Translations under genes and position numbers: made by a program
The notes under the pieces: model-generated
What the model saw: the letters and a program-made list of their open reading frames with translations, nothing else
Databases searched by the model: none
Told to the model about the DNA's origin: nothing
Assembly (NCBI RefSeq): GCF_001463765.1
Contig: NZ_BBWK01000050.1
Span: forward strand, 1-56,504
Reading direction: 5' to 3'
Source of the DNA: Aureimonas sp. AU4
GTDB taxonomy: Bacteria; Pseudomonadota; Alphaproteobacteria; Rhizobiales; Rhizobiaceae
Length of the DNA stretch: 56,504 nucleotides
Shown here: piece after piece, positions 1 to 56,504 of the stretch
Position numbering within the stretch: the stretch's first letter is position 1
Layout: each line of letters starts with the position of its first letter

Positions 1-230
1 CGCGCCACCGCCGGCAGCGCGGCGGCGGCATGCCAGCCCTCCGCCAGCATGGCCAGCGCCTCGCCGGTCGGCTCGACGGCGGTGGGCGAGACGCCGGCCC
101 CCAGCACCACCGCCAGCGCCGCCGTCCCGCAGATCCAGGCAAGGCGGTTCGCGCGGGAGCGGCGGCGTCGCGCGGGGGCGCGCCGGTCCTGGAGCGTCTG
201 GGCGCGGAAGGCGTCGGAGTTCAGGGTCAT
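1..230 (-). CDS. N-terminal fragment of a single-pass membrane or exported protein (runs off left edge)
   Basis: The minus strand stays open from an ATG at 230 to the left edge. The translation begins MTLNSDAFRAQ, continues with an Arg-rich cytoplasmic-looking stretch ([12 protein letters not shown]) and then one hydrophobic segment at about residues 29-48 (LAWICGTAALAVVLGAG), which fits a type II signal anchor or uncleaved signal. What follows is Ala-rich with no motif I recognise. No clear Shine-Dalgarno precedes the ATG. It could be the start of an envelope or regulatory protein, but too little is visible to assign a family. Confidence 0.45.
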   Translation of the reverse strand, partial: MTLNSDAFRAQTLQDRRAPARRRRSRANRLAWICGTAALAVVLGAGVSPTAVEPTGEALAMLAEGWHAAAALPAVA

Positions 231-409
231 ACCGGGCGTCACGCAGAGGGTTCGGGCGATGGCTGCACGCGCGAAGATGCGCCGCCATGGTTACCGAGCC
301 CCTAACAACGCCTTGATGGCACCATCGTGGACGAAGCGGGACGGAGTGAAGGCAAGGACCGCCCGGGACAGGTTTCGCCCCTTCGCCAAGACGGCCGACG
401 ACCGCCGCT

Positions 410-1036
410 TCAGGCCGCGAGCGAGCGCGTGCCCGGCAGGTTCGCGACCGCGGCCAGCGCCTTGTGCGTCGCTTGCATGCGCTGGTCGGGACCGAGCGCG
501 ATGCCCTCGGCCACGATCACTTCGGGATCGGTGATGCCGATGAAACCGAGGATGGCGCGCATGTAGGTTTCGGCATGCTCGTAGCCGGCAGCGGGCGCGT
601 CCCCGCTGTAGACGCCGCCGCGCGCGACCAGCAGCACGACGCGCTTGGCTCCGGCCAGTCCCTCGGGTCCCTTCTCGGTGTAGCGGAAGGTCCGGCCGGC
701 CACGAGGATGCGATCGACCCAGCTCTTGAGCTGGCTGGCGATCGTGAAGTTGTAGAGCGCGACGCCGATCACCACGACGTCGGCCGCCAGGAACTCCTCC
801 AGAACCTCGCCGCCGAGCGCCAGATCCTCCTGCAACGCCTGGTCGTGCTGCACCTCGGGGCTCTGGCCCGCCAGATACCGGCCGCTCAGATGCCCGATCG
901 GGCGCGCCGCGAGGTCGCGATAGGTGACCGCGAGCGTCGGATCCTCGGTCGTGAGGCGCTCGACGGCCGCGCGCGACAGCGCGCGGCTCACGGAGTTCTC
1001 GCCGAGAATGGAAGAGTCGAGGTGAAGGAGCTTCAT
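410..1036 (-). CDS. azoR: FMN-dependent NADH-azoreductase
   Basis: 208-residue flavodoxin-like quinone reductase of the AzoR/AcpD family, normally about 200 residues. It uses NADH and FMN to reduce quinones (and azo dyes) by two electrons in the cytoplasm, a thiol- or quinone-stress defence. Visible family signatures are the N-terminal strand and phosphate loop MKLLHLDSSILGENSVSRAL, the central ALYNFTIASQLKSWVDRI stretch, RTFRYTEKGPEGL, and the ARGGVYS motif. The ATG at 1036 is chosen because it gives the canonical MKLLHLDSS start; reading further upstream only adds non-conserved sequence. It lies 124 nt downstream of a TetR gene on the same strand, and an inverted repeat at 1053-1073 in that gap resembles elements in front of the TetR gene, so control by that TetR protein is likely. 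Confidence 0.93.
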   Translation of the reverse strand: MKLLHLDSSILGENSVSRALSRAAVERLTTEDPTLAVTYRDLAARPIGHLSGRYLAGQSPEVQHDQALQEDLALGGEVLEEFLAADVVVIGVALYNFTIASQLKSWVDRILVAGRTFRYTEKGPEGLAGAKRVVLLVARGGVYSGDAPAAGYEHAETYMRAILGFIGITDPEVIVAEGIALGPDQRMQATHKALAAVANLPGTRSLAA

Positions 1037-1052
1037 GGGGTGCCTCTCGAAT

Positions 1053-1073
1053 TCGGTATGGAATCGATACCGA
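1053..1073. promoter_or_regulatory. Candidate TetR operator upstream of azoR
   Basis: Perfect inverted repeat TCGGTAT, 7-nt spacer, ATACCGA, 17 nt upstream of the azoR start codon. The CGGTA/TACCG half-sites recur in the palindromes at 1806-1817 and 1863-1874 beside the TetR gene, which argues for one repressor binding all three. Inference from symmetry only. Confidence 0.5.
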
Positions 1074-1160
1074 CGTACATAAGAGAACTCGCTCCGAACC
1101 GGTGCAAGACGGCACATTTGGGGAACCGAGGGCACACCGATGTGACCGCTGCGGCCGTCC

Positions 1161-1751
1161 TCACACGGGCGGCCAGGTCCGCATGGTCATGGTCACGACG
1201 CGGCGCAGGTCCTCGGCGCTGGCCCCGCTCGCGGCCTGCACCGTGATGCCGTGGGCGACCGCCATGACGTAGCGCGCGAGGTCCTTGGGGTCGGCGCTGT
1301 CCGGCAGGTCGCCGGCCTCCTTCCATTCCGCCATGCGGCGGCAGAGCGCGGCCTCGCTTTCGGCGCGACGCGCGCACAGTTCCTGCCGGATCGCCTCGCT
1401 CGCCTCGCTGCAGACCAGCGCCCCCTGCACCATGAGACAGCCCTTGGGGGTGTCGCTCTCGTCGTCCACGCCGGCGAAGGCGAGCAGCAGCCGCTCCACG
1501 GCGCGGCGCGAGGTCGCCTCGCCCAAGGCGTTGCACGAGACGTCGGATCGGCGCGCGGCGTAGCGGTCGAGCGCCTTGCGGAACAGCTCCTCCTTGTTGC
1601 CGAACACGGCGTAGAGGCTCGGCTTGGCGATGCCCATGGCTTCCGTCAGATCCGACAGCGAAGTGCCCTCGTAGCCCTGGCGCCAGAACAGCTCCATCGC
1701 GCAGTCGAGGGCCTCGTCGGGATCGAACTCCCGCGGACGACCGACACCCAT
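1161..1751 (-). CDS. TetR/AcrR family transcriptional regulator
   Basis: 196-residue one-component repressor. Residues about 12-58 form the TetR helix-turn-helix (ALDCAMELFWRQGYEGTSL, then LTEAMGIAKPSLYAVFGNKEELF), typical of the family including the GIAKPSLYAVFGNK recognition helix. The C-terminal two thirds are a ligand-binding domain with a Cys-containing stretch (KGCLMVQGALVCSEAS) seen in TetR proteins that respond to electrophiles; the ligand is unknown. The ATG at 1751 has a strong AGGAGA Shine-Dalgarno. It is upstream of azoR on the same strand and divergent from the genes at 2140-7328. Palindromes in its own promoter region and in front of azoR suggest autoregulation plus control of the azoreductase. 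Control of the efflux genes is possible but less supported. Confidence 0.9.
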   Translation of the reverse strand: MGVGRPREFDPDEALDCAMELFWRQGYEGTSLSDLTEAMGIAKPSLYAVFGNKEELFRKALDRYAARRSDVSCNALGEATSRRAVERLLLAFAGVDDESDTPKGCLMVQGALVCSEASEAIRQELCARRAESEAALCRRMAEWKEAGDLPDSADPKDLARYVMAVAHGITVQAASGASAEDLRRVVTMTMRTWPPV

Positions 1752-2139
1752 CTCGCATCTCCTTTTCCCGTTCCGCAGGTCCGAAAACCCGCCGACAAGA
1801 TTTTATACCTGTCGGTAAATTAGTCCGTTGACAGGCGGGAACCAAGCCCCTAATTCATTCCCTACCGATCGGTAATGAACAAACACCGTTCACCGCCGGC
1901 GGTTCCGGGGCCTCGTCGCGAAGACCGAGGCTCCATCCGGACGGGCCTGGGGCATGACGCCCCGCCGTCCCTTTTTCAAACAGACCGCCGGCGCCTTCGC
2001 GCCGGGCGGAGGGTGGCTGCGCGGCCCATGCCGCGCGTCTCACCCGGATTTCATAACCGAGCGCCCGAAGGCACCCCGCGACGCGTCCTCCCGTCGCGAG
2101 GCGGGGATCCCTTGCGCCTCGTTTCCCAGGAGAATTCCC
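1752..2139. other. 388-nt gene-free region between the TetR gene and a small exported-protein gene
   Basis: Open frames across this stretch have no recognisable protein features. It holds the promoter side of the TetR gene with two TACC...GGTA palindromes (1806-1817, 1863-1874) and an outer CCTGTC (1808-1813) / GACAGG (1830-1835) pair. From about 1880 to 2120 I see nothing beyond GC-rich sequence leading to the ribosome-binding site of the next gene. Confidence 0.5.
1806..1874. promoter_or_regulatory. Pair of candidate TetR operators in the TetR promoter region
   Basis: TACCGATCGGTA at 1863-1874 is a perfect 12-nt palindrome, and TACCTGTCGGTA at 1806-1817 matches it at 10 of 12 positions. 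Both lie 55-125 nt upstream of the divergently read TetR gene. Inferred operator; protection by the purified protein would be needed to confirm. Confidence 0.5.
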
Positions 2140-2454
2140 ATGAACCGCATCGTCATCGCCGCCAGCGCCGCGCTGCTCCTGTCCACCGGCATGAGCTTCG
2201 CCTCCGACATCGTGCCGGGCTCCGACACGGCGGTCCGCGACCGCCAGACGGCCGCCGACCAGGCCGTTGCCTCGGGCGCCTTCGGTGCCCGCGCCGGCAA
2301 CGAGACGCGCTTCGGCTACCCGACCCGCAACGAGGGCGTCCGCGCGCCGGCCGCCTCCACGAACCGGGCCGACGACCGCGCCGCGAACCGCACGGCCCGC
2401 GTGCCGACGCCGACCTCGCACGGCGCCCTCGTGCCGGGCTCCGACAGCTTCTGA
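2140..2454 (+). CDS. Small exported protein with repeated VPGSD motif
   Basis: 104 residues starting at an ATG preceded by AGGAGAATTCCC. Residues 1-21 are a classical Sec signal peptide (MNRIVIAASAALLLSTGMSFA, cleavage after FA-S), so the mature protein of about 83 residues is periplasmic or secreted. The mature part begins SDIVPGSD and ends ALVPGSDSF, so the same VPGSD motif brackets it; between them it is rich in Ala, Arg, Asn and Thr and looks largely disordered. I do not recognise the family. It is followed at once by a strong hairpin terminator (2461-2492), so it is probably transcribed alone rather than with the efflux genes. Confidence 0.75.
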   Translation: MNRIVIAASAALLLSTGMSFASDIVPGSDTAVRDRQTAADQAVASGAFGARAGNETRFGYPTRNEGVRAPAASTNRADDRAANRTARVPTPTSHGALVPGSDSF

Positions 2455-2460
2455 CGCCTC

Positions 2461-2492
2461 TCCCGGCCGCGCCTTCCCGGGCGCGGCCGGGA
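2461..2492 (+). terminator. Hairpin terminator after the small exported-protein gene
   Basis: Perfect 13-bp stem (TCCCGGCCGCGCC / GGCGCGGCCGGGA) with a 6-nt loop, starting 6 nt after the stop codon. No T-run follows, as is common in GC-rich alphaproteobacteria. Confidence 0.6.
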
Positions 2493-2554
2493 CACACAGG
2501 CCTGTCCACCCGGCGCCGGAGCCGCTTCCGCCGCCCGCCAGCGAGGATCGTCCC

Positions 2555-2770
2555 ATGTCCCTTTGCGTGTCCGCCCCCGCCGCCGCCGCTCCCGCCGCCG
2601 GTCTCGCCTCGCGCCTTCGTCGGCTCCTCCTCGCGCAGCGGATCGAGCGGCCCGGGGCCGCATCGGCGGAGGACGATGCTCCCTTCGTCGTCGCCCGCGC
2701 CCAAGCCCCGACCTCGCAGGGCCCGCGCCGCCGCTCCGCGCTCGGCCAAACCAACGTCCTTCTTCTCTAG
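2555..2770 (+). CDS. Possible small protein of 71 residues
   Basis: An ATG at 2555 follows a GAGGAT sequence 6 nt upstream and opens a 71-residue frame (MSLCVSAPAAAAPAAG, then a basic helix LASRLRRLLLAQRIERP and a polar tail). There is no signal peptide or known motif. It sits between a terminator and the adaptor gene. The composition could equally come from a non-coding GC-rich leader, so this is a weak call. Confidence 0.3.
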   Translation: MSLCVSAPAAAAPAAGLASRLRRLLLAQRIERPGAASAEDDAPFVVARAQAPTSQGPRRRSALGQTNVLLL

Positions 2771-2819
2771 CTCGTCTCCCGTCCTCCCGACCGTCCGCTG
2801 GCTCGAAGGAACCGCTTCC

Positions 2820-4049
2820 ATGTCGAAGATATCCACCCTCCTGAACTGGTTCGCCGCCGCTCTCGCCAGCGTGGCGGCCGCCGCCTTCGCGCTCGCCTTC
2901 CTCGGGCTCGGCATCCTGACGCAGGAGTCGCGCCCCGCCAGCAGCGCCGAGACCGGCGCGGTTTCGGCGCCGGCCGCCGTTCCCGCCTCGGTCGCCCGCG
3001 TCGAGCGCCGCCCGGTCGAGCTCTGGCAGCGCTATTCCGGCCGTCTCGAGGCCGTCGAGCGGGTCGATATCCGCTCGCGCGTCGCGGGCGCGGTCGAGGG
3101 CGCGCATTTCCGCGAGGGCGCGCTGGTGGAACGGGGCGCCCCGCTCCTGACCATCGACCCCGCGCCCTACCGCGCGACGGTCGAGCGGGCCCAATCCGAC
3201 CTTGAGGCGGCGCGCGCGCGCCTTGCCTTCGCGCTCGGCGAGCGCGAGCGCGGCCGCCAGCTTCAGGGCAACCGCACCATCGCGGCCTCGGAATACGAGC
3301 GGCGCGTCCAGGCCGCCGCGGAAGCCGAGGCGCAGCTCGCCTCCGCCGAGGCCGCGCTCCGCACGGCGCAGCTCGACCTCTCCTACACCGATATCCGCGC
3401 CCCGGTTTCGGGCCGGATCGGCCGCCTCGAGGTGACCGAGGGCAACCTCGTCTCGGCCGGCGCCGGCTCGCCGGTTCTCGCCCGCCTCGTGTCGGTCGAC
3501 CCGATCTACGCCGCCTTCGACGCCGACGAGGAGAGCGTCGAGCGCCTGCTCCAGGCCTCGAACGGCCCCGCCGGCCTCGACCGCGTTCCGGTGAAGCTCG
3601 ACCTTTCCGACGGGCGCAGCGTCGAGGGCCGCATCCAGCTCGTGAACCCGAGCGTCGATCCGGTGAACGGCACGGTCGCCGTGCGCGCGAGCTTCCCGAA
3701 CGTGGACGGCGCGCTGATGCCCGGCCAGTTCGCCCGGCTGCGCCTCGGCCAGCCGCGCTCGGAGCCCGCGCTTCTCGTCTCGGAGCGCGCCGTCGGCACG
3801 GACCAGGACAAGCGCTACGTGCTCGTGGTCGACGACCAGGACACGGTTCAGTACCGCGAGGTCGCGCTGGGCGCCGCCTCGGGCGACATGCGCATCGTCG
3901 AGAACGGCCTTGCGGCCGACGAGCGCGTGGTCGTGAACGGCCTGCAGCGCCTGCGCCCCGGCGCCAAGATCGCCCCCCAGATGGTCTCCATGGAGACCGG
4001 CCGCTCGCTCGACCGGCAGGCCAGCGCGGCCGTCCCCCCCGCGCGCTGA
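2820..4049 (+). CDS. RND efflux periplasmic adaptor subunit (MFP/HlyD family)
   Basis: 409-residue membrane fusion protein of an AcrA/MexA-type tripartite pump. Residues 8-32 form an N-terminal membrane anchor (WFAAALASVAAAAFALAFLG) with no lipobox Cys. Then come the first half of the barrel-sandwich (SRVAGAVEGAHFREG, VERGAPLLTIDPAPYRATV), a helical hairpin (about residues 120-180), the second half (LSYTDIRAPVSGRIGRLEVTEGNLV), a beta-barrel domain (VDPIYAAFDADEESVE) and a membrane-proximal domain (VNGLQRLRPGAKI). The ATG at 2820 gives the usual length; the same frame is open far upstream but that part is not conserved. The pump gene follows 75 nt downstream, with a hairpin between them. No TolC-type partner is in the window. 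Confidence 0.92.
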   Translation: MSKISTLLNWFAAALASVAAAAFALAFLGLGILTQESRPASSAETGAVSAPAAVPASVARVERRPVELWQRYSGRLEAVERVDIRSRVAGAVEGAHFREGALVERGAPLLTIDPAPYRATVERAQSDLEAARARLAFALGERERGRQLQGNRTIAASEYERRVQAAAEAEAQLASAEAALRTAQLDLSYTDIRAPVSGRIGRLEVTEGNLVSAGAGSPVLARLVSVDPIYAAFDADEESVERLLQASNGPAGLDRVPVKLDLSDGRSVEGRIQLVNPSVDPVNGTVAVRASFPNVDGALMPGQFARLRLGQPRSEPALLVSERAVGTDQDKRYVLVVDDQDTVQYREVALGAASGDMRIVENGLAADERVVVNGLQRLRPGAKIAPQMVSMETGRSLDRQASAAVPPAR

Positions 4050-4057
4050 CCGGCGCC

Positions 4058-4088
4058 TCCCGGCGGAGTTCCTCCCGCTCCGCCGGGA
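4058..4088 (+). other. Hairpin between adaptor and pump genes
   Basis: Perfect 11-bp stem (TCCCGGCGGAG / CTCCGCCGGGA), 9-nt loop, inside the 75-nt gap of the efflux operon. It may be a partial terminator or an mRNA-stabilising element that sets adaptor and pump levels apart; the sequence alone does not decide. Confidence 0.4.
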
Positions 4089-4124
4089 CTGCCGCTCGTC
4101 CCTCCCCTTCCAAGGTTTCCCGCC

Positions 4125-7100
4125 GTGAACATCTCCCGGTTCTTCGTCGACCGCCCGGTCTTTGCGGGCGTCCTGTCCGTCATGATCTTCCTGGGCGGCC
4201 TCCTGTCGATCTTCGCCCTGCCGATCTCGGAATACCCGGAGGTCGTGCCGCCCTCGGTCGTGGTGCGCGCGACCTATCCCGGCGCCAACCCGGCCGTGAT
4301 CGCCGAGACCGTGGCAACGCCGCTGGAAGAACAGATCAACGGCGTGGAGGACATGCTCTACATGTCGAGCCAGGCCACCACCGACGGCGTGATGCAGCTC
4401 ACCGTCACGTTCCGCATCGGCACCGATCCCGACCAGGCGCAGCAGCTCGTCCAGAACCGCGTCGCCCAGGCCGAGCCGCGCCTGCCCGAAGAGGTGCGCC
4501 GCCTCGGCGTCTCGGTGGTGAAGTCCTCGCCCGACCTGATGCTGGTGGTCCACCTCACCTCGCCGAACGGTCGGTACGACCTGACGTACCTGCGCAACTA
4601 CGCGCTTCTCAACGTGCGCGACCGCCTGGCGCGCATCGACGGCATGGGCCAGGTCCAGCTCTTCGGCTCGGGCGACTATTCCATGCGCATCTGGCTCGAC
4701 CCCGAGAAGACCGCGAGCCGCGGCCTGTCGGCCAACGACGTCGTGACCGCGATCCGCGAGCAGAACGTGCAGGCCGCGGCCGGCGTCATCGGCGCCTCGC
4801 CGAGCGTGCCGGGCGTGGAGTTCCAGCTCTCCGTGAACGCGCAAGGGCGCCTCAAGGACGCGGCCGAGTTCGCCGACATCATCGTGCGCACCGACCCGCA
4901 GACGGGGGCCATCACGCGCATCCGCGACATCGGCCGCGTCGAGCTCGGCGCCTCGGAATACGCCCTGCGCTCGCTTCTCTCCAACGAGCCGGCCGTCGCC
5001 ATTCCGGTCTTCCAGGCGCCGGGCTCCAACGCCATCGCGATCGCGGATCAGGTCCGCGCGGTGATGGCCGAGATCAAAGAAACCATGCCGGAAGGCGTCG
5101 ACTACGAGATCGTCTACGACACGACGCAGTTCGTGCGCGCCTCGATCGACGCCGTGGTGCACACGCTGCTCGAAGCCGTGGTGCTGGTCGTGCTCGTGGT
5201 GGTGGTCTTTCTCCAGACCTGGCGCGCCTCGATCATCCCGCTTCTGGCCGTTCCCGTGTCGATCGTCGGCACGTTCGCGGTGATGCATCTCTTGGGCTTC
5301 TCGATCAACGCGCTCTCGCTGTTCGGCCTGGTGCTCGCCATCGGCATCGTCGTCGACGACGCGATCGTCGTGGTGGAGAACGTCGAGCGCAACATCGAGA
5401 ACGGCCTGTCCCCGCGCGAAGCCACTTATCAGGCCATGCGCGAGGTGTCGGGCCCGATCGTCGCGATCGCGCTGGTGCTGGTCGCCGTGTTCGTGCCGCT
5501 CGCCTTCATCTCAGGGCTCACGGGCCAGTTCTACCGCCAGTTCGCGCTGACGCTCGCGATCTCCACCGTCATCTCGGCCTTCAACTCGCTGACGCTCTCG
5601 CCGGCGCTGGCCGCCCTTCTCCTGCGCGGTCACGATGCGCCGAAGGATCGCCTGACGCGCATCCTCGACGCCTCGCTCGGCTGGTTCTTCCGGGGCTTCA
5701 ACCGCTTCTTCGGCGCGGCCTCGCGCAGCTACGGGCGCGGGGTGGGCGGCGTCATCACCCGCAAGGGCGCGACGCTCGGGCTCTACGTCGTGCTCGTCGC
5801 CTTGACCGGCATCCTTTTCCAGAAGGTCCCCGGCGGCTTCGTGCCGGCGCAGGACAAGCAGTATCTGGTCGGCTTCGCGCAGCTGCCCGACGGCGCCTCG
5901 CTCGACCGCACCGATGCGGTGGCCCGCCGCATGGGCGAGATCGCCCTGAAGGTGCCGGGCGTGGAATCGACCATCGCCTTCCCGGGCCTGTCGATCAACG
6001 GCTTCACCAACTCCTCCAACGCGGCCGTCGTGTTCCTGACGCTCGCGCCCTTCGAGGACCGGCAAACACCGGAGCTGTCGGCGGGCGCCATCGCGCAACA
6101 GCTGAACGGCCAGTTCGCAGGGATCGAGGAGGCCTTCACGGCGATCTTCCCGCCGCCCCCGGTGCAGGGCCTGGGGACTATCGGCGGCTTCAAGCTGCAG
6201 ATCGAGGACCGCGCGGGGCAGGGCTACCGGGCGCTCGACGAGGCGGTGAAGGGCTTTCTCGCCAGGGCCTATACGGCGCCCGAGCTGACCGGCATGTTCA
6301 CCGGCTTCGGCATCGACGTGCCGCAGCTCTTCGCCGACGTCGACCGCGCGCGGGCGCGCCAGCTGAACGTGCCGATCACCGAGATCTTCAACACGCTGCA
6401 GATCTATCTCGGCTCGCTCTACGTCAACGACTTCAACGAGTTCGGCCGCACCTACTCGGTGCGCGTCCAGGCCGACGCGCCCTTCCGCGCGCGGGCGGAG
6501 GACATCGGCTCCCTGAAGGTGCGCTCCAACGGGGGCGAGATGATCCCGCTATCGGCCCTGATGCGGGTCGACACGGTGGCCGGCCCCGAGCGCGCGCTGC
6601 GCTACAACGGGTTCCTCGCGGCCGACGTCAACGGCAACGCCGCGCCCGGCTTCTCGTCGGGACAGGCGCGCGCCGCCGTCGAGCGCATCGCGGCGGAAAC
6701 CCTGCCGCCGGGCTTCCAGTTCGAGTGGACCGAGCTCACCTACCAGGAGATCATCGCCGGCAACTCGGGCGTCGTGATCTTCCCGCTCGCGCTCCTTCTC
6801 GTGTTCCTGGTGCTGGCCGCCCAGTACGAGAGCCTGACCTTGCCCGTCTCGATCCTCCTGATCGTGCCGGCCGGTCTCTTCTCGGCGCTCGCGGGCATCT
6901 GGCTGACGGGGGGCGACAACAACATCTTCACGCAGATCGGCCTGATCGTGCTGGTGGGCCTGTCGGCCAAGAACGCGATCCTGATCGTGGAGTTCGCCCG
7001 CGAGCTGGAGGGGGAAGGACGCAGCCCCCGCGAGGCGGCGGTGGAGGCGGCGCGGCTGCGCCTTCGCCCGATCCTGATGACCTCGCTCGCCTTCGTGATG

Positions 7101-7328
7101 GGCGTCCTGCCCTTGGTGCTCTCGACGGGGGCGGGCGCGGAGATGCGCTCGGCCATGGGCGTGGCCGTCTTTTCGGGCATGATCGGTGTGACGCTGTTCG
7201 GCCTGTTCCTGACGCCGCTCTTCTACGTCTTCGTGCGCGGCCTCGGCCGCCGCGAGCGGGCGGCGCCCGTCTCCGGCCCCTCGCCCGCGCTTCTCGCCCA
7301 CGAGGCGAGCGGCACCGCGATCCCCTGA
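4125..7328 (+). CDS. RND multidrug efflux pump, HAE1 family inner-membrane transporter
   Basis: 1067-residue AcrB/MexB-type proton-driven drug exporter of the inner membrane (family length about 1030-1050). It starts at a GTG (MNISRFFVDRPVFAGVLSV), the standard N-terminus; no in-frame ATG gives a better start. The TM4 proton-relay acidic pair is in GIVVDDAIVVVENVERN and the TM10 lysine in VGLSAKNAILIVEF, so proton coupling looks intact. Two large periplasmic loops and the internal duplication are present. It forms an operon with the adaptor at 2820-4049. With no outer-membrane factor nearby it must recruit one encoded elsewhere. The tail beyond the last helix (VRGLGRRERAAPVSGPS...) is variable in the family. 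Confidence 0.95.
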   Translation: MNISRFFVDRPVFAGVLSVMIFLGGLLSIFALPISEYPEVVPPSVVVRATYPGANPAVIAETVATPLEEQINGVEDMLYMSSQATTDGVMQLTVTFRIGTDPDQAQQLVQNRVAQAEPRLPEEVRRLGVSVVKSSPDLMLVVHLTSPNGRYDLTYLRNYALLNVRDRLARIDGMGQVQLFGSGDYSMRIWLDPEKTASRGLSANDVVTAIREQNVQAAAGVIGASPSVPGVEFQLSVNAQGRLKDAAEFADIIVRTDPQTGAITRIRDIGRVELGASEYALRSLLSNEPAVAIPVFQAPGSNAIAIADQVRAVMAEIKETMPEGVDYEIVYDTTQFVRASIDAVVHTLLEAVVLVVLVVVVFLQTWRASIIPLLAVPVSIVGTFAVMHLLGFSINALSLFGLVLAIGIVVDDAIVVVENVERNIENGLSPREATYQAMREVSGPIVAIALVLVAVFVPLAFISGLTGQFYRQFALTLAISTVISAFNSLTLSPALAALLLRGHDAPKDRLTRILDASLGWFFRGFNRFFGAASRSYGRGVGGVITRKGATLGLYVVLVALTGILFQKVPGGFVPAQDKQYLVGFAQLPDGASLDRTDAVARRMGEIALKVPGVESTIAFPGLSINGFTNSSNAAVVFLTLAPFEDRQTPELSAGAIAQQLNGQFAGIEEAFTAIFPPPPVQGLGTIGGFKLQIEDRAGQGYRALDEAVKGFLARAYTAPELTGMFTGFGIDVPQLFADVDRARARQLNVPITEIFNTLQIYLGSLYVNDFNEFGRTYSVRVQADAPFRARAEDIGSLKVRSNGGEMIPLSALMRVDTVAGPERALRYNGFLAADVNGNAAPGFSSGQARAAVERIAAETLPPGFQFEWTELTYQEIIAGNSGVVIFPLALLLVFLVLAAQYESLTLPVSILLIVPAGLFSALAGIWLTGGDNNIFTQIGLIVLVGLSAKNAILIVEFARELEGEGRSPREAAVEAARLRLRPILMTSLAFVMGVLPLVLSTGAGAEMRSAMGVAVFSGMIGVTLFGLFLTPLFYVFVRGLGRRERAAPVSGPSPALLAHEASGTAIP

Positions 7329-7333
7329 CACGG

Positions 7334-7380
7334 TTGACATCCTCCGGTTCGTGGCGGACCCATCCTGCCCGGACCGGAGG
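7334..7380 (+). promoter_or_regulatory. Promoter -35 box and Shine-Dalgarno-sequestering hairpin before the FAD dehydrogenase
   Basis: TTGACA at 7334-7339 is a consensus -35 hexamer. CCTCCGGT (7341-7348) is an exact reverse complement of ACCGGAGG (7373-7380), and the second arm contains the GGAGG Shine-Dalgarno of the gene starting at 7391. Folding would hide the ribosome-binding site. If transcription starts from this -35, the first arm would not be transcribed, so the hairpin would matter only for read-through from the pump operon. Confidence 0.35.
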
Positions 7381-7390
7381 AGAACAGCCC

Positions 7391-8800
7391 ATGCTGCGAC
7401 GGATCTCGAGCCAGGAGAACACGGCCGCGCTGATCGAGCGGCTCCGCGCGCTCTTGGGCGATCGCTGCACCACCAGCCTGTCGGAACGCGAGCACCACGG
7501 GCGGGGCGAGTCCTACCATCCCATGCGGGCGCCGGACGCGGTCTGCTATCCCCTCTCCACCGAGGAGGTGGCAGGCATCGTGCGGCTCTGCGCGCAGTAC
7601 GACGTGCCGGTGATCGCCTTCGGGGCCGGCACCTCGCTGGAGGGGCATCTCTCGGCGCTTCACGGCGGCATCTCGATCGACATGCGCCGCATGGACAAGG
7701 TTCTCGCCGTCCACCCGCAAGATCTCGACGCCACCGTGCAGGCCGGGGTCACGCGCAAGCAGCTCAACGCGCACCTGCGCGACACCGGCCTCTTCTTCGC
7801 GATCGACCCGGGCGCCGACGCCACGCTCGGCGGCATGGCGGCGACGCGCGCCTCCGGCACGGCGGCCGTGCGCTACGGCACGATGCGCGAGAACGTCGTC
7901 TCGCTCACCGTGGTTCTCGCCGACGGGCGCATCGTCAAGACCGCGAACCGTGCGCGCAAGTCGTCGGCCGGCTACGACCTGACGCGCCTCTTCGTCGGCT
8001 CGGAAGGAACGCTCGGCCTCATCACCGAGGTGACCGTTCGCCTTCACGGCCAGCCGGAAGCCGTGCGCGCGGCGATCTGCACCTTTCCCGATGTCGCAAG
8101 CGCCGTGCGCACCGCGATCGAGACCGTCCAGCTCGGCGTTCCGGTCGGACGCATGGAGTTTCTCGACGCAGCCGCCATCCGCGCCGTGAACCGGCACAGC
8201 GGCCTCTCGCTTGCCGAGGCGCCGACCCTGTTCTTCGAGTTCGCGGGAAGCCTAGCTGCGATCGCCGGCGAGACCGAGACGGTCGCCGAGATCGCCGGCA
8301 GTCACGGCGCGCAAGGCTGGAGCTTCGCGGACGGGGCCGAGGAGCGCGCCCGCCTCTGGCACGCACGCCACGAGTTCCATTATGCGATGCTGGCGCTGCG
8401 CCCCGGCGCGACGGCCTGGGCGACGGATGCCTGCGTGCCCGTCTCGGCGCTGGCGAGCTGCATCGAGGCGGCCTGCCTCGAGGCCACCGATGCGCCCTTC
8501 CCGGCCGCCGCCGTCGGCCATGTCGGCGACGGCAACTTCCACATGAGCTACGTCATCGACGTGAGCGACCCGGCCGAGGTCGCCCATGCCGAACAGCTCA
8601 ACGCCGCGCTCGTGAAACGGGCGCTGGAGGCTGGCGGCACCTGCACCGGCGAGCATGGGGTGGGCTACGGCAAGGCGCGCTATCTCGTCGCCGAGCACGG
8701 TGCCGAGGCCGTCGACGTCATGCGCCTGCTGAAGGACGCGCTTGACCCGCAGAACATCCTCAATCCCGGCAAGGTCCTGCCTCCGGCCGTCGAGGGCTGA
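7391..8800 (+). CDS. FAD-binding D-lactate/glycolate-type dehydrogenase
   Basis: 469-residue flavoprotein of the GlcD/Dld2 (LDHD) family, which oxidises D-2-hydroxyacids such as D-lactate or glycolate and passes electrons to the respiratory chain. The N-terminal FAD-binding-4 domain shows PVIAFGAGTSLEGHL, the GADATLGGMAATRASG loop and SSAGYDLTRLFVGSEGTLG. The C-terminal FAD-oxidase domain shows the metal/substrate histidine motif VGHVGDGNFH and GEHGVGYGKARYL. A strong GGAGGA precedes the ATG at 7391. It follows the pump by 62 nt with its own -35 box and ends 3 nt from the convergent glycosyltransferase. Exact substrate cannot be read from the sequence; D-lactate is the usual one for this short single-subunit form. 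Confidence 0.88.
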   Translation: MLRRISSQENTAALIERLRALLGDRCTTSLSEREHHGRGESYHPMRAPDAVCYPLSTEEVAGIVRLCAQYDVPVIAFGAGTSLEGHLSALHGGISIDMRRMDKVLAVHPQDLDATVQAGVTRKQLNAHLRDTGLFFAIDPGADATLGGMAATRASGTAAVRYGTMRENVVSLTVVLADGRIVKTANRARKSSAGYDLTRLFVGSEGTLGLITEVTVRLHGQPEAVRAAICTFPDVASAVRTAIETVQLGVPVGRMEFLDAAAIRAVNRHSGLSLAEAPTLFFEFAGSLAAIAGETETVAEIAGSHGAQGWSFADGAEERARLWHARHEFHYAMLALRPGATAWATDACVPVSALASCIEAACLEATDAPFPAAAVGHVGDGNFHMSYVIDVSDPAEVAHAEQLNAALVKRALEAGGTCTGEHGVGYGKARYLVAEHGAEAVDVMRLLKDALDPQNILNPGKVLPPAVEG

Positions 8801-8803
8801 CCG

Positions 8804-9838
8804 CTACGCCGCGCGCAGGTCCCGCATGAAGCCGCGCGCCACGAGGTCGTCCGACGACCGGTAGCGCACCGAGTGCTCGTAGCGGAAGTCGGTCGCCGGA
8901 CCGAACGCGCCGCTGTCGAGGATGTCCTTGTAGAACTGCGACCCGTTGAAGTGCGAGCCGCGCTCGGCGATTTGGCGGAAGGTCTCGACCGAGCCCGGCG
9001 CGAACTTGTGATGCAGGAGCACGGCGTCGGGCGGCGCGAAGTTGCGTGTCAGCGGCAGCGGCCCGTGATGGCTGCCGCCCGAAAAGGCGAGCTCGCCGTC
9101 GGCGAAGACGAGCGGGAACTTCGTCATGCGCATCGGCGTGCCGTAGAGCCGGTTGCGCGGGCCGCCCCGGATCGAGGTGCAGAACTTCTCGTCGCCGACC
9201 GTGTAGTGCGAGCCGTCGAAGAGGGGACAGCTTTCCGCGGGAAAGGCGGCCGGGTCGTCGGGCGCCTCCAGCGCGCCGATCGGTCCCTCGGGATAGAGGT
9301 CGAGCATCGGCGCCATGGCGCGCTTCAGGCCGGCGCGCTCGAGATCCGCGAGAAAGTCGCCGAGCGGCCGCGTCTCGCAGCCCGGAAACACGAGGTACTC
9401 GTCGCAGTCGATCGAGAGATACCAGCGCCCGCGCCCGTAGAGATCGACCAGCCCGTCGCGCCACACGAGCCCGCCGCCCGCCTCCCGGAAGCCGACATTG
9501 GAAGTGAACAGCGCGACGTCGCCCTGCGCGGCGAGAAACTCGGCGCTGCCGTCGGTCGAGCGGTCGTCCACCACCGCGAATTGGCGAAGGCCAAGCCGCC
9601 GGTGGTGCGCGAGGAACGAGGGCAGCGTCGCCATGCCGTCGCGCACCGTGAAGAGGACGACCGGCTCGCGCGCCGGCGGCCGGGGGGGCGACACGCCGGC
9701 AGGCACGAGGTCGATGCCCGCTGCGGGCTTGGCCCGGCGCCGCCAGCGCCGGTCGCGCCAGGCGAGTTCGAGCCGCCGGATCGGCGACAGGCGGCCGTAG
9801 CGCGACCAGCGGGGGGTCTGGGTATCGGGATAGATCAC
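8804..9838 (-). CDS. Family 2-like glycosyltransferase (Glyco_tranf_2_4 type)
   Basis: 344-residue GT-A fold enzyme of the kind annotated glycosyl transferase family 2 in polysaccharide loci. Residues about 65-115 carry the nucleotide-sugar strand and acidic motif: LFTVRDGMATLPSFLAHHRR, then FAVVDDRSTDGSAEFL; a second acidic motif is WYLSIDCDEYLVF, the expected metal-binding DxD region. The C-terminal half contains SRGGPRNRLYG-like and HHKFAPGSVETFRQ segments typical of this subgroup. No membrane segment is visible, so it is probably cytoplasmic or peripherally bound. The proposed start is GTG at 9838 (VIYPDTQTPRW); the frame is open further upstream but without conserved sequence. No other sugar-polymer genes are adjacent, so the product is unknown. 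Confidence 0.75.
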   Translation of the reverse strand: MIYPDTQTPRWSRYGRLSPIRRLELAWRDRRWRRRAKPAAGIDLVPAGVSPPRPPAREPVVLFTVRDGMATLPSFLAHHRRLGLRQFAVVDDRSTDGSAEFLAAQGDVALFTSNVGFREAGGGLVWRDGLVDLYGRGRWYLSIDCDEYLVFPGCETRPLGDFLADLERAGLKRAMAPMLDLYPEGPIGALEAPDDPAAFPAESCPLFDGSHYTVGDEKFCTSIRGGPRNRLYGTPMRMTKFPLVFADGELAFSGGSHHGPLPLTRNFAPPDAVLLHHKFAPGSVETFRQIAERGSHFNGSQFYKDILDSGAFGPATDFRYEHSVRYRSSDDLVARGFMRDLRAA

Positions 9839-9890
9839 CGCCGCTCTATCGCAAGAAGCAGGCGTTCGGGAAAGCGTCGGTTGCAGCGTC

Positions 9891-9919
9891 CGACCATGGG
9901 CGGCCTTCGCCCATGGTCG
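9891..9919 (-). terminator. Hairpin terminator after the chemoreceptor gene
   Basis: Perfect 11-bp stem CGACCATGGGC / GCCCATGGTCG around a 7-nt loop, 16 nt past the chemoreceptor stop codon (minus strand). It also separates that gene from the glycosyltransferase gene downstream. Confidence 0.6.
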
Positions 9920-9935
9920 ACGACAAGGCGGCCGG

Positions 9936-11969
9936 TCAGGCGCTGAGGCGCTCGAACTCCGCATCGAGGTCGAGCGCCATTCCCCGCGGGGTAGCGGCGC
10001 GCGAGACGGGGGCCGGCTTCGGCACGAGCGCGACAACCGGGGAACGGACGGACTGCCTGGGCGACAGGGGCCCGCTCGCGACCGGGTTCTCGCCCTCCGC
10101 GAGCCGGAAGAAGGCGGCCCGCTCGTCGAGGCGCCGCGCCTCGCCGGACAACTCGTCCGAGGTCGCGGCCATTTCGCTGGCGGCTCCGGCATTGGCCTGC
10201 GTCACCTGGTCGAGCTGGACGATGGCCTGGTTGATCTGCTCGATGCCGACCGACTGCTCGCGGCAGGCCGCCGTGATCTCCGACACGAGTTCGGACGTGC
10301 GCTCGATGTCGGGCACCATGCGGTCCAGCACCTCGCCCGCGCGCTCGGCCGTCTGGAGCGTGCGGCCCGACAGCTCGCCGATCTCGGCCGCCGCCGCGCC
10401 GGAGCGCTCGGCGAGCTTCCGCACCTCGCTCGCCACCACCGCGAAGCCCTTGCCGTGCGTGCCGGCGCGCGCCGCCTCGATCGCCGCGTTCAGCGCCAGG
10501 AGGTCGGTCTGGCGCGCGATCTCCTGGACGACGGCGATGCGCTCGGTGATCTGGCGCATCGCCGCGACCGACTGGCGCACGGCCTCGCCGCTCGCGCGCG
10601 CCCCGTCCTTCGCCTTGGCCGCGATCTGGTCGGTCTGCGAGGCGTTGTCGGCGTTCTGGCGCACGTTGGCCGCCATCTGCTCGATCGCGGCCGACGCCTC
10701 CTCCGAGGCCGAGGCCTGTTCGGCCGAGCCCGACGACAGTTGCTCGGCCGAGGCGGCGGCCTGCGCCGAGCCGGTGGCGACATGGCCCGCCGAGGCCCGC
10801 ACGCCGCCCACGATCTCGTTCAGGCGCAGCCGCATGTCGCCCAGCTTGTCGAGAAGATCGCCCAGTTCGTCGTGCCGCCTGTGGACGACCGGCTGCGAGA
10901 CGTCGCCCTGCCCGATGTGCGCGACATGCGCGCTCGTCAGGCGCAGGCCCGACAGGATCGAGCGCATGAGAAGCACGGCGCAGCCGAGCCCGATCACGAA
11001 GGCGCCGACGACGAGGGCGATCAGGAGCGCGCGCGTCGAGGCGTAGGTTTCGGCGGCCGAGGCCAGGAAGGCGTCGGCGCGCGTCTGCGACCGGGCCGCC
11101 AGGGCATCGAGCCGCTGGCTCGCCTTCGCCGCGGCCGGAATCTGCTGCTCGTTGATGAAGCGCAGCGCCTCGACGCCTCCCTTGGCGACGCCCTCGTCCC
11201 CTTGCGCGCGGGCGATCGGATAGTAGGCGCCCCAGGCCGCCGTCGCCTTGTCGATCATCGGGCGCATGACGGGCTCGCTTCCGCCGAGCTGCGCCAGCAC
11301 CTGCCGGACTTTGCCGTCGGAGGCGGTGAGCGCGTCGCTCGCCGAGGCCACACGCCGATCCTCGGTTTCGATGATCGTGGTCAGCATGGCCATGCGGGAG
11401 TCGCGGATCAGCTGGTCGAGCGTCGCGGCCGCGTCCTTGGCGGCGGCGGGGTCGCGCAGCTGGGCGAGAAGCGCCTCGCTCCCGAGGCCGTCCATCGCCT
11501 CGCCGAGCGCCCCGAAGCTCGCCTGCGTGCGGTCGAGAGCGTTCTCGGCAAGGTCGGGATCCGACCGGGTGGCCAGCTCGAAGGCCTTGTCCGTGACCGC
11601 GCGTGTCTGCGTCATCAGCGGCGCGAGATCCGCCACCTCCGCCCGCCCGGCCTCGCTCTGCACCGCGCCCAGGAAGCGCTGGAGCTGCTGGTCGCTATGG
11701 GCCCAGGTTTCCTCGTAGTCCCGGCGCAGCGCCGCGACTTGCTCCTGATCGGTTGCCAGCATCACCCGGAGGATCGCGCGGCGCACGGACTGCAGGTCGG
11801 CCTGCAGCGCGCCGACCGCCTGGACCTGCTGGAAGGGGCGCGCGGCGAAGTCACCGAGCGTGTCGTTGGTGGACTTGAGGCTGAGGATGCCGAAGGTTCC
11901 GGCGGCGGCCGACAGAAGCAGGACGGTTGCGAAGCTTCCGACCAGCTTCGTCTTGAGACTGAAGCGCAT
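9936..11969 (-). CDS. Methyl-accepting chemotaxis protein
   Basis: 677-residue transmembrane chemoreceptor. TM1 is at about residues 9-31, followed by a periplasmic helical bundle of about 280 residues (probably 4HB/CHASE3-like, two Ala/Gln-rich helical repeats), TM2 at about 315-338 ([21 protein letters not shown]), a HAMP domain, and the cytoplasmic signalling hairpin. The highly conserved hairpin tip reads [20 protein letters not shown] followed by [16 protein letters not shown], which contacts CheA and CheW. There is no C-terminal CheR/CheB-binding pentapeptide; the tail is a short Lys/Arg-containing extension. The ligand cannot be predicted. The gene is isolated from other chemotaxis genes and has its own hairpin terminator. 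Confidence 0.93.
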
Positions 11970-12287
11970 GGTATCGTTCCGGGAGGAGAGGTAAGCGTCT
12001 CTTTGCCCTCACGAACGTCCCCGGTCCCCTACCGGACGCACCCGATCCCCCCTCTCTTTGCGATCGTCGATAACGGTTGGTTTCAGGACCAGCAGGGCGT
12101 GTTTTTTCCGTCTCGCGCGTGCCCTTGGGTTCCGGTTCGCGGGCGGCGCAAGCCCTGAAAGCACAGGCGTTGGCGGCTCCGCGTGGGATCGAGGCGACTC
12201 ACGCGACGTGGCTGCGCGGAATAAGTTGACTACGCGAGTCATGTTTCATACCCCTCGTCCGACGCAGAGACGCCAAAGGACGCACCG
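11970..12287. other. 318-nt intergenic region between chemoreceptor and siderophore-interacting protein
   Basis: Divergent promoter region. The right half carries the candidate iron box at 12227-12241 described separately. In the remainder I see no gene, no long repeat and no convincing hairpin; a short T-run (about 12102-12107) is the only other low-complexity feature. Confidence 0.5.
12227..12241. promoter_or_regulatory. Candidate RirA iron-responsive (IRO) box
   Basis: TGA-N9-TCA, the published core of the rhizobial IRO-box, embedded in the wider palindrome TGACT-ACGCG-AGTCA. It overlaps a -35-like TTGACT (12226-12231), so a bound regulator would block transcription of the siderophore-interacting protein gene starting at 12288. 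Iron-replete repression is the inferred effect. Confidence 0.55.
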
Positions 12288-13349
12288 ATGCTCGAGGCCC
12301 GTTCCACCATCGACGTCCCGGCCGCCGAGCGCCTGTTCGATCTGCTGTGCGAGCATTTCGCCGAGCATGGGGAGGTGCGACGGGAGGGCGGACGCGGCCA
12401 CGTGTCGTTCGGCTACGGAACCGCCGTGCTCGCCGCGCGGGACGAGGCGCTGGAGGTCGAGGTCGCGGCGGCGGACCCGATCCATCTCAGCTACCTGAAG
12501 ATCGGGGTCGCCGAGCATCTTCTGGAGTTCCACGAGGGCGAGCCGCCCCTGATCCGGTGGACCGGCGACGGCCTTGCCCCCGGCACGCCGCTGCCCTGGT
12601 TCCGGGAACTCGTCGTGACGGGCGCCGAGGACCTGACCCCGCACATGCGGCGCGTCCGGTTCCGGGGCGAGGATCTCGGCCGCTTCGCGCAGGGCGGCTA
12701 CCACGTCTACCTCGTCTTCCCGCCCGCCGACCGCGCGCCCGTCTGGCCGGTCATGGGCGAGACGGGCCTGCCGGTCTGGCCGCAGGGCCCGGATGCGCTG
12801 ACGCGGCGCGTCTACACGATCCGGGAGATCGACGCCGCGCGCGGCGAGCTCGCGGTCGACATGGTGACCCATGCGGGCGAGGCGACGCCGGGCTCGGACT
12901 TCGCGCGCCGGGCCCGCCCCGGCGACATCGTCGGCATCACGGGTCCGGGCGGCGGCGAGGCGCCGGACGCGCGCCGCCTCGTGCTGGCGGGCGACGACAC
13001 GGCCCTGCCCGCCATCGCCCGCATCCTGGAGGACCTGTCCGCCGATGCCTTCGCGAGCGTGATCGTCGAGGTCGACGGGCCCGCCGACGAGATCGCGCTT
13101 CCCTCGCGGGCGCGCACCGATATCCGCTTCCTCCATCGCCGGGGCGCGGAGCCGGGCACGCTCGGGCTCCTGCCTCGGGCGCTGCAAGCGCTGGACTGGG
13201 ACCGCATCGGCCCCGATCCCTTCGTCTGGGCGGCCTGCGAGTTCGCGGACTTCAAGGCGATCCGCCGCTACCTGCGCCAGGAGCGCGGCATGGCGCGCGA
13301 CCGGCACATGGCGGCGAGCTACTGGCGGCGCGGACGGGCGGGCAGCTAG
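12288..13349 (+). CDS. Siderophore-interacting FAD protein with N-terminal DUF2218 domain
   Basis: 353-residue protein joining two domains. Residues about 1-92 match DUF2218 (RSTIDVPAAERLFDLLCEHF, then FGYGTAVLAARDEALEVEV), and residues about 100-350 are a ViuB/SIP ferric-siderophore reductase: the FAD-binding barrel with DLTPHMRRVRFRGEDL and the flavin motif RRVYTIRE, and the SIP C-terminal domain ending in MAASYWRRGRAG. SIP proteins release iron from ferric siderophores in the cytoplasm using NAD(P)H or ferredoxin. The fusion is known in Actinobacteria and some Proteobacteria. The start at 12288 follows an AAAGGA. The IRO box upstream fits iron regulation. No siderophore synthesis or receptor gene is adjacent, so it may serve xenosiderophores. 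Confidence 0.9.
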   Translation: MLEARSTIDVPAAERLFDLLCEHFAEHGEVRREGGRGHVSFGYGTAVLAARDEALEVEVAAADPIHLSYLKIGVAEHLLEFHEGEPPLIRWTGDGLAPGTPLPWFRELVVTGAEDLTPHMRRVRFRGEDLGRFAQGGYHVYLVFPPADRAPVWPVMGETGLPVWPQGPDALTRRVYTIREIDAARGELAVDMVTHAGEATPGSDFARRARPGDIVGITGPGGGEAPDARRLVLAGDDTALPAIARILEDLSADAFASVIVEVDGPADEIALPSRARTDIRFLHRRGAEPGTLGLLPRALQALDWDRIGPDPFVWAACEFADFKAIRRYLRQERGMARDRHMAASYWRRGRAGS

Positions 13350-13359
13350 GCGATCGCGA

Positions 13360-13758
13360 CTAGACGGGCGGCTGGACGAGGCCGACGAGGCGCAGCACCA
13401 CGCCTTGCGCAAGCATGACGCCGAGCCAGTGCGCGGCCTCGCGCGCGACCGCGCCGGTCGAAAGCCCCCGGCGGCCGAGGCTCACCGCGAAGGCCGGCAC
13501 GAGGAAGCCGATCCAGATCACCACGGGCGTCGCCAGCGTCATGACCCAGACGCCCGCCTGGGGCGGCGCGAGGATCAGCGCGCCCGCCAGGATCGAGGCC
13601 AGCCAGAACTCCGCGGCGAAGGCCATCGCGCCAAAGCCGGGCGTGAGCGGCCGCGCGTCGGGCGTGCGGCCGAGGGTCCGGTACCAGACGAAGCCGAACA
13701 GGAGGCCGGCAAGCGTCGCGGCGAGGATCGCGACGATGTTGTCGAGGATATAGGTCAA
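13360..13758 (-). CDS. DUF1761-like small membrane protein
   Basis: 132-residue protein with about four hydrophobic helices (residues about 6-25, 45-65, 70-92, 108-128), beginning MTYILDNIVAILAATLAGLL and containing the GFVWYRTLGR segment typical of DUF1761 family proteins. Function unknown in the family. It ends 10 nt from the convergent siderophore-interacting protein gene. The ATG at 13758 leads directly into the first helix. No regulatory clue seen. Confidence 0.72.
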   Translation of the reverse strand: MTYILDNIVAILAATLAGLLFGFVWYRTLGRTPDARPLTPGFGAMAFAAEFWLASILAGALILAPPQAGVWVMTLATPVVIWIGFLVPAFAVSLGRRGLSTGAVAREAAHWLGVMLAQGVVLRLVGLVQPPV

Positions 13759-13812
13759 GGCGGCGGGCTCCGGCGCAAACGGCGCTTCGCCTCAAGCTAA
13801 GGCGGCGGGCCC

Positions 13813-13828
13813 CGGGCGCCAGCGCCCG
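13813..13828 (-). terminator. Short hairpin after the OhrR-like gene
   Basis: CGGGCGC-CA-GCGCCCG, 7-bp stem, 28 nt past the stop codon of the MarR-family gene on the minus strand. Short loop and no T-run, so moderate support only. Confidence 0.35.
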
Positions 13829-13856
13829 TTACGCCCCCGGTTCCTTCCGCCGCAGG

Positions 13857-14309
13857 TCAGCCCTTGGCGAGCGAGGCGTCCAGCGCGTCGCGCAGCGAGC
13901 GGACCTCCTGGTTCAGCCGCACGAGATCGGCCACCGGACGGTTGGCGCCCGCCACCAGCCGCTCGCCGAGGCACACGCATTCGGCCAGAAGCGAGCGGCC
14001 CGCCTCGGTCAGGCGCACGATCACCTGCCTCTCGTTCTGGGGATTGCGCTCGCGCTCCACGAGGCCGGCCGCCGCCAGACGCTTCACCAGCGGGGTGATC
14101 GTGCTCGACTCCAGCATGAGGCGGTCGGCGATCGCGCCGATCGAGCGCTCGTCCTCCTCGCCCAGGGCGGACAGGAGCAGATACTGCGGGTAGGTGATGC
14201 CCATGCGGTCGAGCAGGGGCTTGTAGGCCCGGCCTACCGCCATGGAAGCCCCATAGAGCGAGAAGCAGAGCTGGTCGTCCAAGGGAATCGTGGGCGCGGA
14301 TCGGGTCAT
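13857..14309 (-). CDS. ohrR: OhrR-like MarR-family organic-peroxide sensor
   Basis: 150-residue MarR repressor. The N-terminus LDDQLCFSLYGASMA carries Cys15, the position of the peroxide-reactive Cys in Bacillus OhrR; Tyr29 and Tyr40, which hydrogen-bond that thiolate in the Bacillus protein, are also present (GRAYKPLL, GITYPQYLLL). Two further Cys at 111 and 113 (LLAECVCLG) could be resolving residues as in 2-Cys OhrR. The winged helix is residues about 53-100 (RLMLESSTITPLVKRLAAAGLVERERN). Start chosen at 14309 for the canonical N-terminus and a GAGAG upstream; an in-frame ATG at 14324 is the alternative. It is divergent from an exported alpha/beta hydrolase rather than an ohr gene, which makes its target unusual; palindromes lie between them. 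Confidence 0.82.
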   Translation of the reverse strand: MTRSAPTIPLDDQLCFSLYGASMAVGRAYKPLLDRMGITYPQYLLLSALGEEDERSIGAIADRLMLESSTITPLVKRLAAAGLVERERNPQNERQVIVRLTEAGRSLLAECVCLGERLVAGANRPVADLVRLNQEVRSLRDALDASLAKG

Positions 14310-14342
14310 GAAGGGCTCTCGCATCGGGGCGAGACGAATATC

Positions 14343-14404
14343 GCGGTAAAATACCGCTGGACAAGGGCTGCCGCGAGTTCTAGTTGTCATTTATCGCAAT
14401 AACA
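14343..14404. promoter_or_regulatory. Two candidate operators in the OhrR-hydrolase divergent promoter
   Basis: GCGGTA-AAA-TACCGC (14343-14357) is a perfect inverted repeat 34 nt upstream of the ohrR-like start. A second element at 14385-14404 has 7-nt arms TGTCATT / AATAACA with one mismatch and a 6-nt spacer, in the AT-rich part facing the hydrolase. MarR proteins usually bind such repeats in the shared promoter; the assignment is inferred. Confidence 0.45.
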
Positions 14405-14452
14405 TTCATCGAAGAAACTAACGCCGCTTCCCTTTTTCGAGGAGACATCCCG

Positions 14453-15208
14453 ATGTCCACGATCCGCAATGCCGCCCTCGCCCTCGCCGCCACGCTTCTG
14501 ACCTCCGCCGCCGCCGCGCCCGCCAGCGCGCAGGCCAGGAACGTCGTTCTCGTCCACGGCGCGCTGGTGGACGGCTCCGGATGGCGGGGCGTCTCCGACA
14601 TTCTCACCCGGGACGGCTACAACGTCTCGATCGTGCAGCAGCCACTGACCGGCCTCGACCAGGATGTGGCCGCGACCCGCCGCGTCCTCGACCGGCAGGA
14701 GGGCGACACGGTTCTCGTGGGCCATTCCTACGGCGGCACGGTCATCACCGAGGCCGGCAACGATCCCAAGGTCAAGGCGCTGGTCTACGTCGCCGCGCTG
14801 CAGCCCGAGAAGGGCGAGACGACGGGCGGCCTCGTCGGCTCGATGCCCTCGCCCTCCAACGACATCAAGCCCACGCCCGACGGCTTCCTGTTCCTCGACC
14901 CGGCCAAGTTCCCGGCAGACTTCGGCGCCGACCTGCCCAGGGACCAGGCCGAGTTCATGGCCCGCTCGCAGATGCCCGTCGCGGTCGCCGCCTTCCAGGC
15001 GCCGGTCGGCGAGCCCGCCTGGAAGGGCCGCCCGAGCTACGGCATCGTGGCCAGGAACGACATGACGCTGAACCCCGACCTGCAGCGCATGATGTACAAG
15101 CGCGCCGGCGCCGAGATCACCGAGATCGACGGCAGCCACGCCCTCTACATCTCGCAGGCGGCGGCCGTCGCGAAGGTCATCGAGGAGGCAGCCAAGGCCG
15201 CGAAGTGA
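14453..15208 (+). CDS. Exported alpha/beta hydrolase
   Basis: 251 residues starting at an ATG with a strong GAGGAG. Residues 1-27 are a signal peptide (MSTIRNAALALAATLLTSAA, cleavage after ASA-Q), so it acts in the periplasm. The fold begins NVVLVHGALVDGSGW (oxyanion HG), the nucleophile elbow is VGHSYGGTV (Ser), and the C-terminal catalytic His is in IDGSHALYIS; the acid is probably the Asp in IVARNDMTLNPDL. It resembles esterase/hydroxynitrile-lyase-like hydrolases found next to MarR/OhrR genes; the substrate is unknown. It is divergent from the OhrR-like repressor and followed by a strong hairpin terminator, so it is a single-gene unit probably induced by peroxide or a related stress. Confidence 0.85.
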   Translation: MSTIRNAALALAATLLTSAAAAPASAQARNVVLVHGALVDGSGWRGVSDILTRDGYNVSIVQQPLTGLDQDVAATRRVLDRQEGDTVLVGHSYGGTVITEAGNDPKVKALVYVAALQPEKGETTGGLVGSMPSPSNDIKPTPDGFLFLDPAKFPADFGADLPRDQAEFMARSQMPVAVAAFQAPVGEPAWKGRPSYGIVARNDMTLNPDLQRMMYKRAGAEITEIDGSHALYISQAAAVAKVIEEAAKAAK

Positions 15209-15230
15209 CCCCTTCGACCGGGCGAACCGG

Positions 15231-15265
15231 CGGGACGGGAGCGGTCGCCGGCCGCTCCCGTCCCG
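15231..15265 (+). terminator. Hairpin terminator after the exported hydrolase
   Basis: Perfect 14-bp stem CGGGACGGGAGCGG / CCGCTCCCGTCCCG, 7-nt loop, 22 nt after the stop codon. No T-run. Confidence 0.6.
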
Positions 15266-15355
15266 CACCAGGCCGATCGGCGCTGCGCCCGCCGCCGATT
15301 GCGACAGTTTCGTGAAGACGAGGCCGCAGTAACGGGACGGCTCTCACCGAACGAT

Positions 15356-15372
15356 GCTGACGCAGCGTCAGC
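15356..15372. promoter_or_regulatory. 17-nt palindrome upstream of the first GGDEF-EAL gene
   Basis: GCTGACGC-A-GCGTCAGC, perfect 8-nt arms around a single base, about 135 nt before the GGDEF-EAL start codon. Symmetry of this kind suggests an operator. No regulator gene adjoins it, so the binding protein is unknown. Confidence 0.4.
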
Positions 15373-15507
15373 TGGGCGGCGGCGTTGCTCGCGCCGTTGC
15401 CGCCTTCTACTCGTGTCTGCCCAAATCGGGTGTGGTTCATCACCGAATCGCAACTTTCGTCGCGCATAGGTCGCGGGACGCAACGCCCCGACACGGCGAT
15501 CCGACGC

Positions 15508-16977
15508 ATGAGCCTTTTGAGCCACAATCCCGTCACCGGCCCCCTTCTGCCGGCGCTGTTCGCAGTGCAGGTCGGCGTCATGGCCTGGGGCTTCTGGGCG
15601 GCGGGGGCCGAGCAGGCGCTGCCGCTGGGTGCGGCGCTCGCCCTTTCGCTCGCCTCCGCCCTGCTTCTGGCGCGGGCCTGGGCTCTCACCGCGCGCCGCC
15701 TGCGCCGGGGCGAGGTCGCGCAGGCCGAGCGGATGCGCCGTCTCGACGCCGATCCCCTGACCGGGGCCCTGGCGCGCGGCGCCTTCATGGCGCGGCTGCG
15801 CGCCGAGATCGCAGCCGGGGCTCCCTTGAGCCTTCTCCTGATCGACGTCGATCACTTCAAGTCCGTCAACGACAGCCTCGGCCATGCGGCGGGCGACGCG
15901 ATCCTGCAGCGCCTGAGCGAGGTCGCGACACGCTCCTTTCCCGGCGCGACGCTGGGGCGCCTCGGGGGCGACGAGTTCGCCCTCCTGCTCGGCGCCGCGC
16001 CGGCGCAGGCACAAGTCGCCGCCGAGCGCTTCCTGGCCGCGCTGCGCGAGCCGCACCCGCTCGATGGACGCCTCGTCGGGATCGACGTCTCGATCGGACT
16101 GGCCGCCGCGCCCGACCACGGATCCTTCGAGGACGAGCTGATGCTCCACGCGGACCTCGCCCTCTACGAGAGCAAGCGGCGCGGGCGGGGCTGCGTGACC
16201 GCGTTCGACGAGGCGATGCGCCAGGACCGCAAGCAGCGCCGCTTCATCGAGCGTGAACTGCGGGCGGCCATCCTGCTCGACGAACTCGACCTGCACTACC
16301 AGCCGCTGGTGGATGTCGGCGGCACGGTGGTGGGCGTCGAGGGGCTTGTGCGCTGGCGCCACCCCTTGCGCGGCATGATCATGCCGGGCGACTTCATCCC
16401 GGTCGCCGAGCAGTCGCCGCTGATCGACAGCCTCGGCGAATGGGTGCTGCGCCGGGCCTGCCGCGACGCCGCCGCGCTGCCGGGCCGCTTCATCTCGCTC
16501 AACCTCTCGGGCGCCCAGCTGAAGCGCGACGGCTTCGTCGAGACGGTGCGCCGAGTGCTGGCCGAAACGGGCGTCGCGCCCGCCCGCTTCACCTTCGAGA
16601 TCACGGAAACCGTCGCGGTGAGCGCGACGCCGGGCGTGCTCGCTCGGCTCGAGGCGCTGCGCGCCATGGGCCTGCGCCTCGCGCTCGACGACTTCGGCAC
16701 CGGCAACATGGGCCTCAGCGCCCTGCGCGCGCTGCCGGTCGACGGCATCAAGATCGATCGCAGCTACGTCCAGGCCATGGGCTCGGACGAGATCGCCTCG
16801 ATCGTCGTCTCGGCGCTCGGCGCGATCGGCCGCGCGCGCGGCATGCCGGTCGTGGCGGAGGGCATCGAGAACGACGCCCACCTCGCCATGGCGAAGGCAG
16901 CCGGCTGCTCGCTCTTCCAGGGCTACCTGATCGGGCGTCCCGCGCCGCTCGCACCGCCGCTCGCCCTTACGGCCTGA
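15508..16977 (+). CDS. Membrane-bound GGDEF-EAL c-di-GMP enzyme
   Basis: 489 residues. Two transmembrane helices at about residues 11-33 and 38-60 form a minimal sensor anchor. The diguanylate cyclase domain (about 80-240) has an intact GGDEF active site ([11 protein letters not shown]) and the metal-binding LLIDVDHFKSVND. The phosphodiesterase domain (about 250-485) begins YQPLVD and has EGLVRW in place of EALLRW, with the other catalytic residues kept (LNLSGAQ, EITET, DDFGTG, IKIDRS, VVAEGIE, FQGYLIGRP). Both activities are therefore possible. The ATG at 15508 (MSLLSHNPVTG) is chosen because it leads straight into TM1; the ribosome-binding site is weak. It lies just upstream of the type III chaperone-substrate pair, separated by about 220 nt with a palindrome, so co-transcription is uncertain. 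Confidence 0.9.
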   Translation: MSLLSHNPVTGPLLPALFAVQVGVMAWGFWAAGAEQALPLGAALALSLASALLLARAWALTARRLRRGEVAQAERMRRLDADPLTGALARGAFMARLRAEIAAGAPLSLLLIDVDHFKSVNDSLGHAAGDAILQRLSEVATRSFPGATLGRLGGDEFALLLGAAPAQAQVAAERFLAALREPHPLDGRLVGIDVSIGLAAAPDHGSFEDELMLHADLALYESKRRGRGCVTAFDEAMRQDRKQRRFIERELRAAILLDELDLHYQPLVDVGGTVVGVEGLVRWRHPLRGMIMPGDFIPVAEQSPLIDSLGEWVLRRACRDAAALPGRFISLNLSGAQLKRDGFVETVRRVLAETGVAPARFTFEITETVAVSATPGVLARLEALRAMGLRLALDDFGTGNMGLSALRALPVDGIKIDRSYVQAMGSDEIASIVVSALGAIGRARGMPVVAEGIENDAHLAMAKAAGCSLFQGYLIGRPAPLAPPLALTA

Positions 16978-16989
16978 GGCGCGGCGGAA

Positions 16990-17003
16990 GGCGGGCGCCC
17001 GCC
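16990..17003. terminator. GC palindrome after the first GGDEF-EAL gene
   Basis: GGCGGGCGCCCGCC, a perfect 14-nt palindrome 13 nt past the stop codon. A loop must be opened within it, so it is a weak terminator candidate; no T-run follows. Confidence 0.25.
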
Positions 17004-17100
17004 CCCTGCCATCCGACCATCGCCGCCTCGATCGGCTGCCGGTCCGGATCGAGCCTCCCGTCCCGCACGCTCTCGCGGAGGGTGTTCGGTGGGCCGTCGA

Positions 17101-17162
17101 TGTCGAGGGCTCGACAGTCGCCGCGCAGCGGCGAAGCGCGCCGCCTGTGCCGCCGGGCACAG
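17101..17162. promoter_or_regulatory. Palindrome and hairpin in the leader of the chaperone-substrate operon
   Basis: TGTCGAG-GG-CTCGACA (17101-17116) is a perfect inverted repeat, operator-like. CTGTGCC-GCCG-GGCACAG (17145-17162) is a 7-bp stem with a tetraloop-sized loop, 35 nt before the leader ORF. I find no match to the rhizobial tts box or to a hrp box, so control of this operon, if by these elements, is not by a scheme I recognise. Confidence 0.35.
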
Positions 17163-17197
17163 ACAGGACGTGCGCCCCAACCTTAAAAGGGAGATCC

Positions 17198-17227
17198 ATG
17201 CCCCTGCGACGGACCCGCCGCCGATGA
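17198..17227 (+). CDS. Nine-codon leader ORF coupled to the chaperone gene
   Basis: An ATG preceded by a strong AAAAGGGAGAT ribosome-binding site encodes MPLRRTRRR and stops at a TGA whose first two bases are shared with the chaperone start (ATGA at 17224-17227). The chaperone ATG itself has no good Shine-Dalgarno, so ribosomes finishing the leader probably re-initiate on the chaperone. The Arg-rich peptide itself may be irrelevant or may pause translation. An alternative view is that the strong site is simply mis-spaced for the chaperone. Confidence 0.4.
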   Translation: MPLRRTRRR

Positions 17228-17667
17228 CGATCGACCTTCTGCTTCGCGAACTCGGACGCAGGATCGGCCTTCCCGATCTCGACTTCGGCCCCGGTGGCGA
17301 GGTCCGCCTGGAGATCGACGGGCTCGCGGTCGACCTGACGCGGGGGCCGGGCGGCGAGGAGCTTCTCGTCTCGGCGCTGGCGGGCGAGCTGCCGGCGGGC
17401 GACGAGGCGGGCGCGGCCCTTCGGCTTCTGGCCGCCAACGCCCTCTTCTCGCAGACCGACGGGGCGACGCTCGGCGTGCCCGCCGGCTCCAGCGCCGTGG
17501 TGCTGGCGCGCGAGTTGGCGGCCGGCAGCCTCGATGCCGCAGCCCTCGAGACGGTCCTCGACCGCTTCACCGCGACCGCGCTGGCCGTGCCGGCGCTGCT
17601 CCGGGCACAGCCGATGGCCGATCGGCCAGCGGCGCACGAAGACTTCCTCAATATGACGCGGGTTTGA
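17224..17667 (+). CDS. CesT-family type III secretion chaperone
   Basis: 147-residue small acidic protein with the layout of class I type III chaperones: N-terminal helix (MTIDLLLRELGRRIGLPDL), three beta strands (GGEVRLEIDGLAVDLTRG, EELLVSALAGELP), a helix (EAGAALRLLAANALFSQTDGATLGV), two strands (SAVVLARELAAG) and a final helix (LDAAALETVLDRFTATALAV). This strand-helix order and the LLAANALF...TDGATLGV segment are characteristic of the CesT/Tir chaperone family. Such proteins bind one secreted substrate as dimers in the cytoplasm. The ATG at 17224 overlaps the leader ORF. The next gene starts 2 nt after its stop, the classical chaperone-effector arrangement. No type III apparatus gene is in the window. 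Confidence 0.75.
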   Translation: MTIDLLLRELGRRIGLPDLDFGPGGEVRLEIDGLAVDLTRGPGGEELLVSALAGELPAGDEAGAALRLLAANALFSQTDGATLGVPAGSSAVVLARELAAGSLDAAALETVLDRFTATALAVPALLRAQPMADRPAAHEDFLNMTRV

Positions 17668-17669
17668 CG

Positions 17670-18677
17670 ATGGTTCAGGGAACGTCCATTTCGCAGGTCC
17701 GCCTCGCGCAGCCGACCGATCGCATGGTCCTGGCCGAGGGCGGCGGCTTCAAGGCCGCCGGCTCCGGCTCGATCGGCAGCCGCATCGTGAACGTCCTGAA
17801 GGAGGCCTTCTTCAAGGACACGGTGAAGGCCGAGAACCGGCAGGCCTATCAGGCGGCACGCGCCGAATGGGGCGCCAAGCATGGCCGAGAGACGTCCACC
17901 GTGCGCGAGTTCTTCGACAGTCGCATCAGCAGCGGCGAGCGCTTCAACGCCTCGGCGCGCGACGCGCTGCTCGATCTGCCCGCCCTGTCCTACAAGCTGA
18001 CGCCGCTGGCCGAGAACACGCGCGGTCTGGTCGAGACGACGCTCAAGGGCATGACGGGGGACGCCGCCCGGAACGCGCGTGTCGCCATCCCCGGCCATCC
18101 CGGCGCGACGCTATGCGAGCAGTTCGTCAAGGATCTGCCGCGCGGCACGCTGACCCTGGACGACGAGCCGCTGATGATGGACGGGCACTTCATCCCGACC
18201 GGCGAGCTCGTCCGCGGCACCGAGGGCTGGGAAGCCAAGACCGCCGAGCGGGTCGGCGGCGCCCTGGCCGAGCGGTTCGGGGCCGACTACGCGGACGCGA
18301 TCTCCCGCTACGCCCATCAGGGCCTCATGGAGGCGACGCTCGTGCTCAGCATGGGTCCCGACAATCCCTTGCGCCTGTCGGACGGCTCGGAGCTCAACCT
18401 GGCGGCCGGCGCGGACCCCAGCTACGTGGTCCACGTGTCTCGCAACGAGGACGGCACGGTGCATATCCAGTGCGACGCCGGCTTCAGCGCCGAGAAGGTG
18501 AAGGTCGACGGGGTCATGCCGGACGGGCACCCGCTGGCCCGGCTCAGCGACACGTCGGCGGCGCTCTTCAGCTACGGGTTCGACCTCGTGCGCGACGAGG
18601 CGGGCGGGGGCTTCCGCTGCGAGAACGTGTCGCCGATCTCCTATTCCGGCGACCTGCGGCTGCGGCCGGGGGCCTGA
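17670..18677 (+). CDS. Putative type III effector (cognate substrate of the CesT-like chaperone)
   Basis: 335-residue soluble protein with no signal peptide and no membrane segment. The N-terminal 25 residues are rich in Gln, Ser and Thr (MVQGTSISQVRLAQPTD), as expected of a type III secretion signal, and residues about 25-100 are helical and charged, a plausible chaperone-binding region. I do not recognise a catalytic domain; noticeable segments are TVREFFDSRISSGERFNASAR, LMMDGHFIPTGELVRG and YVVHVSRNEDGTVHIQCD near the C-terminus. The effector call rests on the chaperone gene 2 nt upstream, not on homology. The start could also be an overlapping TTG at 17664. The closest alternative is a non-secreted partner protein of the chaperone-like gene. 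Confidence 0.6.
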   Translation: MVQGTSISQVRLAQPTDRMVLAEGGGFKAAGSGSIGSRIVNVLKEAFFKDTVKAENRQAYQAARAEWGAKHGRETSTVREFFDSRISSGERFNASARDALLDLPALSYKLTPLAENTRGLVETTLKGMTGDAARNARVAIPGHPGATLCEQFVKDLPRGTLTLDDEPLMMDGHFIPTGELVRGTEGWEAKTAERVGGALAERFGADYADAISRYAHQGLMEATLVLSMGPDNPLRLSDGSELNLAAGADPSYVVHVSRNEDGTVHIQCDAGFSAEKVKVDGVMPDGHPLARLSDTSAALFSYGFDLVRDEAGGGFRCENVSPISYSGDLRLRPGA

Positions 18678-18820
18678 ACGGTCCGGTCGGCGATGGCGGG
18701 GTTGCGGGACGCAGCGTAAGGGGTCCATAGCGCTCGCGTCCCGGCGCCGCGTCGCGATGGCAACGCAACACCGCCGTCGTGCGTTACGGGACCCTTCATT
18801 CCCTGCATGAGAGTTCCCCC

Positions 18821-19213
18821 ATGTCCGCTCCCTCCCTCGAAGGCCGCACCATTCTCGTTGTCGAGGACGATCCCCGCATCGCGGGCGAGATCGCCATGGC
18901 GCTCGAGGATCGCGGCGCCTCGGTGGTCGGCCCCTGCAACGGCATCCGCGAGGCGATCGCGGCGATCGGCGAGATCTCCGACCTGTCGGGCGCCGTGCTC
19001 GACGTGAACCTGTCGGGCGAGCTGGTCTTTCCGGTCGCCTACGATCTGGCGCGGCGCGCCGTCCCCTTCGTGTTCCTGACCGGCTACGACCGATCGCTGG
19101 TGGCCGTGCGCTTCAAGTCCGTGCCCGCCTTCGAGAAGCCCGTGCGGCCGGAAGAGGTGGTGGAGGCGCTCGCTGCCGAGATGGAGGCGGTTCCGCAGCG
19201 CCGCTCGGCCTGA
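18821..19213 (+). CDS. Single-domain response regulator
   Basis: 130-residue receiver domain with no output domain. Acidic pocket Asp16/Asp17 (LVVEDDPRI), phospho-acceptor Asp61 (AVLDVNLSG), Thr87 (VFLTGYD) and Lys106 (AFEKPVRPEE) are all present, so it should be phosphorylated. The ATG at 18821 follows GAGAG. Stand-alone receivers of this type in alphaproteobacteria take phosphate from HWE or other histidine kinases and pass it on or act by protein contacts; no kinase is adjacent. It is downstream of the putative effector by 143 nt. Its stop codon lies in the first of three palindromes (19212-19265). Confidence 0.88.
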   Translation: MSAPSLEGRTILVVEDDPRIAGEIAMALEDRGASVVGPCNGIREAIAAIGEISDLSGAVLDVNLSGELVFPVAYDLARRAVPFVFLTGYDRSLVAVRFKSVPAFEKPVRPEEVVEALAAEMEAVPQRRSA

Positions 19214-19227
19214 TCCGTTAACGGATC
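19212..19227. repeat. Perfect 16-nt palindrome GATCCGTTAACGGATC
   Basis: Full dyad symmetry without a loop, overlapping the stop codon of the response-regulator gene and directly abutting the parS-like site. Could be a protein-binding site or the first part of a bidirectional terminator. Confidence 0.6.
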
Positions 19228-19241
19228 GTTTCACGTGAAAC
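19228..19241. promoter_or_regulatory. parS-like centromere site
   Basis: GTTTCACGTGAAAC is the exact 14-nt core of the bacterial chromosomal parS palindrome; the 16-nt version here is C+core+A, one mismatch from the TGTTTCACGTGAAACA consensus. ParB binds such sites, which usually cluster near the replication origin and anchor the segregation complex. It lies in the gap between two convergent genes, an allowed position for parS. No parAB, dnaA or gid gene is in the window, so origin proximity is inferred. The sequence also shares its right half with the hairpin at 19235-19265. Confidence 0.65.
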
Positions 19242-19265
19242 AGGCGGGGCGCCCGCCTGTTTCAC
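19235..19265. terminator. Bidirectional hairpin between convergent genes
   Basis: Perfect 14-bp stem GTGAAACAGGCGGG / CCCGCCTGTTTCAC with a 3-nt loop. It ends both the response-regulator gene (plus) and the gluconate-dehydrogenase-like gene (minus), whose stop codon lies inside the right arm. The left arm starts within the parS-like palindrome, so the two structures cannot both form in RNA or cruciform DNA. Confidence 0.65.
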
Positions 19266-20029
19266 AAGGTCGCCAGCACCCCGCCGTCGACATAGAGGAT
19301 CTGGCCGTTGACGAAGTCCGAGGCGCGCGAGGCCAGGAAGATCGCCGCGCCCTGCAGCTCCTCGACCTCGCCCCAGCGCCCCGCCGGCGTGCGCTTCTCC
19401 AGCCACTCGTTGAAGGCCGGGTCCTCGACCAGCGCCTGGTTGAGGGGCGTGCGGAAGTAGCCCGGGCCGATCGCGTTGACCTGCAGCCCGTGGCGCGCCC
19501 AGTCCGTGCACATGCCGCGGGTGAGGTTCAGCACCGCGCCCTTGGAGGCCGTGTAGGGCGCGATGGAATAGCGCGCGGCCTGCGCCTGAAGGCTCGCGAT
19601 GTTGATGATCTTGCCGCGCCCGCGCCCGATCATGCGACGCGCCACCGCCTGGCTGACGAAGAAGACCGAATCGACATTGGCCCGCATGATCTCGGCCCAG
19701 GTCTCGGCGGCGTAGTCCTCGAGCGCCCCGCGTCGTTGGATGCCCGCATTGTTGACGAGGATGTCGATCGGGCCGACATCGCGCTCGATGCGCCCGACCG
19801 CCGCCTCAACGGCGGGCCGGTCGGTCACGTCGAACGCCACTGCCGCCGTCGCAATCCCCTCACCACCCAGGCGCTCGGCCGCCGCCGCGAGCTTGGCCTC
19901 GTCGCGGCCGTTGAGGACGACGCGAGCGCCCGCGCGGCCCAGCCCTTGGGCGATCGCATGGCCGATGCCCTGGCCGGAGCCCGTGACGAGCGCCGTGCGC
20001 CCAGAGAGATCGAAGAGCTTCAGGGACAG
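19262..20029 (-). CDS. SDR-family gluconate 5-dehydrogenase-like oxidoreductase
   Basis: 255-residue classical short-chain dehydrogenase. The NAD(P)-binding loop is TGSGQGIGHAIA, the structural motif NNAG is in ILVNNAGIQRR, and the catalytic Ser/Tyr/Lys are in IASLQAQ and YTASKGA. The N-terminus SLKLFDLSGRTALVTG is characteristic of the gluconate 5-dehydrogenase (Gno/IdnO) subgroup that interconverts gluconate and 5-ketogluconate. That N-terminus demands a CTG start at 20029, since no ATG, GTG or TTG lies nearby; an AGGA precedes it. It begins 4 nt after the stop of the SMP-30-like gene, so the two form an operon, and lactonase plus dehydrogenase make sense in sugar-acid catabolism. Confidence 0.85.
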   Translation of the reverse strand: MSLKLFDLSGRTALVTGSGQGIGHAIAQGLGRAGARVVLNGRDEAKLAAAAERLGGEGIATAAVAFDVTDRPAVEAAVGRIERDVGPIDILVNNAGIQRRGALEDYAAETWAEIMRANVDSVFFVSQAVARRMIGRGRGKIINIASLQAQAARYSIAPYTASKGAVLNLTRGMCTDWARHGLQVNAIGPGYFRTPLNQALVEDPAFNEWLEKRTPAGRWGEVEELQGAAIFLASRASDFVNGQILYVDGGVLATL

Positions 20030-20033
20030 GGTC

Positions 20034-20963
20034 TCATTCCTCGTCCGGGTCGGTCCAGGTCGCGGCGTGGGCGTTGACGTAGATCGCGTAGAGCGAGGTC
20101 TGGGCGGTGATGAAGAGCCGGTTGCGCTTGGGGCCTCCGAAGCACAGGTTCGACACGACTTCCGGCACCGGGATCGAGCCGATATGCGTGCCGTCCGGCG
20201 TGAAGACGCAGACCGCGTCCCGGCTGGAGGCCCAGAGGTTGCCGTTCGAGTCGCAGCGGAAGCCGTCCACCACGCCGCGCGGCACGCGCGCGAAGTCGGC
20301 GCCCGCGCCCGGACGCCCGTCCGCGCCGATCGGGTAGGCGCGCACGCCGGGCACGAGGTCCGGGTCGTGCGAGGAGCCGGTGTCCGACACGTAGAGCACG
20401 CGCTCGTCCGGCGAGAAGGCGAGCCCGTTCGGCCGCACCATGTCGGTGACCATCGCCTCCACCGCCCCGCTCGACGGGTCGAGGCGATAGACGTGGCAGC
20501 GCCCCTCGAGCTCGCTTGGCGAGCGGTGCCCTTCGTAGTGCGAATCGATGCCGTAGGTCGGGTCGGTGAACCAGACCGAGCCGTCGGAACGAACCACGAC
20601 GTCGTTGGGCGAGTTGAGCCGGCGCCCGCCGACGCGCGTCGCCAGCGCCCGCCAGACGCCGTCGTGGTCGAGGCGCGAGACGCGGCGCCGCCCGTGCTCG
20701 CAGGCGACGACGCGCCCCTCCCCGTCCGTCGTGTGGCCGTTGTGGAAGCCGCACGGGGTTTCGAAGACCGAGACCGAGCCGTCGCACTCGTCCCAGCGCA
20801 TGAGGCGGTCGTTGGGGATGTCGCTCCACAGGAGCGAGCGGGCGGCCGGAACGTAGACCGGACCCTCCACCCATCGCCCGCCGGTCCACAGCCGCTCCAG
20901 CTGCGCATGGCCGACGATCAGCTTGGAGAAGCGCGGATCGAGAATCTCGTAGGAACTGGACAT
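20034..20963 (-). CDS. SMP-30/gluconolactonase-like protein
   Basis: 309-residue six-bladed beta-propeller lactonase. Family signatures are EGPVYVPAARSLLWSDIPND with the metal-binding Glu, the NSPNDVVVRSDGSVWFTDP motif containing the Asn ligand, and RPNGLAFSPDERVLYVSDT with the catalytic Asp. These enzymes hydrolyse aldonolactones in the cytoplasm or periplasm with a divalent metal. No signal peptide is visible, so it should be cytoplasmic. It is the middle gene of a minus-strand unit: a small gene upstream (gap 7 nt) and the SDR gene downstream (gap 4 nt). This predicts a route from a sugar lactone to an acid and then to a keto-acid. Confidence 0.92.
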   Translation of the reverse strand: MSSSYEILDPRFSKLIVGHAQLERLWTGGRWVEGPVYVPAARSLLWSDIPNDRLMRWDECDGSVSVFETPCGFHNGHTTDGEGRVVACEHGRRRVSRLDHDGVWRALATRVGGRRLNSPNDVVVRSDGSVWFTDPTYGIDSHYEGHRSPSELEGRCHVYRLDPSSGAVEAMVTDMVRPNGLAFSPDERVLYVSDTGSSHDPDLVPGVRAYPIGADGRPGAGADFARVPRGVVDGFRCDSNGNLWASSRDAVCVFTPDGTHIGSIPVPEVVSNLCFGGPKRNRLFITAQTSLYAIYVNAHAATWTDPDEE

Positions 20964-20970
20964 GGCGCCG

Positions 20971-21216
20971 TCAGAGCGCCGCCGACTTGCGCAGGCTTTC
21001 CAGGAAGAGGCGCGCGACCCCCTTCACCGCCTCGTCGTCCTTGGTCTCGTCGTGCGCCCGGTCGCCGAGCCGCTCGAGGCTGCCCTCCAGGTGGTCGATC
21101 AGCCCGGGGTGCTTGTGCTCGACATAGACGAGCGTGTGGAAGAGCAGGTGCTCGACGGCCAGCTCGCGCTGGCGCTCGGAGGCCACCGCCTCCTTCAGAT
21201 CCGTGGTCTCCGGCAT
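20971..21216 (-). CDS. Small conserved-looking helical protein
   Basis: 81 residues, start at an ATG with a GGGGAG ribosome-binding site. All-helical, charged sequence (TDLKEAVASERQRELAVEHLLFHTLVYVEHKHPGL...) without signal or membrane segment. I do not recognise a named family. It heads the minus-strand sugar-acid operon, 7 nt before the lactonase, and is divergent from the isomerase gene at 21437. The position suggests an accessory or regulatory role but nothing in the sequence shows it. Confidence 0.7.
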   Translation of the reverse strand: MPETTDLKEAVASERQRELAVEHLLFHTLVYVEHKHPGLIDHLEGSLERLGDRAHDETKDDEAVKGVARLFLESLRKSAAL

Positions 21217-21320
21217 GATCGCTCCCCTCGCCGACTCAAGGCGTGGGAAGCTAGGACCAAGGCGGCCGTCGGCCAAGCTCGAAAACGCGCGCGCTCGCGA
21301 AAGCTTTGGGGCGCGGCTGC

Positions 21321-21333
21321 TTGACATACGTAT
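21321..21333. promoter_or_regulatory. Promoter -35 with overlapping ATACGTAT palindrome
   Basis: TTGACA (21321-21326) shares a base with the palindrome ATACGTAT (21326-21333), about 105 nt upstream of the isomerase gene and in the divergent gap between the two sugar-acid units. A LacI- or GntR-type operator overlapping the promoter would give substrate induction; no regulator gene is adjacent. Confidence 0.4.
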
Positions 21334-21436
21334 CTCACGGCCATCCTTCTCTCCCCGGAACTGGAGACGCCGGTTGCGGCGCGCCCCTTCACGGGGCCGG
21401 CGAAAGACGCCACAAACGGCGCGGGGGAGGACAGTG

Positions 21437-22498
21437 ATGACGATGAAGACCATTCGGGGGCCGGGCATCTTCCTGGCGCAGTTCGCCGGCGACGGGGCTC
21501 CCTTCAACTCGCTCGACGCGATCTGCGGCTGGGCCGCCTCGCTCGGCTACAAGGGCGTGCAGATCCCGACCTGGGACGCGCGGCTCTTCGACCTCAAGCG
21601 CGCCGGCGAGTCCAAGGACTATTGCGACGAGGTGACGGGCATCGCCGCCGGCCACGGCCTCGCCGTCACCGAGCTCTCGACCCACCTCCAGGGCCAGCTC
21701 GTCGCCGTCCATCCCGCCTACGACCTCGCCTTTGACGGGTTCGCGGCGCCGGAGGTCCGCGGCAACCCGCAGGCGCGCCAGGAATGGGCGGTGGGCCAGG
21801 TGCGCTCGGCGCTCACCGCCTCGCGCCACATGGGCCTCAAGGCGCACGCGACCTTTTCGGGCGCGCTCGCCTGGCCCTATGTCTACCCCTGGCCGCAGCG
21901 TCCCGCCGGTCTAGTCGAAACCGCCTTCGACGAGCTCGCCAAGCGCTGGCGGCCGATCCTCGACCACGCCGAGGAGATGGGCGTCGACGTCGCCTATGAG
22001 ATCCATCCGGGCGAGGACCTGCACGACGGGGCGAGCTACGAGATGTTCCTCGAGCGCGTCGACGATCATCCGCGCGCCAACCTCCTCTACGATCCCTCGC
22101 ACTTCGTGCTGCAGGGGCTCGACTATCTCGACTACATCGACATCTACGCCAGCCGCATCCGCGCCTTCCATGCCAAGGACGCCGAGTTCAACCCGACCGG
22201 GCGCCAGGGCGTCTACGGCGGCTTCCAGTCCTGGGTGAACCGGGCCGGGCGGTTCCGGTCTCTCGGCGACGGGCAGGTGGACTTCGGCGCGGTCTTCTCG
22301 AAGCTGACGGCCCACGGCTTCGACGGCTGGGCCGTTCTGGAATGGGAATGCGCGATCAAGAGCGCGGAACAGGGCGCCCGCGAGGGCGCGCCCTTCATCG
22401 CCGCCCACATCATCGAGGCGACCACGAGCGCCTTCGACGACTTCGCCTCGGGCGGCACCGACGAAGCCACCAACCGCCGCATGCTCGGACTGGGTTGA
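21437..22498 (+). CDS. Sugar phosphate isomerase/epimerase family protein (TIM barrel)
   Basis: 353-residue AP-endonuclease-2-like TIM barrel related to IolE/YcjR sugar isomerases. The four expected metal ligands can be placed in VAYEIHPGE (Glu), NLLYDPSHF (Asp/His), IRAFHAKDAEF (His/Asp) and WAVLEWECA (Glu). The ATG at 21437 has a GGGAGG ribosome-binding site. It precedes a Gfo/Idh/MocA oxidoreductase by 13 nt, the usual pairing in inositol- or rare-sugar catabolism, where a sugar is oxidised to a keto form and then isomerised. The exact sugar is unknown. Confidence 0.9.
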   Translation: MTMKTIRGPGIFLAQFAGDGAPFNSLDAICGWAASLGYKGVQIPTWDARLFDLKRAGESKDYCDEVTGIAAGHGLAVTELSTHLQGQLVAVHPAYDLAFDGFAAPEVRGNPQARQEWAVGQVRSALTASRHMGLKAHATFSGALAWPYVYPWPQRPAGLVETAFDELAKRWRPILDHAEEMGVDVAYEIHPGEDLHDGASYEMFLERVDDHPRANLLYDPSHFVLQGLDYLDYIDIYASRIRAFHAKDAEFNPTGRQGVYGGFQSWVNRAGRFRSLGDGQVDFGAVFSKLTAHGFDGWAVLEWECAIKSAEQGAREGAPFIAAHIIEATTSAFDDFASGGTDEATNRRMLGLG

Positions 22499-22511
22499 GG
22501 AGACCGCACGC

Positions 22512-23687
22512 ATGACCATCGAAGCCAGCCATTCCGAGGGCCGCGCGCCCCGCATCCGCCTCGGCATGGTGGGCGGGGGCCAGGGCGCCTTCATCGGCGC
22601 GGTCCACCGCATCGCCGCCCGCCTCGACGACCGCTACGAGCTGGTGGCGGGCGCGCTCTCCTCGGACGCGGAGCGCTCGCGCGCCTCGGCCGCCGACCTC
22701 GGCCTCGATCCGGCCCGCGCCTACGGCTCGTTCGAGGAGATGGCCAGGGCGGAAGCCGCGCGGCCGGACGGCATCGAGGCCGTCTCGATCGTGACGCCCA
22801 ACCACATGCACGTGCCCGCCGCCAAGGCCTTTCTCCAGGCCGGCATCCACGTCATCTGCGACAAGCCGCTGGCGCTCTCGCTCGCCGAGGCCGAGGATCT
22901 CGCCGCGCTCGTGGAGCGTTCGGGACGCGTCTTCGCGCTCACCCACAACTACACCGGCTACCCGATGATCCGCGAGGCGCGGGCGCGCGTCATGGCGGGC
23001 GAGCTCGGCGAGCTTCGCCTCGTGCAGGCCGAATATCCGCAGGACTGGCTCGCCAGAAGCGCCGAGACCGAGGGCTCCAAGCAGGCGGAGTGGCGCACCG
23101 ACCCGGCGCGCTCGGGCGCGGGCGGCTGCATCGGCGACATCGGCACCCACGCCTACAACCTCGCCTCCTTCATCACCGGGGAGGACGCCTCGGAACTTCT
23201 CGCCCAGCTGACCACCTTCGTGCCGGGCCGCCGGCTCGACGACGACGTGCAGATCCTCCTGCGCTACGCGAGCGGCATGCGCGGCATGCTCTGGGCGAGC
23301 CAAGTGGCGGTCGGCCACGAGAACGGGCTGAAGATCCGCGTCTATGGCACGGAAGCGGGCCTGGAATGGACGCAGGCCGACCCGAACTATCTCTGGTTCA
23401 CGAAGCTCGGGCAGCCGAGACAGCTCATCACGCGCAACGGAGCGGGGTCGGGCGCGGAGAGCCGGCGCGTCTCGCGCATCCCCTCGGGCCACCCGGAGGG
23501 CTATCTCGAGGGCTTCGCCAACATCTACACCGAGGCGGCCGAGGCGATCCTGGCGGCGCGCGAGGGCCGACCCATGGATCCGGCGACCACCTTCCCGGGC
23601 ATCCGCGAGGGTCTGGCCGGCATGCGCTTCATCGAGGCGGCGGTTCGCTCCAGCCGAAACAGCAACAGCTGGGAACGGATCGGCTGA
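22512..23687 (+). CDS. Gfo/Idh/MocA family NAD(P)-dependent oxidoreductase
   Basis: 391-residue sugar dehydrogenase. The N-terminal Rossmann fold starts [19 protein letters not shown] (Gly-rich loop), followed by [21 protein letters not shown] and the conserved EKP-like motif, here [13 protein letters not shown] with Asp for Glu. The C-terminal domain carries the catalytic-region motif [15 protein letters not shown] with the His that typically acts with the EKP Lys. Start ATG at 22512 follows TGAGGAGA. It is the second gene of the plus-strand arm of the sugar-acid cluster, ending at a bidirectional hairpin. Confidence 0.92.
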
Positions 23688-23732
23688 GACCGCGCCCCGG
23701 ACGGCGCCAAACGATCGGCGGTAGCCGGCTTA

Positions 23733-23757
23733 CGGCAGGAGGAGATGCCTCCTGCCG
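23733..23757. terminator. Bidirectional hairpin between the sugar cluster and the quorum-sensing cluster
   Basis: Perfect 10-bp stem CGGCAGGAGG / CCTCCTGCCG with a 5-nt loop, between convergent genes ending at 23687 and 23774. Confidence 0.6.
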
Positions 23758-23773
23758 ACAAAGGTTCCGAAGC

Positions 23774-23956
23774 TCAGTGACAGAGACGCGGAGGGCGGGC
23801 CGCAAGGTCCGCCGCCAGCCCCAGCGCGTCCTGTTCGGCCCGGCCGAGATCGAGGCGGCGGCATTCGCTGGCAACGTAGCGGCACAGTTCGGCGAGCGCG
23901 CGGATGTCGTCCGTGTCGGTCGCCTCGGCGAGGGCGTGATCGAGTTCAGCGAGCAT
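23774..23956 (-). CDS. Small protein overlapping the end of the luxI-like gene
   Basis: 60 residues from an ATG with GGAGACC upstream. The sequence is a helical, acidic-then-basic protein (MLAELDHALAEATDTDDIRALAELCRYVASECRRLDLGRAEQ...). Its start overlaps the 3-prime end of the AHL-synthase-like gene by 11 nt, so it should be translated from the same message. No family recognised. Small ORFs after luxI sometimes encode modulators of the circuit, but nothing here proves that. Confidence 0.65.
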   Translation of the reverse strand: MLAELDHALAEATDTDDIRALAELCRYVASECRRLDLGRAEQDALGLAADLAARPPRLCH

Positions 23957-24641
23957 GCTTGGTCTCCGGTCGATGCGGTGAAAGCGAATGGGGCGGCATG
24001 GCGGGCAGAAACGGCTTCTGCGGACCGTGGCGGCGCAGGACCGGGCGGCTCGTGCCGGCAAGGCGCCGGGCGGAGGCCAGGCTCCGCTCGTCGACCCGCA
24101 TGAAGGCGGCGACCTTCGAAGCCCCCTCGATCCGGGCCGGCAGTCCCAGCACCTGGACGTGCCAGCCCAGGCTCTCCCAGCGCGGCAGCCAATAGGCGTC
24201 CTCGACGCCGCCGACCCATTCCACGCCCTCCTCCAGGGCGTATTCCATGACCGCGCAGGCCATGGCGGCGAAGGTGACCTCCTCGCGGGCGGCGCAGGCA
24301 TCCGCTTCCGCCGGCAGGCGCGTCCAGTCCGCCCATTGCGCTCGGTCGGGCAAGCCGCGTTCGACCGCGAGCTGCGGCAGGCCGCGCAGGCGGTTCGGAC
24401 CGCAGGAGGGCATCAGCCGCGAGGCGGCGGCGACCCGCCCCTCCTCGATGCCAAGAAGAAGGGTTCCCCCGTCCACGACCGGATCGCAGCAGCCGAGCAG
24501 ATCGTCCTGGCGCAGAAGGCGGGCCGGGATCGGGCACGGCATCTCCCGCGACGGGCGCGAGGCGACCACCGGTGCGTGCGACGCATAGGCTCCCTCGTAA
24601 AGGAAGCGGTTGCGATCGGTGACGACATGGACTTCGAGCAT
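23946..24641 (-). CDS. Divergent LuxI-type acyl-homoserine-lactone synthase
   Basis: 231 residues from an ATG with a GGGAGGA ribosome-binding site. The C-terminal two thirds fit the LuxI fold: RVAAASRLMPSCGPNRL matches the family's RLLPTxGPYML segment with its conserved Arg, WADWTRLPAE replaces the usual W-E-x-SRF (keeping the Arg), and LGWHVQVLGLPARIEGASKVAAFMRV matches the acyl-binding end. The N-terminal loop that normally reads RxxVFxxxxxW and ExDxFD is poorly conserved; only RQDDLLGCCD remains. It lies 142 nt downstream of a LuxR gene on the same strand. The likely role is synthesis of an AHL or related signal from SAM and an acyl donor; the substitutions leave substrate and even activity open. 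Confidence 0.72.
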   Translation of the reverse strand: MLEVHVVTDRNRFLYEGAYASHAPVVASRPSREMPCPIPARLLRQDDLLGCCDPVVDGGTLLLGIEEGRVAAASRLMPSCGPNRLRGLPQLAVERGLPDRAQWADWTRLPAEADACAAREEVTFAAMACAVMEYALEEGVEWVGGVEDAYWLPRWESLGWHVQVLGLPARIEGASKVAAFMRVDERSLASARRLAGTSRPVLRRHGPQKPFLPAMPPHSLSPHRPETKHAR

Positions 24642-24723
24642 GCGTCCTCCCTCGCCCTGATCCCGTGGGGAGCGTCCGATCGCGTCGGCGCGGCGTTGTT
24701 GCGTCTTCGATATCGCTCCCGCG

Positions 24724-24771
24724 CGCCTCGCCCAATACCTGGATTCAGGTAGCCTTCGCCTGGGCGAGGCG
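24724..24771. promoter_or_regulatory. Lux-box-like palindrome nested inside a terminator-like hairpin
   Basis: Outer arms CGCCTCGCCCA (24724-24734) and TGGGCGAGGCG (24761-24771) are perfect complements. Between them TACCTG-GATT-CAGGTA (24736-24751) is a perfect inverted repeat with the CTG/CAG ends of lux boxes, but with a 4-nt instead of the usual 8-10-nt core. It lies 13 nt past the luxR stop and about 80 nt before the luxI start, so it could end the luxR message and bind LuxR to activate luxI. Confidence 0.5.
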
Positions 24772-24783
24772 GGCGCGGCCGCT

Positions 24784-25521
24784 TCAGATCCGGACCTCGC
24801 CAGAGCGGATGCCCTCGGCCACGGCCTGCGCGATCGTCGCCGCGTTCAGCTTCAGGCGCACGTTGCGCAGATGCGTCTGGATCGTGAGGCGCGACAGGCC
24901 GAGGATGGAGGCGACGTCGTCGACCGTCTTGCCGACCGCGATCCAGGTCAGGCACTCGGCCTCGCGCGCGGTGAGGAGCGGCGCCGCCGTTCCGAGGCGG
25001 CCCGTCAGCCGGCGTAGCCGGTTGGCGGCGTAGATGGCCATGAGGTGGAGCGCCGCGAGATCGACCGGCGAGGCGTCCAGGGCGCGCGAGGTCGCGAAGG
25101 ACACGTTGGCCTGCCATTGGCGGGGCGAGAACATCGGCACGACGAAGCCGTCGACCATGCCGTGCTCGGCCGCCTCGCCCATGAAGCGGCCGGTCATATC
25201 GGTGCGCATGGCCGGGTCCGGAACGGCGGACCAGCGGAACGGCTCGGTGGTGCGGCCGGCCCACTGGGCCACGGGATCGTGGGGAAAGTATTCGCGCTCG
25301 ACGTAGCGGTGGAACCAGTCCTGGTTCCAGACGCAACCCATGATCTCAGGCCCGAAGGGCTGCCCGGGCGCGGGCACGCCGCAAACGATCAACCCCTCGA
25401 TGCCGACCTGCGACGCCTCGCGGTAGAGGTCCGCGACGACCTCGTCCACCGTATCGTGCAGCTTCACCCGTTCGATGAAATCGAAGGGCCGCAGGTTGAC
25501 GCTCATCCCGGTTCCGCTCAT
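24784..25521 (-). CDS. LuxR-family quorum-sensing regulator with autoinducer-binding domain
   Basis: About 245 residues. Residues about 20-160 form the autoinducer-binding domain; the TraR-type ligand residues are all present (Trp and Tyr in DWFHRYVEREY, Asp-Pro in FPHDPVAQW, Trp in PFRWSAV, Gly in HGMVDGFVVPM). Residues about 180-245 are the LuxR-type HTH (LTAREAECLTWIAVGKTVDDVA, LGLSRLTIQTHLRNVRLKL). It should therefore bind an AHL and DNA. I choose the ATG at 25521; an ATG at 25506 and a GTG at 25533 are in frame. It is upstream of the divergent luxI gene on the same strand. A CCACAC/GTGTGG hairpin around the start region may tune translation. Confidence 0.9.
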   Translation of the reverse strand: MSGTGMSVNLRPFDFIERVKLHDTVDEVVADLYREASQVGIEGLIVCGVPAPGQPFGPEIMGCVWNQDWFHRYVEREYFPHDPVAQWAGRTTEPFRWSAVPDPAMRTDMTGRFMGEAAEHGMVDGFVVPMFSPRQWQANVSFATSRALDASPVDLAALHLMAIYAANRLRRLTGRLGTAAPLLTAREAECLTWIAVGKTVDDVASILGLSRLTIQTHLRNVRLKLNAATIAQAVAEGIRSGEVRI

Positions 25522-25592
25522 GGCAGCCGCCACACCTCGAAGTGTGGAAAATGCACGTATAGAGCGAGATTGGTTCGAGGGCCATCACTCAT

Positions 25593-25613
25593 CAACCCTA
25601 TGTGATAAGGTTG
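25593..25613. promoter_or_regulatory. Candidate LuxR operator upstream of luxR
   Basis: 9-nt arms CAACCCTAT and ATAAGGTTG, one mismatch, 3-nt centre GTG, about 72-92 nt upstream of the luxR start in an AT-richer patch. It differs from the element before luxI, so it may bind another regulator. Confidence 0.35.
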
Positions 25614-25694
25614 TCTTCGAAGCCAAGACGCGTCCCGGCTTTCGACATGGTTCGACGGCCGGGACGAGGAGCGACGGTGCGCTCGCCGCGCCCT

Positions 25695-26720
25695 TCAGGA
25701 CAGGTCCACCGGCTTAGAGCGCAGGCGCGCGGCGGTGGCCGGGTCGGCCCGCCGGCACAGGACCGGCGGCAGGCCGCGCAGGATCAGCTCGGCATCGGCC
25801 ACCGCCATCGCCCCGATCGCGTGGAAGGCGTCGAGCGTGCCGCCGGTGCGATGCGCCGACAGAAGCAGCCCCGGCACCGCGCGCACCGGGTCGTCGGCGG
25901 CCACCGGCTCCTGCGGGAAGACGTCGGTCGCCGCGCGGATGTGGCCGGAGCGCACGGCCTCCAGGAAGGCGGGAAAGTCCACGACGCCCGCCCGGCTCAT
26001 CAGGAGGAACGACGCGCCCGGCTGCATCAGAGAGAACTCGCGCGCGCCGATGAAGCCCTGGTTCTCGGAGGTGACGCCCGCGAACACGGCGACCGTGCGG
26101 CTTTCGCGCAGGACCTCGTCCAGTGAGGCGGGCATCGCCTCGGCCCGCTCGATCACCTCGGCCGGCAGCCAGGGGTCGTAGATGCGCACCGTGTTGCGGA
26201 AGGGCCGGATCAGCTCGCGGAACTGCCGTCCGAGATCGCCGAAGCCGACGATGCCAACGCTTGAGCCCATGAAGCGGAACGTATGCTCGTTGGCCGCCAG
26301 CCCGTAGCTCTCGCGGCCCTCGCGAAACAGACGGTCGGCCTCGGTGATGCCGCGCGCCAGATCGATCGCCATGCCGAGCGCGGCCTCGGCCACGGGCGCG
26401 GCGAAGGCGGAGGCCGGGGTGATGACGTGGACGCCCCGGTCCTGCGCCGCCGCGTAGTCGATGTTGGGCAGGAAGTTGGTTTCGACGTTGATGATGGCCT
26501 TGAGGTGGGGCGCGCGCTCCAGGCGCCCGCGGTCCATCGCCGTCTGGCCGAAGATCAGGACGGTCTCGGGCAGGAGGCGCTCCACGGTCTCGTCGGGCAT
26601 GGGGCGATCCTGCGAGACGACCACCTCGCCCATCGCCTCCAGCCGGCGCCGGACGTCGGGCGTCATGATGAGGTCGAGGGTCCGGGGCAGCGGATCCACG
26701 AGGATGATGCGGCGCGTCAT
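25695..26720 (-). CDS. D-2-hydroxyacid dehydrogenase (NAD-binding)
   Basis: 341 residues. The NAD-binding Rossmann motif is [17 protein letters not shown] and the C-terminal catalytic region is present with Arg in [11 protein letters not shown], Glu in FPQEPV and His in LLSAHRTGG, the standard Arg-Glu-His triad of the family. Such enzymes reduce 2-ketoacids to D-2-hydroxyacids or the reverse, as in phosphoglycerate or glyoxylate metabolism. The substrate-binding N-terminal part ([13 protein letters not shown]) differs from the usual NAGVGxNN pattern, so the substrate is not obvious. Start ATG at 26720. It lies between luxR and a metallohydrolase and appears to be a single-gene unit. Confidence 0.9.
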
Positions 26721-26868
26721 GGGGAACTCCGGGTCGGGGACGGCCCGGGGCTAGACGGCGGCGGACCCGCTGGCAAGCACCCCCGCGAGAAGGCGTGCCT
26801 GGAACCGCCGCGCCCCGGCCCGCCTTTTGCCCCCGCTGCCCGTCGATCCGGGGCGGCGGGGACGAGAG

Positions 26869-27858
26869 ATGACGACGAACCGATACTACCAGGGGCCGGT
26901 CACCGACCATTTCGACGGGACGCGCTTCTTCAACCGGGGCGGTGCGCGCGACAAGTCGGTGCTCGACATCCTGCGCTGGAAGATGAAGAGCCGTCGCGAG
27001 CGCTGGCCGGACCACCCGCCCGCGGTGACGCCGGATCGCCCGCCCGAGCGGAGCCGGCCGCTGCGCGTCGCCTTTGTCGGGCACGGGACGATCCTCCTGC
27101 AGGTCGAGAACCGCAACCTCCTGATCGACCCGGTCTGGTCGGAGCGAGTCAGCCCGTTCCGCCGCGTCGGCCCCAGGCGCGTGAACCCGCCCGGCATCCG
27201 CTTCGAGGACCTGCCGCCGATCGACGCGGTGCTCCTCACCCACAACCATTACGACCATCTCGACCTCGATACGTTGAAACGGCTGGAGGCGACGTTCCGA
27301 CCCCGTGTCGTGACCCCGCTCGGCAACGACGCGGTGATCCATGCGGCCGTGCCCGCGATGCGTGTCGACACGGGCGACTGGGGTGCGTCATTCGATCTGG
27401 GAGGCGGCGTCGAGACCGTGCTCCACCCCGCCAACCACTGGTCGTCGCGCTCGCTCTCGGATCGGCGCATGGCGCTCTGGTGCGGCTTCGCGATCCGCAG
27501 CCCCCAGGGCCTTCTCTACCATTCCGGCGATACGGGCTACGGCGACGGCTCGATCTTCCGGCTGTTCCGCGAGCGGTTCGGCGCGCCCGACCTCGCCTTC
27601 CTGCCGATCGGCGCCTACGAGCCGCGCTGGTTCATGCGCGACCAGCACGTCGCGCCCGACGAAGCGGTGCGCATCCTCCTCGACACCGGCGCGCGGCGCG
27701 CGCTCGGCTTCCACTGGGGCACGTTCCCGCTCGCCGACGAGGGCATGGAGACGCCCGCGCGCGAGCTCGACGCCGCGCTGGACGAAGCCGGCATCGCGCG
27801 CGAGCGCTTCCGGCCGATGCGGCCGGGCGAGGTCTTCGCGTTCGAGGACGCGGTGTAA
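26869..27858 (+). CDS. MBL-fold metallohydrolase, NAPE-PLD-like
   Basis: 329 residues. The metallo-beta-lactamase metal motif is [11 protein letters not shown], with further ligands in [18 protein letters not shown] (Asp) and LGFHWGTF (His), matching the NAPE-PLD/UlaG-like subgroup that hydrolyses phosphodiesters such as N-acyl phosphatidylethanolamines. No signal peptide or membrane segment is visible. The ATG at 26869 has GAGAG in front. It is divergent from the hydroxyacid dehydrogenase and 62 nt upstream of acetoacetyl-CoA synthetase. Confidence 0.88.
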
Positions 27859-27920
27859 CCCTTGCCAAGCGCCGCGCCCTCGGCTTCCTTCTCGCCGACC
27901 GGCGCAAGGCGACGATTCCG

Positions 27921-29888
27921 ATGACCGCTTCCCAAGCCCTCTGGACCCCCTCCCCGGCCCGCGTCGAGGCCTCTGCGATGACCGCCTTCCGCCGCGCCTG
28001 CGAGCGGCGGACCGGCCGCGCGCTGCCCGACACGCGCGCGCTGCACCGCTGGTCGCTGGAGGAGCCCGGCGCCTTCTGGGAGGCGGTCTGGGACACGTTC
28101 GAGGTCCTGGGCGAGAAGGGCGAACGGCGCCTCGCGGACGGCGACGCGATGCCGGGCGCGCGCTTCTTTCCGGACGCCACGCTGAACTTCGCCGAGAACA
28201 TCCTGCGGCAAAGGCCGGGCGTCGGCGACGGGGACGACGCGCTGGTCTGGCGCGTGGAGGACGCGGGCGGCGGTCGCTGGAGCTGGGCTGAGCTGCGCGC
28301 CGCCGTCTCGCGCCTGACGCAGGCGCTACGCGCCAGCGGCATTCGTTCTGGCGACCGCGTCGCCGCCCTCCTGCCCAATGGGCCGGAGGCGGTGGCCGCC
28401 ATGCTCGCCGCCTCGGCGGTCGGCGCGGTCTGGTGCTCGGCCTCGCCCGACTTCGGCGCGCGCGGCGTTCTCGACCGGTTCGGCCAGATCGCCCCGCGCC
28501 TCCTTTTCGCCTGCGCCGTCTACCGCTACGCCGGCAAGGCGATCGATCTCGGCGCCAAGCTCGCCGAGATCGCCGGCGGCCTGCCGACGCTGGAGCGCGT
28601 CGTGATCATCGGCGAGGGCGGCGAGGCGCTCGCGCGGCAGCTGCCCGACGCGACGACGCTGGACGCCTTCCTCGAACCCTTCGCGCCGGGCGCGACCCGC
28701 TTCGAGCCGCTTCCCTTCGACCACCCGCTCGCGATCCTCTTCTCGTCGGGCACGACGGGCGTTCCCAAATGCATCGTCCACCGGGCGGGCGGCGTCCTGC
28801 TGCAGCACCTCAAGGAACAAGGGCTGCATTCCGACGTGCAGGCGGGCGACCGCGTCTTCTACTTCACGACGCTCGGCTGGATGATGTGGAACTGGCTCCT
28901 GTCGGGGCTGGCGCAAGGCGCGACGCTGCTGCTCTTCGACGGCTCGCCCTTCCACCCCGGCCCCGCCGTCCTGTGGGACTACGCGGCGCAGGAGCGCGCC
29001 ACCCATTTCGGCACCTCCGCCAAGTATATCGACGCCCTGCGCAAGTCGGGCCTGAAGCCCGCGGCGAGCCATGACCTCGCCCGCTTGCGCGCCGTCCTCT
29101 CCACCGGCTCGCCGCTGTCCGCGGACGGCTTCCGCTTCGTCTACGAGGGGGTGAAGCGCGACCTTCATCTCGCCTCGATCTCGGGCGGCACCGACATCGT
29201 GTCCTGCTTCGTGCTCGGGGACCCGACGCGGCCCGTCCATGCCGGCGAGATCCAGGGTCCGGGACTCGGCATGGCGGTGGAGGTGTGGAACGAGGCGGGG
29301 CAGCCGGCGGCGGTCGGCGAGAAGGGCGAGCTCGTCTGCCGCCGCCCCTTTCCGTCCATGCCGCTCGGCTTCTGGAACGACGAGGGCGGAGCGCGCTATC
29401 GCGCGGCCTATTTCGAGCGCTTCGCAGGGGTCTGGTGCCACGGCGACTATGCCGAGACGACGCCGCACGGCGGCTTCGTGATCCACGGGCGCTCGGACGC
29501 CACGCTCAACCCCGGCGGGGTGCGCATCGGCACGGCCGAGATCTACGCGCAGGTCGAGCGCATCCCCGAGGTGGCGGAGGCCATCGCCGTCGCGCAGGAC
29601 TGGGAGGGCGACGTGCGCGTCGTCCTGTTCGTGCGCCTTGCGGAGGGAGCGGTGCTCGACGAGGCGCTGGAGCGGCGCATCCGGCAGGGCATTCGCGAGG
29701 GCGCGAGCCCGCGCCACGTGCCCGCCCGCATCCTGGCGGTGGCCGACATCCCGCGCACCAAGTCCGGCAAGATCGTCGAGCTCGCGGTGCGCGAGGCGCT
29801 GCACGGGCGGCCCGTCGCCAATACCGAGGCGCTGGCCAACCCCGAGGCGCTCCGGCTGTTCGCGAACCGCGAGGAGCTTACGCGCTGA
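27921..29888 (+). CDS. aacS: Acetoacetyl-CoA synthetase
   Basis: 655-residue ANL-superfamily ligase that activates acetoacetate with ATP and CoA, used in ketone-body or polyhydroxybutyrate utilisation. The N-terminal acetyl-CoA synthetase-type segment ([20 protein letters not shown]), the phosphate loop [36 protein letters not shown], the YxxTE-equivalent [10 protein letters not shown], the [20 protein letters not shown] hinge and the catalytic Lys in [12 protein letters not shown] are all present; [10 protein letters not shown] and TTLGWMMWN are the AACS variants of the family motifs. Start ATG at 27921, though the frame is open much further upstream. Its 3-prime end overlaps the convergent GGDEF-EAL gene by 11 nt. 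Confidence 0.95.
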
Positions 29889-31821
29889 GGATCGCCGGGG
29901 CGGGGGGCGCCACGGCCCCGCCCGCCGCCAGCGCGCGCAGCTCGCCCAGTCCCTCGCGTTCGAGCCGGGCGAGCGCGTCGGCCGCGCTCGCGGGCCGGCC
30001 GAACAGGTAGCCCTGTCCGAGGCCGCAGCCGGTGCGCGCCACGAGCTGGCGCTGCTCCTCGGTCTCGATGCCCTCGGCCACGACGTCGAGCCTGAGGCGC
30101 CGGGCCAGGACGCACATGGTGGAGATGATCGCGAGCCCGTTCTCGCCCGCCCGCCCGTCCGCCAGGAAGGACCGGTCGATCTTCAGCTTGTCGAAGGGGA
30201 AGCGGCTGAGATAGCCGAGCGAGGAGTAGCCGGTGCCGAAGTCGTCGAGCGAGACGCGGCAGCCGAGCGCTCGCAGGGCGCTCATCGTGCGCAGCGCCGC
30301 CTCGTCGTTGTCGATGAGCGCCGTCTCGGTGACCTCCACCACGAAGCGCTGGGGTGCCAGGCCCGCGCGGTCGAGGACGTCGCGGATATGGTCGATGAGG
30401 CCGCCATCGGCGAACTGGCGCGTCGACACGTTCACGGCCACGAACACGCCCTCGGGCCAGGGCCGGGCCGCGCGCACGGCCTCGGCGATCACCCAGCGGC
30501 CGATCTGGAGAATCTGGGCGTTCTCCTCGGCAAGCGGGATGAACTCGGCCGGCGAGATGGCGCCGAACTCGGGATGCCGCCAGCGCAGGAGCGCCTCGAA
30601 GCCGCGCGTGCGCGCGGTGCGCAGGTCCACCACCGGCTGGAAGGCCAGATGCATCTCCCCGCGCTCGATCGCGCCGCGCAGGTCCTCCTGCAGGCGCCGC
30701 CGGTAGAGGAAGGTGCGCTTCATCTCGGGCCGGAACTCGACGGCGCACCCGCGACCGGCGAGCTTGGCCTCGTAGAGCGCGATGTCGGCATCCTTGAGAA
30801 GGCCCGCCTCGCTCGCGCCGTCGTCGCCCGCAGCGCTCGCGAAGCCGAGCGTGACGCCGACCGCGATCTCGCGCCCGTCGGTCAGGACCGGCTCGTCCAT
30901 GCGCGCGATGATGCGCTCGCAGGCCGCGCGGCTGCGCCGGCTCGCGCCCTCGCCCTCGTAGAGCAGCGCGAACTCGTCGCCGCCGATGCGGGCGATCTCG
31001 GCGGCATCCGGCGCGGCGGCCCGCAGGCGCTGCGACACGCGCGTCAGGACGAGGTCGCCGACGTCGTGGCCGTGCGTGTCGTTGAGCGTCTTGAAGTGGT
31101 CGACGTCGACCAGGATCACGGCCCGCTCGCCGGAGCGGGCGAGCGCGCCGAGCCGCGCGCCGAAGCTCAGGCGGTTCGCGATGCCGGTCAGGGCGTCGCG
31201 TCGCACCGTGTGGTCGAGGCGCGCGTTCTGGCGCATCACGAAGGCGATTAGCGCCGCGCCCACCAGGACCAGCATCATCGTCATCACGCAAAGCCCCGCC
31301 AGGAGATGGCGCAGGCGGACCTGGTTCTCGGCGACGCGGTCGCCGGCCTGGGCGTGGGCCATCGACGTCATTTGCACGAGGGGCTGGATCAAAGGCTTGA
31401 CGATCGCCTCGGAGCGGGTGATCGCGGTCGCATCGGGCAGCCGCGCGATCAGGGGCTCCAGCTCGCGCACGGCGTTGCGCAGGAGCGGCAGGATCTCGCT
31501 GCGCATCTCGGCGACCGGAAAGATACCGTTCTCGACGAGGCCGACCCGGTTGCGCAGGATGGCGTAGCGCAGCTTCACCGGCTCGACGCCGTCGCGCGCG
31601 ACATCGTCGATGCTGAGCTGGAGGCGCGCGATCTCGATCGCGGCCTGGGCGGCGTCGAAGGTGCGGTTGTAGCGTCCGGCCTCGTCGATCGAGCGCTGGT
31701 AGCTCACCGCGAGCGAGGCGCACGCGATCGCGAGCACGGCCAGGAGGCCGGTCACGCCCATCAAGCCGTAGCGCAGCTTCTGGAAGCGGCGCGGCAGCGA
31801 CAGCCTCGCGCGGTGGATCAT
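29878..31821 (-). CDS. GGDEF-EAL c-di-GMP enzyme with periplasmic sensor domain
   Basis: 647 residues. TM1 at about 18-42 ([20 protein letters not shown]), a helical periplasmic sensor of about 130 residues ([21 protein letters not shown]...), TM2 at about 178-202, a GGDEF domain with intact active site ([15 protein letters not shown], and [19 protein letters not shown]) and an EAL domain with the classical [47 protein letters not shown] and [11 protein letters not shown] motifs. It can in principle make and degrade c-di-GMP. Its ATG at 31821 overlaps the stop of the upstream molybdopterin-fold gene (ATGA), so the two are translationally coupled and the exported protein is a natural candidate for its sensory partner. 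Confidence 0.93.
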
Positions 31822-32321
31822 GACGCGGCGACGACCTCGCAGAGCTGCCAGACGGCGCGGCTGTAGTAGGTCTGGTGGCGCAGTTCCTCGCGCTCGTCGA
31901 AGGGGAAGAGAAGGAAGATCGGCCCCTTGTCGCTCACCGGCATGAGGACGCCGTCCTGCCGGGTGGCGAAGAGGCCGTCCCCCTCGACGAGCTCGTCGGC
32001 GTCCGCGTCCACGACGTAGTCGTTGAGGGCGACGAGGCGCAGGCGGTTTGCGCGCAGGTTGACGGCGGAGAAGAGGTCGCGCGCGGAGACGCCGGAGAAC
32101 TCGGTCGCCTCCTTGTGCCAGAGCGTCGTGGTGCGAAAGCGCGTCTGGGGCAGCGCGTCGAGCGCGGCGGTGTCGAAGCTCATGTCACCCGGTCCCGGTC
32201 CGGGCCCGACCTCGCCGCGCACCCGCAGCACCGGCTCCGTCGCAAGAGCGAAGGAGGGCCTGGCAAGCGAGAGGGATAATAAGCCCGCCATACCGGTAAG
32301 AAACGATCGGCGACTCGTCAT
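31818..32321 (-). CDS. Tat-exported molybdopterin-domain (SUOX-fold-like) protein
   Basis: 167 residues. The N-terminus MTSRRSFLTGMAGLLSLSLA carries a twin-arginine motif (SRRSFL) and a hydrophobic core, so the protein is exported folded. The rest resembles a small oxidoreductase molybdopterin-binding domain: MSFDTAALDALPQTRFRTTTLWHKEATEFSGV and the VALNDYVVDADADEL and LLFPFDEREELRHQTYYSRAVWQL segments common to proteins annotated as molybdopterin-dependent oxidoreductase in alphaproteobacteria. The Cys that ligates Mo in sulfite oxidase is absent, so it may be a binding protein rather than an enzyme. It overlaps the downstream GGDEF-EAL gene (ATGA). Confidence 0.82.
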   Translation of the reverse strand: MTSRRSFLTGMAGLLSLSLARPSFALATEPVLRVRGEVGPGPGPGDMSFDTAALDALPQTRFRTTTLWHKEATEFSGVSARDLFSAVNLRANRLRLVALNDYVVDADADELVEGDGLFATRQDGVLMPVSDKGPIFLLFPFDEREELRHQTYYSRAVWQLCEVVAAS

Positions 32322-32440
32322 GCATCGGCCCCTCTTGCTGCCGCATGACCTTAAGGGAGATCGGTTAAGCGTCCCTCTCGACTTCTCCCGCACCTGCTAA
32401 AACTGGCGAAAAACTGGGGCGGCTCGGCGCGAAACGCAAA

Positions 32441-32473
32441 GCGGGCCCCGGGGCGCTCGGCCCCGGGACCCGC
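32441..32473 (-). terminator. Hairpin terminator of the sugar importer operon
   Basis: 14-bp stem with one mismatch (GCGGGCCCCGGGGC / GCCCCGGGACCCGC) and a 5-nt loop, 30 nt past the stop codon of the binding-protein gene on the minus strand. Confidence 0.6.
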
Positions 32474-32502
32474 CGGAACGGCCGATCCGTTCCTTCTGCC
32501 GC

Positions 32503-33456
32503 TCAGAACGGCGAATCGGGGTAGTAGAACTCGCTCGCGTTGTCCTTGGTGACCAGCGTGGCGTCCAGCACGTAGGAGCCGCGGATCGGGTTCTGGTCGT
32601 AGAAGTTGGCGGCCGTCAGCTCCATCGCGGTCGCGATCATGGCCGGCGGATACAGGACGTCGACCGGCACCATCTTGTCGCCGTCGGCCACGCGCTTGAT
32701 CATGTCCTTCATGCCGGCGCCGCCCACCACGAACTGGATGTCGGAGCGGCCCGACTGCTGGATGGCCTCGAGCACGCCCACCACCATGTCGTCGTCCTGC
32801 GCCCAGACCGCGTCGATCTTGGGGTACTTGGCGAGGTAGTCCTGCATGACGCGGAAGGCGTCGTCGCGCGACCAGTTGCCGAACTGGCGGTCGAGCACCT
32901 TGATCTTCGAGCCGGCGATGCCCTCGTCGAAGCCCTTCTGGCGCTCCTCGTCGATCACGATCGGCAGGCCGCGGATCACCGCGACGTCGCCGCCGTCGGG
33001 CATGCGCTCCTTGATGTACTCGCCCGCCGCGCGGCCGAGCTCGGGATTGTTGCCGGCGACATAGAGGTCCTGGATCGTGGGATCCGACAGCGCCCGGTCG
33101 ACCACGGTCACGAACGTGCCCTTCTCCTTGACCTGGCGGATCGGGTCGGTCAGCTCGTCGGAGTTGTGCGGCAGGGTCACGAGGGCGTCCATGCCCTGCG
33201 CGGTGAGGTCCTCCAGGGCGTTGGCCTGGCTCGCGCCGTCGGGCGAGGTCTTCAGCACGATCTTGAGGCCGGGATAGCGCTTCTCGAGCTGCGCCTTGGC
33301 GCGCTCGGCATGGTAGACGACGCCGCCCGTCCAGCCGTGGTCGGCGGCCGGGATCGAGACCGCCATGGTCACCTGGCGCGGCTCCTGCGCCAGGGCCGCG
33401 GTGCCGAGCGAGGCGGTCAGAAGCGCGCCCGCCAGGGGTGCCAGAATTCTCTTCAT
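32503..33456 (-). CDS. Sugar ABC transporter substrate-binding protein (ribose/autoinducer-2 type)
   Basis: 317-residue periplasmic binding protein. Residues 1-23 are a Sec signal peptide (MKRILAPLAGALLTASLGTA, cleavage after ALA-Q). The mature protein is a type I periplasmic-binding fold (Peripla_BP_4): VTMAVSIPAADHGWTGGVVYHAE, TLPHNSDELTDPIRQVKEKGTFVTVVDR, and WAQDDDMVVGVLEAIQQSGR. It delivers a pentose-like or other monosaccharide to the importer. GGGAGGAATC precedes the ATG at 33456. It is the third gene of the operon; the permease ends 79 nt upstream and a perfect 11-bp hairpin lies in that gap. Confidence 0.93.
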   Translation of the reverse strand: MKRILAPLAGALLTASLGTAALAQEPRQVTMAVSIPAADHGWTGGVVYHAERAKAQLEKRYPGLKIVLKTSPDGASQANALEDLTAQGMDALVTLPHNSDELTDPIRQVKEKGTFVTVVDRALSDPTIQDLYVAGNNPELGRAAGEYIKERMPDGGDVAVIRGLPIVIDEERQKGFDEGIAGSKIKVLDRQFGNWSRDDAFRVMQDYLAKYPKIDAVWAQDDDMVVGVLEAIQQSGRSDIQFVVGGAGMKDMIKRVADGDKMVPVDVLYPPAMIATAMELTAANFYDQNPIRGSYVLDATLVTKDNASEFYYPDSPF

Positions 33457-33499
33457 GCTCAGATTCCTCCCAAGGAATGGCCGGGATGCGGGATGGAAG

Positions 33500-33528
33500 G
33501 CCGCCGGCGCCCCGGAAGCGCCGGCGGC
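33500..33528 (-). other. Intercistronic hairpin between permease and binding-protein genes
   Basis: Perfect 11-bp stem GCCGCCGGCGC / GCGCCGGCGGC with a 7-nt loop, 7 nt past the permease stop. Such hairpins commonly protect or terminate part of an ABC operon message and let the binding protein be made in excess; here it lies upstream of the binding-protein gene. Confidence 0.5.
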
Positions 33529-33535
33529 GGCGAGG

Positions 33536-34537
33536 CTACCGCCTGGCCAGCGAGCGCTGGACCAGCATGGCGACGATGATGATGAGGCCCTGGACGGCGC
33601 CGATCAGGTATTCCGACACGAGGTCGGAGAGCACCATGATGTTGCCGACCACCTCCAGGATCAGGGCGCCGCAGACCGTGCCCCAGACGCGGCCGACGCC
33701 GCCGCGCAACGCGGTGCCCCCGATCACCACGGCGGTGATGGCCTGCAGCTCCCAGAGAAGGCCGGTGGTGGCCGTGGCGGCGCCCAGGCGCGGCACGTAG
33801 ATCAGCACCGCGATCGCCACGCACAGGCCCTGGATCACGTAGGTGATCGTGCGCACGCGGTTCACCGACACGCCGGAATAGCGCGCGACCTCCTCGTTGG
33901 AGCCGACCGCCATGACGTGGCGCCCGAAGCGCGTGCGATAGAGGACGAAGGCGCCGATCGCGGCGACCAGAAGGATGGCGACCACGGGCAGGGGCACGCC
34001 GAAGACGCTGCCGAAATAGACCGGGCGATAGGCGGCGCGCAGTTCCTGCGAGCGCATCGCGATCGAGCCGCCCTCGGCCAGGAACACGGTGAGCGCGCGG
34101 AAGATGCCCATCGTGCCGAGCGTGACGATGAAGGGCTCGATGCGCCCGACCGTGGTGGTGAGCCCGTTCACGAGACCGCAGAGGGCGCCCGTCAGGAGCG
34201 CCAGCCCCATGCCCACCGCCAGCAGCGGCAGCGTGCCCTCCACGGGCGCCGCGTTCAGGAACAGGATCATCGTGCCCGCGACGAAGGCCGCCATGGCGCC
34301 GACCGAGAGATCGAGCCCGCCGGCCGAGATCACGAAGGTCGCCCCCACCGCGATCACCGCGATGAAGGCCGATCGCGTGACCACGTTGAGGATGTTGTCG
34401 AGCCCGAGGAAGTTCGGGTTCACGAGCGCGCCGAACACGACGAGCAGGGCCAGCGCGGCGAAGGGCGCGGCCGCGCGAAGATCGATCGCGCGTCGCCGGG
34501 GAACCGGCGCGGAAGCGGGGGATACGGCGTCGGTCAT
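33536..34537 (-). CDS. Sugar ABC transporter permease (RbsC/XylH type)
   Basis: 333 residues with eight to ten hydrophobic helices. Family motifs are VNPNFLGLDNILNVVTRSAFIAV at the N-terminus, the FVISAGGLDLSVGAMAAF loop, VNGLTTTVGRIEPFIVTLGTMGIFRAL, and ITAVVIGGTALRGGVGRVWGT, the ATPase-contact region. It forms the membrane channel of the importer. Its ATG at 34537 overlaps the stop of the ATPase gene (ATGA), so the two are translationally coupled. One permease is enough, as a homodimer, in this importer class. Confidence 0.94.
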   Translation of the reverse strand: MTDAVSPASAPVPRRRAIDLRAAAPFAALALLVVFGALVNPNFLGLDNILNVVTRSAFIAVIAVGATFVISAGGLDLSVGAMAAFVAGTMILFLNAAPVEGTLPLLAVGMGLALLTGALCGLVNGLTTTVGRIEPFIVTLGTMGIFRALTVFLAEGGSIAMRSQELRAAYRPVYFGSVFGVPLPVVAILLVAAIGAFVLYRTRFGRHVMAVGSNEEVARYSGVSVNRVRTITYVIQGLCVAIAVLIYVPRLGAATATTGLLWELQAITAVVIGGTALRGGVGRVWGTVCGALILEVVGNIMVLSDLVSEYLIGAVQGLIIIVAMLVQRSLARR

Positions 34538-36066
34538 GCGTCTTCCGCCACGAGAGCGGCCTCCTTCTCGCTGGTTCCCGTCGCCAGCATGACGATGGCG
34601 CGCTCGGTCATCCGCTCGCCCGCGACCTCGCCCGCCACGCGCCCCTCGCGCATCACGAGGATGCGGTCGCACAGGCCGATCAGTTCGGGCATCTCGGAGG
34701 AGATGACGATCACCGACTTGCCGCTCTCTGCCAGCGCCGCCACGAAGCGGTAGATCTCGGCCTTGGTGCCGATGTCGATGCCGCGCGTCGGCTCGTCGAT
34801 CACGACGATGCGCGGGTCCAGAAGCATCATCTTGGCGAGAAGCAGCTTCTGCTGGTTGCCGCCCGACAGCTGCCCGGCCAGGAGCCGGGGGTCGCGCGTG
34901 CGGATGTCGAACTCGCGGATCGCGGTCTGGAGGGCTGCGTCCTCGCGGGCGCGGTCGATGCCGAAGGCCCCCGCGAAATCCTTGAGGGCGGCGAGCGTCA
35001 GGTTGGTGCGAAGGTCCTGGGCGAGCAGCAGCCCTTTGCCCTTGCGGTCCTCGCTGAGGTAGACGATCCCCGCCCGCATGGCGTCGGCGGGCCGGGCGAA
35101 GCGCACCTCGCGCCCTTCCAGCCGCACGCGCCCCGTGGCCGGGCGCAGCGCCAGAATCCCTTCCATCAGCTCGGTGCGGCCCGCGCCTACGAGCCCCGCA
35201 AAGCCGAGGATCTCGCCGCGCCCCAGCTTGAACGAGGCGCCATGGACGAAGCCCGGCACGTGGATGTCCTCGGCCTCCAGCACGGTCTCGGTGCTCGCGC
35301 CCGCTCCCGCGCGCTCGGGGTAGAGCCGCGCGACGTCGCGGCCGACCATGAGGCGCGCCATGCCGGCGGTGTCGAGCGTCTCGGCGGGCACGGTGTCGAC
35401 GCGCCGTCCGTCGCGCAGCACGGTGACGCGCGTGGCGAGCTGCTTCACCTCGGGCAGGCGGTGCGAGATGTAGAGGACGCCGACGCCGCGCTCGCGGATG
35501 CGGCGGATGACGGCGATCAGCGCCTCGGTCTCGTGCGGGGTGAGCGAGGCGGTCGGCTCGTCGAAGATCACGGCGCGGTGCGGCACGAGCAGGGCGCGCG
35601 CGATCTGGACGAGCTGACGCTGGGCGATCGAGAGACGATGCACCGGGGTGTCGGGCGGGATCTGCGCGCCGAGATCGGCCAGCGCCTCGGCGGCCTCGCG
35701 CTCCATGGCGCGCCGGTCGACCACGAGGCCGCGCATGCGCTCGCGCCCGAGGAAGATGTTCTCGGCCACCGTGAGGTCGGGAGCGAGCAGGATCTCCTGG
35801 TGCACCAGCACCACGCCGCGCTGCTCGGCCTTGGCGACCCCGCCCGAACCCAGCGGCTCGCCGTCCACGAGGACGCGTCCCCCGGTCGGCACGAGGTGGC
35901 CCGACAGGATCTTCATGAGCGTCGACTTGCCGGCGCCGTTCTCGCCGATCAGCGCGTGGACCTCGCCGGGCAGGAGCGTCAGCGACACGTCGCTGAGGAC
36001 CTCCACCGGCCCGAAGCGCTGCGTGACGCCCTCGGCGGCCAGAACGGCGCGCGTCTGCGCGCTCAC
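34534..36066 (-). CDS. Sugar ABC transporter ATP-binding protein (RbsA/XylG type)
   Basis: 510 residues with two nucleotide-binding domains in tandem, typical of the CUT2 family. Domain 1 has Walker A GENGAGKSTLMK and a degenerate signature LSIAQRQLVQIARAL with Walker B VIFDEPTASLT. Domain 2 has a modified Walker A region GLVGAGRTELMEG, signature LSGGNQQKLLLAKMM and Walker B IVVIDEPTRGIDIGTKAE. The usual catalytic asymmetry between the two sites is kept. It is the first gene of the ATPase-permease-binding-protein operon. Start ATG at 36066 (MSAQTRAVLAAEG). The specific sugar is not evident. Confidence 0.95.
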   Translation of the reverse strand: MSAQTRAVLAAEGVTQRFGPVEVLSDVSLTLLPGEVHALIGENGAGKSTLMKILSGHLVPTGGRVLVDGEPLGSGGVAKAEQRGVVLVHQEILLAPDLTVAENIFLGRERMRGLVVDRRAMEREAAEALADLGAQIPPDTPVHRLSIAQRQLVQIARALLVPHRAVIFDEPTASLTPHETEALIAVIRRIRERGVGVLYISHRLPEVKQLATRVTVLRDGRRVDTVPAETLDTAGMARLMVGRDVARLYPERAGAGASTETVLEAEDIHVPGFVHGASFKLGRGEILGFAGLVGAGRTELMEGILALRPATGRVRLEGREVRFARPADAMRAGIVYLSEDRKGKGLLLAQDLRTNLTLAALKDFAGAFGIDRAREDAALQTAIREFDIRTRDPRLLAGQLSGGNQQKLLLAKMMLLDPRIVVIDEPTRGIDIGTKAEIYRFVAALAESGKSVIVISSEMPELIGLCDRILVMREGRVAGEVAGERMTERAIVMLATGTSEKEAALVAEDA

Positions 36067-36245
36067 GTCCGGCCTCCGCGATCGACATGGCTTCGCACCC
36101 GATGATCCCGCATCCGGCTGTCCTCCCGGCGCGAAGTCTTACGCAACTCGCCTGAGGTACGAAAGTCATTTCGCCGCTTGCGCTTCACAGTTGCGCCAGG
36201 TCGTCAGGAAGCCGAAGCTTCGGCGGCAATCGGAGGTTTTCCCCC

Positions 36246-36869
36246 ATGCCCAGGCAGAACCGCGTGACACCCTTCGGTGAGCTCGCCGCCGCCGCCGTGC
36301 GCGGCACGCTGATGGGCAATCGCGGCATCCTGCACGACGAGGCCGGACGCGTGGGAACGCGCCGATGGGCCCACACCCACTGGGTCGCGTGCCGCCTCGC
36401 CTTCAAGGGACGGCGGCGCCCGCTGATGGTGCCCGGACGCTATACGGAACTCTTCTTTCTCGACGAGGCGACGGCGCTCGCCGCCGGCCACCGCCCCTGC
36501 GCCGAGTGCCGGCGCGAGGACTTCCTCCGCTTCCAGGCCGCGTGGGCGCGGGCGCATCCGGGTGAGCCGGCGACCGCGCCCGCGATCGACCGGGCGCTCC
36601 ATGCCGCGCGGGTGCGGCGGGACCGCTCGCAGGTATGGTTCGAGCGCGCGGCGTCCGCGCTCCCCACCGGCGCGATGGTCGCGCTGGACGGGTCGGCGTG
36701 GCTCGTGTCGGACGGTTGCCTGCGGCCGTGGCGCATGGACGGCTACGGCGAGGCGCGCGCCCTGCCGCCGGGGCTCGTGTCGGTCCTGACGCCGCACCCG
36801 GCGGTGGCGGCCCTGAGCGCCGGCTATGCCGCCGCGCTCCACCCGACCGCCACAGACGAGCCGGCGTAG
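36246..36869 (+). CDS. Ada-like zinc-motif protein of unknown function
   Basis: 207 residues from an ATG with a GGAGG ribosome-binding site. The motif GHRPCAECRREDFLRF at about residues 79-94 resembles the Ada-type metal-binding core (G-x-R-P-C-x-x-C-R) in which the Cys residues hold zinc. The rest is basic and Trp-containing (THWVACRLAFKGRRRP, VWFERAASALPTGAMVALDG), without signal peptide. Proteins of this type occur as single hypotheticals in alphaproteobacteria. A nucleic-acid-related role is possible, but I do not know one. Followed 89 nt later by the host-attachment gene. Confidence 0.78.
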   Translation: MPRQNRVTPFGELAAAAVRGTLMGNRGILHDEAGRVGTRRWAHTHWVACRLAFKGRRRPLMVPGRYTELFFLDEATALAAGHRPCAECRREDFLRFQAAWARAHPGEPATAPAIDRALHAARVRRDRSQVWFERAASALPTGAMVALDGSAWLVSDGCLRPWRMDGYGEARALPPGLVSVLTPHPAVAALSAGYAAALHPTATDEPA

Positions 36870-36958
36870 CGGGGTCCCGGCCTCAGGCATCCATTTGCGG
36901 GTCCGGGCGTTGGTCCCTCCCATGGCGGCGCGCTGCCGCCCCACACAGGAGAGGTTCC

Positions 36959-37363
36959 ATGCAGATTCCCAAGGGCGCGACGGTGGCCGTCGCCGATGGC
37001 CAGAAGCTCTCGATGTTCCGCAACACGGGCGGCCCGGACGCGCCCAAGCTCCAGGCGATCGACGTGCCCGCCGTCTCGACCACCAACCGCAGCGGCGGCG
37101 CGGGTCATTCGTCGAGCGCGGCGAACCCGCAGGATACGCAGGTCGAGGAGGACGGGTTCGCGGCCGGCATCGCGGAGCTTCTCAACGCGCAGGCGACGAG
37201 CGGCAAGCTGGAGGGTCTCGTGGTGGTGGCAGCGCCCCGCACGCTGGGTGAGCTGCGCAAGCACTACCATCCCAAGCTCAAGGAGAAGCTGGTGGGCGAG
37301 GTCTCCAAGGACCTGACGGGCCAGACCAGCGAGGATATCGAGCGCGCGCTCCAGGCGGCCTGA
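36959..37363 (+). CDS. Host attachment family protein
   Basis: 134 residues matching the Host_attach (AtsE-like) family, named after an Agrobacterium protein linked to attachment to plants and related to the baeRF/eRF1 domain folds. Typical segments are TVAVADGQKLSMFRNTG, the polar insertion with the GGAGHSSSAANPQ loop, EEDGFAAGIAELLNAQ, and VVVAAPRTLGELRKHYHPKLKEKLVGEVSKDLTGQTSEDIERAL. Cytoplasmic; no signal peptide. The ATG at 36959 has an AGGAGAGG ribosome-binding site. The molecular function is unproven, and the fold suggests nucleotide or RNA binding. Confidence 0.9.
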   Translation: MQIPKGATVAVADGQKLSMFRNTGGPDAPKLQAIDVPAVSTTNRSGGAGHSSSAANPQDTQVEEDGFAAGIAELLNAQATSGKLEGLVVVAAPRTLGELRKHYHPKLKEKLVGEVSKDLTGQTSEDIERALQAA

Positions 37364-37422
37364 CGATACGAGGCGCGGCGCTTGCGGGACATTCCAAGCG
37401 CCGCGCGTCCTTCTTGCCGGCG

Positions 37423-38643
37423 TCAGCCCGGCTGGCTGCCGCCGCCGTTCGTCGCCCCGGCGGGCGGCGCTTCCGCCGCCGGCTGCGCGGGGGTGTCGGC
37501 GGACGGCGAGCCGGTGGTGCCCGATTGCGCCGTCGCCCCCGTGGGCTGCTGGCCTTCTTCCAGGAAATGCACCTCGGTGCGCTCCTTCTCGACGATGCCC
37601 GCCAGGGCTTCCGCGTCCCAGTTGGTGAGGCGCACGCAGCCGTGGCTGTTGGTCTTGTCGATCTTGGAGGGCTCGGGCGTGCCGTGGATGCCGTAGGTCG
37701 GCTTGGTGAGCGCGATCCAGACCGAGCCCACCGGACCGTTCGGGCCGGGGGCGATCTCTAGGAGTTCCTTGTTCTTGCCCTGCTGGAAGTTCTTCTTCGG
37801 ATTGTAGGTGTAGCCGGGGTTGTGCGCGACGCGCTCGACCTTCATGTCGCCGCTCGGCGAGGGCGTGTCCTCGGAGCCGATCGTGGCGGGCGCGGTCATG
37901 ATGACCGTGCCGTCCTCGCCATAGGCCAGGATTTCGCCGCGCGACTTGTCGACCTCGATCCGCGTCACGAGACCTTCCGGCGCGGGGCCGGGGTCCGCCA
38001 CGAGGACGCTCGTGCCGGCCTTGGTCCATTTCGCGTCCGGGTTCAGCGCCTCCAGCAGCCCCTCGCCCATGTGGAAGCGCTCGCCCAGCATCTCGCCCAC
38101 GCCGCGATAGCCGACCCATTTCAGCTTGGCGAGCTCGGCATAGTCGGTGGGAATGCGCTTCACGTAGCGCCCGTCGACGTCCTTCTCGGTGATCTCGTAG
38201 GTCTTGACCGCCGGGGCGGAGTCCTGCGTCAGCGCCTGCCACACGTCGTCGTCCACCCGCCCGTCCACCGGCAGGCCGCGCCGCTCCTCGAAGAGCCGGA
38301 TCGCCTTCACCGTGTTCTCGCCCGACAGGCCGTCGATCACGCCGGGCGAGGCATGGGCGCGGTCGAGAAGCACCTGCAGGCGGATCAGGAAGGGGTCGGG
38401 ATCGGTCAGCGCTTCGGCCGCGCGACGCGCCTCGTCCTCGGTCGGCAGCGTGTCGGGGTCCTTCTGCGCCTTGGCCGCCTCGTCGGGCTTCTGGGCGCGC
38501 TTCTGCTCGGCCTCGGCCAGGCGCTCGCGGAAGGCGCCGGGCTCGGCCTCGTTGATCGCGGCGGCCTCCAGCGGCGCCGCCTGAAGATGCGTGCCCGACA
38601 GGAGCAGCAGACTGAAACCCAGCAGTGACGACAACCGATGCAC
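37423..38643 (-). CDS. L,D-transpeptidase with peptidoglycan-binding domain
   Basis: 406-residue exported enzyme. N-terminal signal-like stretch (MHRLSSLLGFSLLLLSGTHL), a peptidoglycan-binding-like region (residues about 75-135: HASPGVIDGLSGENTVKAIRLFEE), a LysM-like middle part (MGEGLLEALNPDAKWTKAGTSV), and the YkuD domain (about 225-365) with HGTPEPSKIDKTNSHGCVRL, whose Cys is the catalytic nucleophile and His the base. It makes 3-3 cross-links or attaches proteins to peptidoglycan. The C-terminal tail is low-complexity (Pro, Ala, Gly, Thr). I choose GTG at 38643 for its GGGAG ribosome-binding site; a GTG at 38664 would add an Arg-rich n-region. It is downstream of the phospholipase D gene. 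Confidence 0.92.
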   Translation of the reverse strand: MHRLSSLLGFSLLLLSGTHLQAAPLEAAAINEAEPGAFRERLAEAEQKRAQKPDEAAKAQKDPDTLPTEDEARRAAEALTDPDPFLIRLQVLLDRAHASPGVIDGLSGENTVKAIRLFEERRGLPVDGRVDDDVWQALTQDSAPAVKTYEITEKDVDGRYVKRIPTDYAELAKLKWVGYRGVGEMLGERFHMGEGLLEALNPDAKWTKAGTSVLVADPGPAPEGLVTRIEVDKSRGEILAYGEDGTVIMTAPATIGSEDTPSPSGDMKVERVAHNPGYTYNPKKNFQQGKNKELLEIAPGPNGPVGSVWIALTKPTYGIHGTPEPSKIDKTNSHGCVRLTNWDAEALAGIVEKERTEVHFLEEGQQPTGATAQSGTTGSPSADTPAQPAAEAPPAGATNGGGSQPG

Positions 38644-38723
38644 GACCCGAACTCCCGACCTCACGTGACACGATGCCCGACAACGAGGCGCGTGCCGTTC
38701 CGGTTGCCGAGCCGCCCTGCCGG

Positions 38724-40160
38724 TCAGCGAAGCCCGAGGCGACCCCGGATGCGGTGAAGGAAGCGCGGCGGGCGCTCGGGATCGACGAGCTCCGCCTCCC
38801 CCAGGGTCTCGTCGGCCACGTCGAGCTCTCGGATCGGCAGGGGAACGAGCTGGCGCCCGTCCCGCGCGCCGCCCTCGCGCACGAGCCGCAGGATCGAGTT
38901 GTCGCGCTTCAGGCGGCGCTCGACCTCCTCGCGCGTCATGTCGAGATGCTCGGCGAGAAGGTCGTCGCGGATCCGCTGGATCGCGCCGGCCGTCTCGCTG
39001 CTCCCGTCCGCCTCCACCGACAGGTCGCATTCCGTGTCGAAGCCCATGGAGCGGTTGTTGAGGTTGGAGGAGCCGATCTTCAGGAACTGGTCGTCGACGA
39101 TCATGATCTTGGCGTGGACGTAGATCGGCTCGCCCTCGCGCGTGACGGGGTAGAAGATGCCGAAGCGGTCGTGCCGGTCGGCCCGGCGCACGAGGCGCAG
39201 GAGCCGGGCGCGCGCCGCGCCCATGGTCTTCTCCTCCAGCCAGCCGTCCTGGCTTTCCGGGTTCACCACCACGATCTCGGGGCCGTCCGGCTCTTCCAGG
39301 CGCCGGGCCATGGCCTCGGCGATGCGGCGCGAGGCGAAGTACTGGCTCTCGATGTACAGATGGCGCCGCGCGCTCGCGATCGCGGCCAGGGTCATCGCCT
39401 CGATCTCGGAAACCTGCGGGTAGAGGTCGAAGGCGCCCATCGTGCGCGAGATGCCGATCTCGACGTCGCGAAGCTCCGGCTCGAGCCCGTCCGGCCAGAG
39501 GTCCACCTCGTGCGCGGGGGGAACGCCCACCTCCTCGTCGGTCGCCCGACTCCACCGGGCGCGCCCGAGGTCGCCGAGAAGCCGCGCCGCCTCGCCGGTC
39601 ACGCAGGTCGTGGCATCGTGCCAGGGATCGAGCAGGTGCCCGCGCGGGGAATGGCGATCGGGGTCCGCGTCGCGGTGCTCGCGGGTGTCCCAGCGCCCCT
39701 TGGTGATGTCGATGCCGCCGCAGAAGGCGATCTTGTCGTCGATGATGATGATCTTCTGGTGGTGGCTGGCGGCGAGCGGGTGGGCCGCGTCGAGCTTCAG
39801 CGTGACGCCGTTGCCCCAGAGCCATTGCAGGACGAAGAACGGCGTCTCGCCGCGCTTCAGCGTCTCCAGGATGCCGAGGTTCCACTTCAGGATGCGCACG
39901 TCGAGCGCGGGGTTCCGCTCGGCCACCATCCAGTTCAGGAAGGCGCCGAGCTCGTTCGGTCCCTCCAGCGTCTTGCCGCCCGGCTCGAACTCGACGCGCG
40001 TGTCGAAGTCCCAGCCGATCATCAGCACCTGGAAGCGCGCCTTGAGGATCGCCTGCTTCACGAAGCGGTAGTAGTCCGCCCCGTCCACGATCACGGCGAA
40101 GCGATCCGCCTTCCCCGTGTCCCAGACCGTCTTGCCCTTCTCGCGCAGGCGAGACTTCAT
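38724..40160 (-). CDS. Phospholipase D-family protein
   Basis: 478 residues with two HKD motifs: SHHQKIIIIDDKIAFCGGID and VHAKIMIVDDQFLKIGSSN, which form one bipartite active site. The layout (no signal peptide, N-terminal WDFDTRVEF strand, paired HxKxxxxD) matches bacterial cardiolipin synthase/phospholipase D-like enzymes acting on phosphatidyl esters. It may remodel lipids or cleave phospholipids. Its ATG at 40160 overlaps the stop of the AI-2E-family gene (ATGA), and an L,D-transpeptidase gene follows by 80 nt, so the unit is envelope-related. Confidence 0.92.
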   Translation of the reverse strand: MKSRLREKGKTVWDTGKADRFAVIVDGADYYRFVKQAILKARFQVLMIGWDFDTRVEFEPGGKTLEGPNELGAFLNWMVAERNPALDVRILKWNLGILETLKRGETPFFVLQWLWGNGVTLKLDAAHPLAASHHQKIIIIDDKIAFCGGIDITKGRWDTREHRDADPDRHSPRGHLLDPWHDATTCVTGEAARLLGDLGRARWSRATDEEVGVPPAHEVDLWPDGLEPELRDVEIGISRTMGAFDLYPQVSEIEAMTLAAIASARRHLYIESQYFASRRIAEAMARRLEEPDGPEIVVVNPESQDGWLEEKTMGAARARLLRLVRRADRHDRFGIFYPVTREGEPIYVHAKIMIVDDQFLKIGSSNLNNRSMGFDTECDLSVEADGSSETAGAIQRIRDDLLAEHLDMTREEVERRLKRDNSILRLVREGGARDGRQLVPLPIRELDVADETLGEAELVDPERPPRFLHRIRGRLGLR

Positions 40161-41365
40161 CGATGCGTCTCCAGTTGGAAGCTGCTTGGGGTCCCCTCGC
40201 CGGCGATCGGGTCGACGTCCGGCTCCGCGCCCGCCACCGGGAGCGTGGGCGGAGGGGACGCCGGATCGGCCTCCAGCTCGGCATGGCGCTCCGACAGGAA
40301 GTCGCCGAGCGGGGCGAGATGGGGGATATGCTCGCAGAAGGTGCGGATGGCGACCAGGAGCGGCACGGCGACGATCATGCCGATCGCCGACCAGAGCCAG
40401 GCCCAGAAGGACACGGCGAGAAACACCACCACCGTGTTGAGCTTGAGCGAGCGGCCGACGAAGTAGGGCGTGACGATCTGCCCCTCGACCGAGGTGATCG
40501 CGAAGTAGGTGGCGGGCACGAGGATCGCGAAGGCCACGCCATCGAAGGCCACCAGCGCGACGACGCCCGAGATCACGATGCCGCCGAGCGCGCCGAGATA
40601 GGGAATGAAGTTGAACAGGAAGGCGATCACCGCGAAGACCAGCGGCGTCGGCATGCCGTAGAGCCACATGGCGGTGCCGATCGCCACCCCCAGGCCCGCG
40701 TTGATCACCGTGATGGTGAGGAGGTAGCGCGACAGCTTGCGCTCGATGTCGTGCGCGATGCGCATGGCGGTGCGCTTGTCGCGGAAGCTCGGCAGGACGT
40801 GGACGAGCTTCTCGTAGAACATGTCGCCGGACGCGAGCAGGAAGAGAAGCAGGATCAGGGTGAAGGCGAACTGCGTGAGCGCCGCGGGCGCGAGCAGCAG
40901 GATCGAGGTCGCCATGCCCGAGTTGCGGATCTCGACCGCCTGCACGTCGGGCTCGGTCGCATGCACCAGCCCGTTGAGCTGCTCGTTGGCCTTGAACAGG
41001 CCGTCGAACGTGCCCGACAGCGACGACAGCTTCTCCTCGACCTGCCGGCCGATGCGCGGCGCGTCCGCCACCCAGCTCGACACCGGCAGGGCGAGCGCGG
41101 TCACGATGGCGACGAGGCCCACCAGGAGCAGGAGCACGATCGCGAGCGAGGTGACGACGGTGGGCACGCCGCGCCGGTCGAAGAAGCGCCGCACTGGCCC
41201 GAACACCATGGCCAGCAGGAAGGCGAGCACGATCGGGACCAGGAATTCCTTGGCATAGCCGAGCGCGGCCACGGCCAACATCAGGAAGAGGCCGACCACC
41301 GCCCAGCGCGGCGCGGGCGACGCGCCGCCTTCCGTCGGCGCCTCGGGTTCCGGTACAAGCGACAT
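40157..41365 (-). CDS. AI-2E family transporter (PerM/TqsA-like permease)
   Basis: 402 residues, about seven to eight hydrophobic segments in two groups: residues about 20-90 (PRWAVVGLFLMLAVAALGYAK and VVTSLAIVLLLLVGLVAIVTAL) and about 175-345 (SILLLAPAALTQFAFTLILLL, INAGLGVAIGTAMWLYG, FNFIPYLGALGGIVISGVVALVAF, WLWSAIGMIVAVPLLVAI). The central GTFDGLFKANEQLNGL region and the IPYLGALGG motif are family hallmarks. Members export AI-2 (TqsA) or other solutes; no evidence here for AI-2. The ATG at 41365 lacks a clear ribosome-binding site. First gene of a unit with phospholipase D and L,D-transpeptidase. Confidence 0.93.
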   Translation of the reverse strand: MSLVPEPEAPTEGGASPAPRWAVVGLFLMLAVAALGYAKEFLVPIVLAFLLAMVFGPVRRFFDRRGVPTVVTSLAIVLLLLVGLVAIVTALALPVSSWVADAPRIGRQVEEKLSSLSGTFDGLFKANEQLNGLVHATEPDVQAVEIRNSGMATSILLLAPAALTQFAFTLILLLFLLASGDMFYEKLVHVLPSFRDKRTAMRIAHDIERKLSRYLLTITVINAGLGVAIGTAMWLYGMPTPLVFAVIAFLFNFIPYLGALGGIVISGVVALVAFDGVAFAILVPATYFAITSVEGQIVTPYFVGRSLKLNTVVVFLAVSFWAWLWSAIGMIVAVPLLVAIRTFCEHIPHLAPLGDFLSERHAELEADPASPPPTLPVAGAEPDVDPIAGEGTPSSFQLETHR

Positions 41366-41633
41366 CAACCGTCTCCCTGCCTGCCTGCGCGGCGCGTCCG
41401 CGCCGAGCCGGGCGAGACGCGCACGGGAACATGCGAGCGATCCGGTCGGAATGTCGCAGTCTCCGTGCGCAGGAATGCGTGGAACGCCGTTCGGTTCGGT
41501 CGCGGGACCCAAACTCTCGCGCAGGCGCAATGGCGTTTCATATGCCACGCGATCTTTTTGCATGGATCGGCGGAACGAGCGGCACGATCCGCAGTTGCAG
41601 CCGCATCACAGCGCGTTCAAGGTTTCGTGTTCC

Positions 41634-42341
41634 ATGGAAAAGACCGCTCTCCTGATCGGCTTCGTCGTGATGTCGCTCGGATCGCTCGCCCTCTACGCCC
41701 ACGGGCCGAAGTCGAACGCGGTGCGCCACCACACGCAGATCCACTCGCTCGTGCCCTTCATCGCGGCAACGAGCTACCTCGCCATGTATCTCGGCACGAT
41801 GGTGCTCACGCGTGAGGACGGGGTGGCGCTCTACCTGCCGCGCTACGCCGACTGGCTGTTGACGACGCCGCTGCTGCTCGCCGGGCTCGTGGCGCTCGCC
41901 CTTCACGAGCATCCGCGCCAGGGCGGATACCTCGTCGCCATCATCGGCCTCGACGCGCTGATGATCGTGACGGGCCTCCTGTCGGCGATCAGCCTCGACG
42001 GCACCGTGCGCCTCGTGTGGTTCCTGTGGTCCTGCGCGGCCTTTGCCGGCGTCTACTTCCTGCTCTGGGGCCCGCTGCGCCAGCGCTCGGCCAGCTACGG
42101 CGGCGCGCTGGACGAGGCCTACCGCCGGAACACGACGCAGCTCTCCGTGGTCTGGCTCGCCTATCCCGTCGTCTTCGCGCTCGGCCCCGAGGGTTTCGGC
42201 ACGATCTCATCGGCCGCCAGCGTGTGGGCCTTTCTGGTGCTCGATGTGGTCGCCAAGGTCGTCTACGGCTACGTCGCGGGCGAGCGCCTGAAGGCGGCCG
42301 AGCCCGAGCTCCAGCGCCGCGAGGAGCGCCGCCTCGCCTGA
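41634..42341 (+). CDS. Light-driven proton-pump type microbial rhodopsin (DTG motif)
   Basis: 235-residue seven-helix retinal protein. Helix C reads RYADWLLTTPLLLAGL: Asp73 is the Schiff-base counterion/proton acceptor, Thr77 the second motif residue and Gly84 stands where bacteriorhodopsin has Asp96, so the motif is D-T-G. Helix G carries the retinal lysine Lys208 with Asp204 in FLVLDVVAKVVYG. Leu81 occupies the green-tuning position of proteorhodopsin. His37, at the start of helix B (TQIHSLVPF), is at the position of the alternative donor reported, as I recall, for DTG pumps. It should pump protons outward across the inner membrane. It is 23 nt upstream of a Blh-type gene supplying retinal, so the pair is an operon. 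Confidence 0.93.
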   Translation: MEKTALLIGFVVMSLGSLALYAHGPKSNAVRHHTQIHSLVPFIAATSYLAMYLGTMVLTREDGVALYLPRYADWLLTTPLLLAGLVALALHEHPRQGGYLVAIIGLDALMIVTGLLSAISLDGTVRLVWFLWSCAAFAGVYFLLWGPLRQRSASYGGALDEAYRRNTTQLSVVWLAYPVVFALGPEGFGTISSAASVWAFLVLDVVAKVVYGYVAGERLKAAEPELQRREERRLA

Positions 42342-42364
42342 CGGGCGGGGCGCGCGAGCCGGCG

Positions 42365-43270
42365 ATGACGCTCGTCCTCTCCCCCGATGCGGCGCGCCCG
42401 GACGGACGTCTGGCGGTGGCGGCGGGGCTCGCCCTTATCGGCCTTGCGGCGGATCGCTTCGGCGGTGCCGCGCCCTTCCTCTTCGCCGCCGTCCTGATCC
42501 TCGGCCTCGGACTGCCGCACGGGGCGAGCGACCATCTGGCGGCGACCGGCGGTCGGGGAGCGCGCGCGGCGCCGGGACGCCTGGGCCTGTTTCTTGCCCT
42601 CTACCTTGCGGCAGCCGCGCTGACGCTTCTTCTCTGGCAACGCGCGCCCGGCGCGGCGCTGGCGGCCTTTCTCGTGCTGTCGGCCGTTCATTTCGGGCTC
42701 GACGACGTGTCCGAGGTGCCCTGGCACCGCCATCTGCCGGAACGGATCGCGCGGGGCCTGATGCCCGTCACCCTGCCCGCCCTTCTGCACAAGGAGGCGC
42801 TGGCGCACCTCTTCGCCGCGCTGTCGACGGACGGGGACGGCGCGGCGCTGGCCCGGATCGCGGCCACGCTTGCGCCCTTCGTGCTCGCGCTGGCGATGCT
42901 CGTCGCGCTCACGCGTCTCCTGCGCGCCGAGCGCGAGGCGGCGGCCGAGATAGCGTTCGGCGCCGTGGCGCTCGTGTTCCTGTCGCCGCTCGTCGGCTTC
43001 GCGCTCGTCTTCGCGCTGATCCACAGCCGGGGCCAGACGCGCGAGCGCATCGCCCTCCTTCGCCTGCCCGGCCTTTCGGCGTACCTTCGCGCCTGCGCGC
43101 CGACGCTTCTGGGCGCGGCCTTCCTGTTCGGGATGCTCGCCCTCCTGTTCGCCGGGGGACGCGCCCCGGCGCTCGGCCCCTTGTTCGTGGGCCTGGCGGC
43201 GCTCACCGTGCCGCACATGCTGGTGACGCCGCTGTTTGAACGCGCTGCGGGACGGTCGGCGCGCTGCGTG
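42365..43270 (+). CDS. blh: Blh/Brp-type beta-carotene 15,15-prime-dioxygenase, atypical C-terminus
   Basis: Retinal-forming membrane enzyme. Recognisable motifs: GLPHGASDHL (His52), VHFGLDDVSEVPWHRHLPERI, LIHSRGQTRER and LTVPHMLVTPLFER. Family members have HSxRHT in the third motif; here the second His is Gln (HSRGQT), so one of four His reported essential in the marine homologue is missing. The reading frame has no stop until 43540, running 266 nt into the antisense of the convergent YcaO gene, with non-conserved Arg/Pro/Gly-rich residues. I set the end near 43270, where homology stops and where a one-base shift would give a TGA. Activity is uncertain; retinal could come from elsewhere. Confidence 0.8.
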
Positions 43271-43274
43271 ACGG

Positions 43275-44801
43275 TCAGGCGGCCGCCGCCGCCCCGCCGC
43301 GCTTCAGGATCTGGCCGATATGGTGGGCCTCCGGCTCGCGGTAGAGCGGGTAGAGACGGCCCACCGTGCGGTCGACCTCCGCGGTGTCGAGAAGCGGCTG
43401 GCGCCCGCCGAGCCGGGCCAGCGCCTCCGGCGTCAGGCGCACGGGACGCAGGGTCTCGCTCGGTTCGTCGAAGCGGATCAGCGGGCTGCCGCGCTCGATC
43501 AGGCGGCGCGCGTTGCGCTCGCCGATCCGGTAGTAGCTGACCGTCTCGACCTCGAGCCCCGGCACGATCACCTTGGCGACGCCGACCGAACCGTCACGGG
43601 GCGAGCCGTCCACCACGAGAACGTCGAAGCCGGCTGCCGTCAGGCGCTCCACCGCGATGCGCCCGCGCTCGCGCGTGTCCGTGACGGCGGCCTGCGGCAG
43701 GTCGGCGAAGCGATGCGTCGAGCGCACGGCGTAGACGTCGGCCAGCTCGCGCCTGAGGTCGTCGGCGTCCATCGTGGTCCAGCTGAGCATGGCGTCGCGC
43801 GCCCGGTTCTCGCCGCCGTCGAGGCTGACCTGCGCGGCCCGGAGGAAGTCGTCGATATAGCCGGCGGGCGCGACGCTCGATGCCTCCTCCTCGGGCCCGA
43901 AGGCGTAGGTCTTGCGCACGCGCGCCGAGCAGAATTCCATCAGAGCCTTGCGCAGCGCCGCATTGCGGTCGGGGTCGCAGGCCTCGCCGCAGGCCGACAG
44001 CATGACCGGCACGCGCGGCCCCGCGCCCTCGCGGTCATGGCCGACGACGTAGAGGTTGGCGAAGCCGAACTCATCGGAGGCAAATTTCGGGATCGCCTCG
44101 ATGCCCTCTTGGTCGAGGCGGTCCATCAGCTCGCGGACGTCGGGCTCGAGGTCGGCCGGGTCGATGGCGAGAGCGATGCCGCGATCCATCGCGCGGAAGC
44201 CGAGGCCGTTGCCGTCGCGCTGGAGGAGCTCGAAGATACCGTGGCCGACCGCCCATTCGAGGTCGGGCCCCGCGCCGAGGCCGTTGGTGATCAGCGGCGT
44301 GAAGGGCTGGTAGCCCGGCGGAAGCTCGAAGAAGTCGGTGGCCGCGATGTCGAGCGGCACGAGGACGCTCTCGCCCGTTGTCCAGCGCCGGGCCGCCGTC
44401 CAGGCGAGGCGCGTGTCGCGGTCCACCGGCGAGCCCGCCGGCAGGCACAGCGTCAGCGGGTCGGCGACGCCGGAGGCGCCCCGCTCGGTGCTGAGCTCGT
44501 GGTAGCTGCCCCAGACCACCGGCTCGCCCATCAGGCGCAGCGTCGGCAGGAGCATCTCGGCGACCTCCGCGAAGGCGCCGATGATCGCCTGGTCGCGCGT
44601 GGCGCCGTAGCCGTAGCCGGACGGCATGTTGCCGGGCATGGCGGCGGCGTCGTCCAGGAAAAGCGCCGCCTTCCAGGCGTGGACGCCGGTGCGGTCGAGC
44701 CCCTCCAGCGCGAAGGTGACGACGCGGCCGGGCGGAAAGGCCTCGCGGTAGCGGCGCGCCGCCTCCGGCAGGTCGTCGGGCAGGATGTCGTCGGGGCGCA
44801 T
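43275..44801 (-). CDS. YcaO-domain protein linked to a sugar ABC importer
   Basis: 508 residues of the YcaO superfamily, ATP-dependent enzymes that activate amide backbones (azoline, thioamide or amidine formation). ATP-site motifs appear in order: GYGYGATRDQAIIGAFAEVAEML (ExxE) at about 62-86, ITNGLGAGPDLEWAVGHGIFELLQRDG at about 170-197, and CDPDRNAALRKALMEFCSAR at about 280-300. There is no C-terminal Pro-rich PxPxP tail as in RiPP cyclodehydratases, and no TfuA, E1-like partner or precursor peptide gene is seen nearby. It is the last gene of an importer operon (18 nt after the second permease). Its role there is unknown: modifying a peptide or amide substrate brought in, or a component of the transporter, are inferences. 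Confidence 0.88.
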   Translation of the reverse strand: MRPDDILPDDLPEAARRYREAFPPGRVVTFALEGLDRTGVHAWKAALFLDDAAAMPGNMPSGYGYGATRDQAIIGAFAEVAEMLLPTLRLMGEPVVWGSYHELSTERGASGVADPLTLCLPAGSPVDRDTRLAWTAARRWTTGESVLVPLDIAATDFFELPPGYQPFTPLITNGLGAGPDLEWAVGHGIFELLQRDGNGLGFRAMDRGIALAIDPADLEPDVRELMDRLDQEGIEAIPKFASDEFGFANLYVVGHDREGAGPRVPVMLSACGEACDPDRNAALRKALMEFCSARVRKTYAFGPEEEASSVAPAGYIDDFLRAAQVSLDGGENRARDAMLSWTTMDADDLRRELADVYAVRSTHRFADLPQAAVTDTRERGRIAVERLTAAGFDVLVVDGSPRDGSVGVAKVIVPGLEVETVSYYRIGERNARRLIERGSPLIRFDEPSETLRPVRLTPEALARLGGRQPLLDTAEVDRTVGRLYPLYREPEAHHIGQILKRGGAAAAA

Positions 44802-44819
44802 GGGTGGGTCTTTCGTCTG

Positions 44820-45818
44820 TCAGGTGCCCGCCTGGGGCGGATGGGGCGCTTCCGGCGCGGGGCGGTGGGTGGCCGCGCTCTGGAGGTAGTGGCGCTGCGT
44901 CAGGAGGAAGAGCACCACCACGGGCAGGATGGTGACCACGATCGCGGCCTGCTGGAGCGACAGGTTGCGCTGGTCCTCGAAGGCGCTGCGCAGGAGGTAG
45001 ACGCCGATCGGCGCGGTCTGCAGCTCGGGCGCTGAGCGCGTCACGGTGAGCGTCCAGATCACCTCGTTCCAGTGGTAGATGAAGACGAAGACGCCGAGGA
45101 TGGTGAGCGCGGGGCGCACGATCGGCACCACGATGCGCCAGAAGATCGCCCACTCCCCCGCCCCGTCCATGCGCCCGGCCTCGATGATGTCGGTGGGAAC
45201 GCCGACGATGAACTGGCGCATCATGAAGATGCCGTACCAGCTCAGGACGAAGGGCAGGACCAGCGCGGGATAGGTGTTCAGGAGGCCCGTGCCGCCCGAG
45301 CCCGTCCAGTCGTTTCCGCCGAGGAGCGGCACGTAGCGCAGCATGAAGAAGGTCGGGATGATCAGGAGAAAGAAGGGAAAGAGCTGCGCGCCGAGCACGA
45401 AGCGCAGGATCCAGTCCCGCCCCCGGAACTCGAACTTCGCCAGCGCATAGGCCGCCATGGTGGAGGTGAGGAGCTGGCAGGCGGTGATGGCCAGCGTCAC
45501 CACCACGCTGTTGAAGAGCCACAGCGCGAGCGGCAGCGTCTCGAAGACGAGGCGGAAGTTCCCCCATTGCGGATCGGCGGGAAAGTAGACCGGCGGGCGC
45601 GCCAAGCGCTCGGCGGGCGAGCGCAGCGCGCCGAGCAGCATGTCGCCGAAGGGCACGAGCATGACGACGGCGCCGAGCGCGAGAAGAACGACCGGCACGA
45701 GGCGTCCGCGCCGCACGCGCAGGAGTTTGCGCCAGCGCAGGCGGCGCGCCCGCGCGGGCGCCGTTCCCTCCCCGGCCGGCCCTTCCGCCAGGCGCGGCGT
45801 GACGGGCGCGACGCTCAC
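44820..45818 (-). CDS. Carbohydrate ABC transporter permease (MalG-like)
   Basis: 332 residues, an N-terminal extension of about 40 residues and six transmembrane helices. The EAA loop that docks the ATPase is EAGRMDGAGEWAIFWRIVVPIVRP. WLFNSVVVTLAITACQLLTSTMAAYAL and the C-terminal hydrophobic block fit the CUT1 family. It pairs with the MalF-like permease just upstream, whose stop overlaps its start (ATGA). Substrate unknown, probably an oligosaccharide or glycerol derivative by class. Confidence 0.94.
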   Translation of the reverse strand: MSVAPVTPRLAEGPAGEGTAPARARRLRWRKLLRVRRGRLVPVVLLALGAVVMLVPFGDMLLGALRSPAERLARPPVYFPADPQWGNFRLVFETLPLALWLFNSVVVTLAITACQLLTSTMAAYALAKFEFRGRDWILRFVLGAQLFPFFLLIIPTFFMLRYVPLLGGNDWTGSGGTGLLNTYPALVLPFVLSWYGIFMMRQFIVGVPTDIIEAGRMDGAGEWAIFWRIVVPIVRPALTILGVFVFIYHWNEVIWTLTVTRSAPELQTAPIGVYLLRSAFEDQRNLSLQQAAIVVTILPVVVLFLLTQRHYLQSAATHRPAPEAPHPPQAGT

Positions 45819-46690
45819 GCCCAGCCCTCGACGCCGCCGCGCCGCATGACGCGCAGCTGGATCGCGGAAAGCAGCATCACCACGAAGAGGAGGATGTAGG
45901 CGGCGGCGGACGCCATCCCGAGCTTCAGCTCCGAGAAGGCGAGCTCGTACATGCGCAGCGCCGCCGTGCGCGTCGAGTTCACCGGCCCGCCCTCGGTCAG
46001 GATCAGCATGAGCGCGAAGTAGCCGACGCCCCGGATGAGGTTCGACAGCGTGACGAAGAGCATGGTGGGGGCGAGAAGCGGCAGCGTCACGTGCCGGAAG
46101 GTGCGCCAGCCGGACGCCCCGTCCATGCGCGCGGCCTCTTCGATGCTGCTATCCAGGCCGTTCAGCCCGGCCAGGAACAGCATCATGTCCTGCCCGACCT
46201 GGAACCACAGGAACACGAGGACCAGCGAGAGCATCGCCCAGTCGGGGTCGAGCAGCCACGAGGGACCGGCGACGCCCAGGAAGGCGAGGAAGCGGTTCAC
46301 GAGGCCATAGGGGTCGTCGAGGATCTGCTTCCAGACGTAGGAGACCGCGACGACGTTAGTAATCATCGGCAGCCAGTAGATCGCCTGCCAGACGCTGGCG
46401 ATGCGCGAGCGCCGGATGGCGAGCGCCAAGGCCAGCGCCAGCGGCACGCCGAGAAGGATCGTGAGGCCTACGAAGCGCGCCGTGTTCCAGAGCGCGGTGT
46501 GGAACACGGGATCGACGGCGAGGAGGTAGCGGTAGTTCTGCCAGCCCACCAGCCGGAAGGCGCCGAGCGAGTTCCAGCTCGCAAAGCTCAACACCAGCGA
46601 GAAGAGGAGCGGGCCGACGAAGAACAGGAGCCCGAACACGAAGACGGGCGCCAGGAAGACGTAGGGCGCGGTGCGCCGCGTGAGCGTCAC
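45815..46690 (-). CDS. Carbohydrate ABC transporter permease (MalF-like)
   Basis: 291 residues with six helices: YVFLAPVFVFGLLFFVGPLLFSLVLSF at the N-terminus and the EAA loop EEAARMDGASGWRTFRHVTLPLLAP. It belongs to the CUT1 sugar permeases. Start ATG at 46690 lies 14 nt after the binding-protein stop, and its end overlaps the next gene. The operon has no nucleotide-binding subunit; a shared MsmX/UgpC-like ATPase encoded elsewhere is expected. Confidence 0.94.
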   Translation of the reverse strand: MTLTRRTAPYVFLAPVFVFGLLFFVGPLLFSLVLSFASWNSLGAFRLVGWQNYRYLLAVDPVFHTALWNTARFVGLTILLGVPLALALALAIRRSRIASVWQAIYWLPMITNVVAVSYVWKQILDDPYGLVNRFLAFLGVAGPSWLLDPDWAMLSLVLVFLWFQVGQDMMLFLAGLNGLDSSIEEAARMDGASGWRTFRHVTLPLLAPTMLFVTLSNLIRGVGYFALMLILTEGGPVNSTRTAALRMYELAFSELKLGMASAAAYILLFVVMLLSAIQLRVMRRGGVEGWA

Positions 46691-46704
46691 CGCCCCCTAG
46701 CCTC

Positions 46705-47967
46705 TCACGGCTCCGCCAGGATGGCCGAGATGCGCGCGTCGGCGGCGCTCATCGCGTCCGCGCCGGTCTTGCGGCCGAGCCAGGCCTCCTCGATCTCGGT
46801 GCGCAGCACCTGGTCGATCGCCGTGGTCTGGCGCAGGTTCGTGGTGGTTACGGCCCGGCCCGAGGCGAGCGCGTCGACATAGGGCTTGGTGAAGGGGTCG
46901 CTGTATTCGGCCGTGCTCGCCGCGATGTCGCCCTTGTTGGCCGAGAGCGAGCCGAGGCGCACCAGCATGTCGCCGACGCAGGAGCGCTTGCCCTCGCCGC
47001 GCGGCTCGTTCAGCCAGCGCAGGAGCTTCCAGGCCGCCTCGCCGTTCGGGCTCTCGGCCGCGACCGACTGGTAGAAGGCGTACTGGTACGTCTTCCAGTC
47101 CGCGCCGCCGGGAATCGGCGCGACGCCGACCGTGTCGGCGAAGGCGTCGCCCAGACCGTCGCGCAGGTCCTTCTTCAGCCAGTTGGCGCCGATGAACATG
47201 CCGACCTGGCCGGAGGCGAAGTCCTGCCACTTGTTGGCGGGCGAGGTCGACTTGTCGGCGAAGAGCTTGGCCTCGCCGTCGACGATGGCGACCGCGCGCG
47301 GATCGGTGAGGTTGGTCGTGGTGGCGTCGGGATCGACGAGCTGGAGACCTTGCGAGAACATCAGCGCGCGCAGGGGATGGGTCGCGTTGGCGACCGTCGG
47401 CCCGAAGGCGTAGCCGGCCGTGGTCACGCGGCCGAGCTCGTCCTGCTTGGCGATCTTGGCGGCGGCCTCGAGGACGCCGTTCCAGTCGGTCGGCGGGGTC
47501 GTGATCCCGGCTTGGCTGAACAGCTTCTTGTTGTAGACCAGCATGTAGAGCGAGACCTCGGCCGGAATGCCCCAGATCTTGCCGTCGACGCGCGAGGCCT
47601 CGACCGTGGTCGGCTCGAAGCGCTCCTTCAACATGTCGAGGACGTCGGCCGGCGGCTCGGCCAGGACGTTGTTGGCGACCAGCTCGCCGCCGAGGTTGGA
47701 ATAGACGTTCAGGATGTCGGGCAGCGTGCCGGCGAGGCGCGAGGTCTGGAGCGCCGGCAGGAAGTCGGCGAGCGCCACCTGCTGGTACTGGACGGTGGTG
47801 CCCGGGTTCTGCTTCTCGTAGTCGCGGAAGCAGGCCGTCAGCGGCACCATCTCCTCGTCGGTATAGTGGGCGGCGTATCGCAGCGTGACGCTCTGCGCCG
47901 AGACCGGAAGCGCGGCTCCCGCACTCAGGAGCGAGGCCATGGCCAGCGTTGCGATCCTCTGCTTCAT
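46705..47967 (-). CDS. Carbohydrate ABC transporter substrate-binding protein (family 1)
   Basis: 420 residues. Signal peptide MKQRIATLAMASLLSAGAAL with cleavage after VSA-Q. The mature protein is a cluster B, family 1 binding protein: VTLRYAAHYTDEEMVPLTACF, LADFLPALQTSRLAGTLPDILNV, GIPAEVSLYMLVYNKKLF, WNGVLEAAAKIAKQ, FASGQVGMFIGANWLKKD and a C-terminal helical part. It presents the substrate to the two permeases that follow and is the first gene of the operon that ends with the YcaO gene. A terminator at 48075-48098 separates it from the upstream molybdenum-enzyme gene. Confidence 0.94.
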   Translation of the reverse strand: MKQRIATLAMASLLSAGAALPVSAQSVTLRYAAHYTDEEMVPLTACFRDYEKQNPGTTVQYQQVALADFLPALQTSRLAGTLPDILNVYSNLGGELVANNVLAEPPADVLDMLKERFEPTTVEASRVDGKIWGIPAEVSLYMLVYNKKLFSQAGITTPPTDWNGVLEAAAKIAKQDELGRVTTAGYAFGPTVANATHPLRALMFSQGLQLVDPDATTTNLTDPRAVAIVDGEAKLFADKSTSPANKWQDFASGQVGMFIGANWLKKDLRDGLGDAFADTVGVAPIPGGADWKTYQYAFYQSVAAESPNGEAAWKLLRWLNEPRGEGKRSCVGDMLVRLGSLSANKGDIAASTAEYSDPFTKPYVDALASGRAVTTTNLRQTTAIDQVLRTEIEEAWLGRKTGADAMSAADARISAILAEP

Positions 47968-48074
47968 GCCCGTTCCCCCATACGCGGCGCGGTGTCCTCC
48001 AGGCGAATCCTCGTGGACCCGCCCCGGCGCCCGGCCTCTCGTATGGAGGGTAGTTAGCGCGCGGGGAAATGCGA

Positions 48075-48098
48075 CAAAGGGGCCCGCAGGCCCCCTTG
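48075..48098 (-). terminator. Hairpin terminator after the FdhF/YdeP-like gene
   Basis: 10-bp stem with one mismatch (CAAAGGGGCC / GGCCCCCTTG), 4-nt loop, 24 nt past the stop codon on the minus strand and followed on that strand by TTTGTCGCATTT. Confidence 0.6.
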
Positions 48099-48122
48099 TC
48101 CCCAACGAAGGGTTGCTGGAGG

Positions 48123-50456
48123 CTACTCGGCGGCCTCGACCGCCGCGTGCGAGCGGGTCACGCGCACCGGCACGGATTTCGCCGCCGGCACATGCGCGTC
48201 CACCGCGTGGTGCCAGAGCGGGATCAGCTTGTTGAGCTCGGGATAGTAGCCTCCGACATTGCCCTTGGGCAGCTTGAAGGAGTGGACGCGCAGGGCCTCC
48301 ACGCGCCGCTCCACCCCGTCGTCGGCATGGGTCTCGACGTCCACGAAGTCCTGGTCGCGCAGGCCCAGGCGCTCCATGTCGTCCCGGTTCATCAGGAGCA
48401 CCATGCGCGAGCCCGAGATGCCGCGCAGGCGGTCGTCGTAGCCGTAGACGGTGGTGTTGAACTGGTCGTTGGAGCGCAGCGTCATCAGCTTGAAGACCTG
48501 CGCACCCTCCGCCTCGATGTCGGGATCGACGTCGAACCCGTCGGGCGGGGTGATGAAGTTGGCCTTGCCGGTGTCGGTCTTCCACTCGCGCTTGCAGGCC
48601 GGCAGGTCGCGGTGGAAGCCGCCGGGCTGAAGGAAGCGCTGGTTGAAGTCCTTGAAGTACTGGGGATAGGCGCGCTCGATCTCGTCGCGCACCAGGGCGT
48701 AGTTGCCGACCCACTCGTCCCAGGGAATCGTGGAGCGTCCCGGCACGGTCGCCTTGGCGAGCTCGGCCACGATCTTGGGCTCCGACAGGAGTTCGGGCGA
48801 GGCCGGCGGGCGGTAGCCCTTCGAGCCGTGGATGCAGGCGGTGGAATCCTCCATCGACACGAGCTGGTCGCCGGTCGCCTGGGTGTCGCGCTCGATGCGC
48901 CCGAGGCAGGGCAGGAGGAAGGTCACCTTGCCCGGCAGAAGGTGGTTGCGGTTGAGCTTGGTGGCGATCTGGACGTGGAGGTCGAGGTTGCGCCAGGCCG
49001 CCTCGACCTTCTCGGTCTCGGGAACGGCGCGCGAGAAGTTGCCGCCCAGGCCGAGGAACGCCTTCACCGAACCGTCGAGAATGCCCTCGCAGGCCTCGAT
49101 GGTGGCGAGGCCCTTCTCGCGCGGCGGCTCGAAGTTGTAGAATTCCTTGAACGTGTCGAGCGGGGCGAGCTCGGGCTTCTCGGTGATGCCGACCGTGCGC
49201 TGCCCCTGCACGTTGGAATGGCCGCGGATCGGCGAGACGCCCGCGCCCGGCTTGCCGATATTGCCGCGCATGAGAAGAAGGTTCACCACCATCTGCACGT
49301 TGGCGACGCCGTGCCGGTGCTGGGTCAGCCCCATGCCGTAGTGGATCATCACCGCCTTGGAGCGCGCATAGGTGCGGCCGACCTCTTCCAGATCGGCGCG
49401 CGACAGGCCTGACACGCGCTCGATCTCCTCCCACGTCGCATCGCGCACGAAGTGCTCGAATTCCTCGAAGCCGTGGCAGTGCTCGTCGATGAAGGCGACG
49501 TCGAGGACGCGCTCGGTGCCGGCCGCCTTCGCCTGGTCGTCGAGCTCGAGGACGGTCTTGGCGATGCCGGTCATGGCGGCGATGTCGCCGCCGCAGCGCA
49601 CCTGGAAATACTCGGTCGACATCTTGGTGCCGGGGCCGGGCGACAGCATCTCGGTGGGGGCCTGCGGGCTCTTGAAGCGCATCAGGCCGCGCTCCTCGAC
49701 GGGATTGAACGTGTAGACCGGCACGCCGCGCTTCCGCGCCTCCTGCAGCGGGTGCAGGAGGCGCGGGGCGTTGGTGCCCGTGTTGTGCCCGAAGAACATC
49801 ATCATGTCGGTGTGCTCGAAGTCCTCGAGCTGGATCGTGCCGACCGGCGTGCCGATGGAGCGCGGCAGGCCGACCGAGGTCGACTCGTGGCACATGTTCG
49901 AGGAGTCGGGCAGGTTCTGCGAGCCGTAGACCCGCGCGAACAGCTGCCACATGTAGCTGGTCTCGAGCGAGGCCCGGCCGCTTGCGTAGAAGATCACGGA
50001 TTTCGGGTCGAGCTTGTTGAGCTCCTCGCCGATCTCGCGGAACGCCGCCTCCCACGAGACGGGGATGTACTGGTCGAGCGAGGGGTCGTAGCGCATGGGC
50101 GTCGTCAGGCGCCCCTGCTTTTCGAGCTCGTAGTCGGTCCATTCCAGAAGCTCGGCGAGCTTGTGCCGGCTGAAGAAGTCGCGGTCGGTGCGGTTCTTCG
50201 TCTGCTCCCAGATCGTCGCCTTGGCGCCGTTCTCGCAGAACTCGAACGGATGGGCGTTGGCGGGCTTGGCCCAGGAACAGGAGACGCACATGAAGCCGTC
50301 CGCCTTGTTCTGGCGGTACAGCGTCTCCCAGATCGTGGAGGCGACCATGCCCTCGGCGGCGCTCTTGTCGACCAGCGACTTCACCGAACCCCAGCCGCCG
50401 GTCGGGTGGTCGTAGGGCTCGACGGTGACTTCGGACTGGATCTCGCTGCGCCGCAT
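48123..50456 (-). CDS. FdhF/YdeP-family molybdopterin oxidoreductase
   Basis: 777 residues, molybdenum bis-pterin enzyme of the TIGR01701-type (FdhF/YdeP) family, cytoplasmic, with no Tat signal. The N-terminal iron-sulfur motif is reduced to FMCVSCSWAKP. Molybdopterin-binding blocks include YASGRASLETSYMWQLFARVYGS, the NMCHESTSVGLPRSIG segment with a Cys ligand candidate, MMFFGHNTGTNAPRLLHPL, GMGLTQHRHGVANVQMVVNLLLMRGNIG, and the C-terminal LMTLRSNDQFNTTVYGYDDRLRG domain. It is related to formate dehydrogenase H, but substrate is unknown; E. coli YdeP is tied to acid resistance. Start ATG at 50456 has GAGGAGCC upstream. Single-gene unit with its own terminator. Confidence 0.93.
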   Translation of the reverse strand: MRRSEIQSEVTVEPYDHPTGGWGSVKSLVDKSAAEGMVASTIWETLYRQNKADGFMCVSCSWAKPANAHPFEFCENGAKATIWEQTKNRTDRDFFSRHKLAELLEWTDYELEKQGRLTTPMRYDPSLDQYIPVSWEAAFREIGEELNKLDPKSVIFYASGRASLETSYMWQLFARVYGSQNLPDSSNMCHESTSVGLPRSIGTPVGTIQLEDFEHTDMMMFFGHNTGTNAPRLLHPLQEARKRGVPVYTFNPVEERGLMRFKSPQAPTEMLSPGPGTKMSTEYFQVRCGGDIAAMTGIAKTVLELDDQAKAAGTERVLDVAFIDEHCHGFEEFEHFVRDATWEEIERVSGLSRADLEEVGRTYARSKAVMIHYGMGLTQHRHGVANVQMVVNLLLMRGNIGKPGAGVSPIRGHSNVQGQRTVGITEKPELAPLDTFKEFYNFEPPREKGLATIEACEGILDGSVKAFLGLGGNFSRAVPETEKVEAAWRNLDLHVQIATKLNRNHLLPGKVTFLLPCLGRIERDTQATGDQLVSMEDSTACIHGSKGYRPPASPELLSEPKIVAELAKATVPGRSTIPWDEWVGNYALVRDEIERAYPQYFKDFNQRFLQPGGFHRDLPACKREWKTDTGKANFITPPDGFDVDPDIEAEGAQVFKLMTLRSNDQFNTTVYGYDDRLRGISGSRMVLLMNRDDMERLGLRDQDFVDVETHADDGVERRVEALRVHSFKLPKGNVGGYYPELNKLIPLWHHAVDAHVPAAKSVPVRVTRSHAAVEAAE

Positions 50457-50596
50457 GGCCTGGCTCCTCGTGTCTGCCCTGAAGGGCCGGATGGCTCACC
50501 GAAGATGGAAGCCTTCCAGCAACGAGGAAGAGGCCGCTCCGTTTCGTCGCGCGACAAGCAAACGTCGCGCGCGCCCGCAAAAAGTCCCGTCGCGGC

Positions 50597-51160
50597 TCAC
50601 GGCAGGACGCGCATCCGCGCGCCCGGGCGCAGGAAGGGCGCAAGGCGCAGGAGGTCGCGCGGATGGAGCGCGACGCAGCCCTCGGTCGGCGCCAACCCTT
50701 CGCGCGCGACGTGGAGGAAGATCGCGCTACCCCGGAAGCGCCGGCGGCTCGCCACGTTCCAGTCCAGCACGACCACGAGGTCGTAGAGCCGGTCGGGGCG
50801 GCGCATCGTCTCGGCGCTGGCGGGAAAGGGCAGCGCGACGGGGCGGTTGTAGCTGGCGTGGCGCGGCGCGTCGCACCAGCCGTCGCGCCCGCGCGTGGAC
50901 CGCGTCGGCAGAAGGATGGGCGGGCGCGGGCCGGCAAGGCGCGGCGGCCGGTAGGCCGACAGAAGCGGCATGGAGGCGATCGGCGTCGCCCCGTCGCCCT
51001 CGCGCTTGCGCGATGAAAGTCCGGAGCGGCCGAGCGCGCAGCGAAGGCGCAAGGGGCCCGCCTGGAGGATGCCGCGCGAGCGGTTCCCGGGCGCCGCGCG
51101 CACGAAGATGCGATCGCTTTTCGGACGGTTCCGGCCCCTGCCCTCTGGAAAAACGCGCAT
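50597..51160 (-). CDS. YkuD-type L,D-transpeptidase-like protein
   Basis: 187 residues. The C-terminal YkuD core has SAIFLHVAREGLAPTEGCVAL, where the His and Cys form the active site, with Thr-Glu-Gly replacing the usual Ser-His-Gly before the Cys, as in the family branch with short TxGC motifs. No signal peptide is seen; the N-terminal 60 residues are Arg-rich. The ATG at 51160 is preferred to the GTG at 51169, which adds only MST. It is divergent from the OtpR-like regulator by 82 nt, so a role in envelope homeostasis under its control is likely but inferred. Confidence 0.85.
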   Translation of the reverse strand: MRVFPEGRGRNRPKSDRIFVRAAPGNRSRGILQAGPLRLRCALGRSGLSSRKREGDGATPIASMPLLSAYRPPRLAGPRPPILLPTRSTRGRDGWCDAPRHASYNRPVALPFPASAETMRRPDRLYDLVVVLDWNVASRRRFRGSAIFLHVAREGLAPTEGCVALHPRDLLRLAPFLRPGARMRVLP

Positions 51161-51242
51161 CGTGCTCACAAATTGTTACAGGATCGGCGGGCGCAACCGG
51201 TGCCCGCCCCTCTCAAGGCCCGTATTAGGACCTCTTTATCGA

Positions 51243-51926
51243 ATGAGCGCCCGAAGCATTCTGATTGTCGACGACGACGACGAGCTGCGCAACACGCTGG
51301 TGGAGCAGCTCTCGCTCCACGAGGAGTTCGCCGTCTCGCAGGAACCCAACGCCACCAAGGGCATCCAGGCGGCACGCACCGGCATCGTCGACCTCGTCAT
51401 CATGGACGTCGGCCTGCCCGACATGGACGGGCGCGAGGCGGTGAAGGTCCTGCGCAAGTCCAACTTCAAGGCGCCGATCATCATCCTGACGGCGCAGGAC
51501 GCCGACGCGGACACGATCCTCGGCCTCGAGGCGGGTGCCAACGACTACGTCACCAAGCCCTTCCGCTTCGCCGTGCTTCTCGCGCGCATTCGCGCCCAGC
51601 TGCGCCAGCACGAGCAGTCGGAGGACGCGACCTTCCAGGTCGGCCCCTACACGTTCAAGCCGAGCCAGAAGGTGCTGGTCGACGAGAAGGGCGGAAAGAT
51701 CCGCCTCACCGAGAAGGAGACGGCGATCATCCGCTATCTCTACCGGGCCGACCGGCGCGTGGTGACGCGCGACATCCTTCTCGAGGAGGTCTGGGGCTAC
51801 AATTCGGGCGTGACCACACACACGCTCGAGACGCACGTCTACCGGCTGCGCCAGAAGATCGAGCCGGAGCCCTCCAACGCGCGGCTGATCGTGACGGAGT
51901 CGGGCGGCTACAAGCTGATGCCCTGA
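51243..51926 (+). CDS. otpR: OmpR-family response regulator, OtpR/CenR-like
   Basis: 227 residues. Receiver domain 1-125 with Asp pair LIVDDDDELRN, phospho-acceptor Asp in LVIMDVGLPDMDG, Thr in IILTAQDA and Lys in YVTKPFRF; winged-helix DNA-binding domain 140-225 (RLTEKETAIIRYLYRA, LETHVYRLRQKIEPEP). The unusually conserved LSLHEEFAVSQEPNATKGI and VLLARIRAQLRQHEQSED parts fit the essential envelope regulator called CenR (Caulobacter) or OtpR (Brucella). The next gene encodes a cyclic-nucleotide-binding protein, the same neighbour I recall for Brucella otpR. Start ATG at 51243. The partner kinase is not in the window. Confidence 0.88.
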   Translation: MSARSILIVDDDDELRNTLVEQLSLHEEFAVSQEPNATKGIQAARTGIVDLVIMDVGLPDMDGREAVKVLRKSNFKAPIIILTAQDADADTILGLEAGANDYVTKPFRFAVLLARIRAQLRQHEQSEDATFQVGPYTFKPSQKVLVDEKGGKIRLTEKETAIIRYLYRADRRVVTRDILLEEVWGYNSGVTTHTLETHVYRLRQKIEPEPSNARLIVTESGGYKLMP

Positions 51927-52089
51927 CCGCCGGGCCCGAAGGTGTGGCGCGCCGGAAACGCGCGCCGCTCCTTTTTCCATGCCCGGGCAAGCGGATCGTT
52001 CGATAAGCCTTCCGATCCGACGGTTTTCCTGCGATCACGGGCCGTGAGGACCCGGCGGATCGGGTGACGGGGAGCGAAGTCGGTCCGGC

Positions 52090-52560
52090 ATGAGCCTTGA
52101 GGACGATATGGACGTGTTGCGCGAGGTGCCTCTGTTCGGGCAGCTCGACCGCGACCAGCTGCGTCTGCTGGCCTTCGGCGCCGAGCACCGCTTCCTCAAG
52201 GCCGGCGAGATCCTGTTCCGGGCCGAGGCGCGGGCGGATGCCGGCTTCGTGGTGGTGAGCGGCGAGGTGGAGCTTCACGAAGGCGATGGCGCCCAGCGCG
52301 TCGTGGCGCGCGCGGGACGCGGCAGCCTGCTCGGCGAGATGGCGCTTATGACCGAGACGCGCCGCCCCACCACGGCGGTGACCGTGACGGACTGCGACCT
52401 GATCCGCATTCCCCGCCCCCTGTTCCGCCGCATGCTTCTCGAATATCCCGCGATCGCGGTGGCGCTTCACGCGCGCATCCGCGCCGACCTCCTCGCCATG
52501 ACCGCCGGCATCACCGCGCTCGCCCCCGCCTTCGAGGACGACGAGGACGAGCGGGACTGA
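52090..52560 (+). CDS. Cyclic-nucleotide-binding domain protein
   Basis: 156 residues, a single cNMP-binding beta-roll: MDVLREVPLFGQLDRDQLRLLAFG, LKAGEILFRAEARADAGFVVVSGEVELHE and the phosphate-binding cassette GRGSLLGEMALMTETRRPTTAVTVTD with the conserved Glu and Arg positions. No DNA-binding or catalytic domain follows; the tail is acidic (FEDDEDERD). It is the second gene after the OtpR-like regulator, 163 nt downstream, and probably co-transcribed. Homologues are annotated as regulatory subunit of cAMP-dependent kinase; no kinase subunit is present. Confidence 0.9.
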   Translation: MSLEDDMDVLREVPLFGQLDRDQLRLLAFGAEHRFLKAGEILFRAEARADAGFVVVSGEVELHEGDGAQRVVARAGRGSLLGEMALMTETRRPTTAVTVTDCDLIRIPRPLFRRMLLEYPAIAVALHARIRADLLAMTAGITALAPAFEDDEDERD

Positions 52561-52612
52561 GGCGCAGCGCCCCGGTGCGGCATCGCGCAGGTCACTGGGT
52601 CCGTGACACCTG

Positions 52613-52921
52613 CTAGTGCAGGCGACCGGCGGCCGGGCGGTCGTCGGAACAGGCTTCCAGCGACGCCGCCTCCTCTCGAGCCTGCGACCGGGCGACGGCG
52701 GCGAAGGCCAGGATGGCGGCGCGGGCGCGCTCCACGTCCAGATCGAACCGGAAGCCGTCGACGGCGAAGCCGAAGCACGCGTCCACGAGCATGAAGCCGC
52801 CCTCGTTCTGCCGCGTGCCGACGGCCTGATGGCTGCAGACCAGAAGGAAGCCGTGGTCGCGCGCGAGGCGGCGAACCTCATCGATGGCGCCGCCATCGGC
52901 GTTGGTGAGCGGAAGCGGCAT
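52613..52921 (-). CDS. Hypothetical protein of 102 residues
   Basis: ATG at 52921 with GGAGGA 13-18 nt upstream. The sequence has a helix-strand pattern (AIDEVRRLARDHGFLLVCSHQAVGT, FMLVDACFGFAVDGFRFDLDVERARAAILAFAA) without signal or membrane segments. No family recognised. It is convergent with the cNMP-binding gene, gap 52 nt. Codon pattern and ribosome-binding site support a real gene. Confidence 0.6.
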   Translation of the reverse strand: MPLPLTNADGGAIDEVRRLARDHGFLLVCSHQAVGTRQNEGGFMLVDACFGFAVDGFRFDLDVERARAAILAFAAVARSQAREEAASLEACSDDRPAAGRLH

Positions 52922-53060
52922 GAATGTCGTGATTCCTCCGGGTCCTGCGCGGACGCGCTCCTTGCACGGCGGGACGCAGGGCAGCGCCCCGGCCTTTCCC
53001 TAGCTTCGACCTCTTGCTGTCATGCCCTCCGGAAAACACCGGCAGGCAATCGGCTCGTCC

Positions 53061-53145
53061 ATCAATATCTATAAGTATAGATTGCCTTATAAATCCGCTA
53101 GATACTCATCTTCGTAATTTTATCGGTCATACTGCTCAAAACCTA
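53061..53145. promoter_or_regulatory. AT-rich patch with 16-nt inverted repeat
   Basis: Bases 53061-53140 hold 25 G or C out of 80 (31 %), against about 70 % around them. ATCTATA-AG-TATAGAT (53067-53082) is a perfect inverted repeat inside it. Such a patch is likely a promoter/operator, possibly for a structured RNA encoded just downstream, or a scar of transferred DNA. Confidence 0.5.
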
Positions 53146-53195
53146 CTTGCCCGCGACTTCGGTTCGGATACGTAGACGGCAACGGATCACGAGAC

Positions 53196-53263
53196 GCACC
53201 TGGCCGTGTCCGTCCCAGCAACCAGGTGCCGTTGGCTGGGCGTCACGCATGGGACGCCCAGCC
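53196..53263 (+). ncRNA. Candidate structured RNA: two tandem hairpins
   Basis: Hairpin 1: GCACCTGG (53196-53203) pairs with CCAGGTGC (53222-53229), 18-nt loop. Hairpin 2 follows 4 nt later: GGCTGGGCGTC (53234-53244) with GACGCCCAGCC (53253-53263), 11 bp perfect, 8-nt loop. Located between the AT-rich patch and aqpZ. It may be a small RNA with terminator or a 5-prime leader element; strand is assumed to be plus. Confidence 0.4.
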
Positions 53264-53456
53264 GACCTCTACATGCCGACGACCTGGCGCTCTTTCCACC
53301 GTCTCGCGGTGCATGGGGCGGCCGGACCCGCAAATCAAAGCATTCGCATCAGGTCGTCTGATGCACCGACCCCTGAAAGTCGCGTGCATCGCAAGTAACT
53401 CCGCCCACACGACATCCCTGAACCAGCACGGCGCGTCCGCAACGGGAGCGAAAACC

Positions 53457-54185
53457 ATGATGAGAAAGCTCGCCGCCGAGGCGTTCGGCACGTTCTGGCT
53501 GGTGTTCGGCGGGTGCGGCAGCGCCGTTCTCGCCGCCGCCTTTCCCGATCTCGGCATCGGCTTCGCCGGCGTCGCGCTGGCCTTCGGCCTCGCCGTCCTC
53601 ACCATGGCCTACACCGTGGGCGGCATCTCGGGCGGGCACTTCAACCCCGCCGTCTCCCTGGGCCTGGCCGTGTCGGGCCGCTTTCCGCCCCGCGATCTCC
53701 TGCCCTACTGGGCCGCGCAGGTCGCGGGCGGCCTTCTGGGCGCGGCGGTCCTCTACGCCATCGCATCGGGCAAGGCCGGGTTCTCGGCGGGCGTCTTCGC
53801 CTCCAACGGCTACGGGGCCAACTCGCCGGGCGGCTACGGGCTGGGCGCCGCCTTTCTGATCGAGCTCGTGCTGACGGCCGCCTTCCTCGTCATCATCCTC
53901 GGGTCGACCTCGACCGCGGCCTCGGCCAGCTTCGCGCCGATCGCCATCGGCCTCGGCCTGACCCTCATCCATCTCGTCTCGATTCCCGTGACCAACACCT
54001 CGGTCAACCCGGCCCGCTCGCTGGCGGCGGCCGTGTTCGCGCAGAACGGGGCGCTCGGCCAGGTCTGGCTCTTCTGGGTCGCGCCGCTTGTCGGCGGCGC
54101 CCTCGGCGCCCTGATCTGGCGTCATGTCCTGTCGCCCGGTGAAACCATCCGCAACGTCGGCGCGGACGACACGCGCGCGCCCTGA
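53457..54185 (+). CDS. aqpZ: Aquaporin Z
   Basis: 242-residue water channel with six membrane helices and the two NPA boxes [16 protein letters not shown] and [16 protein letters not shown]. The selectivity filter looks water-specific: His in [10 protein letters not shown]-like context ([17 protein letters not shown]) and Arg after the second NPA, with Thr/Cys at TNTS, and Phe in the first loop region as in AqpZ. Start ATG at 53457 ([21 protein letters not shown]) follows GGGAGCG. It is the only gene after the long non-coding stretch and is followed by a bidirectional hairpin. Confidence 0.95.
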
Positions 54186-54203
54186 GGCCGGGCACGAGCG
54201 TCT

Positions 54204-54224
54204 GGCCGGCCGCCACCGCCGGCC
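54204..54224. terminator. Bidirectional hairpin between aqpZ and the GNAT gene
   Basis: GGCCGGC / GCCGGCC, 7-bp perfect stem with a 7-nt loop, in the 42-nt gap between convergent genes. Confidence 0.45.
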
Positions 54225-54227
54225 CGC

Positions 54228-54665
54228 TCACCCGGCGGTCGCTTGGGCCAGTCGCTTCTGCAGGAAGTAACGCCGATGACCGACGGGATGGTCCTCGATC
54301 GTCCCGAACAGCTCGAAGCCGCGCTTGCGGTAGAAGCCGAGGGCCTGGAACTCGAACGTGTCGAGCCAGAGGCCGACGCAGCCGGCGGCGCGGGCGATGC
54401 GCTCGGCCTCGTCCATGAGGCCGGTTCCCAGCCCCTGCGAGCGCCGGTCCGCCGGAACGGCCAGGAGCTCGACGAACAGCCAGTCGTAGGCGAGGTGGCC
54501 CCAGAGGCCGCCCACCGTCGCGTCCGCCTCGTCGGTCAGGAGGACGGCGACGGGGCGATGGCCGGACGGGCCCGCCTTCTCCGTATTGTAGGCGACGAGA
54601 ACGTCGAGGATCGCCCGCTCGTGCGCCTCGCTCGGATGGTCGGGACAGGTGATCGTCAGCGTCAT
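54228..54665 (-). CDS. GNAT family N-acetyltransferase
   Basis: 145 residues from an ATG at 54665. The acetyl-CoA loop is LLAVPADRRSQGLGTGLMDEAERIAR (motif RxxGxG) and the C-terminal strand-helix motif is ALGFYRKRGFELFGTIEDHP. The N-terminal part (MTLTITCPDHPSEAHERAILD) and VGGLWGHLAYDWLFVELLAV are typical of small GNATs of unknown target. It is on the same strand as, and 109 nt downstream of, the kinase-like gene, so a shared unit is possible. Confidence 0.88.
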   Translation of the reverse strand: MTLTITCPDHPSEAHERAILDVLVAYNTEKAGPSGHRPVAVLLTDEADATVGGLWGHLAYDWLFVELLAVPADRRSQGLGTGLMDEAERIARAAGCVGLWLDTFEFQALGFYRKRGFELFGTIEDHPVGHRRYFLQKRLAQATAG

Positions 54666-54774
54666 GTCGCACCGCAGGCATGGGAAAGGGCGGAGCGACG
54701 ATGACGAACCGCGCGCACAAGCGCCAGGGCCCGAGCCACCGCCAGGAGCCCCCCGCCCCGGACCCGCGCCGGCG

Positions 54775-55938
54775 TCATGGCGTGCGTCCCTGCCCTTGAG
54801 GATCTTCGCCGCCTCCGCCCGGCGCCATCCGCGTTTCGGCGTCACGGGGCCAGGACACGAGGCGCTCGCAATGCTCGCGCCCGATCAGGGCCGCCAGATC
54901 CGCCCCTTGTCCCAGCCGCCCTTCCAGACAGTCCCGCACGATCAGGCTTCTGGGACAGACGTAATCCTGGCCCTCCTGCCGGCCCTGCAGGACGCCCGAC
55001 CAGTCCAGCGTCCCGTCGATGAGGTTTCCACCGTCCAGCGGCTCGCCGCGGATGTTGGTGAATCGCCGCCAGTCGAAGACGACGCGGTTCATCCGCTTCA
55101 ACCGGGCCACGTGCTCTGACATATGGCTCAGGCGAGCGTCGAACGCCGCGAGCTCCGCCGGGGACAGGAGCCTTCGCAGCAGGTCGTGGACCGCTTCCCG
55201 ATCCATCGACCGGATACGGGTCGCGGTGTTGATGTCGACATAGGCCGGAAGGCCGGTATGCCGGTACTGCCTTTTGTTGTTGCCGGCGATGTGCGCCATC
55301 CTGTCCGGATCGTCGACCTTCGGCCCGAACGAGAGATCATGGTCGATCAGCGTCACGAGTGGGCTGCCCGGCGCCCTTTCCCTGGACGTCGAGACCAGGA
55401 TGTTGCCGCTGTGGACGTCGGGATTGCCCGCCAGGTAGGCCAGCACTTCCAGATCGTTGCAGCGGCGTTGAAACACCGGGTCGTGGACGATGGACGGATC
55501 GAGCCGATAGCATCGGGTGACCGGAAGACCGGGGGCGATCGTCATGGCGAGGAAGGGCTCGTCGCCGATGATCACCGCCGCGCATCTGGGAACGACGTCC
55601 GTTCCGATGAAGGCGTCCAGAACCGAGGTCGCGATGTTGCGCGAGGCGAGGCGCGGCTCGGCCGGATCGATCCCCACGCCCGCCTGGATCGTCGTCGGAC
55701 GGCCGTTGAACAATTGCGCGCCGACCCCCTTCAGCGCGACCCACAAGCCCGGCGTTCCGTTCCGGCCCCGCAGAAGACCGGCGCTCACGTCGTTGAAGAC
55801 GCCCTTTCCCAAGGGCCGGCGCTCGACCACGTCGATACCGCATGCCGCCAGATCGACGACCAGGGCGGCGTCCCGTGACGGCCGGGCATTCCCCCGCACG
55901 AGGCCGCAGATATCGAGAACGCCGTGATGGTGCTCCAA
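54775..55938 (-). CDS. PI3/PI4-kinase-like atypical kinase-fold protein
   Basis: About 387 residues from a TTG at 55938 (MEHHHGVLDICG) preceded by GAAGAAGAG; an ATG at 56088 without ribosome-binding site is the alternative. The order of motifs fits the phosphatidylinositol-kinase-like fold: a Gly-rich PLGKGVFNDVSAG, a Lys in LWVALKGVGAQ (about residue 70), an adenine-side stretch AVIIGDEPFLAMTIAPG, then the catalytic-loop-like LAYLAGNPDVHSGNILV (x-D-x-H-x-x-N) and the metal-binding-loop-like LIDHDLSFGP. This is the pattern of PI4K-like bacterial proteins, some of which are injected effectors. Alternatives are an aminoglycoside-phosphotransferase-like enzyme or a HipA-like kinase. A tyrosine-motif repeat protein gene lies just upstream on the same strand. 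Confidence 0.65.
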   Translation of the reverse strand: MEHHHGVLDICGLVRGNARPSRDAALVVDLAACGIDVVERRPLGKGVFNDVSAGLLRGRNGTPGLWVALKGVGAQLFNGRPTTIQAGVGIDPAEPRLASRNIATSVLDAFIGTDVVPRCAAVIIGDEPFLAMTIAPGLPVTRCYRLDPSIVHDPVFQRRCNDLEVLAYLAGNPDVHSGNILVSTSRERAPGSPLVTLIDHDLSFGPKVDDPDRMAHIAGNNKRQYRHTGLPAYVDINTATRIRSMDREAVHDLLRRLLSPAELAAFDARLSHMSEHVARLKRMNRVVFDWRRFTNIRGEPLDGGNLIDGTLDWSGVLQGRQEGQDYVCPRSLIVRDCLEGRLGQGADLAALIGREHCERLVSWPRDAETRMAPGGGGEDPQGQGRTP

Positions 55939-56196
55939 TGCCGCAACTCTTCTTCTGGTCGACGCCGACGGCGGCCGGACGTCTCGACCCGGAGCCCGGT
56001 GCCGGCACCCACGATCAGCGAAGACGCGCCTCCCGGCGCCTGCAACATCGACACACCGGGCCGGCACCGCCGTCGGCGGATGGGGCATGCGCGATGCCGC
56101 GCAGGCCGGGAAAGGGCACTCGCTCCTCGGATTTCCGCCAACCGTCCAGGGCCTTGCGGACGAACGGCAGCCTCCGCTCCCGGCCTCGCGTTCGGC

Positions 56197-56504
56197 TTAG
56201 ATCCGCAGGTAGCCGTTGGTCATCATCGTCAGGTCGTCGGGGCGACTGGAATGACTGAAGGCGTTTGACCGGGGTCGCTGGAAATCGGCCGCCAGCATGG
56301 TGTCCTGGACCTCGCCGGCATCCTTGGCATCGACGTTGTTGTAGTGGACCGTCTCCGTCTCGCCCGCGTCCACGTTGTTGTAATGGACCTCGTCGGTATC
56401 CTTGGCGTCTACGTTGTTGTAGTGGGCCGTCTCCGCCTCGCCCGCATCCACGTTGTTGTAGTGGATCTCGTCGGTGTCCTTGGCGTCTACGTTGTTGTAG
56501 TGGG
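56197..56504 (-). CDS. C-terminal part of a tandem-repeat protein (runs off right edge)
   Basis: The minus strand is open from the window edge to a TAA at 56197-56199. The visible 102 residues consist of five 13-residue repeats alternating between HYNNVDAKDTDEV-like and HYNNVDAGETETV-like forms, then QDTMLAADFQRPRSNAFSHSS and a C-terminal DDLTMMTNGYLRI. The repeats are acidic and polar and probably disordered or regularly folded like a solenoid; each holds one Tyr in the context H-Y-N-N-V. The start and the full number of repeats lie beyond the window. It is upstream of the kinase-like gene on the same strand. No known family recognised. Confidence 0.75.
   Translation of the reverse strand, partial: HYNNVDAKDTDEIHYNNVDAGEAETAHYNNVDAKDTDEVHYNNVDAGETETVHYNNVDAKDAGEVQDTMLAADFQRPRSNAFSHSSRPDDLTMMTNGYLRI
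56308..56502 (-). repeat. Tandem array of five 39-bp coding repeats
   Basis: Units read on the minus strand at 56464-56502, 56425-56463, 56386-56424, 56347-56385 and 56308-56346. The first 21 nt (CACTACAACAACGTNGAYGCS) are almost invariant; the last 18 nt alternate between two versions (KDTDE and GE-x-ET), making a 78-bp higher-order unit. Wobble bases differ between units, so the array is not a very recent duplication. The array continues past the window. Confidence 0.9.

Follow-up and report, generated by a model that had tools for sequence, protein, structure and literature searches.

A YcaO-domain enzyme linked to a CUT1-type importer or to a biosynthetic-looking cluster may serve a make-or-import small-molecule pathway

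Results

The four-gene run in Aureimonas sp. AU4

The window analysed here is the whole of a 56,504-nucleotide stretch of DNA from Aureimonas sp. AU4 (contig NZ_BBWK01000050.1). A tight run of four minus-strand genes, 47967-43275, encodes an extracellular solute-binding protein (SBP), two CUT1-type permeases and a YcaO-domain enzyme, and all four genes of an earlier, preliminary description were found there. The SBP (46705..47967, minus strand, 420 aa) is of the CUT1 type, matches PF01547 at 101.5 bits and PF13416 at 81.9 bits, and has an apparent signal peptide at its N-terminus, as judged by eye. The first permease is UgpA/MalF-like (45815..46690, minus strand, 291 aa; PF00528, 68.7 bits) and the second UgpE/MalG-like (44820..45818, minus strand, 332 aa; PF00528, 63.7 bits); the top NCBIfam match of the former, UgpA, reaches 105.8 bits against a cut-off of 335, and the UgpE match of the latter 101.3 bits against 297. 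Together they make up the composition of a CUT1 importer, a family 1 SBP with two BPD_transp_1 permeases, each above the cut-off of its family model (PF01547, and PF00528 twice). The last gene (43275..44801, minus strand) encodes the YcaO-domain enzyme of 508 aa, which scores 170 bits against PF02624 (cut-off 25.7).

Because 14 nt separate the SBP gene from the first permease gene, the two permease genes overlap by 4 nt, and 18 nt separate the second of them from the YcaO gene, the four are likely co-transcribed. The same spacings leave no room between them for an ATPase, TfuA, E1/ThiF-like or precursor peptide gene, as had been described, whereas the overlap of the permease genes, given before as ATGA, reads GTGA. 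A gap of about 155 nt precedes the SBP gene, and the run is flanked upstream by an FdhF/YdeP oxidoreductase gene and downstream by a convergent BCD-family gene. No ATPase gene was present in the run or in these two flanking genes, an arrangement that is common and not odd in itself; shared ATPases are usual in CUT1 systems. No second YcaO was found elsewhere in the genome (E <= 0.001). Among the best 60 of 63 matches of the SBP to PDB sequences, the top ones are sugar-binding proteins at 56.1 bits or less; the SBP thus has no close solved relative, which makes a cyclitol glycoside as its ligand a guess.

The YcaO protein and its clade

The AU4 protein aligns with PF02624 over profile positions 2-325 of 325 and has a predicted YcaO fold, the nearest solved folds being the YcaOs of M. 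jannaschii and M. kandleri. The acids that bind metal and ATP in YcaO proteins are the ExxE plus ExxE residues. These had been taken to be intact, which holds for ExxE (E79, E82) and for E191, but the second Glu of ExxERD is replaced by Gln (Q194). The clade signature accordingly reads ExxQRDGN, in contrast to ExxER in the other YcaOs compared, and the clade has a conserved C-terminus, YPLYREPE. Gln occupies the fourth-acid position in all 78 proteins extracted from loci L002-L081 (80 loci, of which two are left out), as well as in those of Roseomonas, Hymenobacter and G777. Glu stands there in E. coli, MJ1094, M. kandleri, LynD and six of seven other order-level YcaOs, the seventh (L111) giving no pattern match.

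Scores against named YcaO families remain below their cut-offs. The model of the methanogen enzyme (MJ1094; TIGR03266, McrA glycine thioamidation) gives 70.1 of 365 bits, and the AU4 clade differs further from MJ1094 in its Q for E, in having no TfuA seen with it, and in its context, which is a sugar cluster or an importer. The azoline-forming TOMM/SagD enzymes of ribosomal peptide (RiPP) synthesis (TIGR03604) belong to the same superfamily, and two of them, LynD and TruD, are structural neighbours of the AU4 protein; the score is nevertheless 106 of 219.25 bits, and neither a precursor peptide nor an E1/ocin-ThiF partner is encoded in the run or in its FdhF and BCD flanks. TOMM/SagD YcaOs carry a C-terminal PxPxP motif, in place of which the AU4 clade has YPLYREPE. 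The general model of the YcaO-type kinase domain (TIGR00702) gives 56.5 bits against 75.65.

Importer-linked loci

A survey of 80 related YcaO loci placed the importer beside YcaO at 11, in Aureimonas, Antarcticirhabdus and Microvirga, so that the linkage extends beyond one genome. The placement of YcaO within an importer operon proved less general: among the 11 ABC-linked relatives, 10 have importer and YcaO in convergent orientation, and only A. jatrophae has the co-directional order of AU4. The number of origins of the link is not settled by the YcaO tree, which leaves a fork open. In Microvirga, a deacetylase gene and small ORFs lie between the convergent importer and YcaO; the importer run of three Microvirga ends in a polysaccharide-deacetylase gene, at the place where producers have PIG-L. 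The deacetylase was seen in Microvirga only.

Of 21 Aureimonas genomes, the 7 that have YcaO are also the 7 that have the SBP, and intact genes for both are found in the same 3 of 48 Microvirga; this co-occurrence is inflated because adjacent genes travel together. They also decay together. One of the seven Aureimonas (G415) retains only a piece of YcaO, an SBP gene with three stops and no second permease, and a fourth Microvirga (G832) has a YcaO remnant and no SBP.

A biosynthetic-looking cluster in other relatives

At 68 of the 80 loci, YcaO lies in a conserved cluster encoding Ino1, an HD-type protein, a methyltransferase, a Gfo/Idh/MocA protein, YcaO, a TIM barrel, GT4 and PIG-L. The count rests on at least MocA and the TIM barrel, both adjoining YcaO and sharing its strand, and Ino1 and GT4 accompany YcaO in this set wherever the stretch is long enough. 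A uracil-DNA-glycosylase-family gene follows PIG-L at 57 of the 68. The cluster is distributed over Methylobacteriaceae and over plasmids that reach Bacteroidota; on plasmids, the HD gene was found in 4 of 72,556 records, the same four that carry a YcaO of the clade. The Hymenobacter cluster gave no methyltransferase match, no PIG-L was present in the stretch fetched from L. minor, and fold matches of the HD protein were weak, none reaching E <= 0.001.

Importer and cluster exclude each other where sought. The SBP was found at 1e-30 in none of 24 cluster-bearing genomes (11, then 13 new), a sample of related genomes, many of them Methylobacterium, in which the two search sets may overlap. The cluster genes sought in importer genomes were GT4 and HD. 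The best GT4 matches in six importer genomes reached only 1e-21 to 5e-15, compared with 2e-191 and 7e-195 in two cluster genomes under the same search; HD was found in none of the six, and GT4 at 1e-60 in none of 21 Aureimonas genomes. A. leprariae supplies the one locus of the 80 with neither importer nor cluster beside YcaO. Its YcaO falls inside the Aureimonas importer group, whereas the cluster genes of this genome join Lichenibacterium with support of 100/99, as if the importer had been exchanged for the cluster.

Discussion

The importer may be one of two interchangeable partners of YcaO, and a single undescribed pathway may be supplied either by synthesis or by import. We propose that YcaO is an ATP-dependent tailoring enzyme of a non-RiPP small-molecule pathway acting on a glycosylated cyclitol that is either made or imported, and give this a probability of about 0.55. 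The proposal draws on gene content, linkage, exclusion where tested, co-occurrence, joint decay and the predicted fold. From these we infer the role of each cluster enzyme, the identity of the imported with the made compound, the order of steps and the reaction of YcaO; the assignment of steps is loose, because the scores of the cluster enzymes fall far short of what the models of named pathways require. Most of the carriers found would make the substrate inside the cell: Ino1 would give an inositol phosphate, the HD protein would remove the phosphate, and the ring would be shaped by the MocA-type dehydrogenase, the TIM-barrel isomerase and, in most, the methyltransferase, after which GT4 would attach a sugar and PIG-L would free its amine. 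In the AU4 lineage and some others without the cluster set, the CUT1 importer, powered by an ATPase encoded elsewhere, would supply the glycoside or its acetylated form. YcaO would then use ATP to phosphorylate a carbonyl oxygen of the glycoside, which a nucleophile could replace. The sugar-type ligand suggested earlier agrees with the genes that replace the importer in relatives (Ino1, GT4, PIG-L), and the earlier interpretation as a whole is partly supported.

The targets of most YcaOs described are peptides or proteins, and it is conceivable, if highly improbable, that this one modifies a ribosomal protein, a transporter part or a missed precursor peptide, with its linkage regulatory or due to chance. 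McrA thioamidation is such a case of a YcaO acting on a protein (PMC5589413), but the exact match of YcaO and importer in occurrence, their joint decay, the cluster context at 68 of 80 loci, the RiPP family scores and a run that holds no TfuA, E1-like or precursor gene all argue otherwise. A transporter part in particular, put forward in the preliminary description, is not supported as a target, since the same YcaO lies in the cluster at those 68 loci and the SBP in none of the 24 cluster-bearing genomes searched. Alternatively, YcaO could act catabolically, spending ATP to open or hydrolyse an amide of an imported sugar derivative, which we consider improbable. Its link to the importer is in keeping with this, solved structures include a YcaO with ATP-dependent peptidase activity (7u58), and genes resembling those of sugar metabolism stand near the importer at single loci: in A. 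phyllosphaerae a MocA-family gene precedes YcaO on its upstream side, and in A. pseudogalii the SBP gene is followed by one of the enolase superfamily. No such catabolic gene recurs among the importer-side neighbours scanned, which were part of all, and at most loci the orthologous YcaO sits in the cluster, accompanied by Ino1 and GT4 in sufficiently long stretches.

The cluster unites Ino1, GT4 and PIG-L, the fold types of the first steps of mycothiol synthesis, as mycothiol and bacillithiol synthesis (MshA/MshB, BshA/BshB) do. It might make a mycothiol-like glycosyl-inositol on which YcaO installs sulfur or an amide-derived group to yield a redox cofactor, with importers salvaging the scaffold, although we find this quite doubtful. 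In one representative cluster (L048) the matches are weak, at 89.8 bits for MshA (curated cut-off 462.5), 22.2 for MshB (224.35) and 43.7 for the mycothiol Ino1 (638), and the cluster's match to BshB1 has 29 bits against 182.5, all far short of what is required. The neighbours scanned included neither a sulfur-transfer nor a TfuA gene, and the MocA, TIM-barrel and methyltransferase genes are left unexplained; to our knowledge these three and YcaO are foreign to mycothiol and bacillithiol synthesis. In favour of sulfur chemistry, both M. jannaschii and M. kandleri, the sources of the nearest solved folds, have thioglycine in MCR (PMC5589413). A UV sunscreen is a further candidate product. The cluster would turn inositol into a methylated cyclohexenone-type ring by MocA oxidation, TIM-barrel dehydration and methylation, YcaO would phosphorylate a vinylogous acid or amide to which an amine adds, giving a glycosylated mycosporine-like UV absorber, and importer lineages of sunlit habitats would scavenge the precursor from their neighbours; taken jointly, this is a bold extension and unlikely. 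One subtype of spore photoproduct lyase (SPL), 64-69% identical between lineages, gives a hint of this in three of them: it adjoins YcaO in A. pseudogalii and in two Microvirga, and in Roseomonas it follows the cluster at a distance of about 1.5 kb. UvdE accompanies it in Microvirga, and the uracil-DNA-glycosylase-family gene mentioned above also fits. SPL stands beside YcaO, however, at 3 of 11 importer loci and at none of the 68 cluster loci. The known mycosporine route uses an EEVS/DHQS-type cyclase and an ATP-grasp ligase, neither of which was found among the L048 cluster genes scanned, and the Hymenobacter cluster has no methyltransferase match. Many carriers belong to what we take to be leaf, air or desert genera, and the Hymenobacter strain came from air, but the Roseomonas strain came from a tick. 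UVA-absorbing compounds are reported in Methylobacterium (PMC12573535, PMC9664959), though methylobamine, the compound reported, may be unrelated to the cluster. Carried furthest, the sunscreen idea would make the ExxQRDGN proteins a new YcaO class whose substrate is not a peptide but a glycosylated ring derived from inositol, and activation of its vinylogous carbonyl would finish a UVA-absorbing sunscreen. Some bacteria of sunlit surfaces would make the scaffold, while others without the pathway, the AU4 lineage among them, would import it through a dedicated CUT1 transporter and keep only the YcaO step, so that bacteria on leaves and in air would share a sunscreen economy; we consider this quite unlikely.

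YcaO enzymes serve as markers of ribosomal peptides. If the make-or-import pathway is real, YcaO chemistry gains a new substrate class, YcaO genes that resemble RiPP clusters yet have no precursor are accounted for, and bacteria of common habitats offer a testable case of making or importing one specialised metabolite. A literature search, mostly short of full text, yielded no account of an importer-YcaO link, in line with the earlier statement that the composition is undescribed. YcfA, the 6-thioguanine YcaO of Erwinia, already serves small-molecule synthesis on a purine rather than a peptide; this role is its likeness to the pathway proposed here, and its different substrate and partner genes, going by description, set it apart. 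We know of no YcaO in the system of GacH, the acarbose/maltose binding protein whose importer is linked to a cyclitol oligosaccharide. GacH is a CUT1 binding protein like the SBP and appears, at a distance (E 1e-12), among its sequence matches.

Results

The run lies on the minus strand and comprises genes for a CUT1-type solute-binding protein (SBP, 46705-47967), two permeases (45815-46690 and 44820-45818), and a YcaO-domain protein of 508 aa (43275-44801), spaced in that order by 14 nt, a 4-nt overlap, and 18 nt. The preliminary description was right that the permease genes overlap by 4 nt, but the overlap reads GTGA, not ATGA. Its account of an importer without ATPase and a YcaO without partners holds within the run, none of whose intervals contains an ATPase, TfuA, E1-like, or precursor gene. 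Both profile and fold identify the protein as a YcaO, and its gene is single-copy in the window's genome (search at E <= 0.001). By subfamily cut-off it falls outside the azoline-forming, McrA-thioamidating, and TIGR00702 groups. Aureimonas jatrophae carries the same four-gene run at 90-96% identity, which places the window in an Aureimonas-like bacterium. On the plus strand, a BCD-family (beta-carotene dioxygenase-like) frame (42440-43540), next to a rhodopsin gene, stays open up to 43540 and thus overlaps the YcaO 3' end by about 266 nt; a stop codon may have been lost, or the sequence may contain an error. The matched parts of both genes in A. jatrophae are free of overlap.

A scan of public genomes confirmed 104 YcaO relatives, the best 80 of which were kept for locus counts. 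The importer linkage, which might have proved unique to this genome, recurs among them: the SBP and both permeases adjoin YcaO at 11 of the 80 loci (six Aureimonas including A. jatrophae, one Aurantimonadaceae bin, one Antarcticirhabdus, and three Microvirga). At 10 of these loci importer and YcaO converge, and only A. jatrophae shares the window's co-directional order, so the one-operon layout reflects a local rearrangement that the neighborhood has outlived. All three Microvirga have a polysaccharide-deacetylase gene at the end of the importer run, and this gene and small ORFs separate importer from YcaO. Chemoreceptor (MCP) genes are found close to the importer-YcaO pair at four of the 11 loci (L006, L007, L009, and L019) and perhaps serve chemotaxis toward the same ligand.

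At 68 of the best 80 loci, in Methylobacterium, Methylorubrum, Lichenibacterium, and unnamed or binned relatives, YcaO instead sits inside a same-strand run ordered inositol-3-phosphate synthase, a 306-aa protein, methyltransferase, Gfo/Idh/MocA oxidoreductase, YcaO, xylose-isomerase-like TIM barrel, GT4 glycosyltransferase, and PIG-L deacetylase. All seven partners are visible in the fetched stretch at 60 of the 68; seven of the other eight are short stretches ended by contig ends, and the eighth is Lichenibacterium minor, in whose fetched stretch PIG-L was not seen. Across broader genome samples the YcaO family is rare (among 397 genomes of the order, matches above 580 bits are limited to the window's genome plus eight more from the same genus), as is the 306-aa protein, found in 2 of 385 genomes of the window's class. 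Among 72,556 plasmid records, the latter occurs on four, the same four that carry a YcaO of this clade: two from Methylobacterium, one from Roseomonas haemaphysalidis, and one from Hymenobacter volaticus (Bacteroidota).

The Hymenobacter cluster gave no methyltransferase match. Its MocA and GT4 genes are split, as is the HD gene (306-aa protein) of alphaproteobacterial genome G777, and all three look broken. An extra MBL-fold gene precedes YcaO in the clusters of Roseomonas, Hymenobacter, and G777; in the lineages that have it, it lies either there or just after PIG-L on the opposite strand (9159-10010 in locus L130, 9165-9995 in the Hymenobacter plasmid, 8462-9289 in G777, 12459-13286 in L125, and 4919-5464 in L018). 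Its rubredoxin-like stretch is only weakly matched, and the Methylobacterium stretches gave no match to the protein.

Importer and cluster appear mutually exclusive in the genomes searched. Genome-wide searches at 1e-30 found the SBP in none of 24 cluster-bearing genomes (11 + 13, sets that may overlap), with importer genomes as positive controls in which it was found. Conversely, six importer genomes held no orthologue of the HD protein or of GT4 (best 1e-21 to 5e-15), and two cluster genomes in the GT4 search matched at 2e-191 and 7e-195; at 1e-60 the same query found GT4 in none of the 21 genomes searched from the window's genus. YcaO and SBP co-occur in an identical 7 of these 21, one of which (G415) retains both only as ruins and has lost the second permease, and are intact in an identical 3 of 48 Microvirga genomes, a fourth (G832) retaining a remnant of YcaO but lacking an SBP. 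Because the genes are physically linked and the genomes share descent, none of these counts is as independent as it seems.

In the YcaO tree, A. leprariae falls within the Aureimonas importer group (100/99) as sister to A. psammosilenae (95/89). Its seven cluster genes, without YcaO, lie on a different contig and group with Lichenibacterium (100/99), and no SBP was found at 1e-30. On the simplest reading, an acquired pathway replaced the importer and the resident YcaO was kept. The branching of the Microvirga, Lichenibacterium, and Aureimonas types is an open fork (93/89), and the plasmid and G777 rows lie on long branches.

Discussion

We slightly favor, at a probability of about 0.55, the reading that the same glycosylated cyclitol is either built by the YcaO cluster or brought in by the importer. 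Judged from gene content, the cluster would build a modified inositol ring, to which a sugar would be joined and its amine then freed; YcaO would use ATP to activate a carbonyl for nucleophile attack. Importer lineages would take the glycoside from outside, so that YcaO alone would suffice, and the Microvirga polysaccharide deacetylase perhaps takes on the job of PIG-L on the imported material. The 306-aa protein reached no Pfam cut-off. Its predicted fold is HD-type (pLDDT 85.2), with HDDC2 first and YfbR-like phosphohydrolases next by probability and none at E <= 0.001, and RefSeq names the Hymenobacter copy an HD-domain protein; removal of phosphate from an inositol phosphate would fit. Some fold types of mycothiol synthesis recur in the relatives' cluster, which nevertheless does not reach the cut-offs of that pathway. 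Open-access literature, judged mostly from search results, yielded no description of a YcaO tied to inositol, mycosporine, Methylobacterium, spore photoproduct lyase (SPL), or sugar transporters.

A bolder reading takes the product to be a mycosporine-like sunscreen, which would fit because YcaO chemistry extends naturally to the phosphorylation of a vinylogous amide. One SPL subtype adjoins YcaO in two Microvirga, where UvdE accompanies it, and in A. pseudogalii, and in Roseomonas it sits a short way beyond the cluster (64-69% identity between lineages); a uracil-DNA-glycosylase-family gene follows PIG-L at 57 of the 68 cluster loci. UVA-absorbing compounds are reported in Methylobacterium (PMC12573535, PMC9664959). 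However, just three of the 11 importer loci, and not one of the 68 cluster loci, have SPL beside YcaO; the Roseomonas strain is a tick isolate; and the cluster scanned contains no enzyme of the known mycosporine route.

In two Microvirga loci (L012 and L013, 4462-7808), DHH-domain, UvdE, and SPL genes form a run just upstream of YcaO, with a second SPL several kb beyond it. The run is retained in G832, the Microvirga genome whose YcaO is a remnant.
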